Positions 1 through 64,000 of a stretch of DNA of 64,000 bases are shown in pieces. Source of the stretch: an uncultured Pelagibacteraceae bacterium (GTDB lineage: Bacteria; Pseudomonadota; Alphaproteobacteria; Pelagibacterales; Pelagibacteraceae); assembly GCA_902614125.1 (NCBI GenBank), contig CACMJW010000001.1, forward strand, positions 124,001 through 188,000, read 5' to 3'. How positions within the stretch are numbered: position 1 is the stretch's first letter; the number at the start of each line of letters is the position of its first letter. The notes beneath the pieces are model-generated. The model was given only the letters and a program-made list of their open reading frames with translations. It was not told where the DNA came from and did not search any database. Position numbers and translations under genes: made by a program.

Positions 1-483
1 TAAGAAAGTTTTACCTGTGCCCGCAGGTCCTGCTGAAATAACTATATCGCTCTCCCTTAACGCTCTAACATAGTTTTTTTGTTTTTCTGATCTAGGAATT
101 ACAGATTTTTTTGGTGTCTTAATAATATATTCAATATTTTTATTCGTATTGTTATTATTATTTTCATCAATCATAAATTTATTAACTGATGAAATTATAT
201 CTTTTTTTTCAATATTTCCATTTGTAATAAATTGATTAGTTAAAAACTGAATAGCATTTTTTACTAAATTATTTTTTTTTGGATCGCTTTTTATAAGAAT
301 TGAGTTTCCTCTTGAATAAATACTGGTATTTGTTAACTTTTCTAACTCTTTTAAGTTGTTATTAAATTCTCCAACAACACCTAATAGCAGATCATTATCT
401 TGGAAAACTATACTCAGCGAATTATTATCTGAATAAACAAATTTCAGCTCAGTTTTAAAATTATTTTGTTTAAGATTTTTCAA
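1..483 (-). CDS. phoH: PhoH-like ATPase (partial, 3' end beyond window)
   Basis: The first 161 codons read on the minus strand from a TTG at 481-483, one base after the miaB stop codon, so the two genes are tightly coupled. The last visible residues contain a Walker A motif, GPAGTGKT (about residues 152-159), preceded by the basic KTPKKSVIPRS linker typical of PhoH/YbeZ ATPases. The weakly conserved first 100 residues fit the N-terminal KH-like part of the family. PhoH follows miaB in many alphaproteobacteria and usually precedes ybeY; the role in RNA metabolism is inferred from family. No ATG is available near the start, so the TTG start is the best guess. The rest of the gene lies outside the window. 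Confidence 0.85.
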   Translation of the reverse strand, partial: MKNLKQNNFKTELKFVYSDNNSLSIVFQDNDLLLGVVGEFNNNLKELEKLTNTSIYSRGNSILIKSDPKKNNLVKNAIQFLTNQFITNGNIEKKDIISSVNKFMIDENNNNNTNKNIEYIIKTPKKSVIPRSEKQKNYVRALRESDIVISAGPAGTGKTFL

Positions 484-484
484 A

Positions 485-1816
485 TTAAGCTGCTACCATT
501 TTGTTATCTAATTTTCCAAATAAACTGTTCTGATTAGAGTTTTCTATTTTAACTTCTACCAACTTTCCTATAATGTCTTCTGATCCATCAAAGATAACTG
601 AGGATAAATATTTGTTTCTTCCAAAAAATTTATTTTGATTTTTTAATTTATTTTCAACGAGGACTTCAATAGACTGTTTTTCCATAGATTTATTAATTTG
701 TATTTGATTATTGAATAATTTTTTTTGAATAATAATTAGTCTTTCTTTACAAATTTCATTATCAATTAACTCATAATTTGAGGCTGTTGTGCCTGGTCTT
801 GGGCTAAAAATAAAAGAGAAAGAATTTATAAAATTTACTTTATCTAGCAATTTTAGAGTATCATTGAAATCATTTTCAGTTTCACCAGGATACCCAATTA
901 TAAAATCACTCGAGAATTTAATGTCATTATTAATATTTATTAATTTTTCATAAACTTTTAAATAGTCTTCAACTTTGTGCTTCCTATTCATCAAATGTAA
1001 TATTTTATCTGAACCACTTTGAATTGGTAAATGCACAAATGGCATTAACTTTTTACTTAATGAATAACAATCTATTAGGTCATCGGTCATGTCTCTTGGA
1101 TGGGATGTTGTATATCTTACTCTTATTAACTCAGAATACTGATCTAATTTTTTTATCAAGTCAGAAATTCTGTACTCTTTGCCATTTTCAGAATAAGAGT
1201 ATGCGTTTACATTCTGACCTAATAGTGTAATTTCTCTAACACCATTTTTAATCAGTTCCTCAGCTTCCTTAATTATTTGTTCAAAAGGCCTAGAATACTC
1301 AGGACCTCTGGTGTAAGGAACTACACAAAAATGGCAAAACTTATCACATCCCTCTTGGATTGTTAAGAAAGCTGAAATTTTACTATTCTCGTTTTTAATA
1401 TCATCGAAATAATTAAACTTTGATACGGTATCAAATTCTGTTTCATCTATTTTTTTGTTTTTGGACTGATCTAAAATTAAATCATTAATTTTATGATAAG
1501 CCTGAGGGCCAATAACTATATCTATATAAGGTTCTCGTTTTAGCATTTCCTCATTCTCAGCTTGAGCAACGCACCCAGCAACTACTACAATTGGTTTTTT
1601 TTTTCCTTTAAAACTTTTTTTAACTCTACCTATTTCATGGTAGACCTTCTCTTTTGCTTTATCTCGAATATGGCAAGTGTTTAATATATAACAGTCAACA
1701 TCGTTTTGATCTTCATTTCTAATGTATCCAATATTTTTAACAGTGTCATAGATTCGATTGGAGTCATATTCATTCATCTGACAACCAAAAGTTTTGATAA
1801 AAACTTTTTTTTGCAT
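485..1816 (-). CDS. miaB: tRNA-2-methylthio-N6-dimethylallyladenosine synthase MiaB
   Basis: A radical-SAM methylthiotransferase that adds the 2-methylthio group to i6A37 of tRNAs reading UNN codons. The N-terminal MTTase domain supplies cysteines C12, C48 and C82 for the auxiliary 4Fe-4S cluster. The radical-SAM motif GCDKFCHFC places the second cluster at C157, C161 and C164, and the C-terminal stretch from about residue 375 fits a TRAM RNA-binding domain. At 443 aa it is of normal length. It overlaps the upstream regulator by one base (1816) and is followed immediately by phoH, so it sits in a minus-strand operon. MiaB is preferred over RimO or MtaB because of length, motif context and the phoH neighbour. 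Confidence 0.96.
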   Translation of the reverse strand: MQKKVFIKTFGCQMNEYDSNRIYDTVKNIGYIRNEDQNDVDCYILNTCHIRDKAKEKVYHEIGRVKKSFKGKKKPIVVVAGCVAQAENEEMLKREPYIDIVIGPQAYHKINDLILDQSKNKKIDETEFDTVSKFNYFDDIKNENSKISAFLTIQEGCDKFCHFCVVPYTRGPEYSRPFEQIIKEAEELIKNGVREITLLGQNVNAYSYSENGKEYRISDLIKKLDQYSELIRVRYTTSHPRDMTDDLIDCYSLSKKLMPFVHLPIQSGSDKILHLMNRKHKVEDYLKVYEKLININNDIKFSSDFIIGYPGETENDFNDTLKLLDKVNFINSFSFIFSPRPGTTASNYELIDNEICKERLIIIQKKLFNNQIQINKSMEKQSIEVLVENKLKNQNKFFGRNKYLSSVIFDGSEDIIGKLVEVKIENSNQNSLFGKLDNKMVAA

Positions 1817-2226
1817 TACTTATTTTTCTTGATACCGTAAAGTTCTAGTTTGTGATCAACTAATTCATAACCGTATTTTTCAGCTACTTTTTTTTGCAAT
1901 TTCTCAATCTCATCATCAACAAATTCAATTATTTCACCTGTTTTTATGTCTATTAAATGATCATGATGACTTTCACTAAGTTGCTCATATCTTGCTTTTC
2001 CACCTTTGAAATCATGCTTAGCAACTATTCCTGCCTCTTCAAATAATTTAACGGTTCTATAGACTGTAGCTATGCTTATTTTTGAATCAATTTCTGAGAC
2101 CCTGTTATAAAGCTCATCAACATCTGGGTGATCTTGAGATTCGCTCATAACTTTTGCAATTATGCGTCTTTGATCTGTTAATTTTACTCCTTTTGAAATA
2201 CATTTTTGTTCTATTGTTTCAGACAT
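1816..2226 (-). CDS. fur: Fur-family metalloregulator (Fur/Mur type)
   Basis: A 136-aa ferric/manganese-uptake-type repressor. The winged helix occupies residues 1-80, with recognition helix SIATVYRTVKLF (51-62), and the metal site motif HHDHLI is at 87-92. The usual structural-zinc CxxC after HHDHL is replaced by IDIKTG, as in the alphaproteobacterial Fur/Mur branch, where the protein often senses manganese rather than iron. Which metal it senses cannot be decided from sequence. It sits 7 bases after tsaB and overlaps miaB by one base. It may be autonomous or transcribed with tsaB. Confidence 0.9.
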   Translation of the reverse strand: MSETIEQKCISKGVKLTDQRRIIAKVMSESQDHPDVDELYNRVSEIDSKISIATVYRTVKLFEEAGIVAKHDFKGGKARYEQLSESHHDHLIDIKTGEIIEFVDDEIEKLQKKVAEKYGYELVDHKLELYGIKKNK

Positions 2227-2233
2227 ACCTTAT

Positions 2234-2614
2234 TTAACTCGAATAAATTGGATTTATCAAATCTTTTGTTAGCTTATCTTCGTTATCCAATTCAATTAAA
2301 TTTTTATAGTCATTTATGTTTTTTATATCCATTGAAGTAAATCCTACTAATTCAATTTTATTGGCTAGAGACAAGGCTTTAGCAATTGAAATTGAAGTTC
2401 TTAAACTTGAAAATTTTCCTGGCCCTTTATTAACATATATTTTTTTAATTTGATTTATATTTGTATCTTTTTCACTCAAGAATTTAATTAATAGAGTCAC
2501 TATTTTATCAAAATTTTCTCTACTGTTTGAATGCTCAGTGGTATAAGATTTACTATCTTTGATGATTGAAAAAAAAATTTTATCACTTGCAGCATCAATT
2601 ACTAAATTAGTCAT
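2234..2614 (-). CDS. tsaB: Short TsaB, tRNA t6A37 biosynthesis subunit
   Basis: The N-terminus MTNLVIDAASDK matches the start of TsaB/YeaZ proteins (ASKHA fold), and INQIKKIYVNKGPGKFSSLR is the family's conserved 'GPGSFTGLR' region. I place the start at the ATG at 2614 rather than the track's 2758, whose first 48 residues are read antisense through the neighbouring deacetylase. The protein is then 126 aa, against 200-230 aa for typical TsaB. It keeps essentially the first ASKHA subdomain and lacks most of the second. TsaB works with TsaD and TsaE to put threonylcarbamoyl on A37; it is a non-catalytic scaffold. A rimI gene often follows tsaB in relatives and is absent here. Confidence 0.82.
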   Translation of the reverse strand: MTNLVIDAASDKIFFSIIKDSKSYTTEHSNSRENFDKIVTLLIKFLSEKDTNINQIKKIYVNKGPGKFSSLRTSISIAKALSLANKIELVGFTSMDIKNINDYKNLIELDNEDKLTKDLINPIYSS

Positions 2615-3617
2615 TATCAATTTATTTCTATTGCAAACAAACCTATATGCAACCGAAAAAAAATACGAGAAAGATGAAAAAGGAATTTTATCACTAATGT
2701 ACCATAGATTTGAGGAAAATAAGTATCCATCGACTAATATTAAGATGACTGTATTCAAAAAACATTTGGAGTTAATAAAAAATAATAATTTTGAATTTTT
2801 TGATCCAAAAGATTTTGAGAAAGAATTTTATAATGTAAAAATTAAGAAAAAAATTCTTATTACTATAGATGATGCTTTTTTATCTTTTTATAACAATGCT
2901 TGGCCTTATCTGAAGGAAAATCAAATTCCTTTTATTTTATTTACATCCACTGAAACTATAGGAAATAAAGGCTACATGACTATGGATCAGTTAAAGGAAG
3001 TTGAATCGTATAGCTTTGCATATTTGGGAAATCACTCTCACTCTCATGAATACATGGTAGAATTTGATTTTGAGAAGTACACAAAAGATATAAATAAATC
3101 TATTGAAATATTTAATGCTCAATTTAATTATAATCCAATTTTTTTTTCATATCCTTTTGGTGAATATAGTTTAGAACAAAAAAAATTTATTTCTTCAAAA
3201 TTTAAATTTGCATTTGGTCAGCACTCGGGTGTCATTGATCTTAATAAAGATCCATATGAATTACCAAGATTCCCAATAAATGAAAAGTACGGTGATATTA
3301 AAAGATTTCAGTTTTTAATTAATTTACTTCCACTTCAGTACGATAAACTCTCTCCAGAAGATAAACTAATTACCAACAATAACCCTCCAAAGATGACTGT
3401 AGAATTTTTTAAGGAGCAAAAAAATTTAGAACAAATAAATTGTTTTTCTGATGAAGGAGGTTCTTGGGATAATTCAAACATAAATTTAGAAGAAAACAAA
3501 CTTACAATTTCCTTTAGAGAAAAGTTTAATTTTAGAAGAGGAAGAGTTAACTGTTCCTTAAACGACATAGATGGCTGGAGGTGGTTAGGTAGCCAATTTT
3601 CAGTAGATTTAAATTAA
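2559..3617 (+). CDS. Exported polysaccharide deacetylase (NodB homology)
   Basis: The first 30 residues form a signal peptide: MMIEKK followed by hydrophobic SLAASITKLVIINLFLLQ ending near YA-TEKK. The NodB domain follows, with the early LMYHRF segment, the metal-binding TIDDAFLSF (in place of TFDDG) and GNHSHSHEY, and the FFSYPFGEYS motif. The last 100 residues form an unassigned beta-rich tail. It probably removes acetyl groups from an N-acetylated envelope glycan; the substrate is unknown. Starting at 2559 or 2562 is needed to keep the signal peptide and makes the 5' end overlap tsaB by about 55 bp on the opposite strand. The 3' end overlaps the next, convergent gene by 9 bp. Confidence 0.85.
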   Translation: MMIEKKILSLAASITKLVIINLFLLQTNLYATEKKYEKDEKGILSLMYHRFEENKYPSTNIKMTVFKKHLELIKNNNFEFFDPKDFEKEFYNVKIKKKILITIDDAFLSFYNNAWPYLKENQIPFILFTSTETIGNKGYMTMDQLKEVESYSFAYLGNHSHSHEYMVEFDFEKYTKDINKSIEIFNAQFNYNPIFFSYPFGEYSLEQKKFISSKFKFAFGQHSGVIDLNKDPYELPRFPINEKYGDIKRFQFLINLLPLQYDKLSPEDKLITNNNPPKMTVEFFKEQKNLEQINCFSDEGGSWDNSNINLEENKLTISFREKFNFRRGRVNCSLNDIDGWRWLGSQFSVDLN

Positions 3618-4748
3618 GTTTTTCAATTTTTTTGTTGTTGGTAGAATTTTAACATCATCAAATTCTGTTAGAGAATTTTGCTCAATAATTTTTTTTAATA
3701 TTTTTGTGTATTCAACGCCAGTTTCAGCATATTTATCCAAATAATTTACAAGCAAAAGACTATTTAGTTTTCCTTCATTATCTCTTTGAATTGCTCTTTC
3801 ACGTCTGAATTCTTTATATCCCGAATGTGTATTTAAATTTCTTTGATATGCCTTCACAGACGCCTTTAAGACTTTAAACTTTGCAACCTTATGTTTTGAA
3901 TCTCCATCTGCTCCAGCCGGTTTAATTCCCTCACCAGACCAAGTCCATTGTCCAAAAAGTGCATTTCCTTCTTGTGCAAATCTTGATGTACCCCATCCAG
4001 TCTCTTTAGCTGCTTGAGCAATTGCTAATGAAACTGGTATTTCATCCATTCTTATTTTTAACGTTGAAAAATCATTACTTTTGACACCATATTGCTTAAA
4101 TTTTTTTGATAGCCACTCTTTCTCTGTTTTTGAATTATTATTTTTATTTAAGATAGCGAAAAGCTTTTTCCTATCTAAACGAATTTTTGTGTTCTCCTCA
4201 ATTATCAAAGGAAGTATAATTTGTATGAATAAATTCTTTCTTTTTTTTGTGTTTTCTATTTTTTTCATTTCTTTGGGCAAATGATCAATAGAATTACCAA
4301 TGTTTACTAGCTTTGTTTCTTTAACTTTTTGAAGATTGTACTTTGTGTCCTCAAACAATTGCTCGATAGTAGATGCGCTTAATCTGGAAGTATTTAAATT
4401 ATTTTCATCAGAATTAAATACGTCTATATCATCAAATACATTTTCCAAATTTGTTTCTTCATCAACGTTTTCTTTTTTAAATATTTCTTTATTGTTAAGT
4501 GTTAGATCAAAATTTTTTTTTGATATATTCGACACTTCAATATTGGCTCTAAAGTTTTCGTCCATAAAATTAGTCATCACAGGTAAACCAAAAAAAATCA
4601 AAATAACAATACCACTTGCTAAGGAAAACTTAGATAAACTCTTATAATCTTTTTTAAATAAAATTTTTTTATTTTTCTTTTTAAGACTTTTTAATTTAAT
4701 TGAGTTTGGTTTTATGAAAATTGATTCATTTCTATTTTTTTTAGGCAT
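3609..4748 (-). CDS. Bax-like membrane-anchored glucosaminidase
   Basis: A 379-aa protein with a basic N-terminus, one transmembrane segment at about 41-60 (FSLASGIVILIFFGLPVMTN), a low-complexity Asn/Asp-rich linker, and a C-terminal glucosaminidase domain from about residue 230. The catalytic-type signature AAKETGWGTSRFA (247-259) and GNALFGQWTW (261-270) match the Bax / GH73 family, which cleaves peptidoglycan glycan strands. The topology places the enzyme in the periplasm. It is convergent with the deacetylase, so two envelope-glycan enzymes lie side by side. Exact bond specificity is inferred from family only. Confidence 0.85.
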   Translation of the reverse strand: MPKKNRNESIFIKPNSIKLKSLKKKNKKILFKKDYKSLSKFSLASGIVILIFFGLPVMTNFMDENFRANIEVSNISKKNFDLTLNNKEIFKKENVDEETNLENVFDDIDVFNSDENNLNTSRLSASTIEQLFEDTKYNLQKVKETKLVNIGNSIDHLPKEMKKIENTKKRKNLFIQIILPLIIEENTKIRLDRKKLFAILNKNNNSKTEKEWLSKKFKQYGVKSNDFSTLKIRMDEIPVSLAIAQAAKETGWGTSRFAQEGNALFGQWTWSGEGIKPAGADGDSKHKVAKFKVLKASVKAYQRNLNTHSGYKEFRRERAIQRDNEGKLNSLLLVNYLDKYAETGVEYTKILKKIIEQNSLTEFDDVKILPTTKKLKNLI

Positions 4749-4787
4749 AAAATAAGTTTAATGATTATATAAAAATAAATTATTATT

Positions 4788-5330
4788 TTAAACTGCTAAA
4801 ACTTCTTTAACTTCAGGAATATAATGAGTTAGTAAATTTTGAACACCTTGCTTTAGCGTCATAGTTGAAGATGGGCAGCCTGAACAACTTCCTTGTAATT
4901 CTACTTTGACTTTGCCATCTATAAACTCTTTAAATTTTATATCTCCACCATCTTTTGCAACTGCGGGTCTAACTTTTGTTTCTAAAATATGGATTATTTT
5001 TTTTTCAATTTCATTTAAATTTTCATCAGACTCATTTTGACCTAATTTATCAATAATACACTTATTTCCCTCAGCATAATATTCATTTATGTAAGATATA
5101 ATTATATGCTGCATATCATCCCAATTATTTTCATCTATCTTGTTAACTGATAAAAAATCTTCGCCTAAAAAAATACTGGTTACTCCATTTATGGAGAAAA
5201 TATTTCTTAACAAGGTATTTTTTGTATCATCTTTATTAACTATCTCAAAAGGTCCATTATTTGAAACTGGACGTCCTGGTATGAACTTTAATGAGTTTGG
5301 GTTAGGTGTTTTTTGAGTTTGTACAAACAT
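4788..5330 (-). CDS. nfuA: NfuA/NFU-type iron-sulfur scaffold protein
   Basis: A 180-aa protein made of an N-terminal Nfu_N domain (MFVQTQKTPNPNSLKF, residues 1-85) and a C-terminal NifU-like domain (105-175). The CxxC at C149 and C152 in GSCSGCPSS would bridge a 4Fe-4S cluster between two subunits. The role is carrying or delivering Fe-S clusters to client proteins such as MiaB or lipoate synthase. This is the mitochondrial NFU1 architecture common in alphaproteobacteria, not the E. coli NfuA architecture. It lies on the same strand as trpS and murJ upstream, with a gap of 37 bp after trpS. Confidence 0.93.
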   Translation of the reverse strand: MFVQTQKTPNPNSLKFIPGRPVSNNGPFEIVNKDDTKNTLLRNIFSINGVTSIFLGEDFLSVNKIDENNWDDMQHIIISYINEYYAEGNKCIIDKLGQNESDENLNEIEKKIIHILETKVRPAVAKDGGDIKFKEFIDGKVKVELQGSCSGCPSSTMTLKQGVQNLLTHYIPEVKEVLAV

Positions 5331-5367
5331 TTCTCTAATATAATAACTAAAAAAACATTTTAAATAG

Positions 5368-6369
5368 TTAAAAACCGATTATTTTCTTCATTTCTCTAAC
5401 TTTATTTTCAGCTATGTCATTTGCTTTTTCTGCTCCAACTAATAAAATTTTGTCCAAATAACCAGGATCATTTAATAATTTATTTATTTCTTTTGCCATT
5501 GGAGAAATTTTATCAATTAATTGTTCAGAAAGACTTGTTTTAAACTCAGAGAAATTTTTACCACCAAACTCCTTCAAAGTGGTGTTAATATTTTGATTTT
5601 TTAAACTTGAATATATTCCAAGTAAATTTTCTGCCTCAGGTCTGTTTTCTAATTCCTCAATAATATTAGGTATAGGATGTGGATCTGTTTTTGCTTTTTT
5701 TATTTTATTTATTATTAAATCTTTATTGTCTTTTAAGTTTATTCTACTTAGATCTGACACGTCTGATTTACTCATTTTTTTTGAACCATCTTTTAAGCTC
5801 ATAATTCTGGAAAATTGTTTTTGTATTAATGGTTCAGGAGGAACTAGGAAATCCTCAACATTATAATCGTTATTGAATTTTTGAGCAATATCGCGACAAA
5901 GTTCTAAATGTTGCTTCTGATCATCGCCAACTGGTACATGTGTTGCATCATACAACATAATATCTGCAGCCATAAGAATAGGATAGATGTAAAGGCCTAC
6001 GCTTGCTTTCTCTTTATCTTTTCCTGCTTTTTCCTTAAACTGTGTCATCCTGTTAAGCCAACCCATTCTACCAACACAACTCAATATCCAAGAACCCTCT
6101 GAGTGTGCGGGAACTAAAGATTGATTAAACAAAATACTTTTGTTTGGATTAAGTCCACTTGCAATGAATGTTGCAGCAGTTTCTCTAATATTATTTTTTA
6201 GTTCTTTAGGATCCTGTTTCAAAGTAATTGCATGTAAGTCAACAACACAATATATGCAATTATTATCCTCTTCATTCTGTAGTTCTACAAAATTTTTTAT
6301 TGCACCTAAATAATTTCCTAAATGTAGATTTCCTGTTGGTTGGACTCCTGAAAAAATTTTTTTAGCCAT
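5368..6369 (-). CDS. trpS: Tryptophanyl-tRNA synthetase
   Basis: A class Ic aminoacyl-tRNA synthetase of 333 aa, the usual bacterial TrpRS length. The HIGH-like signature is HLGN (17-20, after SGVQPTGNL) and the KMSKS loop is KKMSKSD (197-203). The segment [13 protein letters not shown] is the conserved substrate pocket region. It charges tRNA-Trp in the cytoplasm. The start is only 4 bases from the murJ stop, so murJ-trpS is an operon, an order shared by many alphaproteobacteria. Confidence 0.97.
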
Positions 6370-6373
6370 AAAG

Positions 6374-7903
6374 TTAATATTTTATTTTAATATCTGATAA
6401 TTTGAAAGCTTTAGTGACGATAGATATTAAAAAATACATTACAAACGTTATGATTACTAAAATAATTATGCATAAAAATTTATAATTATTTTCATAAGTC
6501 AAATATTCGGAAAAGAACTTAATTAAATATATAAATATACTCAAAGAAATAAAATTAGAAAAAAGTATTTTCAGCATTGAAAAATGGAAATTCCTTGAAA
6601 ATTTAAAATAACTTTTGTTTATGACTATAACCATCAAAATTATACCATTTAGCCAAGAAGATATTGTTGTGGCAATTGGAATAATTATAAACCCAATTTT
6701 GTTAAAGAAAATAACACTAATAAAAATATTAACTGCTACTGATAATACAGAAATTTTAAATGGAGTATTGGTGTCATTTCTAGCAAACAAAAAACTGGAG
6801 AATATCTTTATTAATGAAAATGCAGGTAAGCCAAGAGAAAAATAAAATAACGCTTTAGCTGAATTTTTTACACTTTCAATATCAAATGATCCGTATCCAA
6901 ATAATGAGGAAGTAATTTCCTCTGACGCAACAATCAAAGCAAATGATGCTGGCAAACTTAGAAATAAACTTAATTCTAAAGCTTTGTTTTGTATTTCTGA
7001 AATTTTTAATTTATCCTCTGTTTGAACATATTTGCTTAAATTTGGAAGTATGACCGTACCTATTGCTATTCCTGCTATTGCAAGATTAATCTGATAAATT
7101 CTATCTGCATAATATAAGTAAGATACTGCACTTGCTTGAAATGAAGCAATAATTGTTCCAACTAAAATATTTATTTGAGTTACACCTGAAGCAAAAATAC
7201 TTGGTAGAAGCTTTTTAAAGAATATTTTTATATTATCATTCATTTTAATTTTTAAATTAAAATTAGGTAAATAAAATTTTCTTACAAAAAAAATAAGAAA
7301 TATAAACTGTACTAGTCCAGCTATAGATACTGTATATGATAAATAATAAACCAATTTATCTCCAAACTTATTTGCGAACATTAAACACAAAATTAACAAA
7401 ATATTTAAAATTATTGGCGCAGCCGCTGCAGCTGCAAATTTGTTATGAGAGTTTAAAATTGCTGATAAAAAAGAAGCAAGGCAAATAAAAAGTAAAAAAG
7501 GAAAAGTAAGTCTTGTTAAATTTATAGCTAATTGCATTTTTTCTTTATCATCACTAAAACCAGGAGCAATAATTTTTACAAATCCTGGCATGAAAATTTC
7601 AATTAAAATGGTTGTAACTAAAAGAAAGAAAACTAATAAATTAAAAACTGAATTTGCAAACTCTTTGGCTTTATCTTTTCCTTTGATAAGCTCGCTAGAA
7701 TAAGATGGAACAAAAGCTGCGTTAAATGTTCCTTCAGAAAATAACCTTCTAAAAGTGTTCGGAATCCTAAATGCTACAAAAAAAGCATCAGCTAATGGCC
7801 CAGAACCTAAATAAAGAGCGATAAAAAAATCTCTGACATAACCAAGCACTCTACTTATCAAAACAAAAAAACTAAATGTGCCAGTTGACTTAATTATGTT
7901 CAT
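6374..7903 (-). CDS. murJ: Lipid II flippase MurJ (MviN)
   Basis: A 509-aa polytopic membrane protein with about 14 hydrophobic segments spread over its full length. It begins with the family's [21 protein letters not shown]-type N-terminus and carries the conserved [23 protein letters not shown] region near residues 47-67, where MurJ carries functional charged residues. It moves the peptidoglycan precursor lipid II across the inner membrane. The next gene on the same strand is trpS. The divergent maeB starts 50 bp away, so this short gap must hold promoters for both. Confidence 0.95.
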
Positions 7904-7953
7904 AAATCATATTAGTCTTAATTTAGATCTAATTGTATATTTAAATATCCAAA

Positions 7954-10242
7954 ATGAAGAAAGTTAAAATAGAACATTATTCTGATAAAGAAGCTCTTGA
8001 TTTTCATACCAATGAAAAATCAGGAAAAATTGAAATAAATTCATCGAAGCCGATGACTACTAAAAGAGATTTAGCTCTAGCTTATTCTCCAGGTGTTGCT
8101 GCTCCAGTTAAAGCTATCGCAGAAAATCCTGATCTTGCTTATGAATATACTACTAAAGGTAATTTGGTAGCCGTAATTAGCAATGGATCTGCAATTCTTG
8201 GTCTTGGTAATTTAGGAGCTGTTGCTTCTAAACCAGTTATGGAGGGAAAAGCAGTTTTATTTAAAAGATTTGCAGATATTGATTCAATAGATTTAGAAAT
8301 AGACTCAAACGATACTAACGAAATTATAAATTCAATTAAGAATTTTTCAAAAAGTTTTGGAGGTATTAACTTAGAAGATATCGCTGCTCCAGACTGTTTC
8401 GTAATAGAAGAAAAACTTAAAGAAATTTTAGATATTCCTGTTTTTCATGATGATCAACATGGTACTGCAATTATTACAACTGCGGCACTAATAAATGCAG
8501 TAGACATTGCAAAAAAGGATTTAAAAAAAATTAAAATTGTAATCAATGGAGCGGGTGCTGCAGCTATGGCTTGTGCTAATTTATTTAAAAGCTCAGGTGT
8601 TCCTCAAAAAAATATAACTATGTTAGACAGAAAAGGAGTGATTTACAGGGGAAGAGATAACTTAAATCAATGGAAATCAGCTCATGCAGTTGAAACGAAA
8701 AATAGGACATTGTCTGACGCAATTGATAGTGCAGATGTTTTTTTAGGATTGTCTGCAGCAGGCGCTCTTAAAAAAGAGATGGTTAGAAAAATGGCAAAAA
8801 ACCCGATAATTTTTGCTTGTGCTAACCCAGATCCAGAAATTACTCCAGAACAAGTTGAGGAAGTTAGAAAAGATGCAATAATTGCTACAGGTAGATCAGA
8901 TTATCCTAACCAAGTAAATAACTTAATTGGTTTCCCATATATATTTAGAGGAGCATTAGATGTAAGAGCGAAGACAATTAACGAGGAAATGAAAACTGCT
9001 GCAGCAGACGCAATTGCAAAACTTGCAAGAGAAATTGTGCCTGAAGAAGTGGCTGCTGCAATGGGAGGTGAAACACCTTCTTATGGAAAAGAATACATTA
9101 TTCCCTCTACATTTGATCCGCGTTTAATCAGTGTTATTCCAGTTGCAGTAGCAAGGGCCGCGATGTCAAGTGGAGTTGCGAGAAAGAATATTGAAAATTT
9201 TGATATATATTCCGAGCAACTTAAACAAAGATTGGATCCATCCGTAACTATTATGCAAGGAATTAACTCAAAAATTAAAAAAAATAAAAAAAGAGTTGTG
9301 TTTGCTGATGGGGAAGATGAAAATACACTTAAAGCTGCAATAGCTTTTAAAAATAGTAATCTAGGAACACCAATCATCGTTGCGAAAGAAAAAGTTGTTA
9401 AAGAGAGGTTAAAAGAAATTGGATATGGGGAAAATTTTGACATTGAAATTGTGAATTCAACTAGAAAAGACAAAAGAGAAAAATATGTAAACTTTTTGTT
9501 TAAAAAATTGCAAAGAGAAGAAGGCTTATTAGAGAGAGATTGTGATCGAATGGTAAGAAACGATAGAGTTATATGGGGCTCTTGTATGGTAGCATGTGGA
9601 GATGCAGACGCAATGGTAACTGGAAATACAAGAAGGTATGCCCAGTCTTTTCAAAAGATCAAAAAAGTTGTTGAACCAAGGCCAGGTGAAATAATGTTTG
9701 GGTTAAATATGGTTGTAAATAAAGGGAAAACTGTGTTTATTGGAGATACTAGCGTACATGAATATCCGACGTCTGAACAATTAGCTGAAATAGCGATTTC
9801 AGCTGCAAGGGTAGTAAGACTTTTTGGTTTCGATCCTAAAGTTGCTTTCCTTTCTCATTCAACTTTTGGACAACCATTAACTAGCAGAACAAAACACATA
9901 AGGGATGCTGTTGAAATTTTAAAAAATAAAGAAGTTGATTTTAAATTTGATGGAGACATGCAACCAGATGTGGCACTAAATAATGAGTATGCAGATCTTT
10001 ATCCTTTTTCAGAAATTGTTGGTAAAGCGAATATATTAATTATGCCAGGACAACATAGTGCAACTATTTCTCACAAAATGATGAAGTCTTTGGGTGGCGC
10101 TAAGGTGATTGGTCCTTTGTTAATTGGTTTGGGGCAACCAATTGAAATTGCTCCATTAAGATCCTCTACTTCTGATATATTAAATTTAGCTTCTGTTGCG
10201 GCGTATTCCGCGGGAGTAATTAATTATAAAAAACCAAATTAA
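7954..10242 (+). CDS. maeB: NADP-dependent malic enzyme with C-terminal PTA-like domain
   Basis: A MaeB-type fusion protein of 762 aa. Residues 1-430 are the malic enzyme, with ALAYSPGVAAPV (41-52), FHDDQHGTA (164-172) and the nucleotide site NGAGAAAMA (198-206). Residues from about 440 to the end resemble phosphate acetyltransferase and in this family act as a regulatory domain, not an active transferase. It oxidatively decarboxylates malate to pyruvate, yielding NADPH. In this window malate can also be routed through mtkAB-mcl, so the two loci compete for the same metabolite. The 3' end overlaps the convergent BON lipoprotein gene by 4 bp. Confidence 0.95.
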   Translation: MKKVKIEHYSDKEALDFHTNEKSGKIEINSSKPMTTKRDLALAYSPGVAAPVKAIAENPDLAYEYTTKGNLVAVISNGSAILGLGNLGAVASKPVMEGKAVLFKRFADIDSIDLEIDSNDTNEIINSIKNFSKSFGGINLEDIAAPDCFVIEEKLKEILDIPVFHDDQHGTAIITTAALINAVDIAKKDLKKIKIVINGAGAAAMACANLFKSSGVPQKNITMLDRKGVIYRGRDNLNQWKSAHAVETKNRTLSDAIDSADVFLGLSAAGALKKEMVRKMAKNPIIFACANPDPEITPEQVEEVRKDAIIATGRSDYPNQVNNLIGFPYIFRGALDVRAKTINEEMKTAAADAIAKLAREIVPEEVAAAMGGETPSYGKEYIIPSTFDPRLISVIPVAVARAAMSSGVARKNIENFDIYSEQLKQRLDPSVTIMQGINSKIKKNKKRVVFADGEDENTLKAAIAFKNSNLGTPIIVAKEKVVKERLKEIGYGENFDIEIVNSTRKDKREKYVNFLFKKLQREEGLLERDCDRMVRNDRVIWGSCMVACGDADAMVTGNTRRYAQSFQKIKKVVEPRPGEIMFGLNMVVNKGKTVFIGDTSVHEYPTSEQLAEIAISAARVVRLFGFDPKVAFLSHSTFGQPLTSRTKHIRDAVEILKNKEVDFKFDGDMQPDVALNNEYADLYPFSEIVGKANILIMPGQHSATISHKMMKSLGGAKVIGPLLIGLGQPIEIAPLRSSTSDILNLASVAAYSAGVINYKKPN

Positions 10243-10832
10243 TTTTTTACTATTCTAAGATCTTCCACAAGCAATATACTTGAAATTACATCTTCTACAT
10301 CAAGAATTTGTTTCGCTTCATTAATAACTTCTGTTCTTTCCTCTTCATTTTCAGCAATACCATAAATATAAATTTTTTTTTTATGAGTATCTATATTGTA
10401 ATTAGATGACTTTATTTTTTTACTAGCTATCATAGCTGTACGTAACTGCGAAGTAATTAGGATATCTTTCGCAGATTGTTGAAAGTTAAACTTCTCTTTT
10501 ATCTTGAGATCGTTTTTAACCGATCTTGTACCTTTTATTTCCCAAGCTAATTTTGTTATTTTTAATTTTTCTTCAATTGTTTCAACCTTGCCAGTTATGA
10601 ATATTCTTCCATCTATAACTTTTGGCTTAACAGACAAAAAGTACTTTCCATCCATATTTATAATTTTTGCACTCAAATTTTTTTGCATTATATTATCATC
10701 TATCTGGGTTCCTATAGTTCTTGGATCTGTTGCAATTGATACTCCGGTACCAAGAACACCCGTTGAGGAAGCGCCCACACATCCGTTTAAAATTATTAAT
10801 AGTATTAAAAAGTAAAGTTTATTTTTTATCAT
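10239..10832 (-). CDS. Outer-membrane BON-domain lipoprotein (DolP/OsmY-like)
   Basis: A 197-aa lipoprotein. A type II signal peptide ends in the lipobox LNGC with the lipidated cysteine at residue 18. Two BON domains follow, roughly 48-115 (KIINMDGKYFLSVKPKVIDGRIFITGKV region) and 120-190, which is the DolP arrangement. BON proteins bind phospholipid and support outer-membrane integrity. The gene overlaps the end of the upstream rsmI by 14 bp on the same strand, so translation is probably coupled. In relatives yraN commonly sits between these two; it is absent here. Confidence 0.88.
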   Translation of the reverse strand: MIKNKLYFLILLIILNGCVGASSTGVLGTGVSIATDPRTIGTQIDDNIMQKNLSAKIINMDGKYFLSVKPKVIDGRIFITGKVETIEEKLKITKLAWEIKGTRSVKNDLKIKEKFNFQQSAKDILITSQLRTAMIASKKIKSSNYNIDTHKKKIYIYGIAENEEERTEVINEAKQILDVEDVISSILLVEDLRIVKN

Positions 10833-11679
10833 TTTTAATTTCTAAGCAGTAATTATATATAACTTTTTTTTGAAAGTTTTTTTTGCTGCAAATTAATTTT
10901 ACTACATTTTTAATTGTTTTAGTTTTTAATAGTTTTTTAATCTTTTTTTTATCTGATTCTTCTAATTCAATTAACTTTTTTTGAATATTTTTACTCTCAG
11001 AAATTATTACTGTTACTTCTCCTTTTTTTGATATGCTCAAATTATCTAATTTATCGGAAGTAATTCTTAAATACTCCTCATGAAACTTGGTAATTTCTCT
11101 ACAAATTAATATATCTCTTTTTGGAAAATGAAGTTTTAAATCATTAATAATTTTGAAAAGTTTGTTTGGCGATATAAAAAATACAACTGTGCATCCAAAA
11201 CTTGATGCTTTTTCAAGATTTAAAGTAAGGTCTTTTCTTTTTTCAGGCAAAAAACCAAGAAATAAGTATCTATCTGAAAAACCACTTATAGAAATACCTG
11301 CACTAACAGATGATGCTCCAGGTATTGGAAAGATATCGATTGAATGCTCTGTACATTCTTTAATAAGTAATTGACCTGGGTCTGATATAGCTGGTGTACC
11401 TGCGTCAGATATTAAACAGATAATTTTGTCTTGTTTAAGCTTTTCTATTATTTCTTTAATTTTTTCTCTCTCATTGAATTTATGGTAAGAAATAAGAAGT
11501 TTTTTTATGTTAAAATGATTTAACAATTTTTTTGAAACTCTTGTGTCTTCACACAAAATTAGATCGCATTTTTTAAGTACTTCTAAAGCTCTTAAAGTAA
11601 TATCCCCAAGATTTCCAATAGGTGTTGCAACACAATATAGCCCAGGTTTAAGATTATCTAAGATTTTATCATGATACAT
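10819..11679 (-). CDS. rsmI: 16S rRNA 2'-O-ribose C1402 methyltransferase RsmI
   Basis: A tetrapyrrole-methylase-fold rRNA methyltransferase of 286 aa. Recognisable family segments are GLYCVATPIGNLGDIT near residue 13, LILCEDTRVSKKLL, CLISDAGTPAISDPG, and IFPIPGASSVSAGIS. It methylates the 2'-O of cytidine 1402 in the 16S decoding centre. The start is 28 bp from the divergent LppC-like gene, an rsmI/lppC head-to-head arrangement that is conserved in proteobacteria. The final 50 residues are lysine-rich. Confidence 0.96.
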   Translation of the reverse strand: MYHDKILDNLKPGLYCVATPIGNLGDITLRALEVLKKCDLILCEDTRVSKKLLNHFNIKKLLISYHKFNEREKIKEIIEKLKQDKIICLISDAGTPAISDPGQLLIKECTEHSIDIFPIPGASSVSAGISISGFSDRYLFLGFLPEKRKDLTLNLEKASSFGCTVVFFISPNKLFKIINDLKLHFPKRDILICREITKFHEEYLRITSDKLDNLSISKKGEVTVIISESKNIQKKLIELEESDKKKIKKLLKTKTIKNVVKLICSKKNFQKKVIYNYCLEIKNDKK

Positions 11680-11707
11680 AATTTAAAATTATATTATTAA
11701 TAATAAA

Positions 11708-12859
11708 ATGAAATCTTTAATTAAAAAAATATTAATATTAATCTTCATATACTCACTGCCTGCAAGCAAAATATTTGCGGAAGACAAAATTAGAATTGGT
11801 CTTGTTGTGCCATTAAGTGGTGAATATTCGACTATTGGAGACTCTATTATTAAATCAACAAGACTTGCGCTTAATAAAATTAATGATGAAAAATTTGAAA
11901 TTGTGCCAGGAGATTCAAAAGCCAATCCAATTGATACATTAAAAGCATCTAAAGCCCTATATGATCAAGGTATTAAAATTATTATAGGTCCAGTTTTTAA
12001 CGAAAGTACAAAGTATCTTGATGAATTAAATAATGTAACTTTCATATCATTAACAAATAAAATTTATGGAAACCCTCCAAATGTAATAAGTGCAGGCGTT
12101 AATGCAATTTCTCAACTTCAAACGATTGATAAATTTAGGAATTTAAATGAGATTCAAAGGACCATTTTTTTAATCCCTAGGAGTGACTACCAAAAGGAGG
12201 TTGAACAGGCTATCAAAAAAACAAAATTAAAATTAAAAGATAAATATTTTTATGATATGGACCCAACATTGCTTACTTCCCAAATCGAAAAAGTTACAAG
12301 ATACCCTGAAAGGAAACAGAATTTACTTAATGAAATTGAAAGGATAGAAAATTCATCATTAATAAATAAAGAAAAAAAATTAGAGGAATTAAATAAAAAA
12401 GATACTTTAGGTGGCATAAACTTTGACTCAGTTATTATTGCTGATTTTGGTGAAAGTTTAAAGAGTGTAGCCACATCTCTTTTATATACAGATGTTTCTT
12501 CAAAAAGAATTTCTTACATTACTTTAAATCAGTGGTTTGATAATTCACTTTTAAAAGAATACTCACTTCAACCAATTTATTTTCCATCAATTAATAAAGA
12601 AAATTTTGAATTGTTTAAGGTTGAGTATAATAACGCATACAATAAAAAAGCTAACCAACTTTCCTTTTTAAGTTATGACCTTGTCGGTTTAGTTTACTTT
12701 TTGATTTACAGTAACAATTTTGATCAAGATAAAAAAATATTTTATGAAAAAAATAAATTCAAAGGAAAAATAGGTATTTTTGAGATTGATAAGAACACAA
12801 TTACACACCAATTAAATTTTTACAGTATCAATGATGAAAAATTTATAAAAATTTTCTAA
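11708..12859 (+). CDS. Penicillin-binding-protein activator / LppC-like periplasmic protein
   Basis: A 383-aa secreted protein with a signal peptide (ILILIFIYSLPASKIFA-EDK), so no lipobox is seen. The mature part has the type-1 periplasmic-binding fold of the LppC/LpoA family: KIRIGLVVPLSGEYSTIG at the start and the DSKANPIDTLKASKALYDQG cleft region. E. coli LpoA activates PBP1A from the outer membrane, and the position divergent from rsmI matches the lppC locus. The lack of a lipid anchor means the exact localisation is uncertain; a plain amino-acid binding protein is the alternative. The 3' end overlaps rdgB by 17 bp. Confidence 0.8.
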   Translation: MKSLIKKILILIFIYSLPASKIFAEDKIRIGLVVPLSGEYSTIGDSIIKSTRLALNKINDEKFEIVPGDSKANPIDTLKASKALYDQGIKIIIGPVFNESTKYLDELNNVTFISLTNKIYGNPPNVISAGVNAISQLQTIDKFRNLNEIQRTIFLIPRSDYQKEVEQAIKKTKLKLKDKYFYDMDPTLLTSQIEKVTRYPERKQNLLNEIERIENSSLINKEKKLEELNKKDTLGGINFDSVIIADFGESLKSVATSLLYTDVSSKRISYITLNQWFDNSLLKEYSLQPIYFPSINKENFELFKVEYNNAYNKKANQLSFLSYDLVGLVYFLIYSNNFDQDKKIFYEKNKFKGKIGIFEIDKNTITHQLNFYSINDEKFIKIF

Positions 12860-13445
12860 TTTTTTTAAAAGCTTTGTATCTATGGTCAATTTTATATTTT
12901 TTTTTAGGATCCATCTCTCCAAAAGTTTTTCTTTTTCCTTTGGGTATAAATATAGGATCATAACCAAAGCCTTTTAAACCCCTCTGTTCATTAGATATAT
13001 ATCCCTCAATTTTGCCAACTGAAAAAATAGGTTTCTTTTTAAGACCAAAAATTGTCAATGCACAAATAAACCTCGCTGAGATTTTTTCTTCTCTCCAATT
13101 TTTTTTCTTTTTATCTAAAGCTTTAAAAACTTTTTTAATTGCTAAATTAAAATCTCCTTTTGGACCTCCCCATCTAGCTGAATAAATGCCTGGTTTTTTA
13201 TTTAATAAATCAATTTCAATACCAGAGTCATCAGCTATGCAAACCATATTAGTTTTTAGTGAAAAATTTTTTGCTTTAATTAGAGAATTTTCTTTAAACG
13301 ACTTTCCATTTTCGACGGGGCTCTTTAATTTAAATTGACTAGGGGTGAAAATTCTATACTTTTTAGGGATCAAATCCCTTATTTCTTTGATTTTACCTTT
13401 ATTATTAGAGCCTATAACAATTTTTTTGATTTTTTTTTTAAGCAT
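12843..13445 (-). CDS. rdgB: dITP/XTP pyrophosphatase RdgB (HAM1)
   Basis: A house-cleaning nucleotidase of 200 aa that hydrolyses dITP, ITP and XTP to monophosphates. Family motifs are IGSNNKGKIKEI near the N-terminus, CIADDSGIEID with the metal-binding aspartates, YSARWGGPKGD, and GFGYDPIF. The N-terminal basic tail MLKKKIKKI is typical of lysine-rich AT-biased proteomes. The start codon at 13445 lies 36 bp from the divergent grpE start, so its own upstream promoter elements must extend into grpE. Confidence 0.95.
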   Translation of the reverse strand: MLKKKIKKIVIGSNNKGKIKEIRDLIPKKYRIFTPSQFKLKSPVENGKSFKENSLIKAKNFSLKTNMVCIADDSGIEIDLLNKKPGIYSARWGGPKGDFNLAIKKVFKALDKKKKNWREEKISARFICALTIFGLKKKPIFSVGKIEGYISNEQRGLKGFGYDPIFIPKGKRKTFGEMDPKKKYKIDHRYKAFKKIRKFL

Positions 13446-13474
13446 CTAGAAAAATTAGGTTTACTTACCATATA
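13446..13474 (+). promoter_or_regulatory. Candidate heat-shock (sigma-32) promoter of grpE
   Basis: CTAGAAA (13446-13452), 15 nt, then CCATATA (13468-13474) resembles the RpoH consensus CTTGAAA / CCCCATNT. It fills the 36-bp gap between the rdgB and grpE start codons. The -10 element ends 7 nt before the grpE ATG, which predicts a leaderless or near-leaderless mRNA, and no Shine-Dalgarno is visible. It agrees in layout with the hslV promoter candidate. Confidence 0.5.
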
Positions 13475-13481
13475 CGTCTTA

Positions 13482-14123
13482 ATGGAAAAAGAAGAATCAT
13501 TAGAAAATAATTCTAAAAAAGATCAAGCAGAAATTGAAGACTCTAAATCAGAAAAGACTGAGGATATTAAAGATGTTGAGGAAAAAGCTGAGGAAAAATT
13601 AACTCCTGAAGAAGAGTTGATTAACATTAAAGATAAGCTTGCAAGAACTTTTGCTGAGATGGAAAACCAAAGAAGAAGGTATGAAAAAGAAAAAGAGGAC
13701 GCTTTCGAATACGGTGGTTTTTCTTTTGCAAGAGAAGCGTTAAATCTTTTAGATAATCTTGAAAGATCAAAGATTACATTAGAAAATGATGAGACTATTA
13801 AAAATACTGAAACTTTAAAAAAAGTTCTAGAACATTTTGAAATTATTAATAAAGATTTGTTATCAATATTTAAGAAAAATAATATAGAGCCAATTAAGTC
13901 TATAAATGAAAAGCTAGATCCAAATCTTCATCAAGCAATGATGGAAATTGAAGATGAGACTAAAGAACCAGGAACGATAGTTCAGGAAATTCAAAAAGGA
14001 TTTATGATGAAAGATAGACTTTTAAGACCAGCATTGGTTGGAGTAGCAAAAAGGAAGCCAAAAGAACAATCAGAAGAAGTACAAAAAACTCAAGAAAATC
14101 AAGCAGAAAAGGATAAAAATTAA
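13482..14123 (+). CDS. grpE: Nucleotide exchange factor GrpE
   Basis: The co-chaperone that drives ADP release from DnaK. I start it at the ATG at 13482 (213 aa), because the track's extra 49 residues are read antisense through rdgB and do not resemble GrpE. An acidic, disordered N-terminus is followed by a long coiled coil (KLARTFAEMENQRRRYEKEKED, about 55-80) and the C-terminal beta domain with LDPNLHQAMMEIED and GFMMKDRLLRPALVGVA. hrcA, often next to grpE, is not here. dnaK follows after 58 bp. Confidence 0.95.
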   Translation: MEKEESLENNSKKDQAEIEDSKSEKTEDIKDVEEKAEEKLTPEEELINIKDKLARTFAEMENQRRRYEKEKEDAFEYGGFSFAREALNLLDNLERSKITLENDETIKNTETLKKVLEHFEIINKDLLSIFKKNNIEPIKSINEKLDPNLHQAMMEIEDETKEPGTIVQEIQKGFMMKDRLLRPALVGVAKRKPKEQSEEVQKTQENQAEKDKN

Positions 14124-14135
14124 TCTTGATGGATG

Positions 14136-14163
14136 CTTGTAGTTGTAAAATTAACACTTATAT
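14136..14163 (+). promoter_or_regulatory. Candidate heat-shock promoter of dnaK
   Basis: CTTGTAG (14136-14142), 14 nt, then CTTATAT (14157-14163) is a weaker sigma-32-like match in the 58-bp gap between grpE and dnaK. Here an 18-nt leader follows with an AAAGGAA ribosome binding site (about 14170-14176) before the dnaK ATG, so dnaK would have its own led transcript. Confidence 0.4.
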
Positions 14164-14181
14164 GAAGCAAAGGAAAATAAT

Positions 14182-16107
14182 ATGAGCAAAGTTATTGGGA
14201 TTGATTTAGGAACAACTAATTCTTGTGTCGCTGTAATGGAAGGCGCGCAGGCAAAAGTTTTAGAAAATGCGGAAGGTGCGAGAACAACTCCATCTGTTGT
14301 TGCATTTACTGATGGAGATGAAAAATTAGTTGGGCAGCCAGCAAAAAGACAGGCGGTAACAAATCCTGAAAACACTATATTTGCTGTTAAAAGATTAATT
14401 GGTAGAAATTTTGATGATCCAACTGTTAAAAAAGATGTAGAGACAGCTCCATTTAAAATAGTTAATTCAGACAAAGGTGATGCTTGGATAGAAGCAAAAG
14501 GTACAAAATATTCACCATCTCAAATATCAGCTTTCACACTTCAAAAGATGAAGGAAACAGCAGAAAAATACTTAGGCCAAGAAGTAAAACAAGCAGTTAT
14601 AACTGTTCCAGCATATTTTAATGATGCACAAAGACAAGCAACAAAGGATGCAGGAAAAATAGCTGGCCTTGAAGTCTTAAGGATTATAAATGAGCCAACT
14701 GCAGCATCACTTGCATATGGTTTAGATAAAAAAACAAATAAAAAAATTGCAGTATATGATTTAGGTGGTGGAACATTTGATGTTTCAATTCTTGAATTAG
14801 GTGATGGTGTCTTCGAAGTAAAATCTACCAATGGAGACACATTCTTAGGTGGTGAAGACTTTGATAATACAATTGTTGATTACCTTCTTTCAGAATTTAA
14901 AAAAGAAAATGGTATAGATTTAAAATCAGATAAGCTTGCTCTTCAAAGACTTAAGGAAGCTGCAGAAAAGGCAAAGATTGAGTTATCATCTGCTGCACAA
15001 ACCGAAATAAATTTACCTTTTATAACTGCTGACAAAACAGGTCCAAAACACATAAATTTAAAAATGACTAGAGCAAAATTAGAGGCTCTTGTTGAAGATT
15101 TAATTTCAAGAACAATACCACCGTGTCAAACTGCATTAAAAGACGCTGGTCTTTCAGCAAGTGAGATAGATGAGATTGTTTTAGTTGGTGGTATGACAAG
15201 AATGCCTAAAGTAGTTGAGGAAGTTAAAAACTTTTTCGGCAAAGATCCAAATAAATCTGTAAACCCAGACGAGGTTGTTGCAATGGGTGCTGCTATTCAA
15301 GCAGGAGTATTACAGGGTGATGTTAAAGATGTATTATTGTTAGATGTAACTCCATTATCACTTGGCATTGAAACATTAGGTGGTGTATCAACAAAATTAA
15401 TAGAAAAGAATACGACTATTCCTACAAAGAAAAGCCAAGTTTTCTCGACTGCAGAGGATAATCAGCCAGCAGTTTCTATAAGAGTTTTGCAAGGTGAAAG
15501 AGAGATGGCAACAGACAATAAAGTTCTTGGAAATTTTGAGTTAGTTGGAATTGCACCAGCACCTAGAGGAGTTCCTCAGATTGAAGTAACATTCGATATT
15601 GATGCTAATGGTATAGTGAACGTTTCAGCTAAGGATAAAGGAACTGGTAAAGAGCAAAAAATTCAAATTCAAGCTTCTGGTGGTTTAAGTGATGAAGAAA
15701 TCAGTCAAATGGTAAAAGATGCAGAAAGCAATAAAGAGGCTGACAAGAAAAAAAGAGAGGCTGTTGATGCAAGAAACCAAGCTGATACTTTATTACATTC
15801 AACAGAAAAAAATTTAAAAGAGCACGGAAGTAAAGTTTCTGATGCTGATAAAAAAGCTATAGAAGATGCATCTGCAAATCTAAGAAATGCACTAAAAGGA
15901 ACTGATTTAGAAGAGATAAAAAAGAAAACTCAAGACCTAGTTCAAGCATCCATGAAGCTTGGTGAAGCAATTTATAAATCACAACAAGGTGCTAAACCAA
16001 ATGATGCTCCAAAAGATGACTCTAAAGGAGAAGATAAAAAAGACGACAATGTTGTTGATGCTGACTTTGAAGAAGTAAAAGACGAGAATAAAGAAAAAAG
16101 CGCCTAG
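14182..16107 (+). CDS. dnaK: Hsp70 chaperone DnaK
   Basis: The central ATP-driven folding chaperone, 641 aa. The nucleotide-binding domain opens with [16 protein letters not shown] and carries the phosphate loop [13 protein letters not shown] near residue 192. The linker [15 protein letters not shown] near residue 388 leads into the substrate-binding domain and helical lid. The C-terminus ends in an acidic [12 protein letters not shown] tail matching the bacterial EEVKD-type motif. It forms the grpE-dnaK-dnaJ heat-shock cluster on the plus strand, with dnaJ 28 bp downstream. The start is supported by an AAAGGAA Shine-Dalgarno. Confidence 0.99.
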
Positions 16108-16135
16108 ACTAACAACTATTTGTCTATAATTAGTT

Positions 16136-17263
16136 ATGGCAAAAAGAGATTATTATGATGTCTTGGGAGTTAACAAAGGTGCTTCAGCCGATCAAATTAA
16201 GTCAGCCTACAGAAAATTAGCGGTAAAATTTCATCCAGACAAAAATAAAGGCGATAAAGCAGCTGAAGAAAAATTTAAAGAGGCTTCAGAGGCTTACCAT
16301 GTCTTATCGAATTCAGAGAGAAAACAAAACTACGATAATTTTGGACATGCAGCTTTTGAAAATGGCGGCGGAGGAAGAGGTGGTTTTGGAAACTTTGACT
16401 TTTCTGGATCTTTTTCAGACATCTTTGAGGACTTTTTTGGTGAAGGTTTTGGGGGAGGTGGAAGAAGATCGAGAAGATCTAATAATAGAGGTTCAGACTT
16501 AAGATATGATTTATCCATAACTTTAGAAGAGGCCTTTTCAGGAAAAAAACAAGACATTAAGTTTTCAACAACAGAAAAATGTGGCACATGTATTGGCTCA
16601 GGATCTAAACCAGGTCATAATGCTGGTGCGTGTAATGTGTGCGGAGGTCATGGTCAAGTAAGATCTAGTCAGGGATTTTTTACTGTACAACAAACTTGCC
16701 CACAGTGCTCTGGCTCTGGTGAGATGATTACTCATCCGTGTGGAAGTTGTGGTGGACAAGGAAAAAAACAAGCATCAAAAAGACTGTCAGTTACAATTCC
16801 AAAAGGTGTAGATGATGGAACAAGAATTAGATTATCTGGCAAAGGTGAAGCAGGATCTAGGGGTGGAAGTAATGGAGACTTATATTTATTTATAAATGTT
16901 CATTCTCATGAATTATTTAAACGCTCAGACGAAAACTTATTTTTTGAGTGTCCAATTTCTATTGCTGATGCAGCATTAGGGACTTCTATCGAAATTCCAA
17001 CTATTGATGGAGGAAAAGCTAAAATTAAAATTCCAGCAGGAACACAGAGTGGTAAACAATTCAGGTTAAGAGCAAAAGGGATGCCTTATATGAGAGGTGG
17101 GGATTATGGTGATCTTTATGTTCAAGTAAATACTGAAGTACCTGTTTCATTAAATAAGGAGCAAAAGGAAATACTGGAAAAATTTAGAGAAATTGAAAAC
17201 GAAAAATCAAACCCAAGTATTAAAAAATTCTTTCAAAAGGCTAAAAGTTTCTGGCAAAACTAA
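16136..17263 (+). CDS. dnaJ: Hsp40 co-chaperone DnaJ
   Basis: A type I J-protein, 375 aa, that stimulates the ATPase of DnaK. The J domain has HPD at 33-35, then a Gly/Phe-rich region (about 73-108, GGGRGGFGNF). The zinc domain has four CxxCxGxG repeats (CGTCIGSG, CNVCGGHG, CPQCSGSG, CGSCGGQG), followed by the two beta C-terminal substrate domains. It follows dnaK closely and is probably cotranscribed. All functional motifs are intact. Confidence 0.99.
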   Translation: MAKRDYYDVLGVNKGASADQIKSAYRKLAVKFHPDKNKGDKAAEEKFKEASEAYHVLSNSERKQNYDNFGHAAFENGGGGRGGFGNFDFSGSFSDIFEDFFGEGFGGGGRRSRRSNNRGSDLRYDLSITLEEAFSGKKQDIKFSTTEKCGTCIGSGSKPGHNAGACNVCGGHGQVRSSQGFFTVQQTCPQCSGSGEMITHPCGSCGGQGKKQASKRLSVTIPKGVDDGTRIRLSGKGEAGSRGGSNGDLYLFINVHSHELFKRSDENLFFECPISIADAALGTSIEIPTIDGGKAKIKIPAGTQSGKQFRLRAKGMPYMRGGDYGDLYVQVNTEVPVSLNKEQKEILEKFREIENEKSNPSIKKFFQKAKSFWQN

Positions 17264-17300
17264 AGGTTAATGCTAATCTAAGTTATCTTTAAATTTTTAA

Positions 17301-18077
17301 ATGAAAAAAATAAATTTAGTAATAACTGGGTGCATGGGAAGAATGGGGCAACAGCTGATAAAATCCACAAAGGCTGATAGAGCTACAAAACTTGTTGGTT
17401 TAACTGAAAATATATTAATAAAAAGAAAGATAGGTGGGATTAAACCACAATTAAATAATGATAATGTGTTTAAAAAAGCAGATGTAATAATAGATTTTAC
17501 GGTGCCTAAATGCACCTTTGAAGTTTTAAAAATAGCTTCAAAATTAAAAAAAAGAGTTGTTATTGGAACCACTGGTTTTACTAAATCTGAAGAGGATAAG
17601 ATTAAAAAAATTTCAAAAAAAATTCCTATTTTAAAGGCTGGTAATATGAGTCTAGGAATAAATCTCTTAATGTATTTAACTGAAATAACATCAAAAGCAC
17701 TTGGCGATAAATATTTAAGTAAGGTTTTTGAAGTTCATCACAAACATAAAAAAGATTTTCCGTCTGGAACCGCTTTAATGCTTGGTAAAGGTATAGCTGT
17801 TGGTAAAAATAAAGATTTTTATAAATTACTTGGAAAAAAATTCCTAAATAAGAAAATATTTCCATATAGCAAAAAGATAAATTTTAATTCGATTAGAAAA
17901 GGTGAAATCATCGGAGAACATGAGGTTAAATTTTCTAGTGGTAAAGAGATAATCACTTTAAACCATGAGGCTTTTGATAGAGCTCTTTATTCAGAAGGAG
18001 CAATTACAGCTGCAAAGTGGCTAAAATCAAAAAAACCGAGTCTTTATTCAATGAGAGATGTACTAAATTTTGAATAA
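17301..18077 (+). CDS. dapB: 4-hydroxy-tetrahydrodipicolinate reductase
   Basis: Reduces HTPA to tetrahydrodipicolinate with NAD(P)H in lysine and diaminopimelate synthesis. The 258-aa protein starts with the Rossmann motif ITGCMGRMGQQL, in which the usual GxxGRMG is kept. It carries DFTVP, GTTGFT, and the active-site signature FEVHHKHKKDFPSGTAL with its catalytic His and Lys. The dnaJ-dapB neighbourhood is common in alphaproteobacteria. The stop codon overlaps the nth start by one base. Confidence 0.97.
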   Translation: MKKINLVITGCMGRMGQQLIKSTKADRATKLVGLTENILIKRKIGGIKPQLNNDNVFKKADVIIDFTVPKCTFEVLKIASKLKKRVVIGTTGFTKSEEDKIKKISKKIPILKAGNMSLGINLLMYLTEITSKALGDKYLSKVFEVHHKHKKDFPSGTALMLGKGIAVGKNKDFYKLLGKKFLNKKIFPYSKKINFNSIRKGEIIGEHEVKFSSGKEIITLNHEAFDRALYSEGAITAAKWLKSKKPSLYSMRDVLNFE

Positions 18078-18730
18078 TGAATGAAGTCCAAAGGGCTAAA
18101 ATAGTTTTAAAAGAACTTAATAAATTTTATCCTAAAACACCAATTCCATTAAGACATAAAAATATTTTTACACTTCTCGTCTCTGTTCTTTTGTCTGCTC
18201 AGTGTACTGATAAAAATGTGAATAATGTAACTAAAGATATTTATCCAAAATATTATAAACCTGAACATTTTGTTAAACTTGGTAGAAAAAAAATTGAAAA
18301 ACTAATACAAAAAATCGGGATTTTTAGAATTAAAGCAAAAAGTATTTATATTTTATCACAAATGTTAGTAGAAAATTATAATGGAAAAGTCCCAAAAACA
18401 TTTGAAGATTTAGAAAAATTACCTGGCGTTGGACATAAAACTGCGAGTGTAGTCATGTCACAAGGATTTGGATTTCCTGCTTTTCCAATAGATACTCATA
18501 TCCATAGATTAGCTCAAAGATGGGGGCTTACTAACGGAAAAAACGTTGTGCAAACTGAAAAAGACCTGAAAAGATTATTTCCTAAAAAATATTGGAACAA
18601 ATTACATCTTCAAATAATTTATTACGGTCGTGAATATTGTAAGGCAAGAGAATGTTACGGAACTTCTTGTAAAATTTGCACTACTTGCTATCCTAATAGA
18701 AAAAAACCTCTTAAAACAAAGAAAGCATAA
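18077..18730 (+). CDS. nth: Endonuclease III (DNA glycosylase/AP lyase)
   Basis: A base-excision-repair glycosylase of 217 aa that removes oxidised pyrimidines. The helix-hairpin-helix LPGVGHKTASVV carries the catalytic lysine, and FPIDTHIHRL the catalytic aspartate. The 4Fe-4S ligands are unusual: the C-terminal CKARECYGTSCKICTTC has five cysteines with spacing x4-x4-x2-x2, whereas E. coli Nth uses C-x6-C-x2-C-x5-C. The first, third and last canonical cysteines align, but the second is Gly with a Cys two residues earlier. The cluster may use an alternative cysteine. It starts on the last base of dapB and is 1 bp upstream of the kinase gene. Confidence 0.93.
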   Translation: MNEVQRAKIVLKELNKFYPKTPIPLRHKNIFTLLVSVLLSAQCTDKNVNNVTKDIYPKYYKPEHFVKLGRKKIEKLIQKIGIFRIKAKSIYILSQMLVENYNGKVPKTFEDLEKLPGVGHKTASVVMSQGFGFPAFPIDTHIHRLAQRWGLTNGKNVVQTEKDLKRLFPKKYWNKLHLQIIYYGREYCKARECYGTSCKICTTCYPNRKKPLKTKKA

Positions 18731-18731
18731 A

Positions 18732-19661
18732 ATGAAAATATTAGGAATTGGAAACGCAATAGTAGACGTTATTTGTAAAGTGGATGATGATTTTATATCA
18801 AAAAATAACTTAACGAAAAGTACAATGAAATTAATTTTTGAGGAAAGTGAATTTCAAAGTTTATTAAAAAATCTTAAGATCGAAAAAACTGTCTCAGGAG
18901 GTTCTGTAGCAAATTCTATTGTTGGTTTATCACAACTTGGAAATAAAGTAGGATTTATAGGAAAGGTTTGTGATGATGAATTGGGTGGTAAATATGAGGA
19001 AGGTTTAAAAAAAGAAAATGTTGAATATTTTTATAATAAAAAAAAAGAAGAGTTACCTACAGGCACTTGTTTAATTTTAGTGACACCAGACTCGGAAAGA
19101 ACAATGTGCACGTTTTTAGGAACCGCAGGAAAAGTCAATGAGAATGATGTAAGTTTAGAGGCAATAAAGAAAAGTGAGATTATTCTTCTTGAGGGTTATC
19201 TTTGGGATGAGGGAGATCCAAAAAAAGCATTTGAAAAAGCTATTCAAAATGCAAACAAGGTTGCAATGTCTCTATCCGATCAATTTTGTGTAGATAGACA
19301 CAAACCAAACTTTTTAGAATTAGTTAAGAGCAAGCTAGATATTACATTTGCCAATGAGCAGGAAATAACTTCTCTTATTGATGCAAAAAATTTTGATGAA
19401 GTAATTACATTTTCTAAGTCTCTTGAAAAAATAATCGTAGTAACTCGAGGAGAAAAGGGAGCTGTAGCAATTAACGGTGATGAAGTTGTTGAATGTGGCG
19501 TAAAGGAAGGTTTAAAAATAGTTGATTTAACTGGTGCTGGAGATCTTTTTGCAGGAGGTTTTTTACATGGACAAGTAAATAATATGTCATTGAGGGATAG
19601 TTTAGAAAAAGGAACTGAAATGTCATCTAAAGTCATTCAACAAATTGGAGCAAGACTATGA
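18732..19661 (+). CDS. PfkB-family carbohydrate/nucleoside kinase (adenosine kinase-like)
   Basis: A ribokinase-fold kinase of 309 aa. I use the ATG at 18732, one base after nth, because the track's longer start runs inside nth. The N-terminal MKILGIGNAIVDVICKVDDDFI and the glycine motif SGGSVANSIVGLSQLGNKVGFIGKV are PfkB signature 1. The C-terminal DLTGAGDLFAGGFLHG is signature 2, with the catalytic Asp and the anion hole. This subgroup is usually annotated as adenosine kinase in alphaproteobacteria. The substrate is not proven; a sugar kinase is the alternative. Confidence 0.9.
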   Translation: MKILGIGNAIVDVICKVDDDFISKNNLTKSTMKLIFEESEFQSLLKNLKIEKTVSGGSVANSIVGLSQLGNKVGFIGKVCDDELGGKYEEGLKKENVEYFYNKKKEELPTGTCLILVTPDSERTMCTFLGTAGKVNENDVSLEAIKKSEIILLEGYLWDEGDPKKAFEKAIQNANKVAMSLSDQFCVDRHKPNFLELVKSKLDITFANEQEITSLIDAKNFDEVITFSKSLEKIIVVTRGEKGAVAINGDEVVECGVKEGLKIVDLTGAGDLFAGGFLHGQVNNMSLRDSLEKGTEMSSKVIQQIGARL

Positions 19662-19664
19662 GTA

Positions 19665-19769
19665 TTATTTTTTTCTTTTAAAACTACCTTTTCCTTTTTT
19701 AGGCTTAACTATTCGTGGCTTGTACTTTCGAGAAAAAAGTTCTTTTGCTAAATTATTTTTTTTTTTCAT
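19665..19769 (-). CDS. arfA: Very short ArfA-type alternative ribosome-rescue factor (34 aa)
   Basis: This ORF is too short for the track. Read on the minus strand, it gives MKKKNNLAKELFSRKYKPR followed by IVKPKKGKGSFKRKK. The C-terminal half matches the conserved ArfA core (LFRQRV...KKGKGSYMRKGK in E. coli), whose basic residues enter the empty mRNA channel of ribosomes stalled without a stop codon, so that RF2 can release the peptide. The hydrophobic C-terminal tail of E. coli ArfA is absent. The start overlaps the end of the upstream regulator gene by 17 bp, so translation is probably coupled. An A11 tract follows the ATG. It is convergent with the kinase gene. Assignment rests on motif recognition only. 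Confidence 0.72.
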   Translation of the reverse strand: MKKKNNLAKELFSRKYKPRIVKPKKGKGSFKRKK

Positions 19770-20328
19770 TTAAAAAGTAACCTTTTTTATCACTAATGAT
19801 AATTTCATTGTCGGAAAATTTATCACTTATTTTTTTCCTAAGACGATAAATATGTGTTTCAACTGTATGTGTTTCTAATTCAGAATTATATCCCCAAACC
19901 TTTTCTTGGAGTACATTAATTTTTACCGGCTGCTTGGATTGTCTCAAAAAAACTAGTATGGAGCATTCTTTCTCTGTGAGTTCAAGTTCCTTTGAGTCTT
20001 GTTTTAGTATTCTTGAGTTAAGATCTAAATTATAATTTCCTAAACTTATTTTAGATTGTTCAGTAAATTTAGATTTCAAAAAATTAACATTTAAAATTTG
20101 ATTTAATTCTTTGATATTTACAGGAAATTTATCAATTATAATCTGGTTGTTTAAATTTAATATTTTTTTTTTACTGATTACTAAATAGTCTGTTAAATTT
20201 TCGCTATCTAAAATTTTAAGATCCTTTTCTTTATCACAAGATTCTAATTTAAATTCAAAATTTTCGTTAATTTCATCAAGGATATTAAATAATTCTTTAT
20301 TTTGAAAGATTATCAATTTCTTACTCAT
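19753..20328 (-). CDS. OmpR/PhoB-type winged-helix regulator with degenerate receiver
   Basis: A 191-aa transcription factor starting at the ATG at 20328. The C-terminal 95 residues are a typical OmpR-like winged helix: ISLGNYNLDLNSRIL, ELTEKECSILVFL, HTVETHIYRLRKKI and DKKGYFLNEKKK. The N-terminal 90 residues look like a shrunken receiver: they lack a recognisable acidic pair, phospho-acceptor Asp context and conserved Lys, so phosphorylation is doubtful. The start codon lies 16 bp from the divergent L,D-transpeptidase. This pairing is seen in other alphaproteobacteria and may mean it regulates cell-wall crosslinking. arfA overlaps its 3' end. Confidence 0.85.
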   Translation of the reverse strand: MSKKLIIFQNKELFNILDEINENFEFKLESCDKEKDLKILDSENLTDYLVISKKKILNLNNQIIIDKFPVNIKELNQILNVNFLKSKFTEQSKISLGNYNLDLNSRILKQDSKELELTEKECSILVFLRQSKQPVKINVLQEKVWGYNSELETHTVETHIYRLRKKISDKFSDNEIIISDKKGYFLNEKKK

Positions 20329-20344
20329 GGTATATATTGAATTT

Positions 20345-20839
20345 ATGACAATTATTGTCAAAAATAAACATACTCTTTTATTTAAAGATTTTCAATTTAG
20401 ATGCTGCGTTGGTAAAAATAAATTTTCAAAAAAAAAAACTGAAGGAGATAAAAAAACCCCAATTGGAATATTTGATCTGGGATATCTCTATTATAGAGCC
20501 GACAGATTAAGAAAGCCATTTACAAATCTAAAGACTCGCAAGATAAATAAAAACATGGGGTGGTGCAATGATGTTAACTACAAAAAATACAATAAATTAA
20601 TTAAAATTAATAAAAATATTAGACATGAGAAATTATTTAGAAAGGACCATAAATATGACCTTTTCATACCAATCAAATATAATTATCATAAAGTTGTACC
20701 TAAGAAAGGGAGCGCAATATTTATTCACTTAACAAAAAATTATCAACCTACCGCAGGATGTATTGCCTTATCAAAAAAGGATTTTTTAATTTTAATTAAG
20801 CTAATTAATAAAAATACTAAAATAAAAATTTTAAGATAA
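20345..20839 (+). CDS. YkuD-fold L,D-transpeptidase family protein (COG3786 type)
   Basis: A 164-aa protein of the compact L,D-transpeptidase group lacking a peptidoglycan-binding domain. The catalytic region is GSAIFIHLTKNYQPTAGCIALSK, with the His and Cys of the HxnGC signature. The conserved EGDKKTPIGIFDLGYLYYRADR and NMGWCNDVNYKKYN segments match COG3786 proteins. I prefer the ATG at 20345 because MTIIVKNKHTLLF aligns with the family start; the track's ATG at 20327 would overlap the regulator's start codon in a CATG. No signal peptide is evident, so whether it acts on periplasmic peptidoglycan is unclear. Confidence 0.87.
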   Translation: MTIIVKNKHTLLFKDFQFRCCVGKNKFSKKKTEGDKKTPIGIFDLGYLYYRADRLRKPFTNLKTRKINKNMGWCNDVNYKKYNKLIKINKNIRHEKLFRKDHKYDLFIPIKYNYHKVVPKKGSAIFIHLTKNYQPTAGCIALSKKDFLILIKLINKNTKIKILR

Positions 20840-20844
20840 ATTTG

Positions 20845-22557
20845 TTAATAATTAAATTCCTTGACCCAATTTTCCAATGAAATATTGGATTTCTTAAACT
20901 CCTTTTCATAATTTTTCCATCTGTACATAGAGTTAGTATAAATAGGCTGACTTACTTGATTATAACTTGGCGTGTTAATTATTCCTCTTTTTTCTGCAGT
21001 TTTATAAAATTCTGTTACATTGTTGGACCATTTAACTTTTAGAAATTCCAAAAGACCTCTAATAGTTTTTTCAAAGTTAGATATTAGATCTTCGTATCTG
21101 ATTATATGGTGATCAATTTTCAAAACATTAGTATATTTTTTCCATAGCGACATAGTGAGATCATATAATCTTAACGAGTCATCTAAATTTAGAAAGTTAG
21201 CCATAGCATGATTAAGCATAAAATTTTGCATGAAACAGCTCAAAACACAATCATATGGGTGTCTTAAAGATAATATAAATTTTGCATTCGGAAAAAATCT
21301 TAAAATTTCACCTACATGTACAATATTAAGAGGCATTTTATCTATGGTGATTTTTTTATCTTTATTTTTTTTATAATTTTCGATTTGATTGAAATAGTAA
21401 TCCCTCATCTCTTTAATTAATTTAGGATCAGTATTTTCCAGATTTTCAAGAGTAAAACCTTTGTTAATATAAAGATGATCTATAAATCTATTTATTATTG
21501 GTATTTCTTCCAGAACTTCAATGGATGGATGGCTTCTTAAAATTGTATCTAACAAAGTTGTACCAGATCTTGGAAAGCCTATTAAAAAATATGGATCTCT
21601 CCTTTCATCAAATATTTGTGGAGGGTTCCAATTGGATATTTTTGGATTACTAAAGAAATTTAGTCTGTCTTTTGTAGTTTTTACATATATATTTTTGTCA
21701 ACAGTTTTATCTTTGCCTTGATCCATTAAGTCATTCAACGTTTGGAATAGCTCAAAAGCTTTCGCATAATCTCCCACTTTGTCATAACTTTTGGCCAAAA
21801 CCTCATAGCTAGCCTGTTTTTGAACTATTTGCTCTGGCAAAAATTTTGTATCTTCTAATAGACTTACTACTTCTTTATAATTCTTATTTTTATAAAGTAG
21901 CTTTGCTTTAAATGACTTAATTACTTGGTGATTTTTAAATATTTTTTCTGCTTTATTAATTAAATTATGAAGTTTTTCATTTTGGTTCGATTTATCATAC
22001 AAATCCAAAACATTATTATAAGAGGGTAAATAATTTGGATTTATCTCTATTGATTTTTTATAATAATTTTCAGAATTTTCGTGATCACCCAGTCTTTTAA
22101 GTAGATTAGCATAATTATAGTTTGCTAGAAGATTACTAGGATCAATTTCAAGTGCCCTAAGATAACTTTTTTTTGCCTCTGGAACATTTTTTAGATTTAT
22201 GTGTGCCATACCTAGATTAGTATAAGCAAGTATATAATTTTTATTTAATTTAATTGCTTTTTGAAAATAATTTATAGATTTCTCTAATTCATTTAAATTT
22301 AAATATACTAATCCTAAATTATTGTTTAATTCTGGTAGATTTGGATTTATAGAATTAGCTTTCTCCATATAATCTTTGGCTTCATTGTAACTATTCTTTT
22401 GAGCTTTAATTGAGGCCATAAAATAATTTGCATCAAAATTATTTGGAAATTTTTTAATTATTTTTTTATATAATTTTTCTGCTTTATCAAAATTTTTATT
22501 TCTAAAAAATTTGTTTGCAAAATCTAAATTTTCTCTTAAGTCATTATTACTTTTCAT
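20845..22557 (-). CDS. TPR-repeat sulfotransferase
   Basis: A 570-aa two-part protein. Residues 1-260 are about seven tetratricopeptide repeats (for example YLNLNELEKSINYFQKAIKLN and YLRALEIDPSNLLANYNYANLL). The C-terminal 280 residues are a sulfotransferase domain. The PAPS 5'-phosphosulfate loop is GFPRSGTTLLDTIL near residue 328, and FILSLRHPYDCVLSCFMQ holds the 3'-phosphate-binding Arg/Ser. It would transfer sulfate from PAPS to an unknown acceptor, perhaps a protein or glycan bound by the TPRs. It is the first of three sulfotransferase genes in this window and has the same architecture as the gene at 59450. Confidence 0.9.
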   Translation of the reverse strand: MKSNNDLRENLDFANKFFRNKNFDKAEKLYKKIIKKFPNNFDANYFMASIKAQKNSYNEAKDYMEKANSINPNLPELNNNLGLVYLNLNELEKSINYFQKAIKLNKNYILAYTNLGMAHINLKNVPEAKKSYLRALEIDPSNLLANYNYANLLKRLGDHENSENYYKKSIEINPNYLPSYNNVLDLYDKSNQNEKLHNLINKAEKIFKNHQVIKSFKAKLLYKNKNYKEVVSLLEDTKFLPEQIVQKQASYEVLAKSYDKVGDYAKAFELFQTLNDLMDQGKDKTVDKNIYVKTTKDRLNFFSNPKISNWNPPQIFDERRDPYFLIGFPRSGTTLLDTILRSHPSIEVLEEIPIINRFIDHLYINKGFTLENLENTDPKLIKEMRDYYFNQIENYKKNKDKKITIDKMPLNIVHVGEILRFFPNAKFILSLRHPYDCVLSCFMQNFMLNHAMANFLNLDDSLRLYDLTMSLWKKYTNVLKIDHHIIRYEDLISNFEKTIRGLLEFLKVKWSNNVTEFYKTAEKRGIINTPSYNQVSQPIYTNSMYRWKNYEKEFKKSNISLENWVKEFNY

Positions 22558-22560
22558 TAC

Positions 22561-23229
22561 TTATAATTTCTTTTTTCTCTCACCAAATATTTTAGATCCT
22601 ATTCTGATGAAAGTAGCATTATTCTCAATTGCAGAAATAAAATCTGCAGACATGCCCATGCTAAGTTCTTTTAAACCCAAATTTTTGTTTAAATAATTCA
22701 TCCTCATGAAATATTTCTCTGGATCCTCTGAAATAGGCGGTAAACACATTGTTCCAATAATATCTAAATCTCTATCTATGCAATATTTATAAAATGAATT
22801 TAATTCATTTGGATCAATCCCACTTTTTTGGTCTTCATTTCCAATATTTACTTGAATAAACAATTTAGGTTTTTTTTCAATTTTTTTTTGCTCCTCTGAA
22901 ATTTTATTTGCAAGTTTTTCGCTATCGAGTGAGTGAATGTAATCGAATATTTTTAACGCCGATTTTGTCTTGTTAGATTGTAGTTTTCCAACCAAATGGA
23001 GTAAAATTTTATTATTTTTGTTCTTAATATCTGTCCATTTTTCAATAGCTTCTTGAACCTTATTTTCTCCAAAGTCTGTGTGACCGTAATCAATTAAAGG
23101 GTTTATATGGCTTATTTCAAATGTTTTTGAAACAGCGATAATTTTGATATTATTTTTGTTGTTTGTTTTTTCTTGATTTGATTTTATTGAGGTTTGTATG
23201 TTGTTAAAATTTGTAACTGATTGATGCAT
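22561..23229 (-). CDS. yggS: PLP homeostasis protein YggS/PROSC
   Basis: A single-domain PLP-binding TIM-barrel protein of 222 aa that buffers pyridoxal phosphate. The PLP lysine is in KIIAVSKTFEI near residue 33. DFGENKVQEA, LHLVGKLQSNK, VNIGNEDQKSGI and LSMGMSADFISAI are the family blocks. The start codon at 23229 abuts that of the divergent ThiE-like gene in the hexamer ATGCAT. It ends 3 bp from the start of the TPR-sulfotransferase on the same strand. Confidence 0.95.
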   Translation of the reverse strand: MHQSVTNFNNIQTSIKSNQEKTNNKNNIKIIAVSKTFEISHINPLIDYGHTDFGENKVQEAIEKWTDIKNKNNKILLHLVGKLQSNKTKSALKIFDYIHSLDSEKLANKISEEQKKIEKKPKLFIQVNIGNEDQKSGIDPNELNSFYKYCIDRDLDIIGTMCLPPISEDPEKYFMRMNYLNKNLGLKELSMGMSADFISAIENNATFIRIGSKIFGERKKKL

Positions 23230-23748
23230 AGATTATCCAAAAAATACTACTTTATAAAAAGATTTAATACTACAGAACTCAAAAATTTAAACTCAAATAC
23301 AACAATAATTTTTAGAAACTATGCAAAAAAGCCCGATATAATTGAACTTCTGAAGATTAAAGAATTCTGTAAAAAGAGAAATATTAAGGTTTGCTTAGCA
23401 AATAACTTTAGGCTTGCTATAAGACTTGGTTTTGATGGTGCTTACATTCCTTCATTTAATAAAAACCTTCAACATTTAAATTATGTTTTAAAAAGAAAAT
23501 TTATAGTTTTGGGATCTGCTCACAATGTCAAAGAAATACGATTTAAAGAAAAGCAAAAAGTTAATCTAATCTTTATTTCATCAATATTTAAGAAAAATAA
23601 AAATTACTTAGGGTTATATAGATTTATTAATTTAGTAAAATTGACTGAAACTAATATAATTGCTCTTGGAGGTATTAATAAGAGTAATCTTAAAATGCTT
23701 TCATTAACAAGCTGTGTTGGGTTTGCTGGAATTAGTTATTTCAATTAA
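23224..23748 (+). CDS. ThiE/TenI-like protein, degenerate active site
   Basis: A 174-aa TIM-barrel fragment resembling thiamine-phosphate synthase. Family positions are recognisable: ANNFRLAIRLGFDGAYI aligns with NDRVDLALAVGADGVHL, FIVLGSAHNVKEI with the IIGxSxH segment, and IIALGGINKSNLKML with AIGGI near the phosphate site. Several usual ligands are changed: the Asp of NDR is Asn, and GVHLGQ reads GAYIPS. It may be a TenI-like or diverged ThiE. A role in thiamine assembly would matter for an organism that depends on pyrimidine precursors, but that is inference. The ATG at 23224 is chosen over the TTG at 23221. Confidence 0.68.
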   Translation: MHRLSKKYYFIKRFNTTELKNLNSNTTIIFRNYAKKPDIIELLKIKEFCKKRNIKVCLANNFRLAIRLGFDGAYIPSFNKNLQHLNYVLKRKFIVLGSAHNVKEIRFKEKQKVNLIFISSIFKKNKNYLGLYRFINLVKLTETNIIALGGINKSNLKMLSLTSCVGFAGISYFN

Positions 23749-23757
23749 ATTTAGAGC

Positions 23758-23790
23758 AAAAAAAAGGCCCCTTAAAAAGGGGCCTTTAAA
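23758..23790. terminator. Bidirectional rho-independent terminator
   Basis: AAAGGCCCCTT (23763-23773) and AAGGGGCCTTT (23777-23787) form an 11-bp stem with an AAA loop. On the minus strand it is followed by eight T residues (the A tract at 23758-23765), an ideal terminator for the porin gene. On the plus strand it follows the ThiE-like gene with a short T run. It is by far the strongest hairpin I see in the window. Confidence 0.93.
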
Positions 23791-23807
23791 TTAATTATAT
23801 TAAATAA

Positions 23808-24761
23808 TTAGAACGCAAAAGTTAAGTTAACTTCTGTTACGTCTCTGTCATCAGCAGCTGCACCAGCTACATTGTCAATACCGTGTCTTGAAGCTGTTAC
23901 TGACATTGAACCATTTGTCCAAGATACACCAATTGCATCTGCTTCTTGGTCTGATTTACTTGCACCTGATTCAAACTCAACAGTTGAAGAACCGTATGAA
24001 ATTGAAATGTCTTCGCTTACTGCATAAGAAACACCCCAAGCTTCAAACTCTGTATCTGAGTTAGCTGTTTGGCTGTCAGATTCGTTTGATTGGAAACCAA
24101 CAGTGAATGCATCCATTGCATATGTTGCATAGAAAACAGTGTTTTCTACTACAGCACCATCAGTTGTGTTGTTGTCTTCCATTGCAGCACCAACGTTTAA
24201 ACCTTCCATTCCAGTAAACGCAATACCACCACCTGTTGTGCTGTCGTATGTTGTTTCACCTGGTTTGTAGTTTAACATGATTGTTACACCATCAATAGCT
24301 GAGCTATTTGTGTAGATGAAAGAGTCATTACCAGTTTGTTGATTTACTGGACCAGTTTCTCCACCGCCACCTTTGATGTCCCAAGATTCTTCGTTAGCAG
24401 CTGGAGTTTTATCATCCCAAGCACCTACTGCACCATTTCCTGATACACCTGCACCTGCGAATCTAAGTTTACCCATATCTCCCATGTCTACATCGAAGTG
24501 TTGGTTTCCAGCTGTCATAGCTGAACCTGAAACGTTGTTATAGTAGCTTACTGTAAAACCGTTATCTAAATCAGCAGAACCTGTGAAAGAGATAGTTGTT
24601 TTTTGCTCTAACTTGTTATCACCGTTAGCAGCAGAAGCTCCAGAATTTCCTACATATGTAATACCAGCTGTACCTGTAACATCTAATGCACCAGCAAAAG
24701 CTGATGATGATACAAGAGCAGTACCTAATGCAGTCAATCCTACTTTTTTAAGATTGTTCAT
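23808..24761 (-). CDS. Outer-membrane porin
   Basis: A 317-aa Gram-negative porin. The signal peptide runs MNNLKKVGLTALGTALVSSSAFA-GALDV. The mature part is rich in alternating beta segments, Gly, Asn, Asp and Thr with almost no Cys, and ends in VNLTFAF with the terminal Phe needed for outer-membrane assembly. It would be a 16-stranded general diffusion porin of the type dominant in SAR11 outer membranes. Codon and base use is visibly less AT-biased than in its neighbours, which together with a perfect AAAGGAG ribosome site and a strong terminator indicates high expression. Pore selectivity is unknown. Confidence 0.9.
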   Translation of the reverse strand: MNNLKKVGLTALGTALVSSSAFAGALDVTGTAGITYVGNSGASAANGDNKLEQKTTISFTGSADLDNGFTVSYYNNVSGSAMTAGNQHFDVDMGDMGKLRFAGAGVSGNGAVGAWDDKTPAANEESWDIKGGGGETGPVNQQTGNDSFIYTNSSAIDGVTIMLNYKPGETTYDSTTGGGIAFTGMEGLNVGAAMEDNNTTDGAVVENTVFYATYAMDAFTVGFQSNESDSQTANSDTEFEAWGVSYAVSEDISISYGSSTVEFESGASKSDQEADAIGVSWTNGSMSVTASRHGIDNVAGAAADDRDVTEVNLTFAF

Positions 24762-24769
24762 ATTAATTA

Positions 24770-24776
24770 CTCCTTT
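24770..24776 (-). promoter_or_regulatory. Strong Shine-Dalgarno of the porin gene
   Basis: The minus strand reads AAAGGAG, 8 nt before the ATG at 24761. Most genes here have weak or no Shine-Dalgarno, so this marks the porin as highly translated and fixes its start. Confidence 0.9.
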
Positions 24777-24869
24777 ATTAAATTGTTAATATTAATATTA
24801 AACATGAGCCTTTTAGCAGTTTAATTTGGTTTAAATTCCATATATTGCTAGAGTTTGTCGTTATTTTCT

Positions 24870-24899
24870 ATACTGTTGCATTTTTGCATCAATACTGTT
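24870..24899 (-). promoter_or_regulatory. Direct repeat upstream of the porin, candidate regulator site
   Basis: ATACTGTT occurs at 24870-24877 and again at 24892-24899, 22 bp apart, about two helical turns. Between them lies the symmetrical TGCATTTTTGCA. Tandem repeats on one helix face suit a dimeric OmpR-type activator. The site lies in the 193-bp gap between the divergent porin and DUF3576 genes, which otherwise holds AT-rich sequence with a possible TTGACT -35 at 24913-24918 for the plus strand. Confidence 0.4.
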
Positions 24900-24954
24900 C
24901 TATTAAGGAAAATTGACTATTTCGTATTAATAATAAATAACGCATAAATCTAGA

Positions 24955-25503
24955 ATGAATAAAAATCTTAGAAATGTAGCAATTTTAGGCTCTTTAGTTA
25001 TTTTTCTTTACTCCTGCGGTATGGGCGCGGACGCGAGACAGTTTCCCCCAGATGCAGAATCCAGAGTAAAAAAAAACATAGAAGAAGGACGAGGATTTAG
25101 AATTTTTGATGATAACAATAAGGGTGGTTCTGGCAATTTTGATTTTGCAAGCTCAAACAGTCTATGGAGAGCTTCCCTTGATACTATAGATTTCATGCCC
25201 TTAGCATCAGCTAATTATAGTGGAGGAATAATAATAACAGACTGGTACTCTAGTGACACAAATTCCTCTGAAGCAATAAAAATTTCTATAAGATTTTTAA
25301 CGAATGAGATTAGGTCAGATGCGTTAGATATAAAAGTGTTTTATAAAAAATGTGCTACGAATGAAAGTTGTAAGATTATAGAAAAATCTGAAAATATTAA
25401 AAAACAATTAAGTAAAAAAATTTTAACAAAGGCTGCGGTTTACGAAAAAGAGACAAAAGTGAAAAATTTTAAACCATATAAAGGTAAAGGAACAGTTAAG
25501 TAA
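24955..25503 (+). CDS. DUF3576 lipoprotein
   Basis: A 182-aa lipoprotein with a signal peptide ending in the lipobox LYSC (Cys 21). The mature domain matches the alphaproteobacterial DUF3576 family by its NSLWRASLDTIDFMPLASANYSGGIIITDWY core, which I recognise from its fixed place upstream of leuS. No biochemical function is known to me. Its operon partners leuS, lptE and holA suggest only a housekeeping context, and lptE is also an envelope lipoprotein. Confidence 0.85.
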   Translation: MNKNLRNVAILGSLVIFLYSCGMGADARQFPPDAESRVKKNIEEGRGFRIFDDNNKGGSGNFDFASSNSLWRASLDTIDFMPLASANYSGGIIITDWYSSDTNSSEAIKISIRFLTNEIRSDALDIKVFYKKCATNESCKIIEKSENIKKQLSKKILTKAAVYEKETKVKNFKPYKGKGTVK

Positions 25504-25542
25504 AATTTAGAAATCATTTCAAAATCTAAAACTAAGCAATAA

Positions 25543-28086
25543 GTGGAACAGAATAACAGATATAATTTCAAGATAGTAGAAGATAAGTGGCAAAAATTCT
25601 GGGAAGAAAATAAATCCTTTAAAACAGAAATTAAAAAAGACAAAAAAAAATTTTATTGCCTTGAAATGTTTCCTTACCCATCAGGTAAAATACATATGGG
25701 TCATGTTAGAAATTACACAATTGGAGATGTCCTTTCGCGATATAAATCATTAGAGGGATTTAACGTCTTACATCCTATGGGTTGGGATTCTTTTGGTTTA
25801 CCAGCAGAAAATGCTGCTAAACAAAATAATTTAAATCCAAAAGAATGGACTGAAAAGAATATATCAATCATGAAATCTCAATTAAAAAAATTAGGACTCT
25901 CAATAGATTGGGATAGAGAAATTTCAACATGTAGTGAAGATTATTACAAGCATCAACAAATATTTTTTTTAGAATTGTATGAAAAGGGTCTAGTCTACAG
26001 AAAAGAAAATTTTGTAAATTGGGACCCAATTGATGAAACTGTTTTAGCAAATGAACAAGTTATTGATGGTAAAGGCTGGAGGTCTGGAGCTATAGTACAA
26101 AGAAAAAAACTAAATCAATGGTTTTTTAATATTTCTAAATTTTCAGAGGATTTATTAGCTGAACTTGATGAGCTTGGAAATTGGCCTAACAAAGTTAAAG
26201 TTATGCAACGAAATTGGATTGGGAAATCATTTGGTTGTGAATTAAATTTTAAAATCGAAGGTGATTTACCAGTTAAAAATATAAAATGTTTTACAACAAG
26301 ACCAGACACATTATTTGGTTTTTCTTTTTTGGCTATTTCACCAGACCATCCAGTATCTAAGTATTATGAAAATGAACCTGAATTTATAAAGTTTAAAGAA
26401 GAATGTTCTAAAACTGGTACCACAGAGGAATCTTTGGCTTTAGCTGAAAAGATTGGTTTTAAAACTAGTTTAAAGGCAATTAATCCATTTAAAGAAAATG
26501 AAAAAGTCCCAGTTTATTTCGCAAACTTTGTGCTAATGGACTACGGCTTCGGTGCAGTTTTTGGTTGTCCTGGACATGATCAAAGAGATTTTGATTTTGC
26601 TAAGAAATATAATCTTTCAATAAAAACAGTAGTCAAACCAAAAGATATTGAAAATTTTAAAGTAAGTACCGAAGCATTTCCTGGGGAAGGAATAATAATT
26701 AATTCGGAATTTTTAGATGGTTTGGAAGCACCAGGCCAATCAGTATTGAAAGCTATAGAAATTTTACAGAACAGAAAGCTTGGAAAAGAAAAAATTAATT
26801 TTAGATTAAAAGATTGGGGTGTATCAAGACAAAGATACTGGGGATGCCCAATACCGGTTGCTTATGATGAAAATGGAACAATTAAAACAATTCCAAAAGA
26901 TGATTTACCAGTAAAACTTCCAGAAAATATAAATCATAACTGCAAAGGAAATCCTTTAGATTATGATGAAAATTGGAAGACAATTTATATAGATGGTAAG
27001 AAATATTTTAGAGAAACAGATACTTTGGATACTTTTGTTGACTCTTCGTGGTATTTTTTGAGATTTTGCTCACCAAAAAATAGTGACTACGGTTTCGATT
27101 TAGATGAAATTAATTATTGGATGCCAGTTGATCAATATATCGGAGGCGTAGAGCATGCAATACTGCACTTGTTATACTCCAGATTTTTTATGAGATCTAT
27201 AGCTTATGAAAACGATAAATTTACATTTAAAGAACCATTTGCAGGCCTTTTCACTCAAGGTATGGTTTGTCATGAAACATACAAAGATGAAAATAATAAT
27301 TGGCTAAGTCCTGATGAAGTAGATTCAAAGGGGAAGAATTATTTTATTAAAAAAAATCCTTTATCAAAAGTTATAGTTGGTCCATCAGAATCCATGTCAA
27401 AATCAAAAAAAAATGTAATTGATCCTGAAAATATAATTAAAAATTATGGTGCTGATGCTGTAAGATTTTTTATTCTTTCAGATAGTCCACCTGAGAAAGA
27501 TGTTCAATGGTCTGAGCAAGGAATGTTATCAGCATATAAATTTGTACAGAAATTTTGGGGTTTGCATCTAAAGATTAAAAAAAAAATAAAACTTAAAAAT
27601 GAAAAGGAGGAAGATTTAGTTTTAAAAAAATTTACCAATCAATTAATTTACAAAATAACTCAAAATTTAAATAATTTTAGTTATAACGTGATAATTGCAA
27701 ACATGCATGAAACTTACAACTTTCTAATTAAACACCTTGACAAAAAATCAAATTCAAAAGATCTTAATGAGTGCTACAAGAAAATTTTAATTATATTTTC
27801 TCCGGTTTTGCCCCATCTTATAAATGAATGTCTTGAAGAAATGGTTTATGAGAACACCAATTCTTGGCCTACGGTTGAGAAAAAATACCTAGAAAACAGC
27901 AAAGTTGATTATGTAGTTCAAATTAATGGAAAAAAGAGATCAGTAATTAATGCTGACAAAAATCTAGATCAAGAAAGATTATTTGACCTTGTTAAAAATG
28001 ACAAACTGTTAGATAAATATTTGAAAAATATATCTATAAAAAAAATTATTTTTGTAAAAAATAGATTAATGAACATACTAGTATGA
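25543..28086 (+). CDS. leuS: Leucyl-tRNA synthetase
   Basis: A class Ia synthetase of 847 aa starting at a GTG. The HIGH motif appears as [16 protein letters not shown] near residue 44 and the KMSKS motif as [11 protein letters not shown] near residue 622. The inserted editing (CP1) domain holds the threonine-rich [10 protein letters not shown] segment near residue 250 that clears mischarged tRNA. The length is normal for bacterial LeuRS. It follows the DUF3576 gene by 39 bp and overlaps lptE by 4 bp, so the four genes form an operon. Confidence 0.98.
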
Positions 28087-28565
28087 TAAAAATAAAGTTT
28101 ATCTATCCCTTTTTTTTACTTCTGTTTTTTTTAAATGGATGTGGTTTTAAACCCACACTTATAGGATCAGATTATGATTTTAAAATTAAAATTGGAACAA
28201 ATATTGGTAACAAACAAATAAATTCAAAGATAGAAAATAAAATAAGAGCAGTAGATGGAATAAAAAGGACCTTTATACTAAATTTTAGTTCTAAAGAAAC
28301 CAAAAACGTTCTTTCTAAAGACTCAAAAGGTGATCCTAGTATTTTGGAGTTAGTAATTAATTTAAATTATAAATTAAGTGAGAATGGGAAGATTCTAGTT
28401 AACAGAACTTTAAGTCAAAGATCAACATATAATAATATATCAGATAAATTTGAGTTAAGTAAATCTGAGGAGATTTTAAGAGACAATCTTGTTGAAAATT
28501 TAGTGTCAGACATAATTAACTCTGCATCTAATTTAATACTAAATCCAATGATTAATGATAATTAA
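28083..28565 (+). CDS. lptE: LPS-assembly lipoprotein LptE
   Basis: A 160-aa lipoprotein with lipobox LNGC (Cys 20) followed by the GFKPT start typical of LptE. It plugs and supports the LptD outer-membrane translocon for lipopolysaccharide. Sequence conservation outside the N-terminus is low, so the call leans on the conserved leuS-lptE-holA order. It overlaps leuS by 4 bp and holA by 11 bp. Confidence 0.85.
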
Positions 28566-29529
28566 ATCTTTTGAAGTAAAAAAAGCAAAATTTTCAAACT
28601 TTAAATCAATTCTTCTCTACGGTTTAAATAAAGGTTTTAAAGAAGAGGTGATAAAATCATACATTTTATTGGGTTTTTCAGGGGAAATATTACGTTATGA
28701 AGAGCCAGAAGTTTTAGAAAATAAAGATACCATCCTTGAGAGTTTTTTGAATGGTTCATTATTTGGAGAAATGAAAATAATGATAATCTCTAGATCTTCT
28801 AATAAAATAATTAATTTTATAGACGATTTTTTAGAGAGAGATATATCAGGTGTACAAATAATTATAAATTCTGAAAATTTAGATAAAAAATCAAAGCTAA
28901 GAGGTTTATTTGAGAAAGATAAAAAATTAGCCTGTATACCGTTTTATGAGGATAACAACCAAAGTCTAAATATTTTTGCAATTAATTTTATAAAAGGAAA
29001 AAATATAAAAATTTCACAAGAGACTGTAAATTTAATAGTTGAAAGAGCGCGTGGAGATAGAGGTAATTTAAATAATGAACTTCAAAAGTTAGAAGCTCTA
29101 CACCTAACAAGAAAAAAAATCACACAAGAAGATATATTCAATTTAACAAATCTTTCGGAGGATTATGGAATATTTGAACTTGTAGATAATTATTTGGCGA
29201 AAAATAAGATTAAAGTTTCGAAAATTCTAAATGAAAATAATTTTGTAAATGATGATTGCATTTTAATACTAAGAACATTGCTAAATAGATCAAAAAGGCT
29301 TTTAAAATTAAAAAATATTCAAAAAGAAAAAAATAATATTGATGAAGTAATTTCATCTTATAAACCCTCAATATTTTGGAAAGAAAAAGATTTAGTTAAA
29401 CAACAAATTAAAAATTGGTCTGAAAAAGAGATAAAAGAAAAAATTTTTCAAGTATCTAACTTAGAGATTTTAATCAAAAAAAATACACCTTCTATTAATC
29501 TTGTATCAGATTTAATCAGCAATTATTAA
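28555..29529 (+). CDS. holA: DNA polymerase III delta subunit
   Basis: The clamp-loader subunit that opens the beta clamp, 324 aa. The weakly conserved AAA+ fold is recognised from the SILLYGLNKGFKEEV-type N-terminus, the LLIISRSSNKI-like strand, the KLACIPFYED segment and the ARGDRGNLNNELQKLEAL motif characteristic of HolA. It has no functional Walker A, as expected. It is the last gene of the DUF3576-leuS-lptE-holA operon and its stop overlaps the convergent parB by 4 bp. Confidence 0.9.
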   Translation: MIIKSFEVKKAKFSNFKSILLYGLNKGFKEEVIKSYILLGFSGEILRYEEPEVLENKDTILESFLNGSLFGEMKIMIISRSSNKIINFIDDFLERDISGVQIIINSENLDKKSKLRGLFEKDKKLACIPFYEDNNQSLNIFAINFIKGKNIKISQETVNLIVERARGDRGNLNNELQKLEALHLTRKKITQEDIFNLTNLSEDYGIFELVDNYLAKNKIKVSKILNENNFVNDDCILILRTLLNRSKRLLKLKNIQKEKNNIDEVISSYKPSIFWKEKDLVKQQIKNWSEKEIKEKIFQVSNLEILIKKNTPSINLVSDLISNY

Positions 29530-30374
29530 TAGTTTTCCTTTATTATTTTGATTAATCGATCAAGCTGATCAATACCTTTATACTCAAAAATTAATGTACC
29601 AGTATTATTTTTTTTATTATTTAAAAATACCTTCATTCCAATTTTAGATGTTAATTGATTTTCAATATCTATTGAATTTGGATCCTTAGACTTAATTGAA
29701 CTTTTATTACTTTTAACTAATCTAGCAAGAGCTTCTGCCTGTCTAACTGATAATTTTTTTTTGATTATTTTATCAGCTAATAACTCAGAGTTATCTAAAC
29801 CAACTAAAATCTTGGCATGGCCCGGAGATATTTTGTCATTGATAATGTACTCAATCACCTTAGCTGGAAGACTTAATAATCTTATGCAATTAGATATATG
29901 AGCTCTGCTCTTCCCAATAAATTTCGCGACTTTGTCTTGATCATAATTAAATTCATTAATTAATCTTTGATATCCCTCGGCTTCCTCGATGGGGTTAAGA
30001 TCCTTTCTTTGAACATTTTCAACAATTGCAAATTCAAGAGACTTAAGATTGTCTAAATTAAGAATTACTGCTGGAACTTCGTGCAAGCCAGCATTTTGGG
30101 CCGCTTGCCATCTTCTTTCTCCTGCTATCAATTCATATTTGTCATTGCTATCTTCTGATGCTCTTACAATTATTGGCTGAATAATTCCTCTTTCTCGAAT
30201 TGATGCTGTGAGTTCTTCTAAACTATTTTTGTCAAAGTTTTTTCTTGGTTGATATTTGTTTGGTATAATAGAACTAATCGATATTTTATTGTTTGTAATC
30301 TTTACATCACTATCTCCGATCAAGGATGACAAACCTCTTCCTAATCCTTTTTTATTTTTAAACGGATTTATCAT
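29526..30374 (-). CDS. parB: Chromosome partitioning protein ParB
   Basis: The CTPase that loads on parS and organises the origin region, 282 aa. It begins with the ParA-stimulating GLGRGLSSLIGD (residues 10-21). The ParB/Srx nucleotide-binding domain follows with NKYQPRKNFD and AGERRWQAAQNAG, then the helix-turn-helix FIGKSRAHISNCIRLLSLP that reads parS, and a C-terminal dimerisation segment. The start overlaps the parA stop by 4 bp. Two candidate parS sites lie 1.4 and 1.7 kb upstream. Confidence 0.97.
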   Translation of the reverse strand: MINPFKNKKGLGRGLSSLIGDSDVKITNNKISISSIIPNKYQPRKNFDKNSLEELTASIRERGIIQPIIVRASEDSNDKYELIAGERRWQAAQNAGLHEVPAVILNLDNLKSLEFAIVENVQRKDLNPIEEAEGYQRLINEFNYDQDKVAKFIGKSRAHISNCIRLLSLPAKVIEYIINDKISPGHAKILVGLDNSELLADKIIKKKLSVRQAEALARLVKSNKSSIKSKDPNSIDIENQLTSKIGMKVFLNNKKNNTGTLIFEYKGIDQLDRLIKIIKENY

Positions 30375-31171
30375 GCAGCAGTCTCAATTTCTTTTTCTTG
30401 TTCTAAAAATTCTTCAGTGAAACTAAAATACGCTTTACTACCTGGACAAAGCTTATCGTAGATTAATACTGGAACTCCATGAGAAGGCGCCTCTGATAAC
30501 CTTACATTTCTCGGCACTGCTGTGTTGTAAACTTTTTCTTTAAAAAAATTTCTAGCTTCTGTCTCAACCTGGCTGGACAACTTATTTCTCTTATCATACA
30601 TCGTAAGGAGGATCCCTCTTATCTCAAGGATAGGGTTTAAATTCGATTTAATCCTTTCAATAGTTTTCATTAATTGGGTTAGACCCTCTAAAGCGAAAAA
30701 CTCCGTCTGAAGTGGCACTACCAAAGCATCAGATGCAACTAAGGCCATAATTGTGAGAAGACTAAGAGATGGAGGGCAGTCAATTAGTATATAATGATAG
30801 GATGCTCTAGAATCATTTAAAATAGAGACTAATTCATCTTTTAATTTAAATGCTCTTCGGTTGTCACCAGCAGTTTCAACCTCAAGTCCTGATAAATCTA
30901 CATTAGAAGTAATAATATCTAAGTTTTTAAAATCAGTTTTTTGTATCACTTCAGATATTTTTCTGTTTCCATTTAAAACACTATAAATTGTATTATCCGA
31001 TGTACCTGAGTTGGATAATCCAAGACCTGTTGTGGCATTTCCTTGTGGGTCAAGGTCAATCACAAGAATTCTTTTTTCTTTAAGAGACAAACCAGCAGCT
31101 AAATTAATTATTGTTGTTGTCTTCCCCACCCCACCTTTTTGATTTATGACTGAAATAATTTTACTATTCAT
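30371..31171 (-). CDS. parA: Chromosome partitioning ATPase ParA
   Basis: A 266-aa ATPase of the Walker-type (MinD/ParA) family. The deviant Walker A KGGVGKTT spans residues 12-19, followed by the Walker A' region VIDLDPQGNATTGLG and the Walker B LIDCPPSLSLL. It moves ParB-parS complexes toward the new pole over the nucleoid. It overlaps rsmG by 4 bp and parB by 4 bp, giving the mnmG-rsmG-parA-parB operon typical of bacterial origin regions. Confidence 0.98.
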   Translation of the reverse strand: MNSKIISVINQKGGVGKTTTIINLAAGLSLKEKRILVIDLDPQGNATTGLGLSNSGTSDNTIYSVLNGNRKISEVIQKTDFKNLDIITSNVDLSGLEVETAGDNRRAFKLKDELVSILNDSRASYHYILIDCPPSLSLLTIMALVASDALVVPLQTEFFALEGLTQLMKTIERIKSNLNPILEIRGILLTMYDKRNKLSSQVETEARNFFKEKVYNTAVPRNVRLSEAPSHGVPVLIYDKLCPGSKAYFSFTEEFLEQEKEIETAA

Positions 31172-31806
31172 TTTTTTTTAAGATTTGATATTTTCACAAT
31201 GACAGACTCGTCGTTAGTTAAACTTTTCCTCTCCTCATAATCAAATTTCCAACTTTTCATTGCGTCCTTTAAAATCTTTTTTCCATTTTTTCCTAAAAAT
31301 AAAATTATGTATTTAAAATTTTTAAAATTAGTTTTCGCAATCTGAAAAATTACTGGCAAAGGTTTAAAGGCACGTGAAATTATGACGTCTGTAATTAAAT
31401 TTTTTTCATTAAAAATATTTTTTTGATAAATTTCCGCATCCAGTTTAAATTTTTTGGACATTTCTCTTAAGAAATTACTTTTATGATAACTTTTTTCATA
31501 AAAAATCACTTTAAATGTAGGCTTTCTTGAACTCATAATAATACCTAAGACAATTCCTGGTAAACCTGCCCCTGAACCTAAGTCTGTACACGTTTTAATG
31601 TCATTTCTATTAATAAAATCAATGATTTGCATACTATCAGCAATATGCCTTGATTTTATTGAGCTTTCAGTGCTTTTGCTAATTAAATTTATTTCCTTAT
31701 TTTTTAAAATTATGTCTTTTGAATATTCATCTAACCTTTCGAGTGTTTCACGTGAAACATCTAGATTAAATTTTGAGACTGTTTTTAAAAAATACGAATC
31801 AATCAA
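31168..31806 (-). CDS. rsmG: 16S rRNA m7G527 methyltransferase RsmG (GidB)
   Basis: A 212-aa SAM-dependent methyltransferase that modifies G527 in 16S rRNA. The SAM motif is [15 protein letters not shown] near residue 75, preceded by the [11 protein letters not shown] and RHIADSMQI family blocks, and [10 protein letters not shown] follows. Its 5' end contains a perfect parS sequence, so the coding region doubles as a segregation site. It overlaps mnmG by 4 bp. Confidence 0.95.
31744..31759. other. parS site, perfect 16-bp palindrome
   Basis: TGTTTCACGTGAAACA is the exact bacterial parS consensus. It lies inside rsmG, 0.6 kb upstream of parA, and should be the ParB nucleation site. Confidence 0.93.
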
Positions 31807-33674
31807 GCTATATGCTTAATAGACCTTCTTTTAAGATGAGACAATAAAATATATACGGCCGCAGGTGTTATACCGTCTATTCTAAGGGCTTGACCCATTG
31901 TTTTAGGCTTTATTTTCTTAAATTTTGACTTAACTTCATTTGATAGTCCTGAAAAGCTATCATAATTAATATTATCTGGAATTATTAAATTTTCATCTCT
32001 TTTAAAAGCTAAAATATCGGCTTTTTGCTTCTTCAAATAACCTTTATAATGAGAGTTTATCTCTAATTGTTCATCTATTTCACGTGAAACATAGGGTATT
32101 TCTGGCCAAATTTCCCTAATTTTATTCATATTTACTGATTTTTGGCCTAGTATATGGAATGCAGTTCTACTAACCCCGTCCTTTGCAATATTTATACCGT
32201 ATTTTTCAACTTTTGACGGGGTAATTTGTAATTTTGACATTTGATTTTCAATTTTTGTTAGTTGAAAATGTTTTTCTTTAAATATTTGAGCTCTATCTTT
32301 AAGTACCACTCCCAAATTAATTCCTTTTTGAGTTAGTCTAACATCTGCATTATCTGACCTTAATGATAATCTATACTCTGCTCTTGAGGTAAACATTCTA
32401 TATGGTTCTGCTACACCTTTCGTAACCAAATCGTCTATCATCACTCCTATATATGCATCTGATCTATCAAGTATAAAAGGTTCCTTGCCTTTGATAGATA
32501 GAGCAGAATTTATTCCAGCGATTAAGCCTTGAGCGGCTGCCTCTTCATATCCGGTTGTTCCATTAATTTGACCAGCAAGATAGAGATTTTTGATTTTTTT
32601 AGTCTCTAAAGTTAAGGATAGTTCTCTTGGATCAATATAATCGTATTCAATAGCATATCCAGGCCTTAATATTTTTACATTCTCTAAACCTTTGATTTTA
32701 CTACATATTTCTTGCTGTATCTCTGATGGTAGCGAAGTTGAAATGCCATTTGGATATATAGTATTATCATTTAAGCCTTCTGGCTCTAAAAAAATTTGGT
32801 GTCGCTCCTTATCAGCGAATTTTTTTATTTTATCCTCTATAGATGGACAATATCTTGGACCTACTCCTTGTATGCTGCCAGAGTACATAGCACTTCGCTT
32901 AATATTTTTAGAAATGATTTTATGAACTTCCTCATTGGTATAGGTCATTCTGCAAGAGATTTGCTTGTTTAAATTTTTTTTAGTTAAGAAAGAAAAAAAA
33001 TATGGATCTTCATCTGCATTTTGAGCTTCCAAATTTTCAAAATTAATTGTGCGTGCATCTAATCTTGGTGGAGTTCCGGTTTTTAATCTACCAATTTTAA
33101 AATTAAACTTTTCTAATTGTTCACTTAAACCTGTTGATGGTTTTTCATCATATCTCCCTGCTGGAGTTTTTTTCTCACCAATATGTATAAGACCATTTAA
33201 AAATGTGCCAGTTGTTAGAATTATCTTAGATGATCTGATTTCTTTACCAGATTGAGTATTAAATCCAATTATAGCATTATTTTTAAAATTGAAGCTTATT
33301 ACAGGATCAGAATAAATGCATAAATTACAGTAGTTTAGAAGTTTTTCTTGCATAAATTTTTTGTATAATGATCTATCACTTTGTGTTCTAGGTCCTCTAA
33401 CTGCAGGGCCTCTACTTCTATTTAAGAGCCTAAATTGTATTCCTGATTTGTCCGCAACTTCTCCCATAACACCGTCTAATGCATCTATTTCTCTGACCAA
33501 ATGACCTTTACCAAGTCCACCAATCGCAGGATTACAGGACATTTCCCCTATAGTTTCGAACTTATGTGTGAATAAGGCAGTGTTAACTCCCAATCTTGCA
33601 GATGCTGCTGCTGCCTCACAACCAGCATGACCACCTCCAATAACCACTACATCAAACGATAACTCATTTTTCAT
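31803..33674 (-). CDS. mnmG: tRNA uridine-34 5-carboxymethylaminomethyl enzyme MnmG (GidA)
   Basis: The FAD-dependent partner of MnmE in making cmnm5U34 in tRNA wobble positions, 623 aa. The FAD motif is [20 protein letters not shown] (residues 10-29). The signatures [40 protein letters not shown] and [20 protein letters not shown] are all present. The enzyme length is normal. A parS-like site lies in its 3' third. It is transcribed away from the origin with mnmE upstream, separated by 76 bp. Confidence 0.98.
32076..32091. other. parS-like site with one mismatch
   Basis: TATTTCACGTGAAACA differs from parS only at the second base. It lies within mnmG, 332 bp from the perfect copy. Paired sites so close to parAB support ParB binding here. 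Confidence 0.82.
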
Positions 33675-33750
33675 GTCTTTAATTTATTATCGTTATAAGA
33701 TTTTACAAGATACTAGTTATTACTCTTTTTGTGGTTTTCTTAATTGATGA

Positions 33751-35079
33751 TTATTTGCCTATACAGAAATCATTAAATATGGATCCTAATATTTCTTCAA
33801 CATCTACTTTTCCAACAATTAATCCTAAATGTCTAACTGCTAATCTTAAGTCTTCTGCAGCTTTGTCAAATTCCTCATCTGAATTTTTGTCCTGAAAGTT
33901 TTTTAAATGATTAATGCATTTTTCAATATTGTCTCTATGCCTGCTTCTTGTGATTATAATATCATTTGATGATATAAATTTATTTTCTAATTTTTTTTTT
34001 ATTTTATTAATAAGTAAATCAATATTTTTGTTCTCTTTAACCGATATAGATATTGGATTTAATTTTCTAATTTCTTCATTTATTTTATCATTAATATTAT
34101 CCAATTTATTAACGACAATAATATTCTTATCCTGGCTCAAAGCGCTTAAAAAGCTTTGAAAATCAACACTTTTTGGTTCTAACACAATGATATTTAAATC
34201 TGCCTCATTTGCGTTTTTTAGACTTAACTTTATCCCTTTTCTCTCTATTTCATCTTGAGAGTCCCTTATGCCGGCGGTATCAGATAAAATAACTGGATAT
34301 CCATCTAAATTAAGATGTGTTTCTATAACATCTCTTGTTGTTCCGGCAATTTCTGACACAATTGCTACTTCACGGTTTGCTAGATGATTAAGGAGAGAAG
34401 ATTTACCTACATTAGTGGGACCAATTATGGATATTTTAAACCCTTCTCTTATTCTTTCTCCCACTCTTTGATCATCCAATATCTTTTCTAAATCAGATAA
34501 TGCTTTAGCCGTATCTGCTTTTATTCCATCTAATATTCCGGTTGGCAGATCTTCATCTGGAAAGTCGATTTTAGCTTCTATCTTTGATAAAACCTTAATC
34601 AATATATCTCTAAGAGTCTCAAATGTTTTTGAACTTTTTCCCTCCAAAATCTTTATAGCTTGTAATCTCTGAATTTCTGTTTCTGATGAAATTAAGTCTG
34701 AAACGCCTTCAGCTTTCATTAAGTCTATCTTTCCGTTCTGGAAAGCAGTTTTTGTGAATTCTCCTGGAGACGCAAGTCTACAATTAGATACTTCTGAAAT
34801 TGAACTTTGTATTGCTTCAATTACTGCTCTGCTACCATGAACATGGAATTCGGCCATATCTTCACCTGTGTAACTGTTTGGACCAGGTAACCATAAAAGT
34901 ATACCTTCATCTATCAGCTCATTATTTTTGTTAATGAATTTTTTTAAAGTTGCCTCTTTAGGTTTTGGCAAACTTGAATTTGTAAGATGTTTAATTACGT
35001 TTACAGTTTCAGATCCCGAAACTCTAATAACGGCTACACCTGATAAACCTGGCCCTGAGGATAGAGCATAAAATGTCAT
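33751..35079 (-). CDS. mnmE: tRNA modification GTPase MnmE (TrmE)
   Basis: The GTPase that with MnmG builds cmnm5U34, 442 aa. The N-terminal folate-binding domain starts with YALSSGPGLSGVAVIRVSG. The helical domain flanks an inserted G domain with G1 GPTNVGKSS, G2/G3 TTRDVIE and DTAGIRDS, and G4 VVNKLD. The obligatory C-terminal cysteine motif FCIGK ends the protein. It is complete. rho precedes it on the same strand with a gap of 36 bp. Confidence 0.98.
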   Translation of the reverse strand: MTFYALSSGPGLSGVAVIRVSGSETVNVIKHLTNSSLPKPKEATLKKFINKNNELIDEGILLWLPGPNSYTGEDMAEFHVHGSRAVIEAIQSSISEVSNCRLASPGEFTKTAFQNGKIDLMKAEGVSDLISSETEIQRLQAIKILEGKSSKTFETLRDILIKVLSKIEAKIDFPDEDLPTGILDGIKADTAKALSDLEKILDDQRVGERIREGFKISIIGPTNVGKSSLLNHLANREVAIVSEIAGTTRDVIETHLNLDGYPVILSDTAGIRDSQDEIERKGIKLSLKNANEADLNIIVLEPKSVDFQSFLSALSQDKNIIVVNKLDNINDKINEEIRKLNPISISVKENKNIDLLINKIKKKLENKFISSNDIIITRSRHRDNIEKCINHLKNFQDKNSDEEFDKAAEDLRLAVRHLGLIVGKVDVEEILGSIFNDFCIGK

Positions 35080-35115
35080 CAGAAAATTATATCAGTATTT
35101 TGGAAAAATAAATCC

Positions 35116-36387
35116 TTAAGATGGCTTATTCATAGAATTAAAAAATTCTGCATTATTTTTAGTATCTTTTAATTTAGAATTAATAAACTCTATCGCATCC
35201 ATTGAACCCATTGGGGCAATAATTCTTCTTAATACATTCATTTTTTGAAGATCACTTTTATCAAACAATAGTTCTTCTCTTCTTGTGCCCGATTTGGTTA
35301 TGTCTATTGCTGGGAATATTCTCTTTTCAGATATCTTTCTATCTAATATTGTTTCACTGTTACCAGTACCTTTAAATTCTTCAAATATAACTTCATCCAT
35401 TCTACTTCCAGTATCAATTAGTGCTGTAGCAATAATTGTTAATGATCCACCTTCTTCGATATTTCTTGCAGCACCAAAAAATCTTTTGGGCCTTTGAAGC
35501 GCATTTGCATCAACACCTCCGGTTAAAACTTTTCCAGAACTCGGAACTACAGCGTTATACGCACGTCCAAGTCTTGTTATAGAATCTAACAAAATTACGA
35601 CATCTCTTTTATGTTCAGTTAGTCTCTTCGCTTTTTCGATAACCATCTCAGCAACTGCAACGTGTCTTTGTGCGGGCTCATCAAAGGTTGAGCTTATTAC
35701 TTCTCCCTTAACTGTTCGTTGCATATCTGTTACCTCTTCTGGCCTTTCGTCAATTAATAAAACCATCAAATAACACTCTGGATGATTGGCTGTAATCGAG
35801 TTTGCTATGCTTTGCAAAATCATCGTTTTACCAGCTTTTGGTGGTGATATAATCAACGATCTTTGTCCTTTTCCAATTGGACTTACTAGATCAATTAATC
35901 TTGGAGTTAAGTCTGGTTTTTTTTCAATTTTTGTAGTCTCTACTTCCATTCTAAATTGCTTGTTAGGGTAGAGTGGTGTTAAATTGTCAAAAGCTATTTT
36001 GTGTTTAAATTTATCAGGCTCCTCAAAATTTATTTTGGATACTTGCAATAAAGCGAAATATCTTTCTCCTTCTTTTGGAGATCTTATTGGACCTTCAACA
36101 GTATCTCCCGTTCTTAGACCAAATCTTCTAATTTGGCTTGGGCTTACGTATATATCATCTGCGCCTGGGAGATAATTTGACTCCATAGCTCTTAGAAATC
36201 CAAAACCATCCTGTAAAAGCTGTAAAACCCCTCCGCCAGTGATTTCTTCACCTTTTTCAGCCAATTTTTTTAATATGGCAAAATAAATTTCTTGTCTTCT
36301 TAAAGTGCTAGCGTTTTCAATGCCAAGCTTTTCAGCTTCGGTAATTAACTTTTCTGAGCTCTTTTCTTTTAGTTCTTGAATATTCAT
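35116..36387 (-). CDS. rho: Transcription termination factor Rho
   Basis: A hexameric RNA helicase that ends transcription, 423 aa. The N-terminal helix bundle is followed by the RNA-binding cold-shock-like fold with GFGFLRA and [16 protein letters not shown]. The ATPase core holds Walker [11 protein letters not shown], Walker [17 protein letters not shown] and the Q/R loops, with [26 protein letters not shown]. Few intrinsic hairpin terminators are visible in this window, so Rho may do most of the termination. Confidence 0.99.
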
Positions 36388-36450
36388 AATTTTAGGGAGA
36401 TGTTTTTGTTAGATGGTATAAATATATATATTAAGTCTCAAATTTCAAGA

Positions 36451-36885
36451 CTAGATGGGTTTAAAAATTACAATAAATACTATTAAAATTAACAGCACTG
36501 TTGGAATTTCATTAATTACCCTAAAAAATTTAGAGGATTTTGCGTTTGAACCATCTCTAAGGGAATTCAAGCATTTTCCCAAATACTCGTGGTAAATAGT
36601 CAAAATTATTACTAAAAAAATTTTAATTTGAAGCCAAAGTTGTGAGAGAGATTCAAAACCTATTTGATAAATTAGGAGTATGCCTAGGAGCCAGGATATT
36701 AACATTGCTGGTCTCATAATGTAAAAATAAAGCTTTCTCTCCATAGTCTCAAAAATTTCAGTAGTTTCTTTTTTTTGATAATTTTCAACATGATAAACAA
36801 AAATTCTTGGCAAATACAACAATCCAGCCATCCAAGATATAACTGCTATTAAATGTAGTGACTTAAATAACAAATAATAGTTCAT
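36451..36885 (-). CDS. hemJ: Protoporphyrinogen IX oxidase HemJ
   Basis: A 144-aa, four-helix inner-membrane protein of the HemJ (UPF0093) family. The N-terminal LFKSLHLIAVISWMAGLLYLPRIFVYH contains the conserved histidine and the WMAGL-PRIFVYH signature. FYIMRPAMLISWLLG and KIFLVIILTIYHEYLG form the later helices. It oxidises protoporphyrinogen to protoporphyrin in heme synthesis. The hemE-hemH-hemJ order here supplies three of the late steps. The gap to hemH is 4 bp. Confidence 0.93.
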   Translation of the reverse strand: MNYYLLFKSLHLIAVISWMAGLLYLPRIFVYHVENYQKKETTEIFETMERKLYFYIMRPAMLISWLLGILLIYQIGFESLSQLWLQIKIFLVIILTIYHEYLGKCLNSLRDGSNAKSSKFFRVINEIPTVLLILIVFIVIFKPI

Positions 36886-36889
36886 AAAT

Positions 36890-37882
36890 TTATAAATTTT
36901 TATTTATAAGATATTCTAGAAGCTTAATATGATCTTCGTTATCATTCAAACACGGTATCATATCAAAGTTTTTTCCCCCGGATTTTAAAAAACTCTCTTT
37001 ACCTTGAATTGCGATTTCTTCTAGAGTCTCAACACAATCTGATGCAAAGCCAGGACAAATTACTAAGATATTATTTATATTGTCGTTTGGTAATTCTTCT
37101 AAAGTCTTATCAGTATAAGGTTTTAACCATTGTTCAGGACCGAACCTTGATTGAAAAGTTGTCCTTATTTTAACATTTTTGAATTTTTCTGAGATTAGCC
37201 TTGTAGTTTTATGACAGTAACAATGATAAGGATCGCCTTTATCAAAATATTTTTGTGGGATTCCATGGTAAGAAGCAATTATAAGGTCTGGTTCCCAACT
37301 AATTTCGGAAATTTTTTTATTCAATGAATTTACTAGTGCATCAATATAAAGTTCTTCTGATTCATAATGTGGAACAATCTTCAAACTTGGTTGCCATCTC
37401 ATATTCATAAGAGATCTATATACTTCATCGCATACTGTTGCTGTTGTTGCTGCAGCATATTGTGGATATAGAGGGATAATTAAAAGGTGTTCGCAACCGG
37501 CTTTATGAAGCTTATTTATTTTACTTTTTATACTCGGGTTTCCATATCTCATTGCATAATCAATTATAACGTTTTCATTTTTAATTAATTTATCAACTTT
37601 TTCGGCCTGCAATTTTGTGTAGTATCTTAAAGGAGACATATTTTCTTTCTCCATCCAAATTTCTTTGTAAGCTTTTGCCGTTTTAGAAGGTCTAAATGTA
37701 AGAATGAAAACATTCAGGATAAATTTCCACAGTATTGGATTAACTTCTATAACTCTTTTATCAGAGAGAAATTCTTTGAGATACTTTCTTATATCAAACC
37801 AACCTGTAGACTCTGGAGTTCCAAGATTTACCAGCAAGACTCCGGTTTTCCCAAAATTAATTTTAGGGTGATCTTCCATCAA
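36890..37882 (-). CDS. hemH: Ferrochelatase
   Basis: The terminal heme enzyme, inserting Fe2+ into protoporphyrin IX; 330 aa. Family blocks are GVLLVNLGTPES near residue 14, YAMRYGNPSI, LLIIPLYPQYAAATTATV, and IIASYHGIPQKYFDKGDPYHCYCHKT with the catalytic His. CPGFASDCVETLEEIAIQGKE carries the acidic metal path. It overlaps hemE by 4 bp and lies 4 bp before hemJ. Confidence 0.97.
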   Translation of the reverse strand: MMEDHPKINFGKTGVLLVNLGTPESTGWFDIRKYLKEFLSDKRVIEVNPILWKFILNVFILTFRPSKTAKAYKEIWMEKENMSPLRYYTKLQAEKVDKLIKNENVIIDYAMRYGNPSIKSKINKLHKAGCEHLLIIPLYPQYAAATTATVCDEVYRSLMNMRWQPSLKIVPHYESEELYIDALVNSLNKKISEISWEPDLIIASYHGIPQKYFDKGDPYHCYCHKTTRLISEKFKNVKIRTTFQSRFGPEQWLKPYTDKTLEELPNDNINNILVICPGFASDCVETLEEIAIQGKESFLKSGGKNFDMIPCLNDNEDHIKLLEYLINKNL

Positions 37883-38880
37883 CTATATGATCTCACAGTT
37901 TTTACTAATTTTTCAACCATTTCAATTTTTGTTTCAGGCAAAATTCCATGTCCTAAATTAAATATATAAGGATGATCTTTAAATATACCTAAATATTTTT
38001 TAGTCTCCTTTTCTAATATATCTTCATCTTGTAATAGTATCTTTGGATCTAAACCACCTTGAATAGGAATATCTATATTTTTAACAATATCCTTTGGATC
38101 TATGTCATAATCAATATTAACAGCGCTTGGTTTAACAATATCACAAAAGTTTTTGTAGTCTTTTATTCCTCTGGGAAAACATATAACTGGCACACCAAGA
38201 CTTTTTGTGTATTCTACAAGACTTAAAGTTGGTATGTAAATATATTCGGGAATATTCTTTTCAAGCAATCCAGCCCAACTATCAAATATTTGTATTATCG
38301 TAGCACCTGCTTCTACTTGATTTTTAATGTGAATTTTAAGGAACTTATCAATAATTGGTAATAATCTATTAATTAAAAATTCATCTTTAAAGAAATCTTC
38401 TCTAAGTTTTTTTTTGGGAGAAACTTTATTGATCATATATACTAAAATTGTCCATGGAGCACCGACAAATCCAATTAGGTCTTTTTTATCTCTATTAATT
38501 CTATTTGACGTTATGCTAATGGCCTTATAAATAGAATTTAATCTAAAAGAAAAATCTACTTCATCAATATTTTTCAGCTCATCTAAATTTAAATTACCTA
38601 ACTTCGGACCAAAATTTTTCTCAAACTCAACCCTTTGATTAAGACCATACGGAAGCATTAGAATATCTGAGAAAATAATTGCAGCATCAAAATTAAATCT
38701 CTCTATAGGTTGTAAAGTTATTTCGGATGCTAAATTTTCACTAAGACACAGTTTTATAAAATCTTGATTTTTACTCCTTATTTCACGAAATTCAGGCAAA
38801 TATCTTCCAGCCTGTCTCATTAACCATATAGGATTTAGATTACTTTTTTTCTCAACAATACATTTTTGAATTGGAGTCAT
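37879..38880 (-). CDS. hemE: Uroporphyrinogen decarboxylase
   Basis: Decarboxylates uroporphyrinogen III to coproporphyrinogen III; 333 aa. The N-terminal signature PIWLMRQAGRYLPEF contains the catalytic Arg pair. AAIIFSDILMLPYGL has the active-site Asp, GFVGAPWTILVYMI and IFDSWAGLL follow, and FNLGHGILPETK ends the active-site blocks. It is the gene immediately next to oriC in Caulobacter and several other alphaproteobacteria, and here it faces away from the 286-bp AT-rich gap. Confidence 0.98.
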   Translation of the reverse strand: MTPIQKCIVEKKSNLNPIWLMRQAGRYLPEFREIRSKNQDFIKLCLSENLASEITLQPIERFNFDAAIIFSDILMLPYGLNQRVEFEKNFGPKLGNLNLDELKNIDEVDFSFRLNSIYKAISITSNRINRDKKDLIGFVGAPWTILVYMINKVSPKKKLREDFFKDEFLINRLLPIIDKFLKIHIKNQVEAGATIIQIFDSWAGLLEKNIPEYIYIPTLSLVEYTKSLGVPVICFPRGIKDYKNFCDIVKPSAVNIDYDIDPKDIVKNIDIPIQGGLDPKILLQDEDILEKETKKYLGIFKDHPYIFNLGHGILPETKIEMVEKLVKTVRSYS

Positions 38881-39166
38881 TTATAAATAGATCAATTAAA
38901 TATTATTGTATTAGTATTATGATATGTGAATTACGTAAATTATCTAATTTACACACTTTATATACACTTTATTAACATTTTGACGCTAATTTTATGTGTA
39001 TTTATCAATATAAGTTAATAATTTTTACCAATTATATATTTCTGTTTTTTAATTAATTAACATGTAAAAAAATGTTTAATATCAGTAATCATTTATAATA
39101 TTAATTACAGATATTTACTAATCACTAATTATTAAACTTTAGTGATATTTTATTGACATTTTATAC
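38881..39166. other. oriC: Candidate chromosomal replication origin (oriC)
   Basis: The largest non-coding stretch in the window, 286 bp. I count 45 G or C bases (about 16%). It sits between hemE and the DUF299 gene, the Caulobacter oriC position, and gene strand switches from all-minus on its left to plus on its right. DnaA-box-like nonamers with one mismatch to TTATNCACA are TGTGAATTA (38925-38933, minus) and TTATATACA (38958-38966, plus), with several two-mismatch copies. parAB and parS lie 7 kb away. The boxes are weak, so the call rests mainly on context and composition. Confidence 0.72.
39121..39146. promoter_or_regulatory. Inverted repeat before ppsR
   Basis: ATCACTAA (39121-39128) and TTAGTGAT (39139-39146) form a perfect 8-bp dyad with a 10-nt spacer, 20 bp before the ppsR start. 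It could be an operator for ppsR or part of the origin. It has no T tract and is unlikely to be a terminator. Confidence 0.45.
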
Positions 39167-39985
39167 ATGAAAAATGAACATCAAATTTATTTAATTTCAG
39201 ACTCAACCGGAGAAACTCTAGATAGAATTTTCCTAGCATTAAAAGCACAGTTTACAAACTTTGAATATGAACTTAATAATTTTTCTTTCACTAGAACAGA
39301 GAATCAAATTCAGCAGATTTTAGAAAGAGCAAAAAAAAGAGATAACCCAATTATACTTTATACAATCGTTAATAGTAAACTTGCCAAGTACTTAGCAGAT
39401 CAAGCTCAATCAAAACAAATTCCCTGTTTTGGTGTTTTGGGTGATTTGATATTAAGTTTTTCTAAAATATTAAATCAACGGGCATCGCACGAACCAAGCG
39501 GTCAACACGTACTCAATGAAGAATATTATCAAAGAATAGAAGCCATCCAATTTACAATGAACCATGATGATGGAAATCAAACTGATGATCTGGAGAAATC
39601 CGATATTATTTTGTTGGGTGTCAGCAGAACTAGCAAAACTCCAACCTCGATTTACCTGGCCAATAAAGGTTATAAAACTTCAAATATTCCGTTAGTTAAT
39701 GAAAAATCAATACCTACAAAAATAACAAGAAAAAACTTTAAATCTTGTATTGTTGGTCTAACAACCGAAGCTGAAAGATTATTTGATATAAGAAAGAATA
39801 GATTGAATAGTTTAAAGGAAAATGAGAGCAATGAGTACACAAATTTAGAAAAAATTAAAGAAGAGGTTGAAAACTCAAAAAAAATTTTCAGAAAAAACCA
39901 ATGGCCAACAATAGATGTTACAAGAAAATCTGTTGAGGAAACCGCTGCTTCAATCATTAAAATTTATGAAATAAAAAATAAGTGA
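39167..39985 (+). CDS. ppsR: Pyruvate phosphate dikinase / PEP synthase regulatory protein (DUF299)
   Basis: A bifunctional serine/threonine kinase and pyrophosphorylase that turns PPDK or PEP synthase off and on; 272 aa. The N-terminal ISDSTGETLDRIFLALKAQF and the P-loop GVSRTSKTPTSIYLANKGYKTSNIPLV are family signatures. Whether the target is PPDK or PpsA cannot be told from this window. It is the first gene right of the proposed origin and its stop overlaps the maf start by one base (TGATG). Confidence 0.95.
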   Translation: MKNEHQIYLISDSTGETLDRIFLALKAQFTNFEYELNNFSFTRTENQIQQILERAKKRDNPIILYTIVNSKLAKYLADQAQSKQIPCFGVLGDLILSFSKILNQRASHEPSGQHVLNEEYYQRIEAIQFTMNHDDGNQTDDLEKSDIILLGVSRTSKTPTSIYLANKGYKTSNIPLVNEKSIPTKITRKNFKSCIVGLTTEAERLFDIRKNRLNSLKENESNEYTNLEKIKEEVENSKKIFRKNQWPTIDVTRKSVEETAASIIKIYEIKNK

Positions 39986-40566
39986 TGAAAATTATATTAG
40001 CTTCAAAAAGCAAGGTTAGAAAAAATATATTAACTGAACACAATATAGATTGTGAAGTTATTCAATCAAACGTTGATGAGGATCCAATTAAATATAGTTT
40101 GCTCGCGGAAGGCGCAACACCTGAAATTATTTCTAAAAATCTAGCTGAGTTAAAAGCAAATAAAGTTAGTTCAAATGTGTATGACAAATTAGTACTAGGC
40201 GCTGATAGCGTAATAGATTTAAATGGTGAACTAATTTCAAAACCTTCCTCAAGAGAGGAGGCGATGAATATACTAAGAAAATTAAATGGTAAGTCACATT
40301 ATCTAATAAGTTCTGTCTGCATTTCAAAGAATAATTCAATGATTTGGAATCATACTGATAAAGCAAAATTAACTATGAAAAATTTTTCAGATTTAGAGCT
40401 TAGTGAATATTTAAACAAAATCTCAAATGAAGCATTGTATGCTTATAATGTTTATCAAATAGAAGGAGAGGGGAGAAATTTATTTGAGAAAATTGAAGGT
40501 AATAAAGATACAATAATGGGCTTACCAATTACACAAATAAAAACATACATGGAAAATTATAAATGA
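39985..40566 (+). CDS. maf: Maf-like nucleotide pyrophosphatase
   Basis: A 193-aa Maf/YceF-family house-cleaning pyrophosphatase acting on modified or non-canonical nucleotides. The start ILASKSKVRKNIL has the phosphate-binding S-x-x-R pattern, and VLGADSVIDLNGELISKP holds the catalytic Asp. NVYQIEGEGRNLFEKIEG is the C-terminal block. I use the ATG at 39985, which overlaps the ppsR stop, rather than the GTG three bases earlier. It precedes aroE with a 4-bp overlap, part of a conserved maf-aroE-coaE-dnaQ string. Confidence 0.94.
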   Translation: MKIILASKSKVRKNILTEHNIDCEVIQSNVDEDPIKYSLLAEGATPEIISKNLAELKANKVSSNVYDKLVLGADSVIDLNGELISKPSSREEAMNILRKLNGKSHYLISSVCISKNNSMIWNHTDKAKLTMKNFSDLELSEYLNKISNEALYAYNVYQIEGEGRNLFEKIEGNKDTIMGLPITQIKTYMENYK

Positions 40567-41357
40567 AAAAATTTTTAGTGATTGGTGATCCAATAGAACA
40601 TTCACTTTCCCCAAAATTACATAATTACTGGTTCAAACAGAATAATATCGATGCAATTTATGAAAAAAAAAAAATTAATGAAATAGAACTTAAGGATGTT
40701 GTGTCTAAAATTAGAACAAACGAAATTTTCGGGGTAAATGTAACTGTTCCTTATAAATCAAAAATAATTGAATATTTAGACTTACTAAGTGATGATGCTA
40801 ATGCTACTCAATCTGTAAATACAATACTTAAAAAAGATAACAAAATTTTTGGATTTAATACGGACGTAGATGGTTTCGAGTTATCCCTGTTAAATTATAT
40901 CGATAAAATAAGAAATAAAACTGTTCTAATTTTAGGAGCTGGAGGAGTTTCCCCATCTATAATTTATGTTTTAAAAAAAATTAAAGCGTCAAAAATTTTA
41001 ATTACCAATAGAACAAAGATTAAATCAGAAAATTTGAAGAATAAATTCAGCGATATCGATGTAGTTGATTGGGGAGAGACACCAGCTGCCGATGTTGTAA
41101 TTAATGTAACGAGTTTAGGTCTCAATCCTAATGATAAAATTGATATTGATTATGAAAAAATTGGCAAGGATAAGTTTTTTTATGATGTAATATACAAACC
41201 ATCAAAAACATTATTTTTAGATGAGGCAAAAAAAAGAGGCAATACAATTGAAAACGGTAAAATGATGTTTGCTTATCAAGCACAAAAAGCATTTGAATTG
41301 TGGAATAATTTAAAGCCAGAAATTAATGAACAGGTCTTAAATTTTTTAGATGATTAA
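40563..41357 (+). CDS. aroE: Shikimate dehydrogenase
   Basis: Reduces 3-dehydroshikimate to shikimate with NADPH in aromatic amino acid synthesis; 264 aa. Substrate motifs are GDPIEHSLSPKLHNYWF and GVNVTVPYKSKI, with the catalytic Lys. The NADPH motif is LILGAGGVSPSIIYVL, and NRTK follows for phosphate recognition. The C-terminal GKMMFAYQAQKAFELW completes the family. It overlaps coaE by 8 bp. Confidence 0.97.
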   Translation: MKKFLVIGDPIEHSLSPKLHNYWFKQNNIDAIYEKKKINEIELKDVVSKIRTNEIFGVNVTVPYKSKIIEYLDLLSDDANATQSVNTILKKDNKIFGFNTDVDGFELSLLNYIDKIRNKTVLILGAGGVSPSIIYVLKKIKASKILITNRTKIKSENLKNKFSDIDVVDWGETPAADVVINVTSLGLNPNDKIDIDYEKIGKDKFFYDVIYKPSKTLFLDEAKKRGNTIENGKMMFAYQAQKAFELWNNLKPEINEQVLNFLDD

Positions 41358-41925
41358 AATAGCAATTTTAGGAGATATAGGTGCTGGTAAAAGTTTTGTG
41401 TCTAAACAATTTAATTGCCCACTATTTAATGCTGATAAAGAGGTTGCCGAAATTTATAAAAATGACAGATCTTGTTACCTTAAAATAAAAAAAGCTTTGC
41501 CTAAATATATTATTTCAGATCACTTAGATAAAAAGTTTTTACTGAAAGCTGTATTGGATAGTAAAAATAATCTTAAAAAGATATCAAAAATTGTTCATCC
41601 AATTGTTAGAACCAGAATGAATAAGTTTTTAATTAAGAATAGTTCAAAAAAATTAGTAGTATTAGACATTCCTTTATATTTAGAAAACAAACTAAACAAT
41701 AAAGGTGATGTGTTAATATTTGTGGAAGCAAAAAGAAAAGACATTAAAAAAAGATTAAAAAAGAGAAAATATTATAATGAAAAACTAAACAGAAATTTGA
41801 AGAGTTTGCAGTTACCACTAAATAAAAAGAAAAAATTATCTAATTTTGTTATTAAGAATACATTTAACGCATCAAAAATTAAAAATGATGTTAAAAATAT
41901 AAAAAATGAAATCTTTAATATATGA
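41350..41925 (+). CDS. coaE: Dephospho-CoA kinase
   Basis: Phosphorylates dephospho-CoA, the last step of coenzyme A synthesis; 191 aa. The P-loop is ILGDIGAGKSFVSKQF near residue 5, followed by NADKEVAEIYKND and the LVVLDIPLYLENKL Walker-B-like region. The C-terminal third is unusually lysine- and asparagine-rich, as is common in this genome. It sits between aroE and dnaQ with overlaps on both sides. Confidence 0.95.
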   Translation: MIKIAILGDIGAGKSFVSKQFNCPLFNADKEVAEIYKNDRSCYLKIKKALPKYIISDHLDKKFLLKAVLDSKNNLKKISKIVHPIVRTRMNKFLIKNSSKKLVVLDIPLYLENKLNNKGDVLIFVEAKRKDIKKRLKKRKYYNEKLNRNLKSLQLPLNKKKKLSNFVIKNTFNASKIKNDVKNIKNEIFNI

Positions 41926-42590
41926 AAGAAATAATTTTAGATACTGAAACAACCGGACTATCTGTTAAAGATGGCCACCGTATTGTTGAAATTGGTTGTA
42001 TAGAACTTGATAACTTAGTACCAACAAAAAATATATTTCATGTCTATTTAAATCCTGAAAGGAAAGTATCCGAAAAAGCATTTAAGGTTCATGGTTATTC
42101 TGACAAATTTTTATCTGATAAAAAAAAATTTTTTGAAATAGCAGATGAATTTTTAAATTTTATTAAAGATAAAAAAATAATAATACATAATGCAGAATTT
42201 GATATTTCACATTTAAACAATGAACTATCTATTGCCGGTAAACCAGAAATAAACAAAGAAAATACTGTAGATACACTAGACATAGCTAGGAACAAATTCC
42301 CTGGTTCAGGTATTAGTTTGGATGCTCTCTGTAAGAGATTTAGAATAGATAACTCAAAAAGAGAAAAACATACTGCGTTAATTGATTGTGAACTACTTGC
42401 AAAAGTTTATATAAATCTATTAGATCAGAAAGAGCCTAAACTAAATTTTTCAAACCCTATTGATATTAATTCTGTCGAAATTCAAAATAAAAATATAACA
42501 TATTCAAAAAAAATTGTTTATCCAACAACAGAAGAGCTTGAACAGCATAGAGAGTTTTTGAAGAGAGATTTAAAGAAAAATTTTTATTGA
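41922..42590 (+). CDS. dnaQ: DNA polymerase III epsilon subunit (3'-5' exonuclease)
   Basis: The proofreading exonuclease of the replicative polymerase; 222 aa. ExoI is LDTETTGLSVKDGHRIVEIG (Asp and Glu), ExoII is IIHNAEFDISHLNNEL, and ExoIIIe is KREKHTALIDCELLAKVY with His and Asp. The C-terminal 45 residues are the flexible polymerase-binding tail. It ends the origin-proximal plus-strand run and its stop overlaps the convergent secB by 7 bp. Confidence 0.96.
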   Translation: MKEIILDTETTGLSVKDGHRIVEIGCIELDNLVPTKNIFHVYLNPERKVSEKAFKVHGYSDKFLSDKKKFFEIADEFLNFIKDKKIIIHNAEFDISHLNNELSIAGKPEINKENTVDTLDIARNKFPGSGISLDALCKRFRIDNSKREKHTALIDCELLAKVYINLLDQKEPKLNFSNPIDINSVEIQNKNITYSKKIVYPTTEELEQHREFLKRDLKKNFY

Positions 42591-43009
42591 TTTGATCTTT
42601 GTTGGTATAATTTGAGAAAATCAATTTCCCCTGAGAAATTAGCCTCTGGAAATCCTGAGTGTCTGAGTATTTGAACAAAAGCTTCACGTATTTTTGGAAA
42701 AACTTCTCGCTGTAGATCACAAAGTATAAATTTTTCTAATTCATTTTTTTCTACATTTATGTCTTCAATTTCAACGACAGTTGAGTATAGAAGTTCAAAG
42801 AGCGCTTTTTTTTTACTCTCTTCTACATCTGTGTATTTAAGTTTAGTAAAAACCTCTATCATTTTATTTTTTAATGGTTTTGAGGTTATATCTAAAGTGA
42901 TTTTATATTTTGATATTCTTTCTCTTGCCAAAAGAAGTGTTTGCACATCAGGTATTTCAACAGATAAATCTTTTGTGTAATTAACTATGATTTTATGTTT
43001 AAGAGGCAT
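42584..43009 (-). CDS. secB: Protein-export chaperone SecB
   Basis: A tetrameric cytoplasmic chaperone that keeps preproteins unfolded for SecA; 141 aa. The weakly conserved fold is recognisable in YTKDLSVEIPDVQTLLLARERISKY, FELLYSTVVEIEDINVEKNELEKFILCDLQREVFPKIREAF and the C-terminal HSGFPEANFSGEIDFLKLY, which matches the GFPPLLLxPIDF-like end of SecB. The dnaQ-secB-fxsA-tim44 order is standard in alphaproteobacteria and supports the call. It abuts fxsA. Confidence 0.9.
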   Translation of the reverse strand: MPLKHKIIVNYTKDLSVEIPDVQTLLLARERISKYKITLDITSKPLKNKMIEVFTKLKYTDVEESKKKALFELLYSTVVEIEDINVEKNELEKFILCDLQREVFPKIREAFVQILRHSGFPEANFSGEIDFLKLYQQRSNQ

Positions 43010-43425
43010 TATTTTTCATCCATATCTTTATATTCACCTTCAATAAAATCTTTTTTTTCGTAGGTATTTTTTTTTTTATTTAATCTTTTAGAAAAAGCAT
43101 TAAAGATGAGCTTTCTTGTAATTGGAATAATCAGTAATAATCCTAAAAAATCAGTGGCGAAACCGGGAATGATTAAAAGAATGGCAGCAAATGTTAAGAC
43201 GGCACCTGACACAATTTCATAAATTGGAACTTCATTTTTAACTAATTGGCTTATTCCAGATCTTAGGGTGTTAAATCCCTCGTATCTTGCATAGGTAACA
43301 CCTATAATTGCTGTGAGCAAAATTAAACTAATTGTGTTAAATGCCCCAATAGAGGATCCTATTTTAATAAATAAGTAAATTTCAATTAAAGGAATAGATA
43401 TAATTAGAATTAATGCTGAGTTCAT
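43009..43425 (-). CDS. fxsA: FxsA-family membrane protein
   Basis: A small inner-membrane protein of 138 aa. The N-terminal IPLIEIYLFIKIGSSIGAFNTISLILLTAIIGVTYARYEG is the FxsA signature: two hydrophobic segments followed by the conserved R-x-EG turn. Two more hydrophobic segments, AVLTFAAILLIIPGFATDFLGLLLIIPITR, and a basic soluble tail follow. In E. coli FxsA affects exclusion of phage T7; its cellular job is unknown. It is divergent from the Tim44-like gene. Confidence 0.93.
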   Translation of the reverse strand: MNSALILIISIPLIEIYLFIKIGSSIGAFNTISLILLTAIIGVTYARYEGFNTLRSGISQLVKNEVPIYEIVSGAVLTFAAILLIIPGFATDFLGLLLIIPITRKLIFNAFSKRLNKKKNTYEKKDFIEGEYKDMDEK

Positions 43426-43483
43426 TTGTCTTTAATGTAAATTGTCAGTTGAAATTAGGCAACATAGTAAATATTATAATTAT

Positions 43484-44071
43484 ATGAGTTATAGCTTTGA
43501 ATATATCGATATTATCCTTCTTGCAATGATTGCAGGGTTTATATTTCTAAGATTAAGAGGAATTTTAGGAAAAAAATCAGGCTTTGAAGAAGATATCAAC
43601 CAAAGCTTTCCTCATGAAGCACCAATAGTTAAAACTGATGTAAAGTTAAACGCTGATACATTCGATGATAATGCTAAAAAAGAATTCTTAAAAGGTGCGC
43701 AAATTGCTTACGAAACGATTGTTACAAGTTTTTCTGAAGGAAAATTAAAAGATATAAAATCATTGTTAGGTAAAGAAGTTTATGATCAATTTGATCAAGC
43801 AGTTAAGGACAGAAAATCTAAAAATTTATCTTCTAACACTACTTTTATAGGAATTAATTCTGCAGAAATTAAAAATCATGAACAAAATAAAAACATGCTA
43901 GAGGTGACCGTTGAGTTTGTAAGTGAAATCATTTCACATATTAAGGACAAAGAAAACAAAACAGTTTCAGGAGATCCAGAGAAAATAAAAAAAGTTCATG
44001 ATATTTGGAAATTTTCTAAAGATAGTAGATCTGTAAATCCAAATTGGGTACTAATTGATACCCAAGCTTAA
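43484..44071 (+). CDS. Tim44-like membrane-anchored protein
   Basis: A 195-aa protein with one N-terminal transmembrane segment (YIDIILLAMIAGFIFLRLRGILGKK) followed by a Tim44/L45 domain: FLKGAQIAYETIVTSFSEGKLKDIKSLLGKEVYDQF and a C-terminal HDIWKFSKDSRSVNPNWVLIDTQ. Related alphaproteobacterial proteins (TimA) share the domain with mitochondrial Tim44. I start at the ATG at 43484; the track's upstream TTG adds 14 residues with no family match. The function is probably envelope- or secretion-related and is unproven. The smr gene starts on the next base. Confidence 0.88.
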   Translation: MSYSFEYIDIILLAMIAGFIFLRLRGILGKKSGFEEDINQSFPHEAPIVKTDVKLNADTFDDNAKKEFLKGAQIAYETIVTSFSEGKLKDIKSLLGKEVYDQFDQAVKDRKSKNLSSNTTFIGINSAEIKNHEQNKNMLEVTVEFVSEIISHIKDKENKTVSGDPEKIKKVHDIWKFSKDSRSVNPNWVLIDTQA

Positions 44072-44488
44072 TTGACAAAAAAACTTTCAGATAAAGATAA
44101 AAAAGACTGGCAAAATTTCTTAGAAAGCTCAGAAAAGTTAGAAATCAAAGACAAAGAAACTTTAGATCACCAGAATAGAATTGGAGAGAAAGTTATAGAT
44201 CTTCATGGATTTACTCTTGAGGAGGCAAATCAAAAAGTTTCTGAATTTATCCAAGATTGTTATGATCAAAATGTAATAAAAATAAATATAATAACTGGAA
44301 AAGGACTTAGATCAAAAAATTTTAATAATCCATATCAATCTAAAGATCTAAGTATACTAAAACACTCTGTACCTAACTTCATTAAAGATAGCCCTCACCT
44401 AATGTCAAAAATTATCAAAATTGATCAACAAGCTGTTGATAGTCCATCAAAAGGAAATTTTGAGATTTATTTGAAAAAGAAATTATAG
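44072..44488 (+). CDS. Smr-domain protein
   Basis: A 138-aa protein starting with TTG directly after the Tim44-like gene. Its second half is an Smr domain with [17 protein letters not shown] (the DLHG motif) and [11 protein letters not shown] (the TGKG motif). Smr domains act as RNA endonucleases, and some rescue collided ribosomes. A stretch of about 20 residues is inserted after GKGLRS. In many alphaproteobacteria mltA sits between tim44 and smr; it is missing here. The stop overlaps hslU by 6 bp. Confidence 0.88.
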
Positions 44489-45850
44489 AATAAACTTAGA
44501 AAGATCGGTATCTTTTACTAGTTCACCAATATTTTTCTTAATATATTCAGAATCCACTGTTATTTTCTCACCAGCTCTATCTGTAGCTGTAAAACTAATT
44601 TCATCTAGTACTCTTTCGATAATTGTATGAAGACGTCTTGCACCAATATTTTCAACAGTTGTATTAACTTCACTAGCAATATTAGCAATAGTATCAATAC
44701 CGTCGTCTGTGAATTCAAGGTCTACATTTTCAGTTTTTAAAAGTGCCTTATACTGTTTTATCAAACTGTTATCTGGTTCTTTCAAAATTCTTTTAAAATC
44801 ATCACTGTTTAACGCATCAAGTTCAACTCGAATTGGAAGTCTTCCTTGAAGTTCTGGTAAAAGATCAGACGGTTTTGCTAATTGGAATGCTCCTGAAGCA
44901 ATAAATAAAATATGATCAGTTTTGATAGGACCATATTTTGTGCTCACTGTTGTTCCTTCAATCAAAGGCAATAGATCTCTTTGAACTCCTTCTCTTGAAA
45001 CATCTCCTCCAACACGATCAGTTCTAGCTGAGATCTTATCTATCTCATCTAAAAATACGATACCGTTATTTTCTGTTGAATTTTTTGCAGCTTTTATAAT
45101 TTTATCTTGCTCAATTAACTTATCAGACTCTTCATTGATTAAAATTTCGTGAGATTCTTTTACACTCATTTTCTTCTTCTTTGGTTTTTGTCCCATTGAT
45201 CTACCTAAAACATCAGAAATATTTATCATTCCAACATTTGCACCTGGCATTCCTGGTATTTCAAAAGATGGCATTTGATTACTTTCAGCTACAGCAATTT
45301 CAATCTCATTGTCATCTAAATCTCCGTCTCTCAATCTTTTTCTAAAACTTTCTCTGGTAGCAACACTTGCTTTGTTACCGACTAATGCGTCCAAAACTCT
45401 TTCCTCAGCTAACTTTTGTGCTTGTGCGTGAACTTCTTTTCTTTTCTTTACCTTTTCCATCGAAATGGCAATCTCTAACAAATCTCTTACAATTTGTTCA
45501 ACATCTCTTCCAACGTAACCTACCTCTGTAAATCTTGTCGCTTCAACTTTTACAAAAGGAGCTTCAGCAAGCTTTGATAGTCTTCTTGAAATTTCTGTTT
45601 TACCAACTCCTGTTGGTCCTATCATAAGTATATTTTTGGGCAGAACTTCATCTTTCATATCTCCAGATAAAGCCTGTCTTCTCCATCTATTTCTTAATGC
45701 TATAGCTACTGCTCTTTTTGCTTTGTTCTGTCCAACAACAAATCTATCTAACTCTGAAACGATTTCTCTTGGGGAAAGTGAATTTTCAATAGTTGAATTT
45801 TCTTTTGCAACTTTTTCTTTTGGAAATGTAGTGACGTTAGTTTTTTCCAT
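44483..45850 (-). CDS. hslU: HslU, ATPase subunit of the HslUV protease
   Basis: A AAA+ unfoldase of 455 aa feeding Hsl[27 protein letters not shown] begins the ATPase, Walker A is [14 protein letters not shown], the pore loop is within [10 protein letters not shown], Walker B is [11 protein letters not shown], and the intermediate domain lies between. The C-terminus ends DTDLSKFIL, the conserved tail that docks into HslV. It follows hslV by one base and shares its promoter. Confidence 0.98.
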
Positions 45851-45851
45851 T

Positions 45852-46367
45852 TTATATTTTCTCCATACTCAAATTGTCATTTGTAAAAACACATATTTCT
45901 GATGCAACCTTAATAGCTTTCTTTGCTATATCCTCAGCAGATTTATCACCATCCATTAATACTTTCGCAGCTGCTAAAGCATAATTTCCACCTGAACCGA
46001 TCCCAATAACATCTCCTTCTGGCTCTAAAACATCTCCAGTACCAGAAATAATAAAACTTTTTTCTTTATCAGCTATAGCCATTAGTGCTTCGAGTCTTCT
46101 TAAATATTTATCTGTTCTCCAATCTTTAGCTAGTTCGACAGCAGCTCTTGTCAAATTACCTGCATGTTTTTCTAACTTAGATTCTAATCTTTCAAATAAT
46201 GTTAATGCATCAGCTGTTGATCCAGCAAATCCAGCGATCACATTTCTTTTCTCAATCTTTCTGACTTTGTTAGCAGTTTTTTTAATTACAGTATTTCCCA
46301 TACTGACCTGTCCGTCACTCGCAACTACTACATCATTATTTTTTCTGACTAAAACTATTGTTGTCAT
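45852..46367 (-). CDS. hslV: HslV, peptidase subunit of the HslUV protease
   Basis: A proteasome-like threonine peptidase of 171 aa. [10 protein letters not shown] gives the catalytic N-terminal Thr after Met removal; [26 protein letters not shown] and [18 protein letters not shown] are family blocks with the catalytic Lys. It degrades unfolded proteins with HslU during heat stress. The ATG lies 6 nt from the -10 of a sigma-32-like promoter, so its mRNA may begin at the start codon. It is divergent from hisB, an order conserved in alphaproteobacteria. Confidence 0.98.
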
Positions 46368-46373
46368 GCACTA

Positions 46374-46402
46374 TAAATGGATACTAAATTTGATAGTTCA
46401 AG
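46374..46402 (-). promoter_or_regulatory. Candidate heat-shock (sigma-32) promoter of hslVU
   Basis: On the minus strand CTTGAAC (46402-46396), 15 nt, then CCATTTA (46380-46374) closely matches the RpoH consensus. Six nt separate the -10 element from the hslV ATG, placing the expected transcription start at or within a base or two of the A of the ATG. There is no room for a ribosome binding site, so translation would be leaderless. Confidence 0.65.
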
Positions 46403-46418
46403 CCCAGGTTTAGTATTA

Positions 46419-46447
46419 TTGCCATAATTGAATTATATATATATACC
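46419..46447 (+). promoter_or_regulatory. Candidate sigma-70 promoter of the his operon
   Basis: TTGCCA (46419-46424), 17 nt, TATACC (46442-46447), ending 11 nt before the hisB ATG. AT-rich sequence gives many chance matches, so this is tentative. No leader peptide with a histidine run or attenuator hairpin is visible. Confidence 0.35.
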
Positions 46448-46458
46448 TCTTTAAAATT

Positions 46459-47049
46459 ATGAAGCGTAAAGCAAAAATAAGCAGAAAGACAAAAGAAACC
46501 AACATCAATGTTGAACTAAACATAGATGGAAAAGGTAAATACAAAGTTGACACAGGCATAGGATTTTTAGATCACATGCTCGAACAACTATCAAAGCATT
46601 CTTCAATGGATATGAATATAAAAGCCAAGGGTGATACACACATTGATCTTCATCACACAACAGAAGATACAGGCATTGCAATCGGTGAATGTTTAAAAAA
46701 AGCATCTAAAAAGTTTGTTGGTATTAAAAGATATGCACACGCAATGATACCAATGGATGAAACGCTTACTCGAGTTGCAATTGATGTATCAAATAGACCT
46801 TACTTAATTTGGAAAGTGAAATTAAAAGTCGAAAAGCTTGGAGAAATGGATACAGAGCTTTTCAAAGAGTGGTTTCAAGCTTTTTCACAAGCAGCAGGAA
46901 TTACTTTACACGTTGAAAATATTTATGGTGATAATAGTCACCACATAATTGAATCTTGTTTTAAAGGCTTAGCAAGATCTTTAAGAGCTGCATTGGAAAT
47001 GGATCCAAGGAACAAAACTACTATTCCTTCTACTAAAGGCTCTTTATAA
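46459..47049 (+). CDS. hisB: Imidazoleglycerol-phosphate dehydratase
   Basis: Catalyses the sixth step of histidine synthesis; 196 aa, the monofunctional form without a HisB phosphatase domain. Metal-binding motifs are [29 protein letters not shown] and [18 protein letters not shown]. It opens the hisB-hisH-hisA-hisF-hisE operon, whose genes are spaced by 5 bp or less. hisG, hisD, hisC and hisI are elsewhere. Confidence 0.97.
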
Positions 47050-47054
47050 AATTA

Positions 47055-47681
47055 ATGAATGTCACAATTGTTGACTATAACTCAGGCAATATAAGCTCAG
47101 TAATTAACTCTTTCACTGAGGTTGCAAAAGGTACAGTTAATCTAGAAGTAACTTCAGATTTAAATAAAATTAAATCAAGCGATAAAGTTGTGTTACCTGG
47201 ACAAGGCTCATTTAAGAGCTGCATAGACGCCTTAAACAGCATAAATGGACTAATAGATACTTTAGATGAGTTTGTGATAAATAAAAAAAAACCACTTTTT
47301 GGAATATGCGTGGGCTTGCAAATGTTTGCTGATGTTGGTTATGAAGAAACCGAGACAAAAGGATTGGGGTGGATATCTGGAAAAGTATCAAAAATCGATA
47401 ACAAAAATGGAAAATATAAACTCCCACATATTGGCTGGAACCAAATAAATATAGTTAAAGATAGCAAAATTTTTAAAGATGTGGGAAATAATTCACATAT
47501 GTATTTTGTTCATAGCTATGAATTTATTCCTGAAGATAAAGACCTGATTTCAGCTACAACAGATTATTCCTCTAAAATCGTTTGCTCTGTTGAAAAAGAT
47601 AATATCTTTGGAACTCAATTTCATCCAGAAAAGAGTGATAAGGTTGGACTAAAAATTATTAGTAATTTTATAAATTTATAA
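47055..47681 (+). CDS. hisH: Imidazole glycerol phosphate synthase glutaminase subunit HisH
   Basis: A class I glutamine amidotransferase, 208 aa, that channels ammonia to HisF. The catalytic triad is Cys in FGICVGLQMFAD near residue 85, and His and Glu in GTQFHPEKSDKVG near the C-terminus. The oxyanion strand PGQGSF is present. It is followed directly by hisA, with the ATG of hisA just after the stop. Confidence 0.97.
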   Translation: MNVTIVDYNSGNISSVINSFTEVAKGTVNLEVTSDLNKIKSSDKVVLPGQGSFKSCIDALNSINGLIDTLDEFVINKKKPLFGICVGLQMFADVGYEETETKGLGWISGKVSKIDNKNGKYKLPHIGWNQINIVKDSKIFKDVGNNSHMYFVHSYEFIPEDKDLISATTDYSSKIVCSVEKDNIFGTQFHPEKSDKVGLKIISNFINL

Positions 47682-48407
47682 ATGAAAATTTTTCCAGCAA
47701 TAGATATTAAAGAAAAAAAATGTGTGAGATTAGTCAAAGGAGACTTTGACAAAAAAACTGAATATGAAATGTCCCCAGTTGAACAAGCTTCGAAGTATAA
47801 AGATCATGGATTTAAAAATTTACACATTGTAGATTTAGATGGAGCTTTAACAGGGGAGACTGTTAATTTGGATATTATCCAAGAAATAGTAAAGAGGTGC
47901 GATATTAAAATTGAAATTGGTGGTGGAATTAGAAACTTTGAAAGCATCAAAAAATATACTGATGCTGGTGTTGAAAAGGTTATTTTAGGAAGCGCGGCTA
48001 TTAAAGATAAAGACTTTTTAAAAGGTGCTTGTGAAAAGTTCCCTAATAAAATTGCATTAGGCCTAGATGCAAAAAATGGATATTTGTCAGTTTCAGGGTG
48101 GAAAGAAAACTCTAACCAGCTGACATTGGATTATTTAAAAGAGGTGAATAACTTTGGAGCAAGTAGATTAATTTATACAGACATAAATAGAGATGGGATG
48201 AAACAAAGCCCCAATTTTGAGGAAACTGAGATAGTGGCTAATAATTCGAATTGTCCAGTAATAGTATCCGGTGGGGTATCAAATATAGATGATATTAAAA
48301 AAGCAAAAGAATTAAATAACAAAAATATTGAAGGTATAATTGTTGGTAAAGCTATATATGATGGAGATATTAAGTTAGACGAACTTGCAAAAGAAATTGA
48401 TGCTTAA
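47682..48407 (+). CDS. hisA: ProFAR isomerase HisA
   Basis: Phosphoribosylformimino-AICAR ribotide isomerase, a half-duplicated TIM barrel of 241 aa. The catalytic Asp pair is in [18 protein letters not shown] (near residue 8) and [24 protein letters not shown] and [12 protein letters not shown] bind the two phosphates. Its stop lies 5 bp inside hisF. Confidence 0.97.
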
Positions 48408-49152
48408 AAATAGAATTATCCCTTGTTTAGATGTTAAAAATGGAAGAGTTGTAAAAGGTATAAATTTTGTTGATCTAAAAGATGCTGGAGATCCAGTTGA
48501 ACAAGCAAAAATTTATAGTGATGGTGGTGCTGATGAAATATGTTTTTTAGATATCACAGCATCAAACGAAAATAGAGATACTATTTATAATGTGGTTAAG
48601 GAAACCTCAAAAAAATGTTTTGTGCCTTTGACAGTTGGAGGAGGTGTGAGAAGTATTGATGATATATACAAACTTTTAAACTGTGGTGCAGATAAAGTTT
48701 CTATAAATACGGCCGCAGTCCAAAACCCAAGTGTTGTTGAAGAAAGCTCCAAAAAATTTGGTTCACAATGTATTGTTGTTGCAATAGATGCAAAAAAAAA
48801 AGGTGACAAATGGGAAATATTTACCCATGGTGGAAGAAAAGAAACGGGAATTAATGCAATAGAATTTGCACTCAAAATGGAAAAAAGTGGAGCAGGGGAA
48901 CTACTAGTTACTTCAATGGATAAAGATGGCACTCAATCCGGGTATGATATTGAGTTAATGAAAAATATTTCTGAAAATGTAAATATTCCCGTCATTGCAT
49001 CTGGTGGAGTTGGAACTTTAGATCATTTGGTTGATGGTATAAAATCAGGCGCTAGCGCAGTTTTAGCTGCATCAATATTTCATTATGGAACATATTCAGT
49101 AAATCAAGCAAAGCAGTATTTGGCTTCAAAAGATATACCTGTTAGGATTTAG
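48400..49152 (+). CDS. hisF: Imidazole glycerol phosphate synthase cyclase subunit HisF
   Basis: The synthase subunit that forms IGP and AICAR; 250 aa from the ATG at 48400. The track's TTG start adds five residues read inside his[23 protein letters not shown] carries the catalytic Asp, [11 protein letters not shown] and [12 protein letters not shown] bind phosphates, and [13 protein letters not shown] carries the second Asp. It overlaps hisA by 8 bp. The AICAR made here can feed the PurH encoded near the window's right end. Confidence 0.97.
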
Positions 49153-49153
49153 C

Positions 49154-49426
49154 ATGCTTAAAATTTTAGAGGATCTCGTTACTCTTGCAAGAGAAAGAAA
49201 AAAAAACCCAGTTGAAGGATCTTATACAAACAAACTTTTAGAGGATGAAACTTTAGCAAAAGAAAAAGTTTTAGAAGAAATAGGTGAATTAATAGAATCT
49301 GTTGAAAAAAATACAAACAAAATTCATGAAGCAGCAGATGTCTTTTATCATCTATTAGTGTATTTAGAAAAAAATGGTATAATGATTGAAGATGTAATGA
49401 ATGAATTAAAACAAAGAGAAAGATAG
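49154..49426 (+). CDS. hisE: Phosphoribosyl-ATP pyrophosphatase HisE
   Basis: A small MazG-like all-alpha hydrolase, 90 aa, for the second step of histidine synthesis, as a stand-alone HisE rather than a HisIE fusion. The metal-binding helices show KVLEEIGELIESVEK and EAADVFYHLLVYLEK, the ExxE and ExxD pattern. It follows hisF by one base and is the last enzyme gene of the operon. Confidence 0.94.
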   Translation: MLKILEDLVTLARERKKNPVEGSYTNKLLEDETLAKEKVLEEIGELIESVEKNTNKIHEAADVFYHLLVYLEKNGIMIEDVMNELKQRER

Positions 49427-50086
49427 TTGAAAAAAAAAATTCTTTATAATTTAATAATAGTTTTTTCTTTAATTCTTTATCCTTTATCTAACGTATATGG
49501 GATCGTTAAAACTTTTAAAAATGGAAAAGGTCCTTTATTAATAAGTGATGAAATGGCAAACATTTTGGAATATTATTTTAGTGGAGGCAGGATGGGAAAG
49601 TATGCAGAGGATCAGTCTACAGCATGGTTCCCAGGAGCTATAGTTATAGCAGAAGATGGATCTGAATTTTCATACATAAGAAGGCCAGCACATGTGGATG
49701 CAAGCAATGTGGATACAAAAAATTATGTTGGAATGCTTCTTAAAGATTGTCAAAAAAGATCTGGCAAAGAATGCTTCTTGTTTGCGAGTGGTTATAAAAT
49801 TTTGTGGGATAATGGAAGTAACAAAAAAAGACGTAAGCTTAAGAGAAAGGAAATTAAAGCTGGAAAAACTAAAGCAATACTTCAAGAATTGGGATTTTAC
49901 AATCCAGATTATTCTCAATCGTCCAGTGCTTCAAGTTCAGATAACTCCAGTATAAAGTCTAAAGAAAAACCAAAAAAAAATAATAAAAATATTGTTGAAG
50001 AACTTAATAATCTAAATGATTTATACAAGTCTGGTGCCATTTCATTAGAAGAATTTGAAAAAGCCAAAAAATTGCTACTAAATTAA
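49427..50086 (+). CDS. Secreted protein with C-terminal SHOCT-like segment, function unknown
   Basis: A 219-aa protein starting with TTG immediately after hisE. It has a signal peptide (ILYNLIIVFSLILYPLSNVYG) and a 110-residue central domain I do not recognise, containing YYFSGGRMGKYAEDQSTAWFPGA and two cysteines (residues about 108 and 117, KDCQKRSGKECF) that may form a disulfide. A Ser/Asn/Lys-rich linker follows, then a C-terminal 30 residues, IVEELNNLNDLYKSGAISLEEFEKAKKLLL, typical of the short SHOCT helix pair. It is not a histidine enzyme and seems to be a passenger of the his operon. Confidence 0.75.
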   Translation: MKKKILYNLIIVFSLILYPLSNVYGIVKTFKNGKGPLLISDEMANILEYYFSGGRMGKYAEDQSTAWFPGAIVIAEDGSEFSYIRRPAHVDASNVDTKNYVGMLLKDCQKRSGKECFLFASGYKILWDNGSNKKRRKLKRKEIKAGKTKAILQELGFYNPDYSQSSSASSSDNSSIKSKEKPKKNNKNIVEELNNLNDLYKSGAISLEEFEKAKKLLLN

Positions 50087-50128
50087 GTTATTTTAATTAT
50101 TAACTGTAGAAAAGTTTTGAAACATAGT

Positions 50129-50596
50129 TTAACCGTCGTAGGGCAATACTCTAATAGATTTACCAAAAATTATTACAACTCTATCATTATTATTTAATTT
50201 TATTTCACTTCCTTGAACAATAGCAATATCATCTTCACCGTCATCAATGTTAATAATATATTGATGTCCATCATGATTTCCTAACAATGCTTCCGTGACA
50301 TAACCAAGTGCAGCCCCACCTATTGTTGCGTAAACGATTGCAATTTCTTCGCATTTTGCACCTGCAATGAGTTCTTTTCCACAAACTTGAGTGCCTAAAA
50401 GACCTCCAATCATCGCTCCTGTGGTAGCACCAATTAAACTTCCTTCGCCTTTCACTTTTACGGGTAAAGAGGAAACTATGCTTCCATATTTAATTGATTT
50501 AACTCTTTGAGTGTCTGATTTTTTAACATCAGTTGGATTAGTCGTATTACACGAAACTAAAAATAGTGATAAAAATAAAATAAAAATATATTTCAC
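50129..50596 (-). CDS. Glycine-zipper outer-membrane lipoprotein (17 kDa antigen-like)
   Basis: A 155-aa lipoprotein with lipobox LVSC (Cys 16). The centre is a glycine-zipper hairpin, GSLIGATTGAMIGGLLGTQVCG and ATIGGAALGYVTEALLG, as in SlyB and the rickettsial 17-kDa antigen. The C-terminal 40 residues (YIINIDDGEDDIAIVQGSEIKLNNNDRVVIIFG) form a small beta domain typical of this family. It is probably a structural envelope protein. Two cysteines in the zipper hairpin could pair. Confidence 0.85.
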   Translation of the reverse strand: MKYIFILFLSLFLVSCNTTNPTDVKKSDTQRVKSIKYGSIVSSLPVKVKGEGSLIGATTGAMIGGLLGTQVCGKELIAGAKCEEIAIVYATIGGAALGYVTEALLGNHDGHQYIINIDDGEDDIAIVQGSEIKLNNNDRVVIIFGKSIRVLPYDG

Positions 50597-50661
50597 ATGT
50601 ATTTGATTAGATTTAAAATTAGCTCTAAATTAGGCATTAATAATTATTTATAAGCTAGCAC

Positions 50662-51072
50662 ATGGAAATTGTAAAATCATTAATAGAATATCACAACATG
50701 ATACCTCATCCAGAAGGTGGTCATTATGTTGAGGTATTTAAAACTAAAGATGTGAGCCATATTTATTTTTTATTGGAGGGTCATGAACATTCTCATTGGC
50801 ATAGGATAACTAAGACTGAAACAGTTCACTTCTACTCTGGAGATCCTTTAGAAATTTATACTTCCAAACATGGAGAAGAGTTTGATACTAACCAAATTGG
50901 GTCTAATAATAATTTTATTTATAGTATTGAAAAAAATACTTGGTTTGCAATGAAACCCAAAGGCAAATACAGCTTAATCGGTTGCACAGTTGCTCCAGCT
51001 TTTGAGTTTGAAGATCTAGAGCTTGCACCAAAAGATTGGAAGCCATCTAAATTTAATATATCTCTAAAGTAG
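50662..51072 (+). CDS. Cupin-5 (DUF985) family protein
   Basis: A compact 136-aa cupin. LIEYHNMIPHPEGGHYVEVFK begins the family, with HYV in the first motif. SHWHRITKTETVHFYSGDPLEIY carries the His/Glu of motif 1, and APAFEFEDLELAPKDW the second. The family includes YML079w-like proteins with no firm function; a small sugar or hydroxy-acid ligand is possible. It is 47 bp from mcl on the same strand, which may be coincidence. Confidence 0.85.
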   Translation: MEIVKSLIEYHNMIPHPEGGHYVEVFKTKDVSHIYFLLEGHEHSHWHRITKTETVHFYSGDPLEIYTSKHGEEFDTNQIGSNNNFIYSIEKNTWFAMKPKGKYSLIGCTVAPAFEFEDLELAPKDWKPSKFNISLK

Positions 51073-51119
51073 AATTAAGTATTTACATTAATTAAATCCA
51101 GATATACTTTTTTATAAAA

Positions 51120-52055
51120 ATGAGCCACAAATTTTATAAGCCTGCAAGATCTAGACTTCAAAGAAGCGAACTAGCAGTTCCAGGTTCGTCCCCAAAAATG
51201 TTTGAAAAAGCATTGAACTCTGATGCTGATTATATTTTTTTAGATTTAGAAGATGCTGTTTCCCCAAATGATAAGATTACTGCAAGAGCAAATGTAATTA
51301 AAGCTTTAAAGGAAATTAATTGGAGAGAAAAAGGCAAAACAATATCTGTTAGAATTAATAGTTTAGACACTCATTATATGTATAGCGACCTTGTAGAAAT
51401 TGTTGAGCAAGCTGGAGAAAATATCGATACAATATTAGTACCAAAAGCAGGTACTGCCAGTGATGTTTATATGGTTGATTGTATGCTTACGCAAATTGAA
51501 ACAAATAAAAAAATAAAAAATAAAATTGGAATTGAATGTTTAATCGAAACCGCACTTGGAATGTCCAACATTAAAGAAATTGCGACATCAAGCGAAAGAC
51601 TTGAAGCCTTACATTTTGGAGTTGCTGATTATGCAGCAAGCTTAAGAGCTAGGACTGTTGTTATTGGTGGATTAAATCCTGATTATCCTGGTGATCAATG
51701 GCATCACGGTTTATCAGAACTGGTAATGACTTGTAGAGCTTATGGATTAAGAGCAATTGATGGCCCTTTTGGAGATTTTAATGATCCAGATGCATATATA
51801 GCTGCAGCAAAAAGAGGAGCAGCTATTGGGATAGAAGGAAAATGGGCAATACATCCTTCTCAAATAGAATTAGCAAATAAAGTATTTTCACCTCCAGAGA
51901 CTGAAGTGAACAAGGCAAAAAGAATTTTAGAAGAACTTGAAAAAGCCGCTAGTGAAGGCAAAGGTGCAGCCCAATTAGATGGCAGAATGATTGATGCAGC
52001 GTCTGCAAGAATGGCAGAGAATATTGTTAATATAGATAAATTAATAAATAAATAA
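51120..52055 (+). CDS. mcl: L-malyl-CoA / beta-methylmalyl-CoA lyase
   Basis: A HpcH/HpaI-fold lyase of 311 aa that cleaves malyl-CoA to acetyl-CoA and glyoxylate. RSELAVPGSSPKMFEKAL, ADYIFLDLEDAVSPNDK (acidic metal ligands), VRINSLDTHYMYSDLVEI, LIETALGMSNIKEIA and GKWAIHPSQIELANKVF correspond block by block to the serine-cycle Mcl of methylotrophs. The neighbours mtkA and mtkB, which make malyl-CoA, confirm the assignment. It may also act on beta-methylmalyl-CoA. It lies 2 bp upstream of mtkA. Confidence 0.93.
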   Translation: MSHKFYKPARSRLQRSELAVPGSSPKMFEKALNSDADYIFLDLEDAVSPNDKITARANVIKALKEINWREKGKTISVRINSLDTHYMYSDLVEIVEQAGENIDTILVPKAGTASDVYMVDCMLTQIETNKKIKNKIGIECLIETALGMSNIKEIATSSERLEALHFGVADYAASLRARTVVIGGLNPDYPGDQWHHGLSELVMTCRAYGLRAIDGPFGDFNDPDAYIAAAKRGAAIGIEGKWAIHPSQIELANKVFSPPETEVNKAKRILEELEKAASEGKGAAQLDGRMIDAASARMAENIVNIDKLINK

Positions 52056-52057
52056 TT

Positions 52058-53218
52058 ATGGATATACACGAATATCAAGCAAAGGAAATTCTATCTAGTT
52101 TTGGAGTAACTATTCCAAGAGGGGGCATTGTTTATAGTCCTGAAAATGCTGAAAATAAAGCTAGAGAGATTGGTGGATCCAAATGGGTTGTAAAAGCACA
52201 AATTCACTCTGGAGCAAGAGGAAAAGCAGGAGGAATAATAGTTTGTAATTCACCTTTAGAGGTTGCTCAAGCAACTGATAAATTATTAGGTAAAAAATTA
52301 GTTACAAATCAAACAGGACCTGAGGGAAAAATTGTAAATAGAATTTATATTGAAGAAGCAACTGATATTGAAAAGGAACTTTATCTAGGTTTAGTATTTG
52401 ATAGAAGTTCAGAAAGCATTATGGTTGTAGCCTCAACAGAGGGAGGAATGAGTGTTGAGGAAATTGCCAAAGAAAAACCAGAGACAATTATTAGATCTAA
52501 AATTGAAGTAGCTGTAGGAATTCAAAGTTTTCAAGCAAGAGAATTAGCATTTGGATTAGGTGTTGATCCAGAGTTAATAGCTAGAGCTTCAGATACGATA
52601 ATTGGATGTGCTAAAGCTTTTAGTGAGTTAGATGCTACAATGGTTGAAGTTAACCCATTAGTTATTTCAAAACAAAAACAAATATTAGCTTTAGATTGTA
52701 AAATGAGTTTTGATAACAATGCAATGTTTAGAAGAAATAAAGTTTCAGAACTTAGAGATAAATCACAAGAGGATGAAAAAGAAGTATATGCATCAGATAG
52801 AGGTTTGAATTATGTCAGTTTGGATGGAAACATAGGTAATATTATTAACGGAGCTGGGCTTGCTATGGCATCAATGGACATGATTAAATTAGCCGGTGGA
52901 GAACCCGCTAACTTTTTAGATGTCGGTGGAGGAGCAACGCCAGAAAAGATTGTCAAAGCATTTAGGCTAATAACAATGGATAAAAAAGTAAAAGTAATTT
53001 TAGTTAATATTTTTGCAGGTATAAATAGATGTGATTGGGTTGCAGAAGGTATTGTTCAAGCGCTAGATAAAATTGAGGTAAAGGTCCCATTGGTTATTCG
53101 ATTAGCTGGTACAAATGTTGAAAAGGGAAATAAAATTTTAAAAGACAGCAATATAAATTATATTGAAGCAAGTACTTTAGAGGAAGCTGCTAATAAGGCT
53201 GTTGCAGCACTAAAATAA
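52058..53218 (+). CDS. mtkA: Malate-CoA ligase (malate thiokinase) beta subunit
   Basis: An ATP-grasp subunit of 386 aa, homologous to SucC but closer to MtkA. MDIHEYQAKEILSSFGV starts the family, VVKAQIHSGARGKAGGI is the ATP-grasp nucleotide segment, and FLDVGGGATPEKIVKAFRL and VNIFAGINRCDWVAEGI form the CoA-ligase beta domain. The mid-region LGKKLVTNQTGPEGK matches MtkA and SucC alike, so the assignment depends on mcl next door. Together with MtkB it forms malyl-CoA from malate, CoA and ATP. Confidence 0.9.
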   Translation: MDIHEYQAKEILSSFGVTIPRGGIVYSPENAENKAREIGGSKWVVKAQIHSGARGKAGGIIVCNSPLEVAQATDKLLGKKLVTNQTGPEGKIVNRIYIEEATDIEKELYLGLVFDRSSESIMVVASTEGGMSVEEIAKEKPETIIRSKIEVAVGIQSFQARELAFGLGVDPELIARASDTIIGCAKAFSELDATMVEVNPLVISKQKQILALDCKMSFDNNAMFRRNKVSELRDKSQEDEKEVYASDRGLNYVSLDGNIGNIINGAGLAMASMDMIKLAGGEPANFLDVGGGATPEKIVKAFRLITMDKKVKVILVNIFAGINRCDWVAEGIVQALDKIEVKVPLVIRLAGTNVEKGNKILKDSNINYIEASTLEEAANKAVAALK

Positions 53219-54106
53219 ATGTCAGTGATTATACATAAAGATACAAAAATTATTATCCAAGGGTTTACCGGAAAAATGGGAACATTTCATGCTGAGGAAA
53301 TGATTAAATATGGATCAAATATAGTTGGAGGTGTCACACCTGGCAAAGGAGGTCAAAAGCATTTAGAAAGGCCAGTTTTTAACACTGTAAAAGATGCTGT
53401 TAAACATACTGGAGCAACAGCATCAATACTATTCGTACCCCCAGCTTTTGCAGCAGACTCAGCAATGGAAGCAGCCGATGCAGGAATTAAAACTTGTGTA
53501 GCTATAGTTGACGGAATTCCATCACACGACATGATTAGAATTAAAAGATACATGAGACGATATTCTAGAACAGAAAAAATGACTTTAGTTGGACCTAACT
53601 GTGCAGGAATTATTAGTCCAGGAAAATCAATGTTAGGAATAATGCCTGGGCACATTTACAAAGAAGGAAGAGTTGGAATTATAAGCCGTTCTGGAACTTT
53701 AGGTTATGAAGCTGCCCAGCAAATGAAAAATTTAGATATAGGAATTTCAACAAGTGTTGGTATTGGGGGTGATCCGATCAACGGAAGTTCATTTAGAGAT
53801 ATAATTGAAAAATTCGAAACTGATGATGAAACTGATGCAGTTTTAATGATAGGAGAAATAGGTGGGCCCCAAGAAGTTGCAGCTGGGGAATTTGCAAAAG
53901 AAAACATGAAAAAGCCTGTTATAGGATATATTGCTGGTTTAACAGCCCCAAAAGGGAGAGTTATGGGTCATGCTGGAGCAATAGTCTCAGCTTATGGAGA
54001 AAGTGCAATTGAAAAGGTTGAAATTTTAAAAGATTGTGGTGTTACCATATCAAAAAACCCTTCTGTAATGGGTGATACTGTAAAATCTGTCTTGGAAAAA
54101 ATGTAA
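53219..54106 (+). CDS. mtkB: Malate-CoA ligase (malate thiokinase) alpha subunit
   Basis: A SucD-like subunit of 295 aa. IIQGFTGKMGTFHAEEMIKYG opens the Rossmann CoA-binding domain, and GGVTPGKGG follows. The catalytic phospho-His is in RVMGHAGAIVSAYGESA near residue 246. The GMxx stretches PNCAGIISPGKSMLGIMPGHI and SRSGTLGYEAAQQM are highly similar to MtkB. The ATG overlaps the end of mtkA (TAAATG). With mcl it splits malate into acetyl-CoA and glyoxylate, or runs in reverse to assimilate glyoxylate. Confidence 0.9.
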   Translation: MSVIIHKDTKIIIQGFTGKMGTFHAEEMIKYGSNIVGGVTPGKGGQKHLERPVFNTVKDAVKHTGATASILFVPPAFAADSAMEAADAGIKTCVAIVDGIPSHDMIRIKRYMRRYSRTEKMTLVGPNCAGIISPGKSMLGIMPGHIYKEGRVGIISRSGTLGYEAAQQMKNLDIGISTSVGIGGDPINGSSFRDIIEKFETDDETDAVLMIGEIGGPQEVAAGEFAKENMKKPVIGYIAGLTAPKGRVMGHAGAIVSAYGESAIEKVEILKDCGVTISKNPSVMGDTVKSVLEKM

Positions 54107-54472
54107 ATGTCTTACGATGATCAAAATATTTTTGCAAAAATTATAAGAGGAGAAATTCCTTGCAAAAAAATTTATGAAGATGATTTTGTGTTATCTTTTT
54201 ATGATATAAATCCACAACGGAAAGTTCACGCTTTGGTGATACCTAAAGGAAAATATATTAACCTAGACGACTTTAATAAAAACGCAACTAAGGATGAGAT
54301 TGTGGGACTTATGAATGGAATATCTATTGTGGCTGAAAAATTAGGTATTTCCTCAGAAAAAGGCAATGGCTATAGAACTTTAGCAAACATTAATGAAGAT
54401 GGAGGACAAGAAGTTCCTCATCTACATTTCCACTTATTTGGTGGTGAAAAAGTAGGTAAAATGGTTTCGTGA
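54107..54472 (+). CDS. hinT: HIT-family nucleotide hydrolase (HinT-like)
   Basis: A 121-aa purine nucleoside phosphoramidase-like protein. DQNIFAKIIRGEIPCKKIYEDD is the N-terminal block and VPHLHFHLFGG the histidine triad with the catalytic middle His. It follows mtkB without a gap. The stop codon overlaps the GTG start of the GNAT gene by 4 bp. The physiological substrate is unknown in most bacteria. Confidence 0.95.
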   Translation: MSYDDQNIFAKIIRGEIPCKKIYEDDFVLSFYDINPQRKVHALVIPKGKYINLDDFNKNATKDEIVGLMNGISIVAEKLGISSEKGNGYRTLANINEDGGQEVPHLHFHLFGGEKVGKMVS

Positions 54473-54981
54473 TAACAAAAGTTAGTCGAAATTTCTTAGA
54501 GATAAATTCAATAGAAGAATTAAATTATTCGAAAAGTCCAAACAATAAATGTGAACTATTTGAGATAAATCCTCCAGATTTTCAAATAAATAAATTTTTT
54601 TATAAACAAATTGGAAGTGATCATAGATGGGTTGATCGTTTAGTTTGGGATGATCAAAAGTGGGTATCTTACGTAAGCAATCCAAATGTTAGAACATATG
54701 TATTGAAAGAAAATAATGATTTAGTTGGATACTTTGAGCTAATTATAAATGAAGAAAAAAATAATTGTGAAATAGCATATTTCGGGATTCTAAAGGAGTT
54801 CTATGGAAAAAAATATGGAGCTCATCTTTTATCATTAGCAATCACAAAGTGTTTTGAGAAAAAAATTAATAAGATATGGCTCCATACTTGTTCCTTGGAC
54901 CATCAAAATGCTCTTAAAAATTACTTAGCTCGGGGAATGAAAATATTCAAGTCAGAAACAATAAATTTAGATATTAATTAA
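54469..54981 (+). CDS. GNAT-family N-acetyltransferase
   Basis: A 170-aa acetyltransferase starting with GTG in the last codons of hinT. The acetyl-CoA site is motif A, AYFGILKEFYGKKYGAHLLSLAI, with the R/Q-x-x-G-x-G/A pattern modified to K-K-Y-G-A. IWLHTCSLDHQNALKNYLARGMKIF is motif B. The substrate cannot be inferred. It is the last gene of a plus-strand run from mcl, and its end overlaps the lolA-like gene by 8 bp. Confidence 0.9.
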   Translation: MITKVSRNFLEINSIEELNYSKSPNNKCELFEINPPDFQINKFFYKQIGSDHRWVDRLVWDDQKWVSYVSNPNVRTYVLKENNDLVGYFELIINEEKNNCEIAYFGILKEFYGKKYGAHLLSLAITKCFEKKINKIWLHTCSLDHQNALKNYLARGMKIFKSETINLDIN

Positions 54982-55528
54982 TATATTTTCTAATATCGAA
55001 CATTTTATCGTCTATTATGATATTTTGTTCAATATCAAATAATCTTGTTTCTACTTTATTTTGATAAATATCAGTAGTTGTCCAGCCAATTATATTTAAA
55101 TTATTCTTATCAAAAAAAATAATAACATTCCAATTATCATGATTTAATTCTATTTTATGATACTCTTGGGTAATTAGATTGTCTCCAAACTCATCAATTT
55201 TTTTAATAATAAATGTTTTATCTAAAATTAGATTAAGTGCAGTCTTTTCTAAATTGTATCTAAAATATTGGTTATTTCTATTTGGATTTATAAGCAATGA
55301 CTTTCCATTTGAAACTAGAACCTTTTTGTAAAAATCATCATATTCACAAAATATTTTTTTTGGATAACTAATTATACAACTTCCTATTTCTTCTTCTTCA
55401 TTAATCTTTTGTTTGAAGTTAAATTTTAAATTTTCAGTAAGAACTAAATTTGAAATTATTTGAGATTTAATAGAACCATATGCATTTGGTATTAAAAGAA
55501 AAAAAATTAAAATTAGATATCTCTTCAT
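54974..55528 (-). CDS. lolA: LolA-like outer-membrane lipoprotein carrier
   Basis: A 184-aa periplasmic protein with a signal peptide (MKRYLILIFFLLIPNAYG). The mature part has the LolA half-barrel pattern: NLKFNFKQKINEEEEIGSCIISYPKKIFCEYDD near the start and LVSNGKSLLINPNRNNQYFRYNLEKTALNLIL. Conservation is modest, but the ftsK-lolA order is standard in alphaproteobacteria and the family layout fits. It carries lipoproteins such as the four lipoproteins encoded in this window across the periplasm. It overlaps ftsK by 4 bp. Confidence 0.85.
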   Translation of the reverse strand: MKRYLILIFFLLIPNAYGSIKSQIISNLVLTENLKFNFKQKINEEEEIGSCIISYPKKIFCEYDDFYKKVLVSNGKSLLINPNRNNQYFRYNLEKTALNLILDKTFIIKKIDEFGDNLITQEYHKIELNHDNWNVIIFFDKNNLNIIGWTTTDIYQNKVETRLFDIEQNIIIDDKMFDIRKYIN

Positions 55529-57615
55529 TTAAGCACTTCTCTTTTACCAACGTGATTCGCTTTACTTACTTCTCCATTAATCTCCATTTGATCTATAATT
55601 CTTGCTGCACGGTTATACCCAATTTGTAATTTTCTTTGCAAGAAAGATGTAGAAGCTTTTCTCTCACTTTTGATGATTTCAAGAGCAGTTTCATATAAAT
55701 CATCTAGGTTTTCATCCTCTTTACCTGAAGATTTTGTATCTTTTTCATCTGCAAAACTTAAAATTTCGTCAACATAATTTGGCTCAGCTTGATTTCTAAG
55801 AAAATTATTTATTTTTTCAATTTCTTCTTCAGATACAAATGGAGCGTGAATTCTGACAATTTTATTTGCAGAGGACATATATAGCATATCTCCTTTTCCA
55901 AGTAATTGTTCTGCCCCTTGTTCACCAAGTATTGTTCTACTATCTATTTTAGAAGTAACTTGAAAAGATATTCTAGTTGGAAAATTAGCTTTTATAGTTC
56001 CTGTAATCACATCTACGCTAGGTCTTTGAGTTGCCATGATAATGTGAATTCCAGCAGCTCTTGCCATTTGAGATAACTTTTGAATATAATTTTCGATTTC
56101 TTTACCAGCAACCAACATAAGGTCAGACATTTCATCTACAATTACAATAATATACGGCATTGATAATTTATGTTTCTCGTTATAACCATCTATGTTTCTA
56201 ACCCCTACTCTTGTCATAAGCTTGTATCTGCTTTCCATTTCCTTGACGACCCATCCTAATACAGATGCAGCTCTTTTTGCTTCTGTAATAACAGGACATA
56301 ATAGGTGAGGAATTCCCTCATAAGTAGATAGTTCAAGCATTTTTGGATCAATTAAAATAAATTTGCATTTTTCGGGAGGATGTTTGTAAAGCAGTGATAG
56401 TATGATTGTATTAATACAAACCGATTTTCCAGATCCTGTAGTACCAGCAATCAATAAATGAGGCATAGAGCCTAGATCTCCAGTTATAGGCATACCAGAG
56501 ATGTTCTTTCCAAGAGCAATAGGTAACTTGATATTTTTTTTTGAAAATTCACTACTACTTATTATTTCGCTTAGATAAACATTTTCTCTTGAAGATTTTG
56601 GTAGCTCTATTCCAATTGAGCTACTACCAGGAATAGTAGCTATTCTAGCTGACTCAGAACTTGTATTTCTTGCAATATCTTCTGATAAATTTATAATTTT
56701 AGATACCTTTACACCAGGGGCAGGTTCAAATTCATTTAATGTAACTACTGGGCCATTACTAATTTTATTTATTTTTCCTTCAACTCCAAAATCTAATAAA
56801 ATTTTCTCAAGTGTCTGTCCATTAACCTTAACCTCGGACGAATTCTCTCTCTCCTTTTTTGTTGGTTGTTTTAAAAAATCCAACGTGGGAAGTTTGAATT
56901 TAGCAGGTTTAATATCTGGTTTAGGTTTTTCATCAAAAGAAAAGTTTTCTTGAATTGATGCTTGGCTTATTTCAGTTTCTACATTTTCCTCAGTTTCTGG
57001 GTTTATTGTAACATTTTCAAAATTGTCTTTTCTTTTTAAAAATAATGATATTTTCTTAAAGATATTTAATATGTATGAAATTTTAAAATTTACACTTTTT
57101 AAGAAAAATAATAATATCAAAATAATTAATGAGTAGTATGAAAGGTATTCAAAACTTTTTGTTAAATTTAATATAAACGTATCTTTAAATAAATTACCTA
57201 AAAAACCATTGTTACCATTTATCGTTAACCAATAAGAATTTTCATTAAACGCCGAAAAGAATAATGAAGCTAATAAAACATAAAGAATTATAAAAAAAGT
57301 ATTTTCGATTATTGATAAAAATTTTTTTGATAAAGCAATACCCAAACCTGTGAAGAAAAATGTAAATGGTATAAGCAAAGAAACTAAACCAAAACTTTGA
57401 AACAATAGATCAGATAAAAAACTTCCTTTAGAACCCATTAAATTTTTAATTGGAGTATTATCTGGAAAAATAAAATTAGGATCTTCTGGAGAATAAGTGA
57501 CCAGGGATATAAAAACAAAAATTGATGCTAAAATTATTAATATACCGATTAATTCCGATAATCTATTAATACAAAAAGTACCAATTTTGTTAATAAATTC
57601 CTTCATATTGTGCAA
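55525..57615 (-). CDS. ftsK: DNA translocase FtsK
   Basis: A septal DNA pump of 696 aa, shorter than E. coli FtsK but normal for alphaproteobacteria. About four transmembrane segments lie in residues 20-185, then a charged linker to about 250. The motor follows, with Walker A GTTGSGKSVCINTI near 390 and Walker B YIIVIVDEMSDLM. The C-terminal gamma winged helix (ASTSFLQRKLQIGYNRAARIIDQME) reads KOPS-like sequences. It helps resolve chromosome dimers at the septum. The start may be the second Met, 9 bp downstream. Confidence 0.97.
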   Translation of the reverse strand: MHNMKEFINKIGTFCINRLSELIGILIILASIFVFISLVTYSPEDPNFIFPDNTPIKNLMGSKGSFLSDLLFQSFGLVSLLIPFTFFFTGLGIALSKKFLSIIENTFFIILYVLLASLFFSAFNENSYWLTINGNNGFLGNLFKDTFILNLTKSFEYLSYYSLIILILLFFLKSVNFKISYILNIFKKISLFLKRKDNFENVTINPETEENVETEISQASIQENFSFDEKPKPDIKPAKFKLPTLDFLKQPTKKERENSSEVKVNGQTLEKILLDFGVEGKINKISNGPVVTLNEFEPAPGVKVSKIINLSEDIARNTSSESARIATIPGSSSIGIELPKSSRENVYLSEIISSSEFSKKNIKLPIALGKNISGMPITGDLGSMPHLLIAGTTGSGKSVCINTIILSLLYKHPPEKCKFILIDPKMLELSTYEGIPHLLCPVITEAKRAASVLGWVVKEMESRYKLMTRVGVRNIDGYNEKHKLSMPYIIVIVDEMSDLMLVAGKEIENYIQKLSQMARAAGIHIIMATQRPSVDVITGTIKANFPTRISFQVTSKIDSRTILGEQGAEQLLGKGDMLYMSSANKIVRIHAPFVSEEEIEKINNFLRNQAEPNYVDEILSFADEKDTKSSGKEDENLDDLYETALEIIKSERKASTSFLQRKLQIGYNRAARIIDQMEINGEVSKANHVGKREVLK

Positions 57616-57668
57616 ATCAGTTATGTCACTTTTACCATTATACTATTATTGTTAAAATTAAATAATAA

Positions 57669-58766
57669 ATGAACATTTGTCTGATAGGCTATAATCTTAC
57701 AAACTTTTTATTAGCAATATTGCTAAGTAAAAAAGGTTTTAAAGTAGATATAATTTTTGAAGATAAAAATATAAATAAATCAACAAATAGGACAATCGGT
57801 GTTTCAAAAAAAAATATTGAATTTATAAAATCTTTTTTAAATATTCCCGATCAACATCTATGGCCAATTCATGAAATTGAAATTTTTAATTTAAATAATA
57901 ATCCATCTAAAAAAATTAGATTTAAAAACGGTAAAACTGAGAATTTTTTTATAATTAAACAAGACTATTTTAACAAACTATCTGAAAAGAAGTGCAGGGG
58001 GATTAAGAATATTAATTTCAAAAAATATAAAGTAAACGAAATTTTAAAATTAGAAAAAAAAAATAATTACAATTTAATAGTAAATTCTCAATCAAATAAT
58101 ATTGTGATGAAAAAGTTTTTTTCAAATAGTATTAAACAAGATTATGAGAGCACAGCTTTCACAACGATTATAAATCATAAAAAATTTGATAACTATAAAG
58201 CTATACAAGTTTTTACAAAATATGGACCACTAGCCTTCTTGCCATTATCTAGAGACAAAACATCAATAGTCTATTCTGTTCAAAAAAAATTCAGACTTAA
58301 TTTTGACCAGATAAAAAATGAAATACTAAAACATTCGAAAAAATATGATTTAAAAAAATTGGATGATCTAGAAAAATCTGATTTAAAATACAGCTTCCCA
58401 AGAAAATTTGTTCATAAAAACATTATCTGTTTTGGAGATGCTTTGCACAAAATTCACCCTCTAGCTGGTCAAGGATTTAATATGACCTTGAGAGATTTAA
58501 AACTTTTTTTGAAAATAATTGAAAATAGATTAAATTTTGGTTTAGATGTCGATAGATCTTCGCTAATTGAGTTTAGAAATAAAACTAAACATTATAATTA
58601 TATTTTTGGTATTGGAATAAATCTTATCAACGAATTTTTTAAAATAGATAGTAAATTAAACGGTAGATTATCAGATAATGTTTTTAGTTTTTTAGATACA
58701 AATGAATTATTTAAAAAGAATTCAATTTTAATTGCTGACAAGGGTATAAACTTTTTTACTGAATAG
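57669..58766 (+). CDS. UbiH/VisC-family FAD monooxygenase, shortened
   Basis: A 365-aa flavoprotein of the ubiquinone-hydroxylase family. The C-terminal GD motif IICFGDALHKIHPLAGQGFNMTLRD is intact, and DYESTAFTTIINHKK with KYGPLAFLPLSRDKTSIVYS matches the middle of UbiH. The N-terminal FAD fingerprint GxGxxG reads GYNLTN, with the second and third Gly replaced by Asn. The family position between ftsK and the Lon-N gene agrees with alphaproteobacterial ubiH. It is probably a ring hydroxylase of ubiquinone synthesis, but the altered FAD motif leaves activity open. Confidence 0.8.
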   Translation: MNICLIGYNLTNFLLAILLSKKGFKVDIIFEDKNINKSTNRTIGVSKKNIEFIKSFLNIPDQHLWPIHEIEIFNLNNNPSKKIRFKNGKTENFFIIKQDYFNKLSEKKCRGIKNINFKKYKVNEILKLEKKNNYNLIVNSQSNNIVMKKFFSNSIKQDYESTAFTTIINHKKFDNYKAIQVFTKYGPLAFLPLSRDKTSIVYSVQKKFRLNFDQIKNEILKHSKKYDLKKLDDLEKSDLKYSFPRKFVHKNIICFGDALHKIHPLAGQGFNMTLRDLKLFLKIIENRLNFGLDVDRSSLIEFRNKTKHYNYIFGIGINLINEFFKIDSKLNGRLSDNVFSFLDTNELFKKNSILIADKGINFFTE

Positions 58767-59406
58767 TTTTGTTAGTAAAATTAAAGTTAGTATAAGTAAT
58801 TAATATTTCCTCTAACTTATGTTTCCTCTCAATTAAATTACTTGTCTCTAATAAAATCTGTTTTTCTTCCAATGTAAATGGCGAGGCCATAGACAAAGTA
58901 TTTATAGTTTGCTCAACACTTTGTTTTTCAAGGTCTTTCCAATTAATTTGATAACCTTGTTGCTCAAATAATTTCTTAAGGTTATTAAAAACTTGTTTTA
59001 AATCAGAAAATTTTATTTGCTCCTTTTTTTCAATTAAGTCGTTAGAGAATTTTTCAAAATTTACCTCACATTCTCTATAAAGTTTATCTGAATTTATTTC
59101 ACTAATAGTTTCATATCTACATATCCCATTTAGAACAATTAGATATCTTCCATCTTCTGTTTCATTAAAACTTGTGATTTTTCCAACACAACCGATTTTA
59201 TGAAGATCAGGTTTTTTTAAATTACCAGTTTTCTTAGGCTGTATCATTCCAATATATCTATTGCTTTTCATACTATCGTCTATCATTTGTATATACCTTG
59301 GTTCAAAAATATTTAATGGAACTGTAGTTTTAGGAAAAATTATAAAATTAGACAGTGGAAAAACAGGAATTTTTTTTGGTAAATCTTTGTTTATCATATT
59401 GATCAT
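58756..59406 (-). CDS. Stand-alone Lon N-terminal (LON substrate-binding) domain protein
   Basis: A 216-aa protein consisting only of the PUA-like LON domain: KKIPVFPLSNFIIFPKTTVPLNIFEPRYIQMI, then IGMIQP, HKIGCVGKITSFNETEDGRYLIVLNGICRYE, and a helical C-terminus. It has no ATPase or protease part. Its function is unknown; it may bind hydrophobic peptides or tune proteolysis. It converges on the ubiH-like gene with an 11-bp overlap. The start may be the first or second Met. Confidence 0.92.
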   Translation of the reverse strand: MINMINKDLPKKIPVFPLSNFIIFPKTTVPLNIFEPRYIQMIDDSMKSNRYIGMIQPKKTGNLKKPDLHKIGCVGKITSFNETEDGRYLIVLNGICRYETISEINSDKLYRECEVNFEKFSNDLIEKKEQIKFSDLKQVFNNLKKLFEQQGYQINWKDLEKQSVEQTINTLSMASPFTLEEKQILLETSNLIERKHKLEEILITYTNFNFTNKTIQ

Positions 59407-59449
59407 TTAATTTAAAAACAATTATATAGTATGACTTCACTATAATTCA

Positions 59450-61102
59450 ATGAGAGAAAAAAATTTAAATTTTGACAGACAGAAAATATTCAAATTATTT
59501 CAAGAAAAAAAATATGCCAAAATATCTAAGATCTCAAAATCTATCTTAAAGACTTTTATAAATGATAAAGAAATTTACAAAATTATAATATTTAGTGAAA
59601 TAAGTGAAAAAAATCTTGATAAAGCTCTTAGAGTCTCAGGCAAATTACTTGCCTTAAATGATGACGCTGAGACAAATTACATTCATGGAAATGTTCTTAA
59701 ACTTCAAAATAAGTTTGAAGAGGCAATAATATTTTATAAAAAAGCAGTTGATTTTAAAAAAGACTTCTTCGAAGCTTACAATAATCTTGCTAGTTCTCAG
59801 AAAAAAATTGGCTTAGTTGACGATGCTATTAAAAACTATAACAAGTCTATTAAAATTAAAAAGGATAATCTTGAAGCATATTTTAATTTAGGGAATTTAT
59901 TTTATGATGAAAAAAAATTTGATAATGCTCTTAGATCTTATAAAAAAGTAATAGAGATTAATAAACAATTTCCTAAATCATATTTTTTAATAGCACAAAT
60001 AAAATCAATTCAAGGAAAATTTGATGATGCAAAAACATTTTTTTTAAAAGCAATAGAGAAAGATAAATTTTTATCAGAGGCTTATGTACATTATGTAAAC
60101 ACTAGAAAAATAAAACATGATGATAATATTGTAAGTACTCTTGAGGAGCTTCTAAAAATAGAAAATCTTGAAAATAAGTTAATAATAGATTTTTCATATG
60201 CTCTAAGTAAAATATATTTTGATATTGATAAAATTGATCTTGGATTTCAATTACTTAAAAAAGCAAAAGATCTGTATTTAAGTTCAAATAATTTTTCAAT
60301 TGATGAAGAAAAAAATCATTTTAAAAAAGTTCGAGAATATTTTTTAAGCAATGAAGTCTCTGAAATAAAGATACAAAATACATATAAAAAAAAACCAATT
60401 TTTATACTTGGCATGCCAAGGTCTGGTACTAGTCTCATAGAGCAAATAGTTTCAACTCACTCAAATGTTTATGGTGCTGGTGAATTAACAATACTTCCCA
60501 AAATCATGCATAAATCTATTTGGGATAAATATACAAACCCTGAGGAATTATTAACTTTTATTAGGGAGGAATACTTAAATCAAATCTCTGAATTTAAAGT
60601 TAATCAGGAATTTGTTGTTGATAAGATGCCTTTTAATTTTTTTTATATAGGATTTATTTTAAAATCCATTCCTGAAGCAAAAATAATACACATACACAGA
60701 AATCCAATGGCAGTCTGCTGGTCAAATTTTAAAGCAAATTTTTTTGACAATGTTGGTATGAATTATGCTCATAAATTAGAAACTATAGGTGAATTCTACT
60801 TGATTTATAATGAGATAATGAAATTTTGGAGCGAAACTTATTCTGATAGTTTGATTAACATTGATTATGATAAGTTTGTAATTGATTATGAAACGAGTTC
60901 TAAAAATATAATTTCTGATATTGGATTGAATTGGGAGAATGAGATTTTAAAATTTCACGAAAACAATAGAGTTGTAGAAACAAACTCCTTGTTGCAAGTC
61001 AGAAGCAAAGTATACCAAGATAGTTCTAAAAACTGGAAAAAATACAAGAAACACTTATCACCTATCATGGAAATACTTAAAAATAATAATATAGAATTCT
61101 AA
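59450..61102 (+). CDS. TPR-repeat sulfotransferase (second copy)
   Basis: A 550-aa protein with the same layout as the gene at 20845. Residues 1-265 hold about six TPRs (for example YIHGNVLKLQNKFEEAIIFYKKAVD and YFNLGNLFYDEKKFDNALRSYKKVIE). The C-terminal sulfotransferase has PAPS loop ILGMPRSGTSLIEQIV near 325 and IIHIHRNPMAVCWSNF as the 3'-phosphate site. The acceptor is unknown. It starts a two-gene sulfotransferase cassette ending beside tRNA-Gly. Confidence 0.9.
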   Translation: MREKNLNFDRQKIFKLFQEKKYAKISKISKSILKTFINDKEIYKIIIFSEISEKNLDKALRVSGKLLALNDDAETNYIHGNVLKLQNKFEEAIIFYKKAVDFKKDFFEAYNNLASSQKKIGLVDDAIKNYNKSIKIKKDNLEAYFNLGNLFYDEKKFDNALRSYKKVIEINKQFPKSYFLIAQIKSIQGKFDDAKTFFLKAIEKDKFLSEAYVHYVNTRKIKHDDNIVSTLEELLKIENLENKLIIDFSYALSKIYFDIDKIDLGFQLLKKAKDLYLSSNNFSIDEEKNHFKKVREYFLSNEVSEIKIQNTYKKKPIFILGMPRSGTSLIEQIVSTHSNVYGAGELTILPKIMHKSIWDKYTNPEELLTFIREEYLNQISEFKVNQEFVVDKMPFNFFYIGFILKSIPEAKIIHIHRNPMAVCWSNFKANFFDNVGMNYAHKLETIGEFYLIYNEIMKFWSETYSDSLINIDYDKFVIDYETSSKNIISDIGLNWENEILKFHENNRVVETNSLLQVRSKVYQDSSKNWKKYKKHLSPIMEILKNNNIEF

Positions 61103-61105
61103 ATA

Positions 61106-61957
61106 ATGATTTTTTGGATAGCATCCTACCCGAAAAGTGGAAACACATGGATAAGATCACTTCTTTGTTCTTATTACTTCACTGAAGATGGTATATTTAC
61201 TGACGACGCATTATTAAAAAATATTGGACAATTTCCTGAAAAAAAACACTTCGAAAAGTTTGATTACAATATTTCAGTGCCTGGAGACACAGCTCAACAC
61301 TGGATTAAAGCGCAAGATACAATTAATCAAGACAAAAAATTTAAATTTTTTAAAACACATAACTTTTTAGGGAAAATTGGTAACACACAATTTACAAACG
61401 AAAAAAATACTGTAGGTGCAATTTATATTCTAAGAGATCCACGAAATGTCATTACTTCACTTAAGAATCATTTTGAAATGAGTTATGAAGAATCGTTAGA
61501 ATTTATGCTTAATGAAAGAAAATTTACGTATGATTATTTTAAAAAAAAAGATTATAGCGATTTTCAGTTTTTAAGCTCATGGGAAAAGAATTATCAAACT
61601 TGGATAAATAATAAAATTTTTCCAACATTAGTCATTAAATACGAAAATTTAATTAAACAAACTTACGAAGAATTTAAAAAAATTGTAAAATTTATAGATA
61701 ATCTAATGGAAAAAGATAATGAATTTAATAAAAATAAAGCACTTAATGCTTTATCAAGCACAAGTTTTTCTAATTTAAAAAAAATCGAAAATACAAAGGG
61801 TTTTTCTGAGTCATTAGATTCGAAAATGAAAAACGGAAAGATACCTTTTTTTCATTTAGGACCAGAAAATAATTGGAAAAATAAGTTAGATGAAGATTTT
61901 CAAATTAAAGTAAATGAAGTTTTTAAAAAGAACTTAGATGAATTGCATTATCTATAA
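61106..61957 (+). CDS. Sulfotransferase (single-domain)
   Basis: A 283-aa sulfotransferase of the Sulfotransfer_1 type, without TPRs. The PAPS loop is WIASYPKSGNTWIRSLLCSYY at residues 4-24, FFKTHNF is the classical TKTHxP-like strand, and YILRDPRNVITSLKNHFE binds the 3'-phosphate. The C-terminal FFHLGPENNWKNKLDEDFQ is the conserved GxxGxWK segment. It lies 3 bp after the TPR-sulfotransferase, so they are likely cotranscribed and may modify the same surface structure. The family acts on lipids, glycans or small alcohols. Confidence 0.92.
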   Translation: MIFWIASYPKSGNTWIRSLLCSYYFTEDGIFTDDALLKNIGQFPEKKHFEKFDYNISVPGDTAQHWIKAQDTINQDKKFKFFKTHNFLGKIGNTQFTNEKNTVGAIYILRDPRNVITSLKNHFEMSYEESLEFMLNERKFTYDYFKKKDYSDFQFLSSWEKNYQTWINNKIFPTLVIKYENLIKQTYEEFKKIVKFIDNLMEKDNEFNKNKALNALSSTSFSNLKKIENTKGFSESLDSKMKNGKIPFFHLGPENNWKNKLDEDFQIKVNEVFKKNLDELHYL

Positions 61958-62030
61958 TAAATTATTAGAAACAAATTTTGCCTCTTGCTTAATTTTAAAA
62001 AAGCCATTAATTTTAAGAATAATATAATAA

Positions 62031-62105
62031 GCGGGCATAGCTCAGTGGTAGAGCGTCTCGTTGCCAACGAGAAGGTCGTGGGTTCGAGTCCCATTGCCCG
62101 CTCCA
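62031..62105 (+). tRNA. tRNA-Gly (anticodon GCC)
   Basis: A cloverleaf folds cleanly. The acceptor GCGGGCA pairs with TGCCCGC (62095-62101), followed by discriminator T and an encoded CCA (62103-62105). The anticodon stem TCTCG/CGAGA surrounds loop TTGCCAA, with anticodon GCC at 62063-62065. The T arm holds GGTTCGAGTCC. Sulfotransferase genes lie upstream and a pterin dehydratase 7 bp downstream. Confidence 0.98.
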
Positions 62106-62112
62106 AAAAACT

Positions 62113-62457
62113 ATGAGTGATTTAGCTAGTAAAAAATGTATTCCTTGTGAGGGAAATATTCCTCCTTTTAAAATTGAGGAAATACACAACTATCTAAAAA
62201 AAGTTGATGGCTGGTCAGTCAAGGAAGATGGTCTTGATGGGTATCATTTAATAAAAGATTATAAATTTGAAAATTTTTTAAAAAGCCAAGAATTTGTAAA
62301 TAAAGTAGGAGAAATTGCAGAGAGTGAGGGTCATCATCCAGATATATGGTTTGGATGGGGATATGCTAAAATTAAAATTTATACTCATGCAATAAAAGGC
62401 TTGGCTGAAAGTGATTTTATATTAGCAGCAAAAATTGATAAAATTATTAATGTTTAA
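62113..62457 (+). CDS. phhB: Pterin-4a-carbinolamine dehydratase (PCD/DCoH)
   Basis: A 114-aa enzyme that recycles the 4a-hydroxytetrahydropterin product of aromatic amino acid hydroxylases. The active-site motif ESEGHHPDIWFGWGYAKIKIYTHAIKGL contains the conserved HHP and the later His. The N-terminal CIPCEGN stretch, with two cysteines, is common in the bacterial branch. No phenylalanine hydroxylase is in the window; in bacteria without one, PCD may serve molybdopterin or folate chemistry. Its stop overlaps purH by 11 bp. Confidence 0.95.
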   Translation: MSDLASKKCIPCEGNIPPFKIEEIHNYLKKVDGWSVKEDGLDGYHLIKDYKFENFLKSQEFVNKVGEIAESEGHHPDIWFGWGYAKIKIYTHAIKGLAESDFILAAKIDKIINV

Positions 62458-63988
62458 AGTGACGCGTTTTTGAAAATACAAGCACAGTCTCTGTTTCATT
62501 AGCATATTTTATAATTTCTTTATCCCTTATTGAGCCAGAGGGTTGAATAACAGCACTCACACCTGCTTGAATTAAAGTTTCAATTCCATCTACAAAAGGA
62601 AAAAAAGCATCAGAAGCAGCAACTACTTCATCACTCTCTTTGATTTTTTGAAAGTTATGCATTTTATCAATCGCAATTTTACAACTATCCAGGCGGCTTG
62701 GTTGACCTGATCCTATTCCAACCGTTCTAGTGTTGGAAGTAAGTACAATTGCATTAGATTTTACATATCTGCAAACATTTAAGGCAAACATTAGCTCTCT
62801 AAATATTTTAGACGAAGGTTTTTTTTTAGAAACTACTTGAAAATTTTTACTCTCAAACTTTTTATTATCAGGTGATTGTATGAGTAGAGAGTTAAAATTT
62901 GAGACAATACTATTTATGTTTTCTAATTTAATTTTTGAAGAATCTATTATTCTTAAATTCTTCCTTTTTTTTAAGGCTCTAATTGCATCTTTCTCATAAC
63001 CATTTCCAATTACTACTTCAAAATAAGTTTTAGATAATTCATCTGCCAGCTTTGTATTAATTTTAAAATTACAAGAAACAATACCACCAAAAGCACTTAT
63101 AGGATCTGAAGTTAGTGCTTCCTTAAAACTACTAACTTTGTTTTTGTTAATTGATACACCACAAGGATTTGCGTGTTTAACAATTACTGTACCAACTCCA
63201 GCCGGTAATGATTTTGACGTGTTAAGTGCTGCATATATATCGTTATAGTTATTATAACTGAGTTTTTTTCCATGTAACTGATCTAAATTTGTTGATAAAG
63301 AATAGCTATATATTGAAGCAATTTGATGTGGGTTTTCTCCATATCTAAGTTTTTCAACTAAATTTGTTGATATTACTTTTTTAACTGGAAAACTTGTCTT
63401 ATTTTTTTCTATAAAGTAATTTGAAATCATTGCATCGTAAGATGCAGTTTCAGTAAAAGCTTCCTCAGACATTTGCTGTCTAAAAGATAATGAAGTTGAT
63501 CCTTTATTTTCATTTAATTCCAATATTAATTTTTCGTATTGATCTAATTTTGTGATAATTGTAACATCTTTATAATTTTTTGCTGCTGCTCTGACCATTG
63601 TTGGTCCACCAATATCAATATTTTCTATAATTTTATCGTGATTTGTATTTTCGTTAACGGCTTTCTCAAATGGGTAAAAATTTACTATCACTAAATCTAT
63701 ATTTTCAAAATTATAAGATTTCATTGCAAGTTTGTGAGATTTTTTATTTCTTTCATTTAAAATTCCAGCATGAATTTTTGGGTGCAAGGTTTTAACTCTT
63801 CCATCAAGAATTTCGGGAAATTTTGTAAAATTTGAAACCTCATTACATTTAAAACCATGTTTTTTTATTTCTTTAAATGTCCCGCCAGAGCTTATAATTT
63901 TGATTTTAAATTTTTTAAGAACTGTTAAGATTTTCCTTAAGTTATGTTTATCTGAAACTGAAATTAGAGCCTGTGAAATTTTTTTCAT
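62447..63988 (-). CDS. purH: Bifunctional AICAR transformylase / IMP cyclohydrolase PurH
   Basis: Catalyses the last two steps of IMP synthesis; 513 aa. The N-terminal MGS-like cyclohydrolase has SVSDKHNLRKILTVLKKF, SSGGTFKEI, DGRVKTLHPKIHAGIL and IVNFYPF. The transformylase part begins with LRYGENPHQIASIY, and the catalytic KHANPCG sits near residue 266, followed by AFGGIVSCN and FPFVDGIETL. It consumes AICAR, which HisF in this window also produces. The gene starts 12 bp from the right edge, so its upstream region is not seen. Confidence 0.98.
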   Translation of the reverse strand: MKKISQALISVSDKHNLRKILTVLKKFKIKIISSGGTFKEIKKHGFKCNEVSNFTKFPEILDGRVKTLHPKIHAGILNERNKKSHKLAMKSYNFENIDLVIVNFYPFEKAVNENTNHDKIIENIDIGGPTMVRAAAKNYKDVTIITKLDQYEKLILELNENKGSTSLSFRQQMSEEAFTETASYDAMISNYFIEKNKTSFPVKKVISTNLVEKLRYGENPHQIASIYSYSLSTNLDQLHGKKLSYNNYNDIYAALNTSKSLPAGVGTVIVKHANPCGVSINKNKVSSFKEALTSDPISAFGGIVSCNFKINTKLADELSKTYFEVVIGNGYEKDAIRALKKRKNLRIIDSSKIKLENINSIVSNFNSLLIQSPDNKKFESKNFQVVSKKKPSSKIFRELMFALNVCRYVKSNAIVLTSNTRTVGIGSGQPSRLDSCKIAIDKMHNFQKIKESDEVVAASDAFFPFVDGIETLIQAGVSAVIQPSGSIRDKEIIKYANETETVLVFSKTRHFKH

Positions 63989-64000
63989 TCAATTTTAGTT

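Follow-up and report, generated by a model that had tools for sequence, protein, structure and literature searches.

A conserved RpoH-type promoter at the start codon of hslV and a predicted leaderless hslVU mRNA in Pelagibacteraceae

The hslV-hisB region

The window, i.e. the whole stretch of 64,000 nucleotides that was analysed, was found to contain the hslVU operon of an uncultured Pelagibacteraceae bacterium and, divergent from it, the hisB gene (Table 1). All three products, HslV, HslU and HisB, were identified at equivalog level. The gap between hisB and hslV is 91 nt and contains the hslV promoter. The hslV start codon is secure, as matches to the HslV equivalog models begin at residue 1-2, the ATG immediately precedes the TT with which mature HslV begins after processing, and an in-frame TAG is located two codons upstream.

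In the genus to which the window belongs, HslV starts directly at M-TTI. TTI is preceded by an N-terminal extension, with WHG or a similar sequence at its end, in the second family of the order (L035-L056), in a sister genus (L294) and in most other alphaproteobacteria sampled. This extension is reminiscent of a proteasome-type propeptide, which the genus appears to have lost.

Read on the minus strand from 46402 to 46365, the sequence directly 5' of hslV is CTTGAA-N16-CCATTT-N7-ATG (GGG CTTGAA CTATCAAATTTAGTAT CCATTT ATAGTGC ATG ACA ACA). The first-pass annotation had divided the same letters as CTTGAAC, 15 nt and CCATTTA ending 6 nt before the hslV ATG, which is exact and equivalent to the division used here.

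Table 1. Genes and promoter features of the hslVU locus, in coordinates of the window
Feature	Coordinates	Strand	Basis or remark
hisB, divergent neighbour	46459..47049	+	NF002109
hslV, HslVU peptidase subunit, 171 aa	45852..46367	-	NCBIfam equivalogs NF003964 and TIGR03692; ATG directly before TTIVLVRK
hslU, ATPase subunit, second operon gene	44483..45850	-	TIGR00390; ATG 1 nt after the hslV stop codon
-35 element CTTGAA, RpoH-type promoter of hslVU	46397..46402	-	Sequence; invariant in 99/99 distinct family upstream regions
Spacer, 16 nt	46381..46396	-	Length 16 in 99/99; equals that of groES promoters of the genus, read by eye
-10 element CCATTT (family consensus CCAYYT)	46375..46380	-	Family conservation; aligns with groES CTATAT
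Discriminator ATAGTGC, 7 nt, -10 to ATG	46368..46374	-	Length 7 in 99/99; last bases variable, final base a pyrimidine
Predicted transcription start, A of hslV AUG	46367	-	-10 geometry, purine preference at starts and -1 pyrimidine; alternative 46368, giving a 1-nt leader

A perfect match to CTTGAA-N16-CCATTT occurs once in the 64-kb window. However, box pairs with up to two mismatches were not commoner there than expected by chance (12 found versus a mean of 18.1 in shuffled sequences), and a generic sigma-70 scan was uninformative (13 found versus 12.4 expected). As the boxes are no commoner in the window than in shuffles, they are weak evidence when taken alone, and it is their conservation that carries the case.

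Two other elements were seen beside the promoter. A conserved minus-strand block, TATATCAATAAT or TTATGGCAATAAT, lies upstream of it (46403-46458) and may belong to the promoter of the divergent hisB gene. An inverted repeat, ATACTAAA/TTTAGTAT, flanks the promoter in this genome, but was judged by eye to be missing from many relatives and was dropped.

Conservation of the hslV promoter in Pelagibacterales

The hslV upstream regions of 136 loci were compared, namely 34 from this genome and its genus, 80 from named Pelagibacteraceae records and 22 from the second family of the order. Removal of duplicates by sequence reduced the 114 same-family loci to 99 distinct 60-mers; some of the 80 may share species with some of the 34, and SAR11 upstream sequences are related, so that the family counts represent non-independent events.

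All 114 same-family loci have ATG as the hslV start, and CTTGAA, a 16-nt spacer, CCAYYT and a distance of 7 nt to the ATG were found in each of the 99 distinct 60-mers. The first two C residues, the A and the final T of the -10 element are invariant in these sequences, with T at the fourth position in 94 of 99 and C or T at the fifth, and several positions of the spacer are also invariant. The last bases before the ATG vary, apart from the base at -1, which is a pyrimidine in 91/99 (C44, T47, A5, G3) versus 56% of those genes in this genome that have an upstream gap of at least 40 nt. Counting only distinct 7-mers, 48 of 55 end in a pyrimidine (binomial p about 1e-6 against 56%, ignoring relatedness).

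Among genomes of the genus, the looser pattern TTGAA-N16-CYAYNT-N7-ATG was detected in 117/121. A stricter pattern, in which the distance to the ATG was also shorter by one base, was present in only 1 of 151 genomes, though its -35 and -10 letters also differ, making it a rough control for spacing only. In the second family, the boxes were found 8-9 nt before that family's own, different hslV ATG, which opens the N-terminal extension (MENQQ...WHGTTI), indicating that the promoter stays close to whichever ATG is used. The first-pass annotation had staked its proposal on conservation of the boxes and their spacing across relatives, and both are retained.

No SD-like (Shine-Dalgarno-like) site was found upstream of hslV in any of the 99 distinct family sequences, versus about 20% of the genes in this genome, which agrees with the earlier statement that there is no room for a Shine-Dalgarno sequence before hslV.

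Promoter class and predicted start of transcription

The groES gene of the same genomes is preceded by CTTGAAA, the same spacing and CTATAT, followed by a leader with GGAG. As groES shares the boxes and the spacer but has a leader, the boxes are the signature of a class of promoters, and the original assignment of the hslV promoter to the RpoH type is upheld by this match in box type and 16-nt spacer within one genus. RpoH promoters of Alphaproteobacteria, including that of Ehrlichia chaffeensis hslV (PMC3836757), likewise have a TTGA-type -35 element, a spacer of about 16-18 nt and a CYATNT-like -10 element, with hslVU among the targets. However, many genes with RpoH-type promoters, SAR11 groES for example, have a leader with a Shine-Dalgarno site, whereas the SAR11 hslV promoter touches the start codon. 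In E. coli, the same genes are transcribed from a sigma-32 promoter, but the transcript has a 5' leader.

An rpoH gene is present in the genus, as matches to TIGR02392 above the cut-off were found in most genus genomes and in 30 of 41 genomes of the order, but a TIGR02392 search did not recover one in the 81%-complete assembly that includes the window. Sigma-70 and sigma-32 are reportedly the only sigma factors of SAR11 (PMC13198564). Most second-family genomes (L187-L192) encode two RpoH-like sigma factors versus one in the genus of the window.

It is rather unlikely that the hslV promoter is read by sigma-70 instead of RpoH, in which case hslVU would still be leaderless but would not be a heat-shock operon. 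The lon, trxA and regA genes show near-zero spacing with weaker -35 elements (TATTGCA, ATTGAW, YTTGAA) that sigma-70 could possibly read. However, hslV has the full CTTGAA-N16-CCAYYT, and groES of the same genomes carries the same class of boxes. CTTG at -35 and a C upstream of -10 are described as marks of RpoH promoters in rhizobia (PMC4842269), and the Ehrlichia hslV promoter has been classed as sigma-32 (PMC3836757).

Transcription starts mapped for sigma-32 promoters in Ehrlichia chaffeensis, hslV included, lie 4-7 nt from the annotated -10 hexamer in 6 of 7 cases (PMC3836757). Compared with the 7 nt found here, this leads to the expectation of a start at the A of the AUG or at an adjacent base. 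The first-pass annotation had placed the first base at the start codon, and the spacing gives the same prediction, to within about 1 nt.

Leaderless or near-leaderless (0-2 nt) transcription of hslVU is well supported by the comparison of upstream regions. It is probable that a sigma-32 promoter, held at a fixed distance, gives rise to an hslVU mRNA that is leaderless or has a leader of no more than 1-2 nt, with use of RpoH, the exact start, leaderless translation and coupling to hslU as its predicted components. RNA polymerase with RpoH would take the A of the hslV AUG as its first base, or one no more than 1-2 nt before it, and 70S ribosomes would recognise the 5'-terminal AUG of the mRNA. 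Given the position of the hslU ATG directly behind the hslV stop codon, hslU would be translated by translational coupling. A stress-specific translation mechanism is not implied by this layout. Folding of the first 40 nt gave a minimum free energy of -2.3 for hslV in the window (genome median -1.9) and a median of -0.6 in the family, with no clear signal.

A different origin for most of the transcript, either from inside hisB or from another promoter in the gap that is read by sigma-70, is unlikely; the RpoH-type promoter would then be real, but the main hslVU mRNA would be leadered and non-SD, with the start at the ATG a minor one. The conserved AT-rich block upstream of CTTGAA in most relatives could be taken to point in this direction, but the block may instead belong to hisB, on the opposite strand. 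An extra promoter upstream may also yield a longer transcript; in other bacteria, many genes with leaderless mRNAs are transcribed from a leadered start as well, as reported for about half of the leaderless units of Z. mobilis (PMC7566282). A leadered mRNA that lacks an SD-like site would not be odd in a genome where only about 20% of genes have one. However, if the main start were further upstream, there would be no explanation for a distance of exactly 7 nt, for the pyrimidine at -1 or for the near-invariance of the two boxes.

Predicted near-zero leaders in other Alphaproteobacteria and other SAR11 genes

Leaderless mRNAs are already known to be widespread in Alphaproteobacteria, among which the hslV layout is real, conserved and recurrent. 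Published counts of leaderless mRNAs are 171 for S. meliloti (PMC3616915), 375 for Caulobacter (PMC4117421), 192 starting exactly at the start codon for B. japonicum (PMC4842269) and 119 for Z. mobilis (PMC7566282). These come from the same bacterial class and share with the layout described here a promoter abutting the AUG and the lack of a Shine-Dalgarno sequence, but they were identified by 5'-end mapping, whereas the SAR11 hslVU mRNA is predicted from geometry and conservation. The parts of the four reports available do not name hslV as leaderless, and no description of a leaderless hslV, or of mapped SAR11 start sites, was found in the open-access literature searched. The acuR-acuI-dddL operon of Rhodobacter sphaeroides is also a leaderless alphaproteobacterial operon, though catabolic and not a heat-shock one (PMC3017554). 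SAR11 is among the most abundant groups of ocean bacteria, and hslVU gives it a strongly conserved operon whose mRNA is predicted to be leaderless.

A sample of 76 hslV upstream regions from the class, about one genome per family and hence far more independent than the SAR11 set, was scored for RpoH-like sites with a hand-made consensus, taking as the start the ATG nearest to the mature HslV N-terminus. A strong site was found in 47 of the 76 regions, versus a mean of 5.3 and a maximum of 11 in shuffled sequences. The distances from the -10 element to the ATG were bimodal, at either 7-13 nt or at least 25 nt, and none of the 47 sites lay 14-24 nt from the ATG. Sites 5-10 nt from the ATG accounted for 14/47 (shuffles: mean 0.33, maximum 3), and the view of the first-pass annotation that such a design is unusual could not be maintained, given that this many alphaproteobacterial hslV genes with an RpoH-like site share the near-zero spacing. 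An SD-like site was present in 1/16 of the near cases, one of which (L294) comes from the family of the window, versus 18/31 of the far cases (Fisher p 0.0006). For groES in the same class, 0/15 sites were near and an SD-like site was found in 28/28; the contrast in distance between hslV and groES gave a Fisher p of 0.014.

A near-zero leader would accordingly be one of two recurrent alphaproteobacterial solutions, next to a leader with enough room for a Shine-Dalgarno sequence. The pattern of two leader classes suggests that hslV repeatedly takes one of two initiation routes; the gene is thus well suited for asking in which circumstances, and for what reason, bacteria dispense with leaders.

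In the genus of the window, the principal chaperone genes groES and dnaK have leaders with Shine-Dalgarno sites, indicating that the hslV layout is no general heat-shock design and correcting a tempting story. Near-zero spacing was seen at four further genes. The lon gene (upstream regions L263-L284) has TATTGCA-N16-CCATAT-N7-ATG in nearly all genus loci, and regA (ActR/PrrA/RegA family) has YTTGAA or ATTGAA, 16 nt, CCATAT and 7 nt to the ATG in most genus genomes. Spacing at trxA is near zero in most genus loci, while in most of the second family this gene is leadered with a Shine-Dalgarno site. The near-zero spacing of tldD in the genus is more variable, and neither the lon nor the tldD layout was found in the other family of the order.

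The first-pass annotation had gone further and read the layout as a special design for translating a protease in heat stress. It is very unlikely that hslV, lon and tldD are leaderless in order to be selectively translated when canonical initiation fails while the chaperone genes are leadered. The division itself is seen in the genus, where near-leaderless hslV, lon and, with more variation, tldD stand against groES and dnaK with their leaders and Shine-Dalgarno sites, and translation of leaderless mRNA in E. coli has reportedly been enhanced under oxidative stress (cited in PMC9031893). However, trxA and regA have the same layout as hslV, and the other family does without it at lon and tldD. 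In Caulobacter, translation of leaderless mRNAs during normal growth is as efficient as that of leadered ones (PMC4117421), and the E. coli MazF model of stress ribosomes has, according to PMC9031893, not been reproduced by other laboratories. The claim of a special stress design is therefore not upheld. It is likewise improbable, though it would be of consequence, that the RpoH-type leaderless protein-turnover genes of SAR11 (hslVU, lon, tldD) use a different initiation route from the leadered chaperones; if true, proteolysis and refolding would be controlled apart during stress, at translation initiation.

The reading of hslVU as leaderless or near-leaderless was also set against the rest of its genome, of which 1.13 Mb of the 1.18-Mb assembly was scanned using crude ORF calls (at least 80 aa, first start codon). 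TANNNT peaks 6 nt before the ATG of genes with an upstream gap of at least 40 nt (29 versus 17.9 expected), and no such peak was found at operon-internal genes. A distance of 6 nt is the reported position for leaderless genes in bacteria (PMC3160421). Box spacing gave 8 near-leaderless candidates versus 1-6 at control spacings, a slight excess, and only the conserved candidates were relied on. By these patterns, hslV is a member of a minority class of predicted near-leaderless genes in the genome.

The product of regA (L223:8718-9281; C3:28718 in this genome) belongs to the small number of response regulators that SAR11 has, and the gene has an RpoH-like, near-leaderless promoter. CTTGAA-N17-TTATAT-N7-ATG was also found in this genome (C1:210604) at a gene for a Bax1-I family membrane protein (PF01027; weak match to the FtsH modulator YccA), which is possibly near-leaderless.
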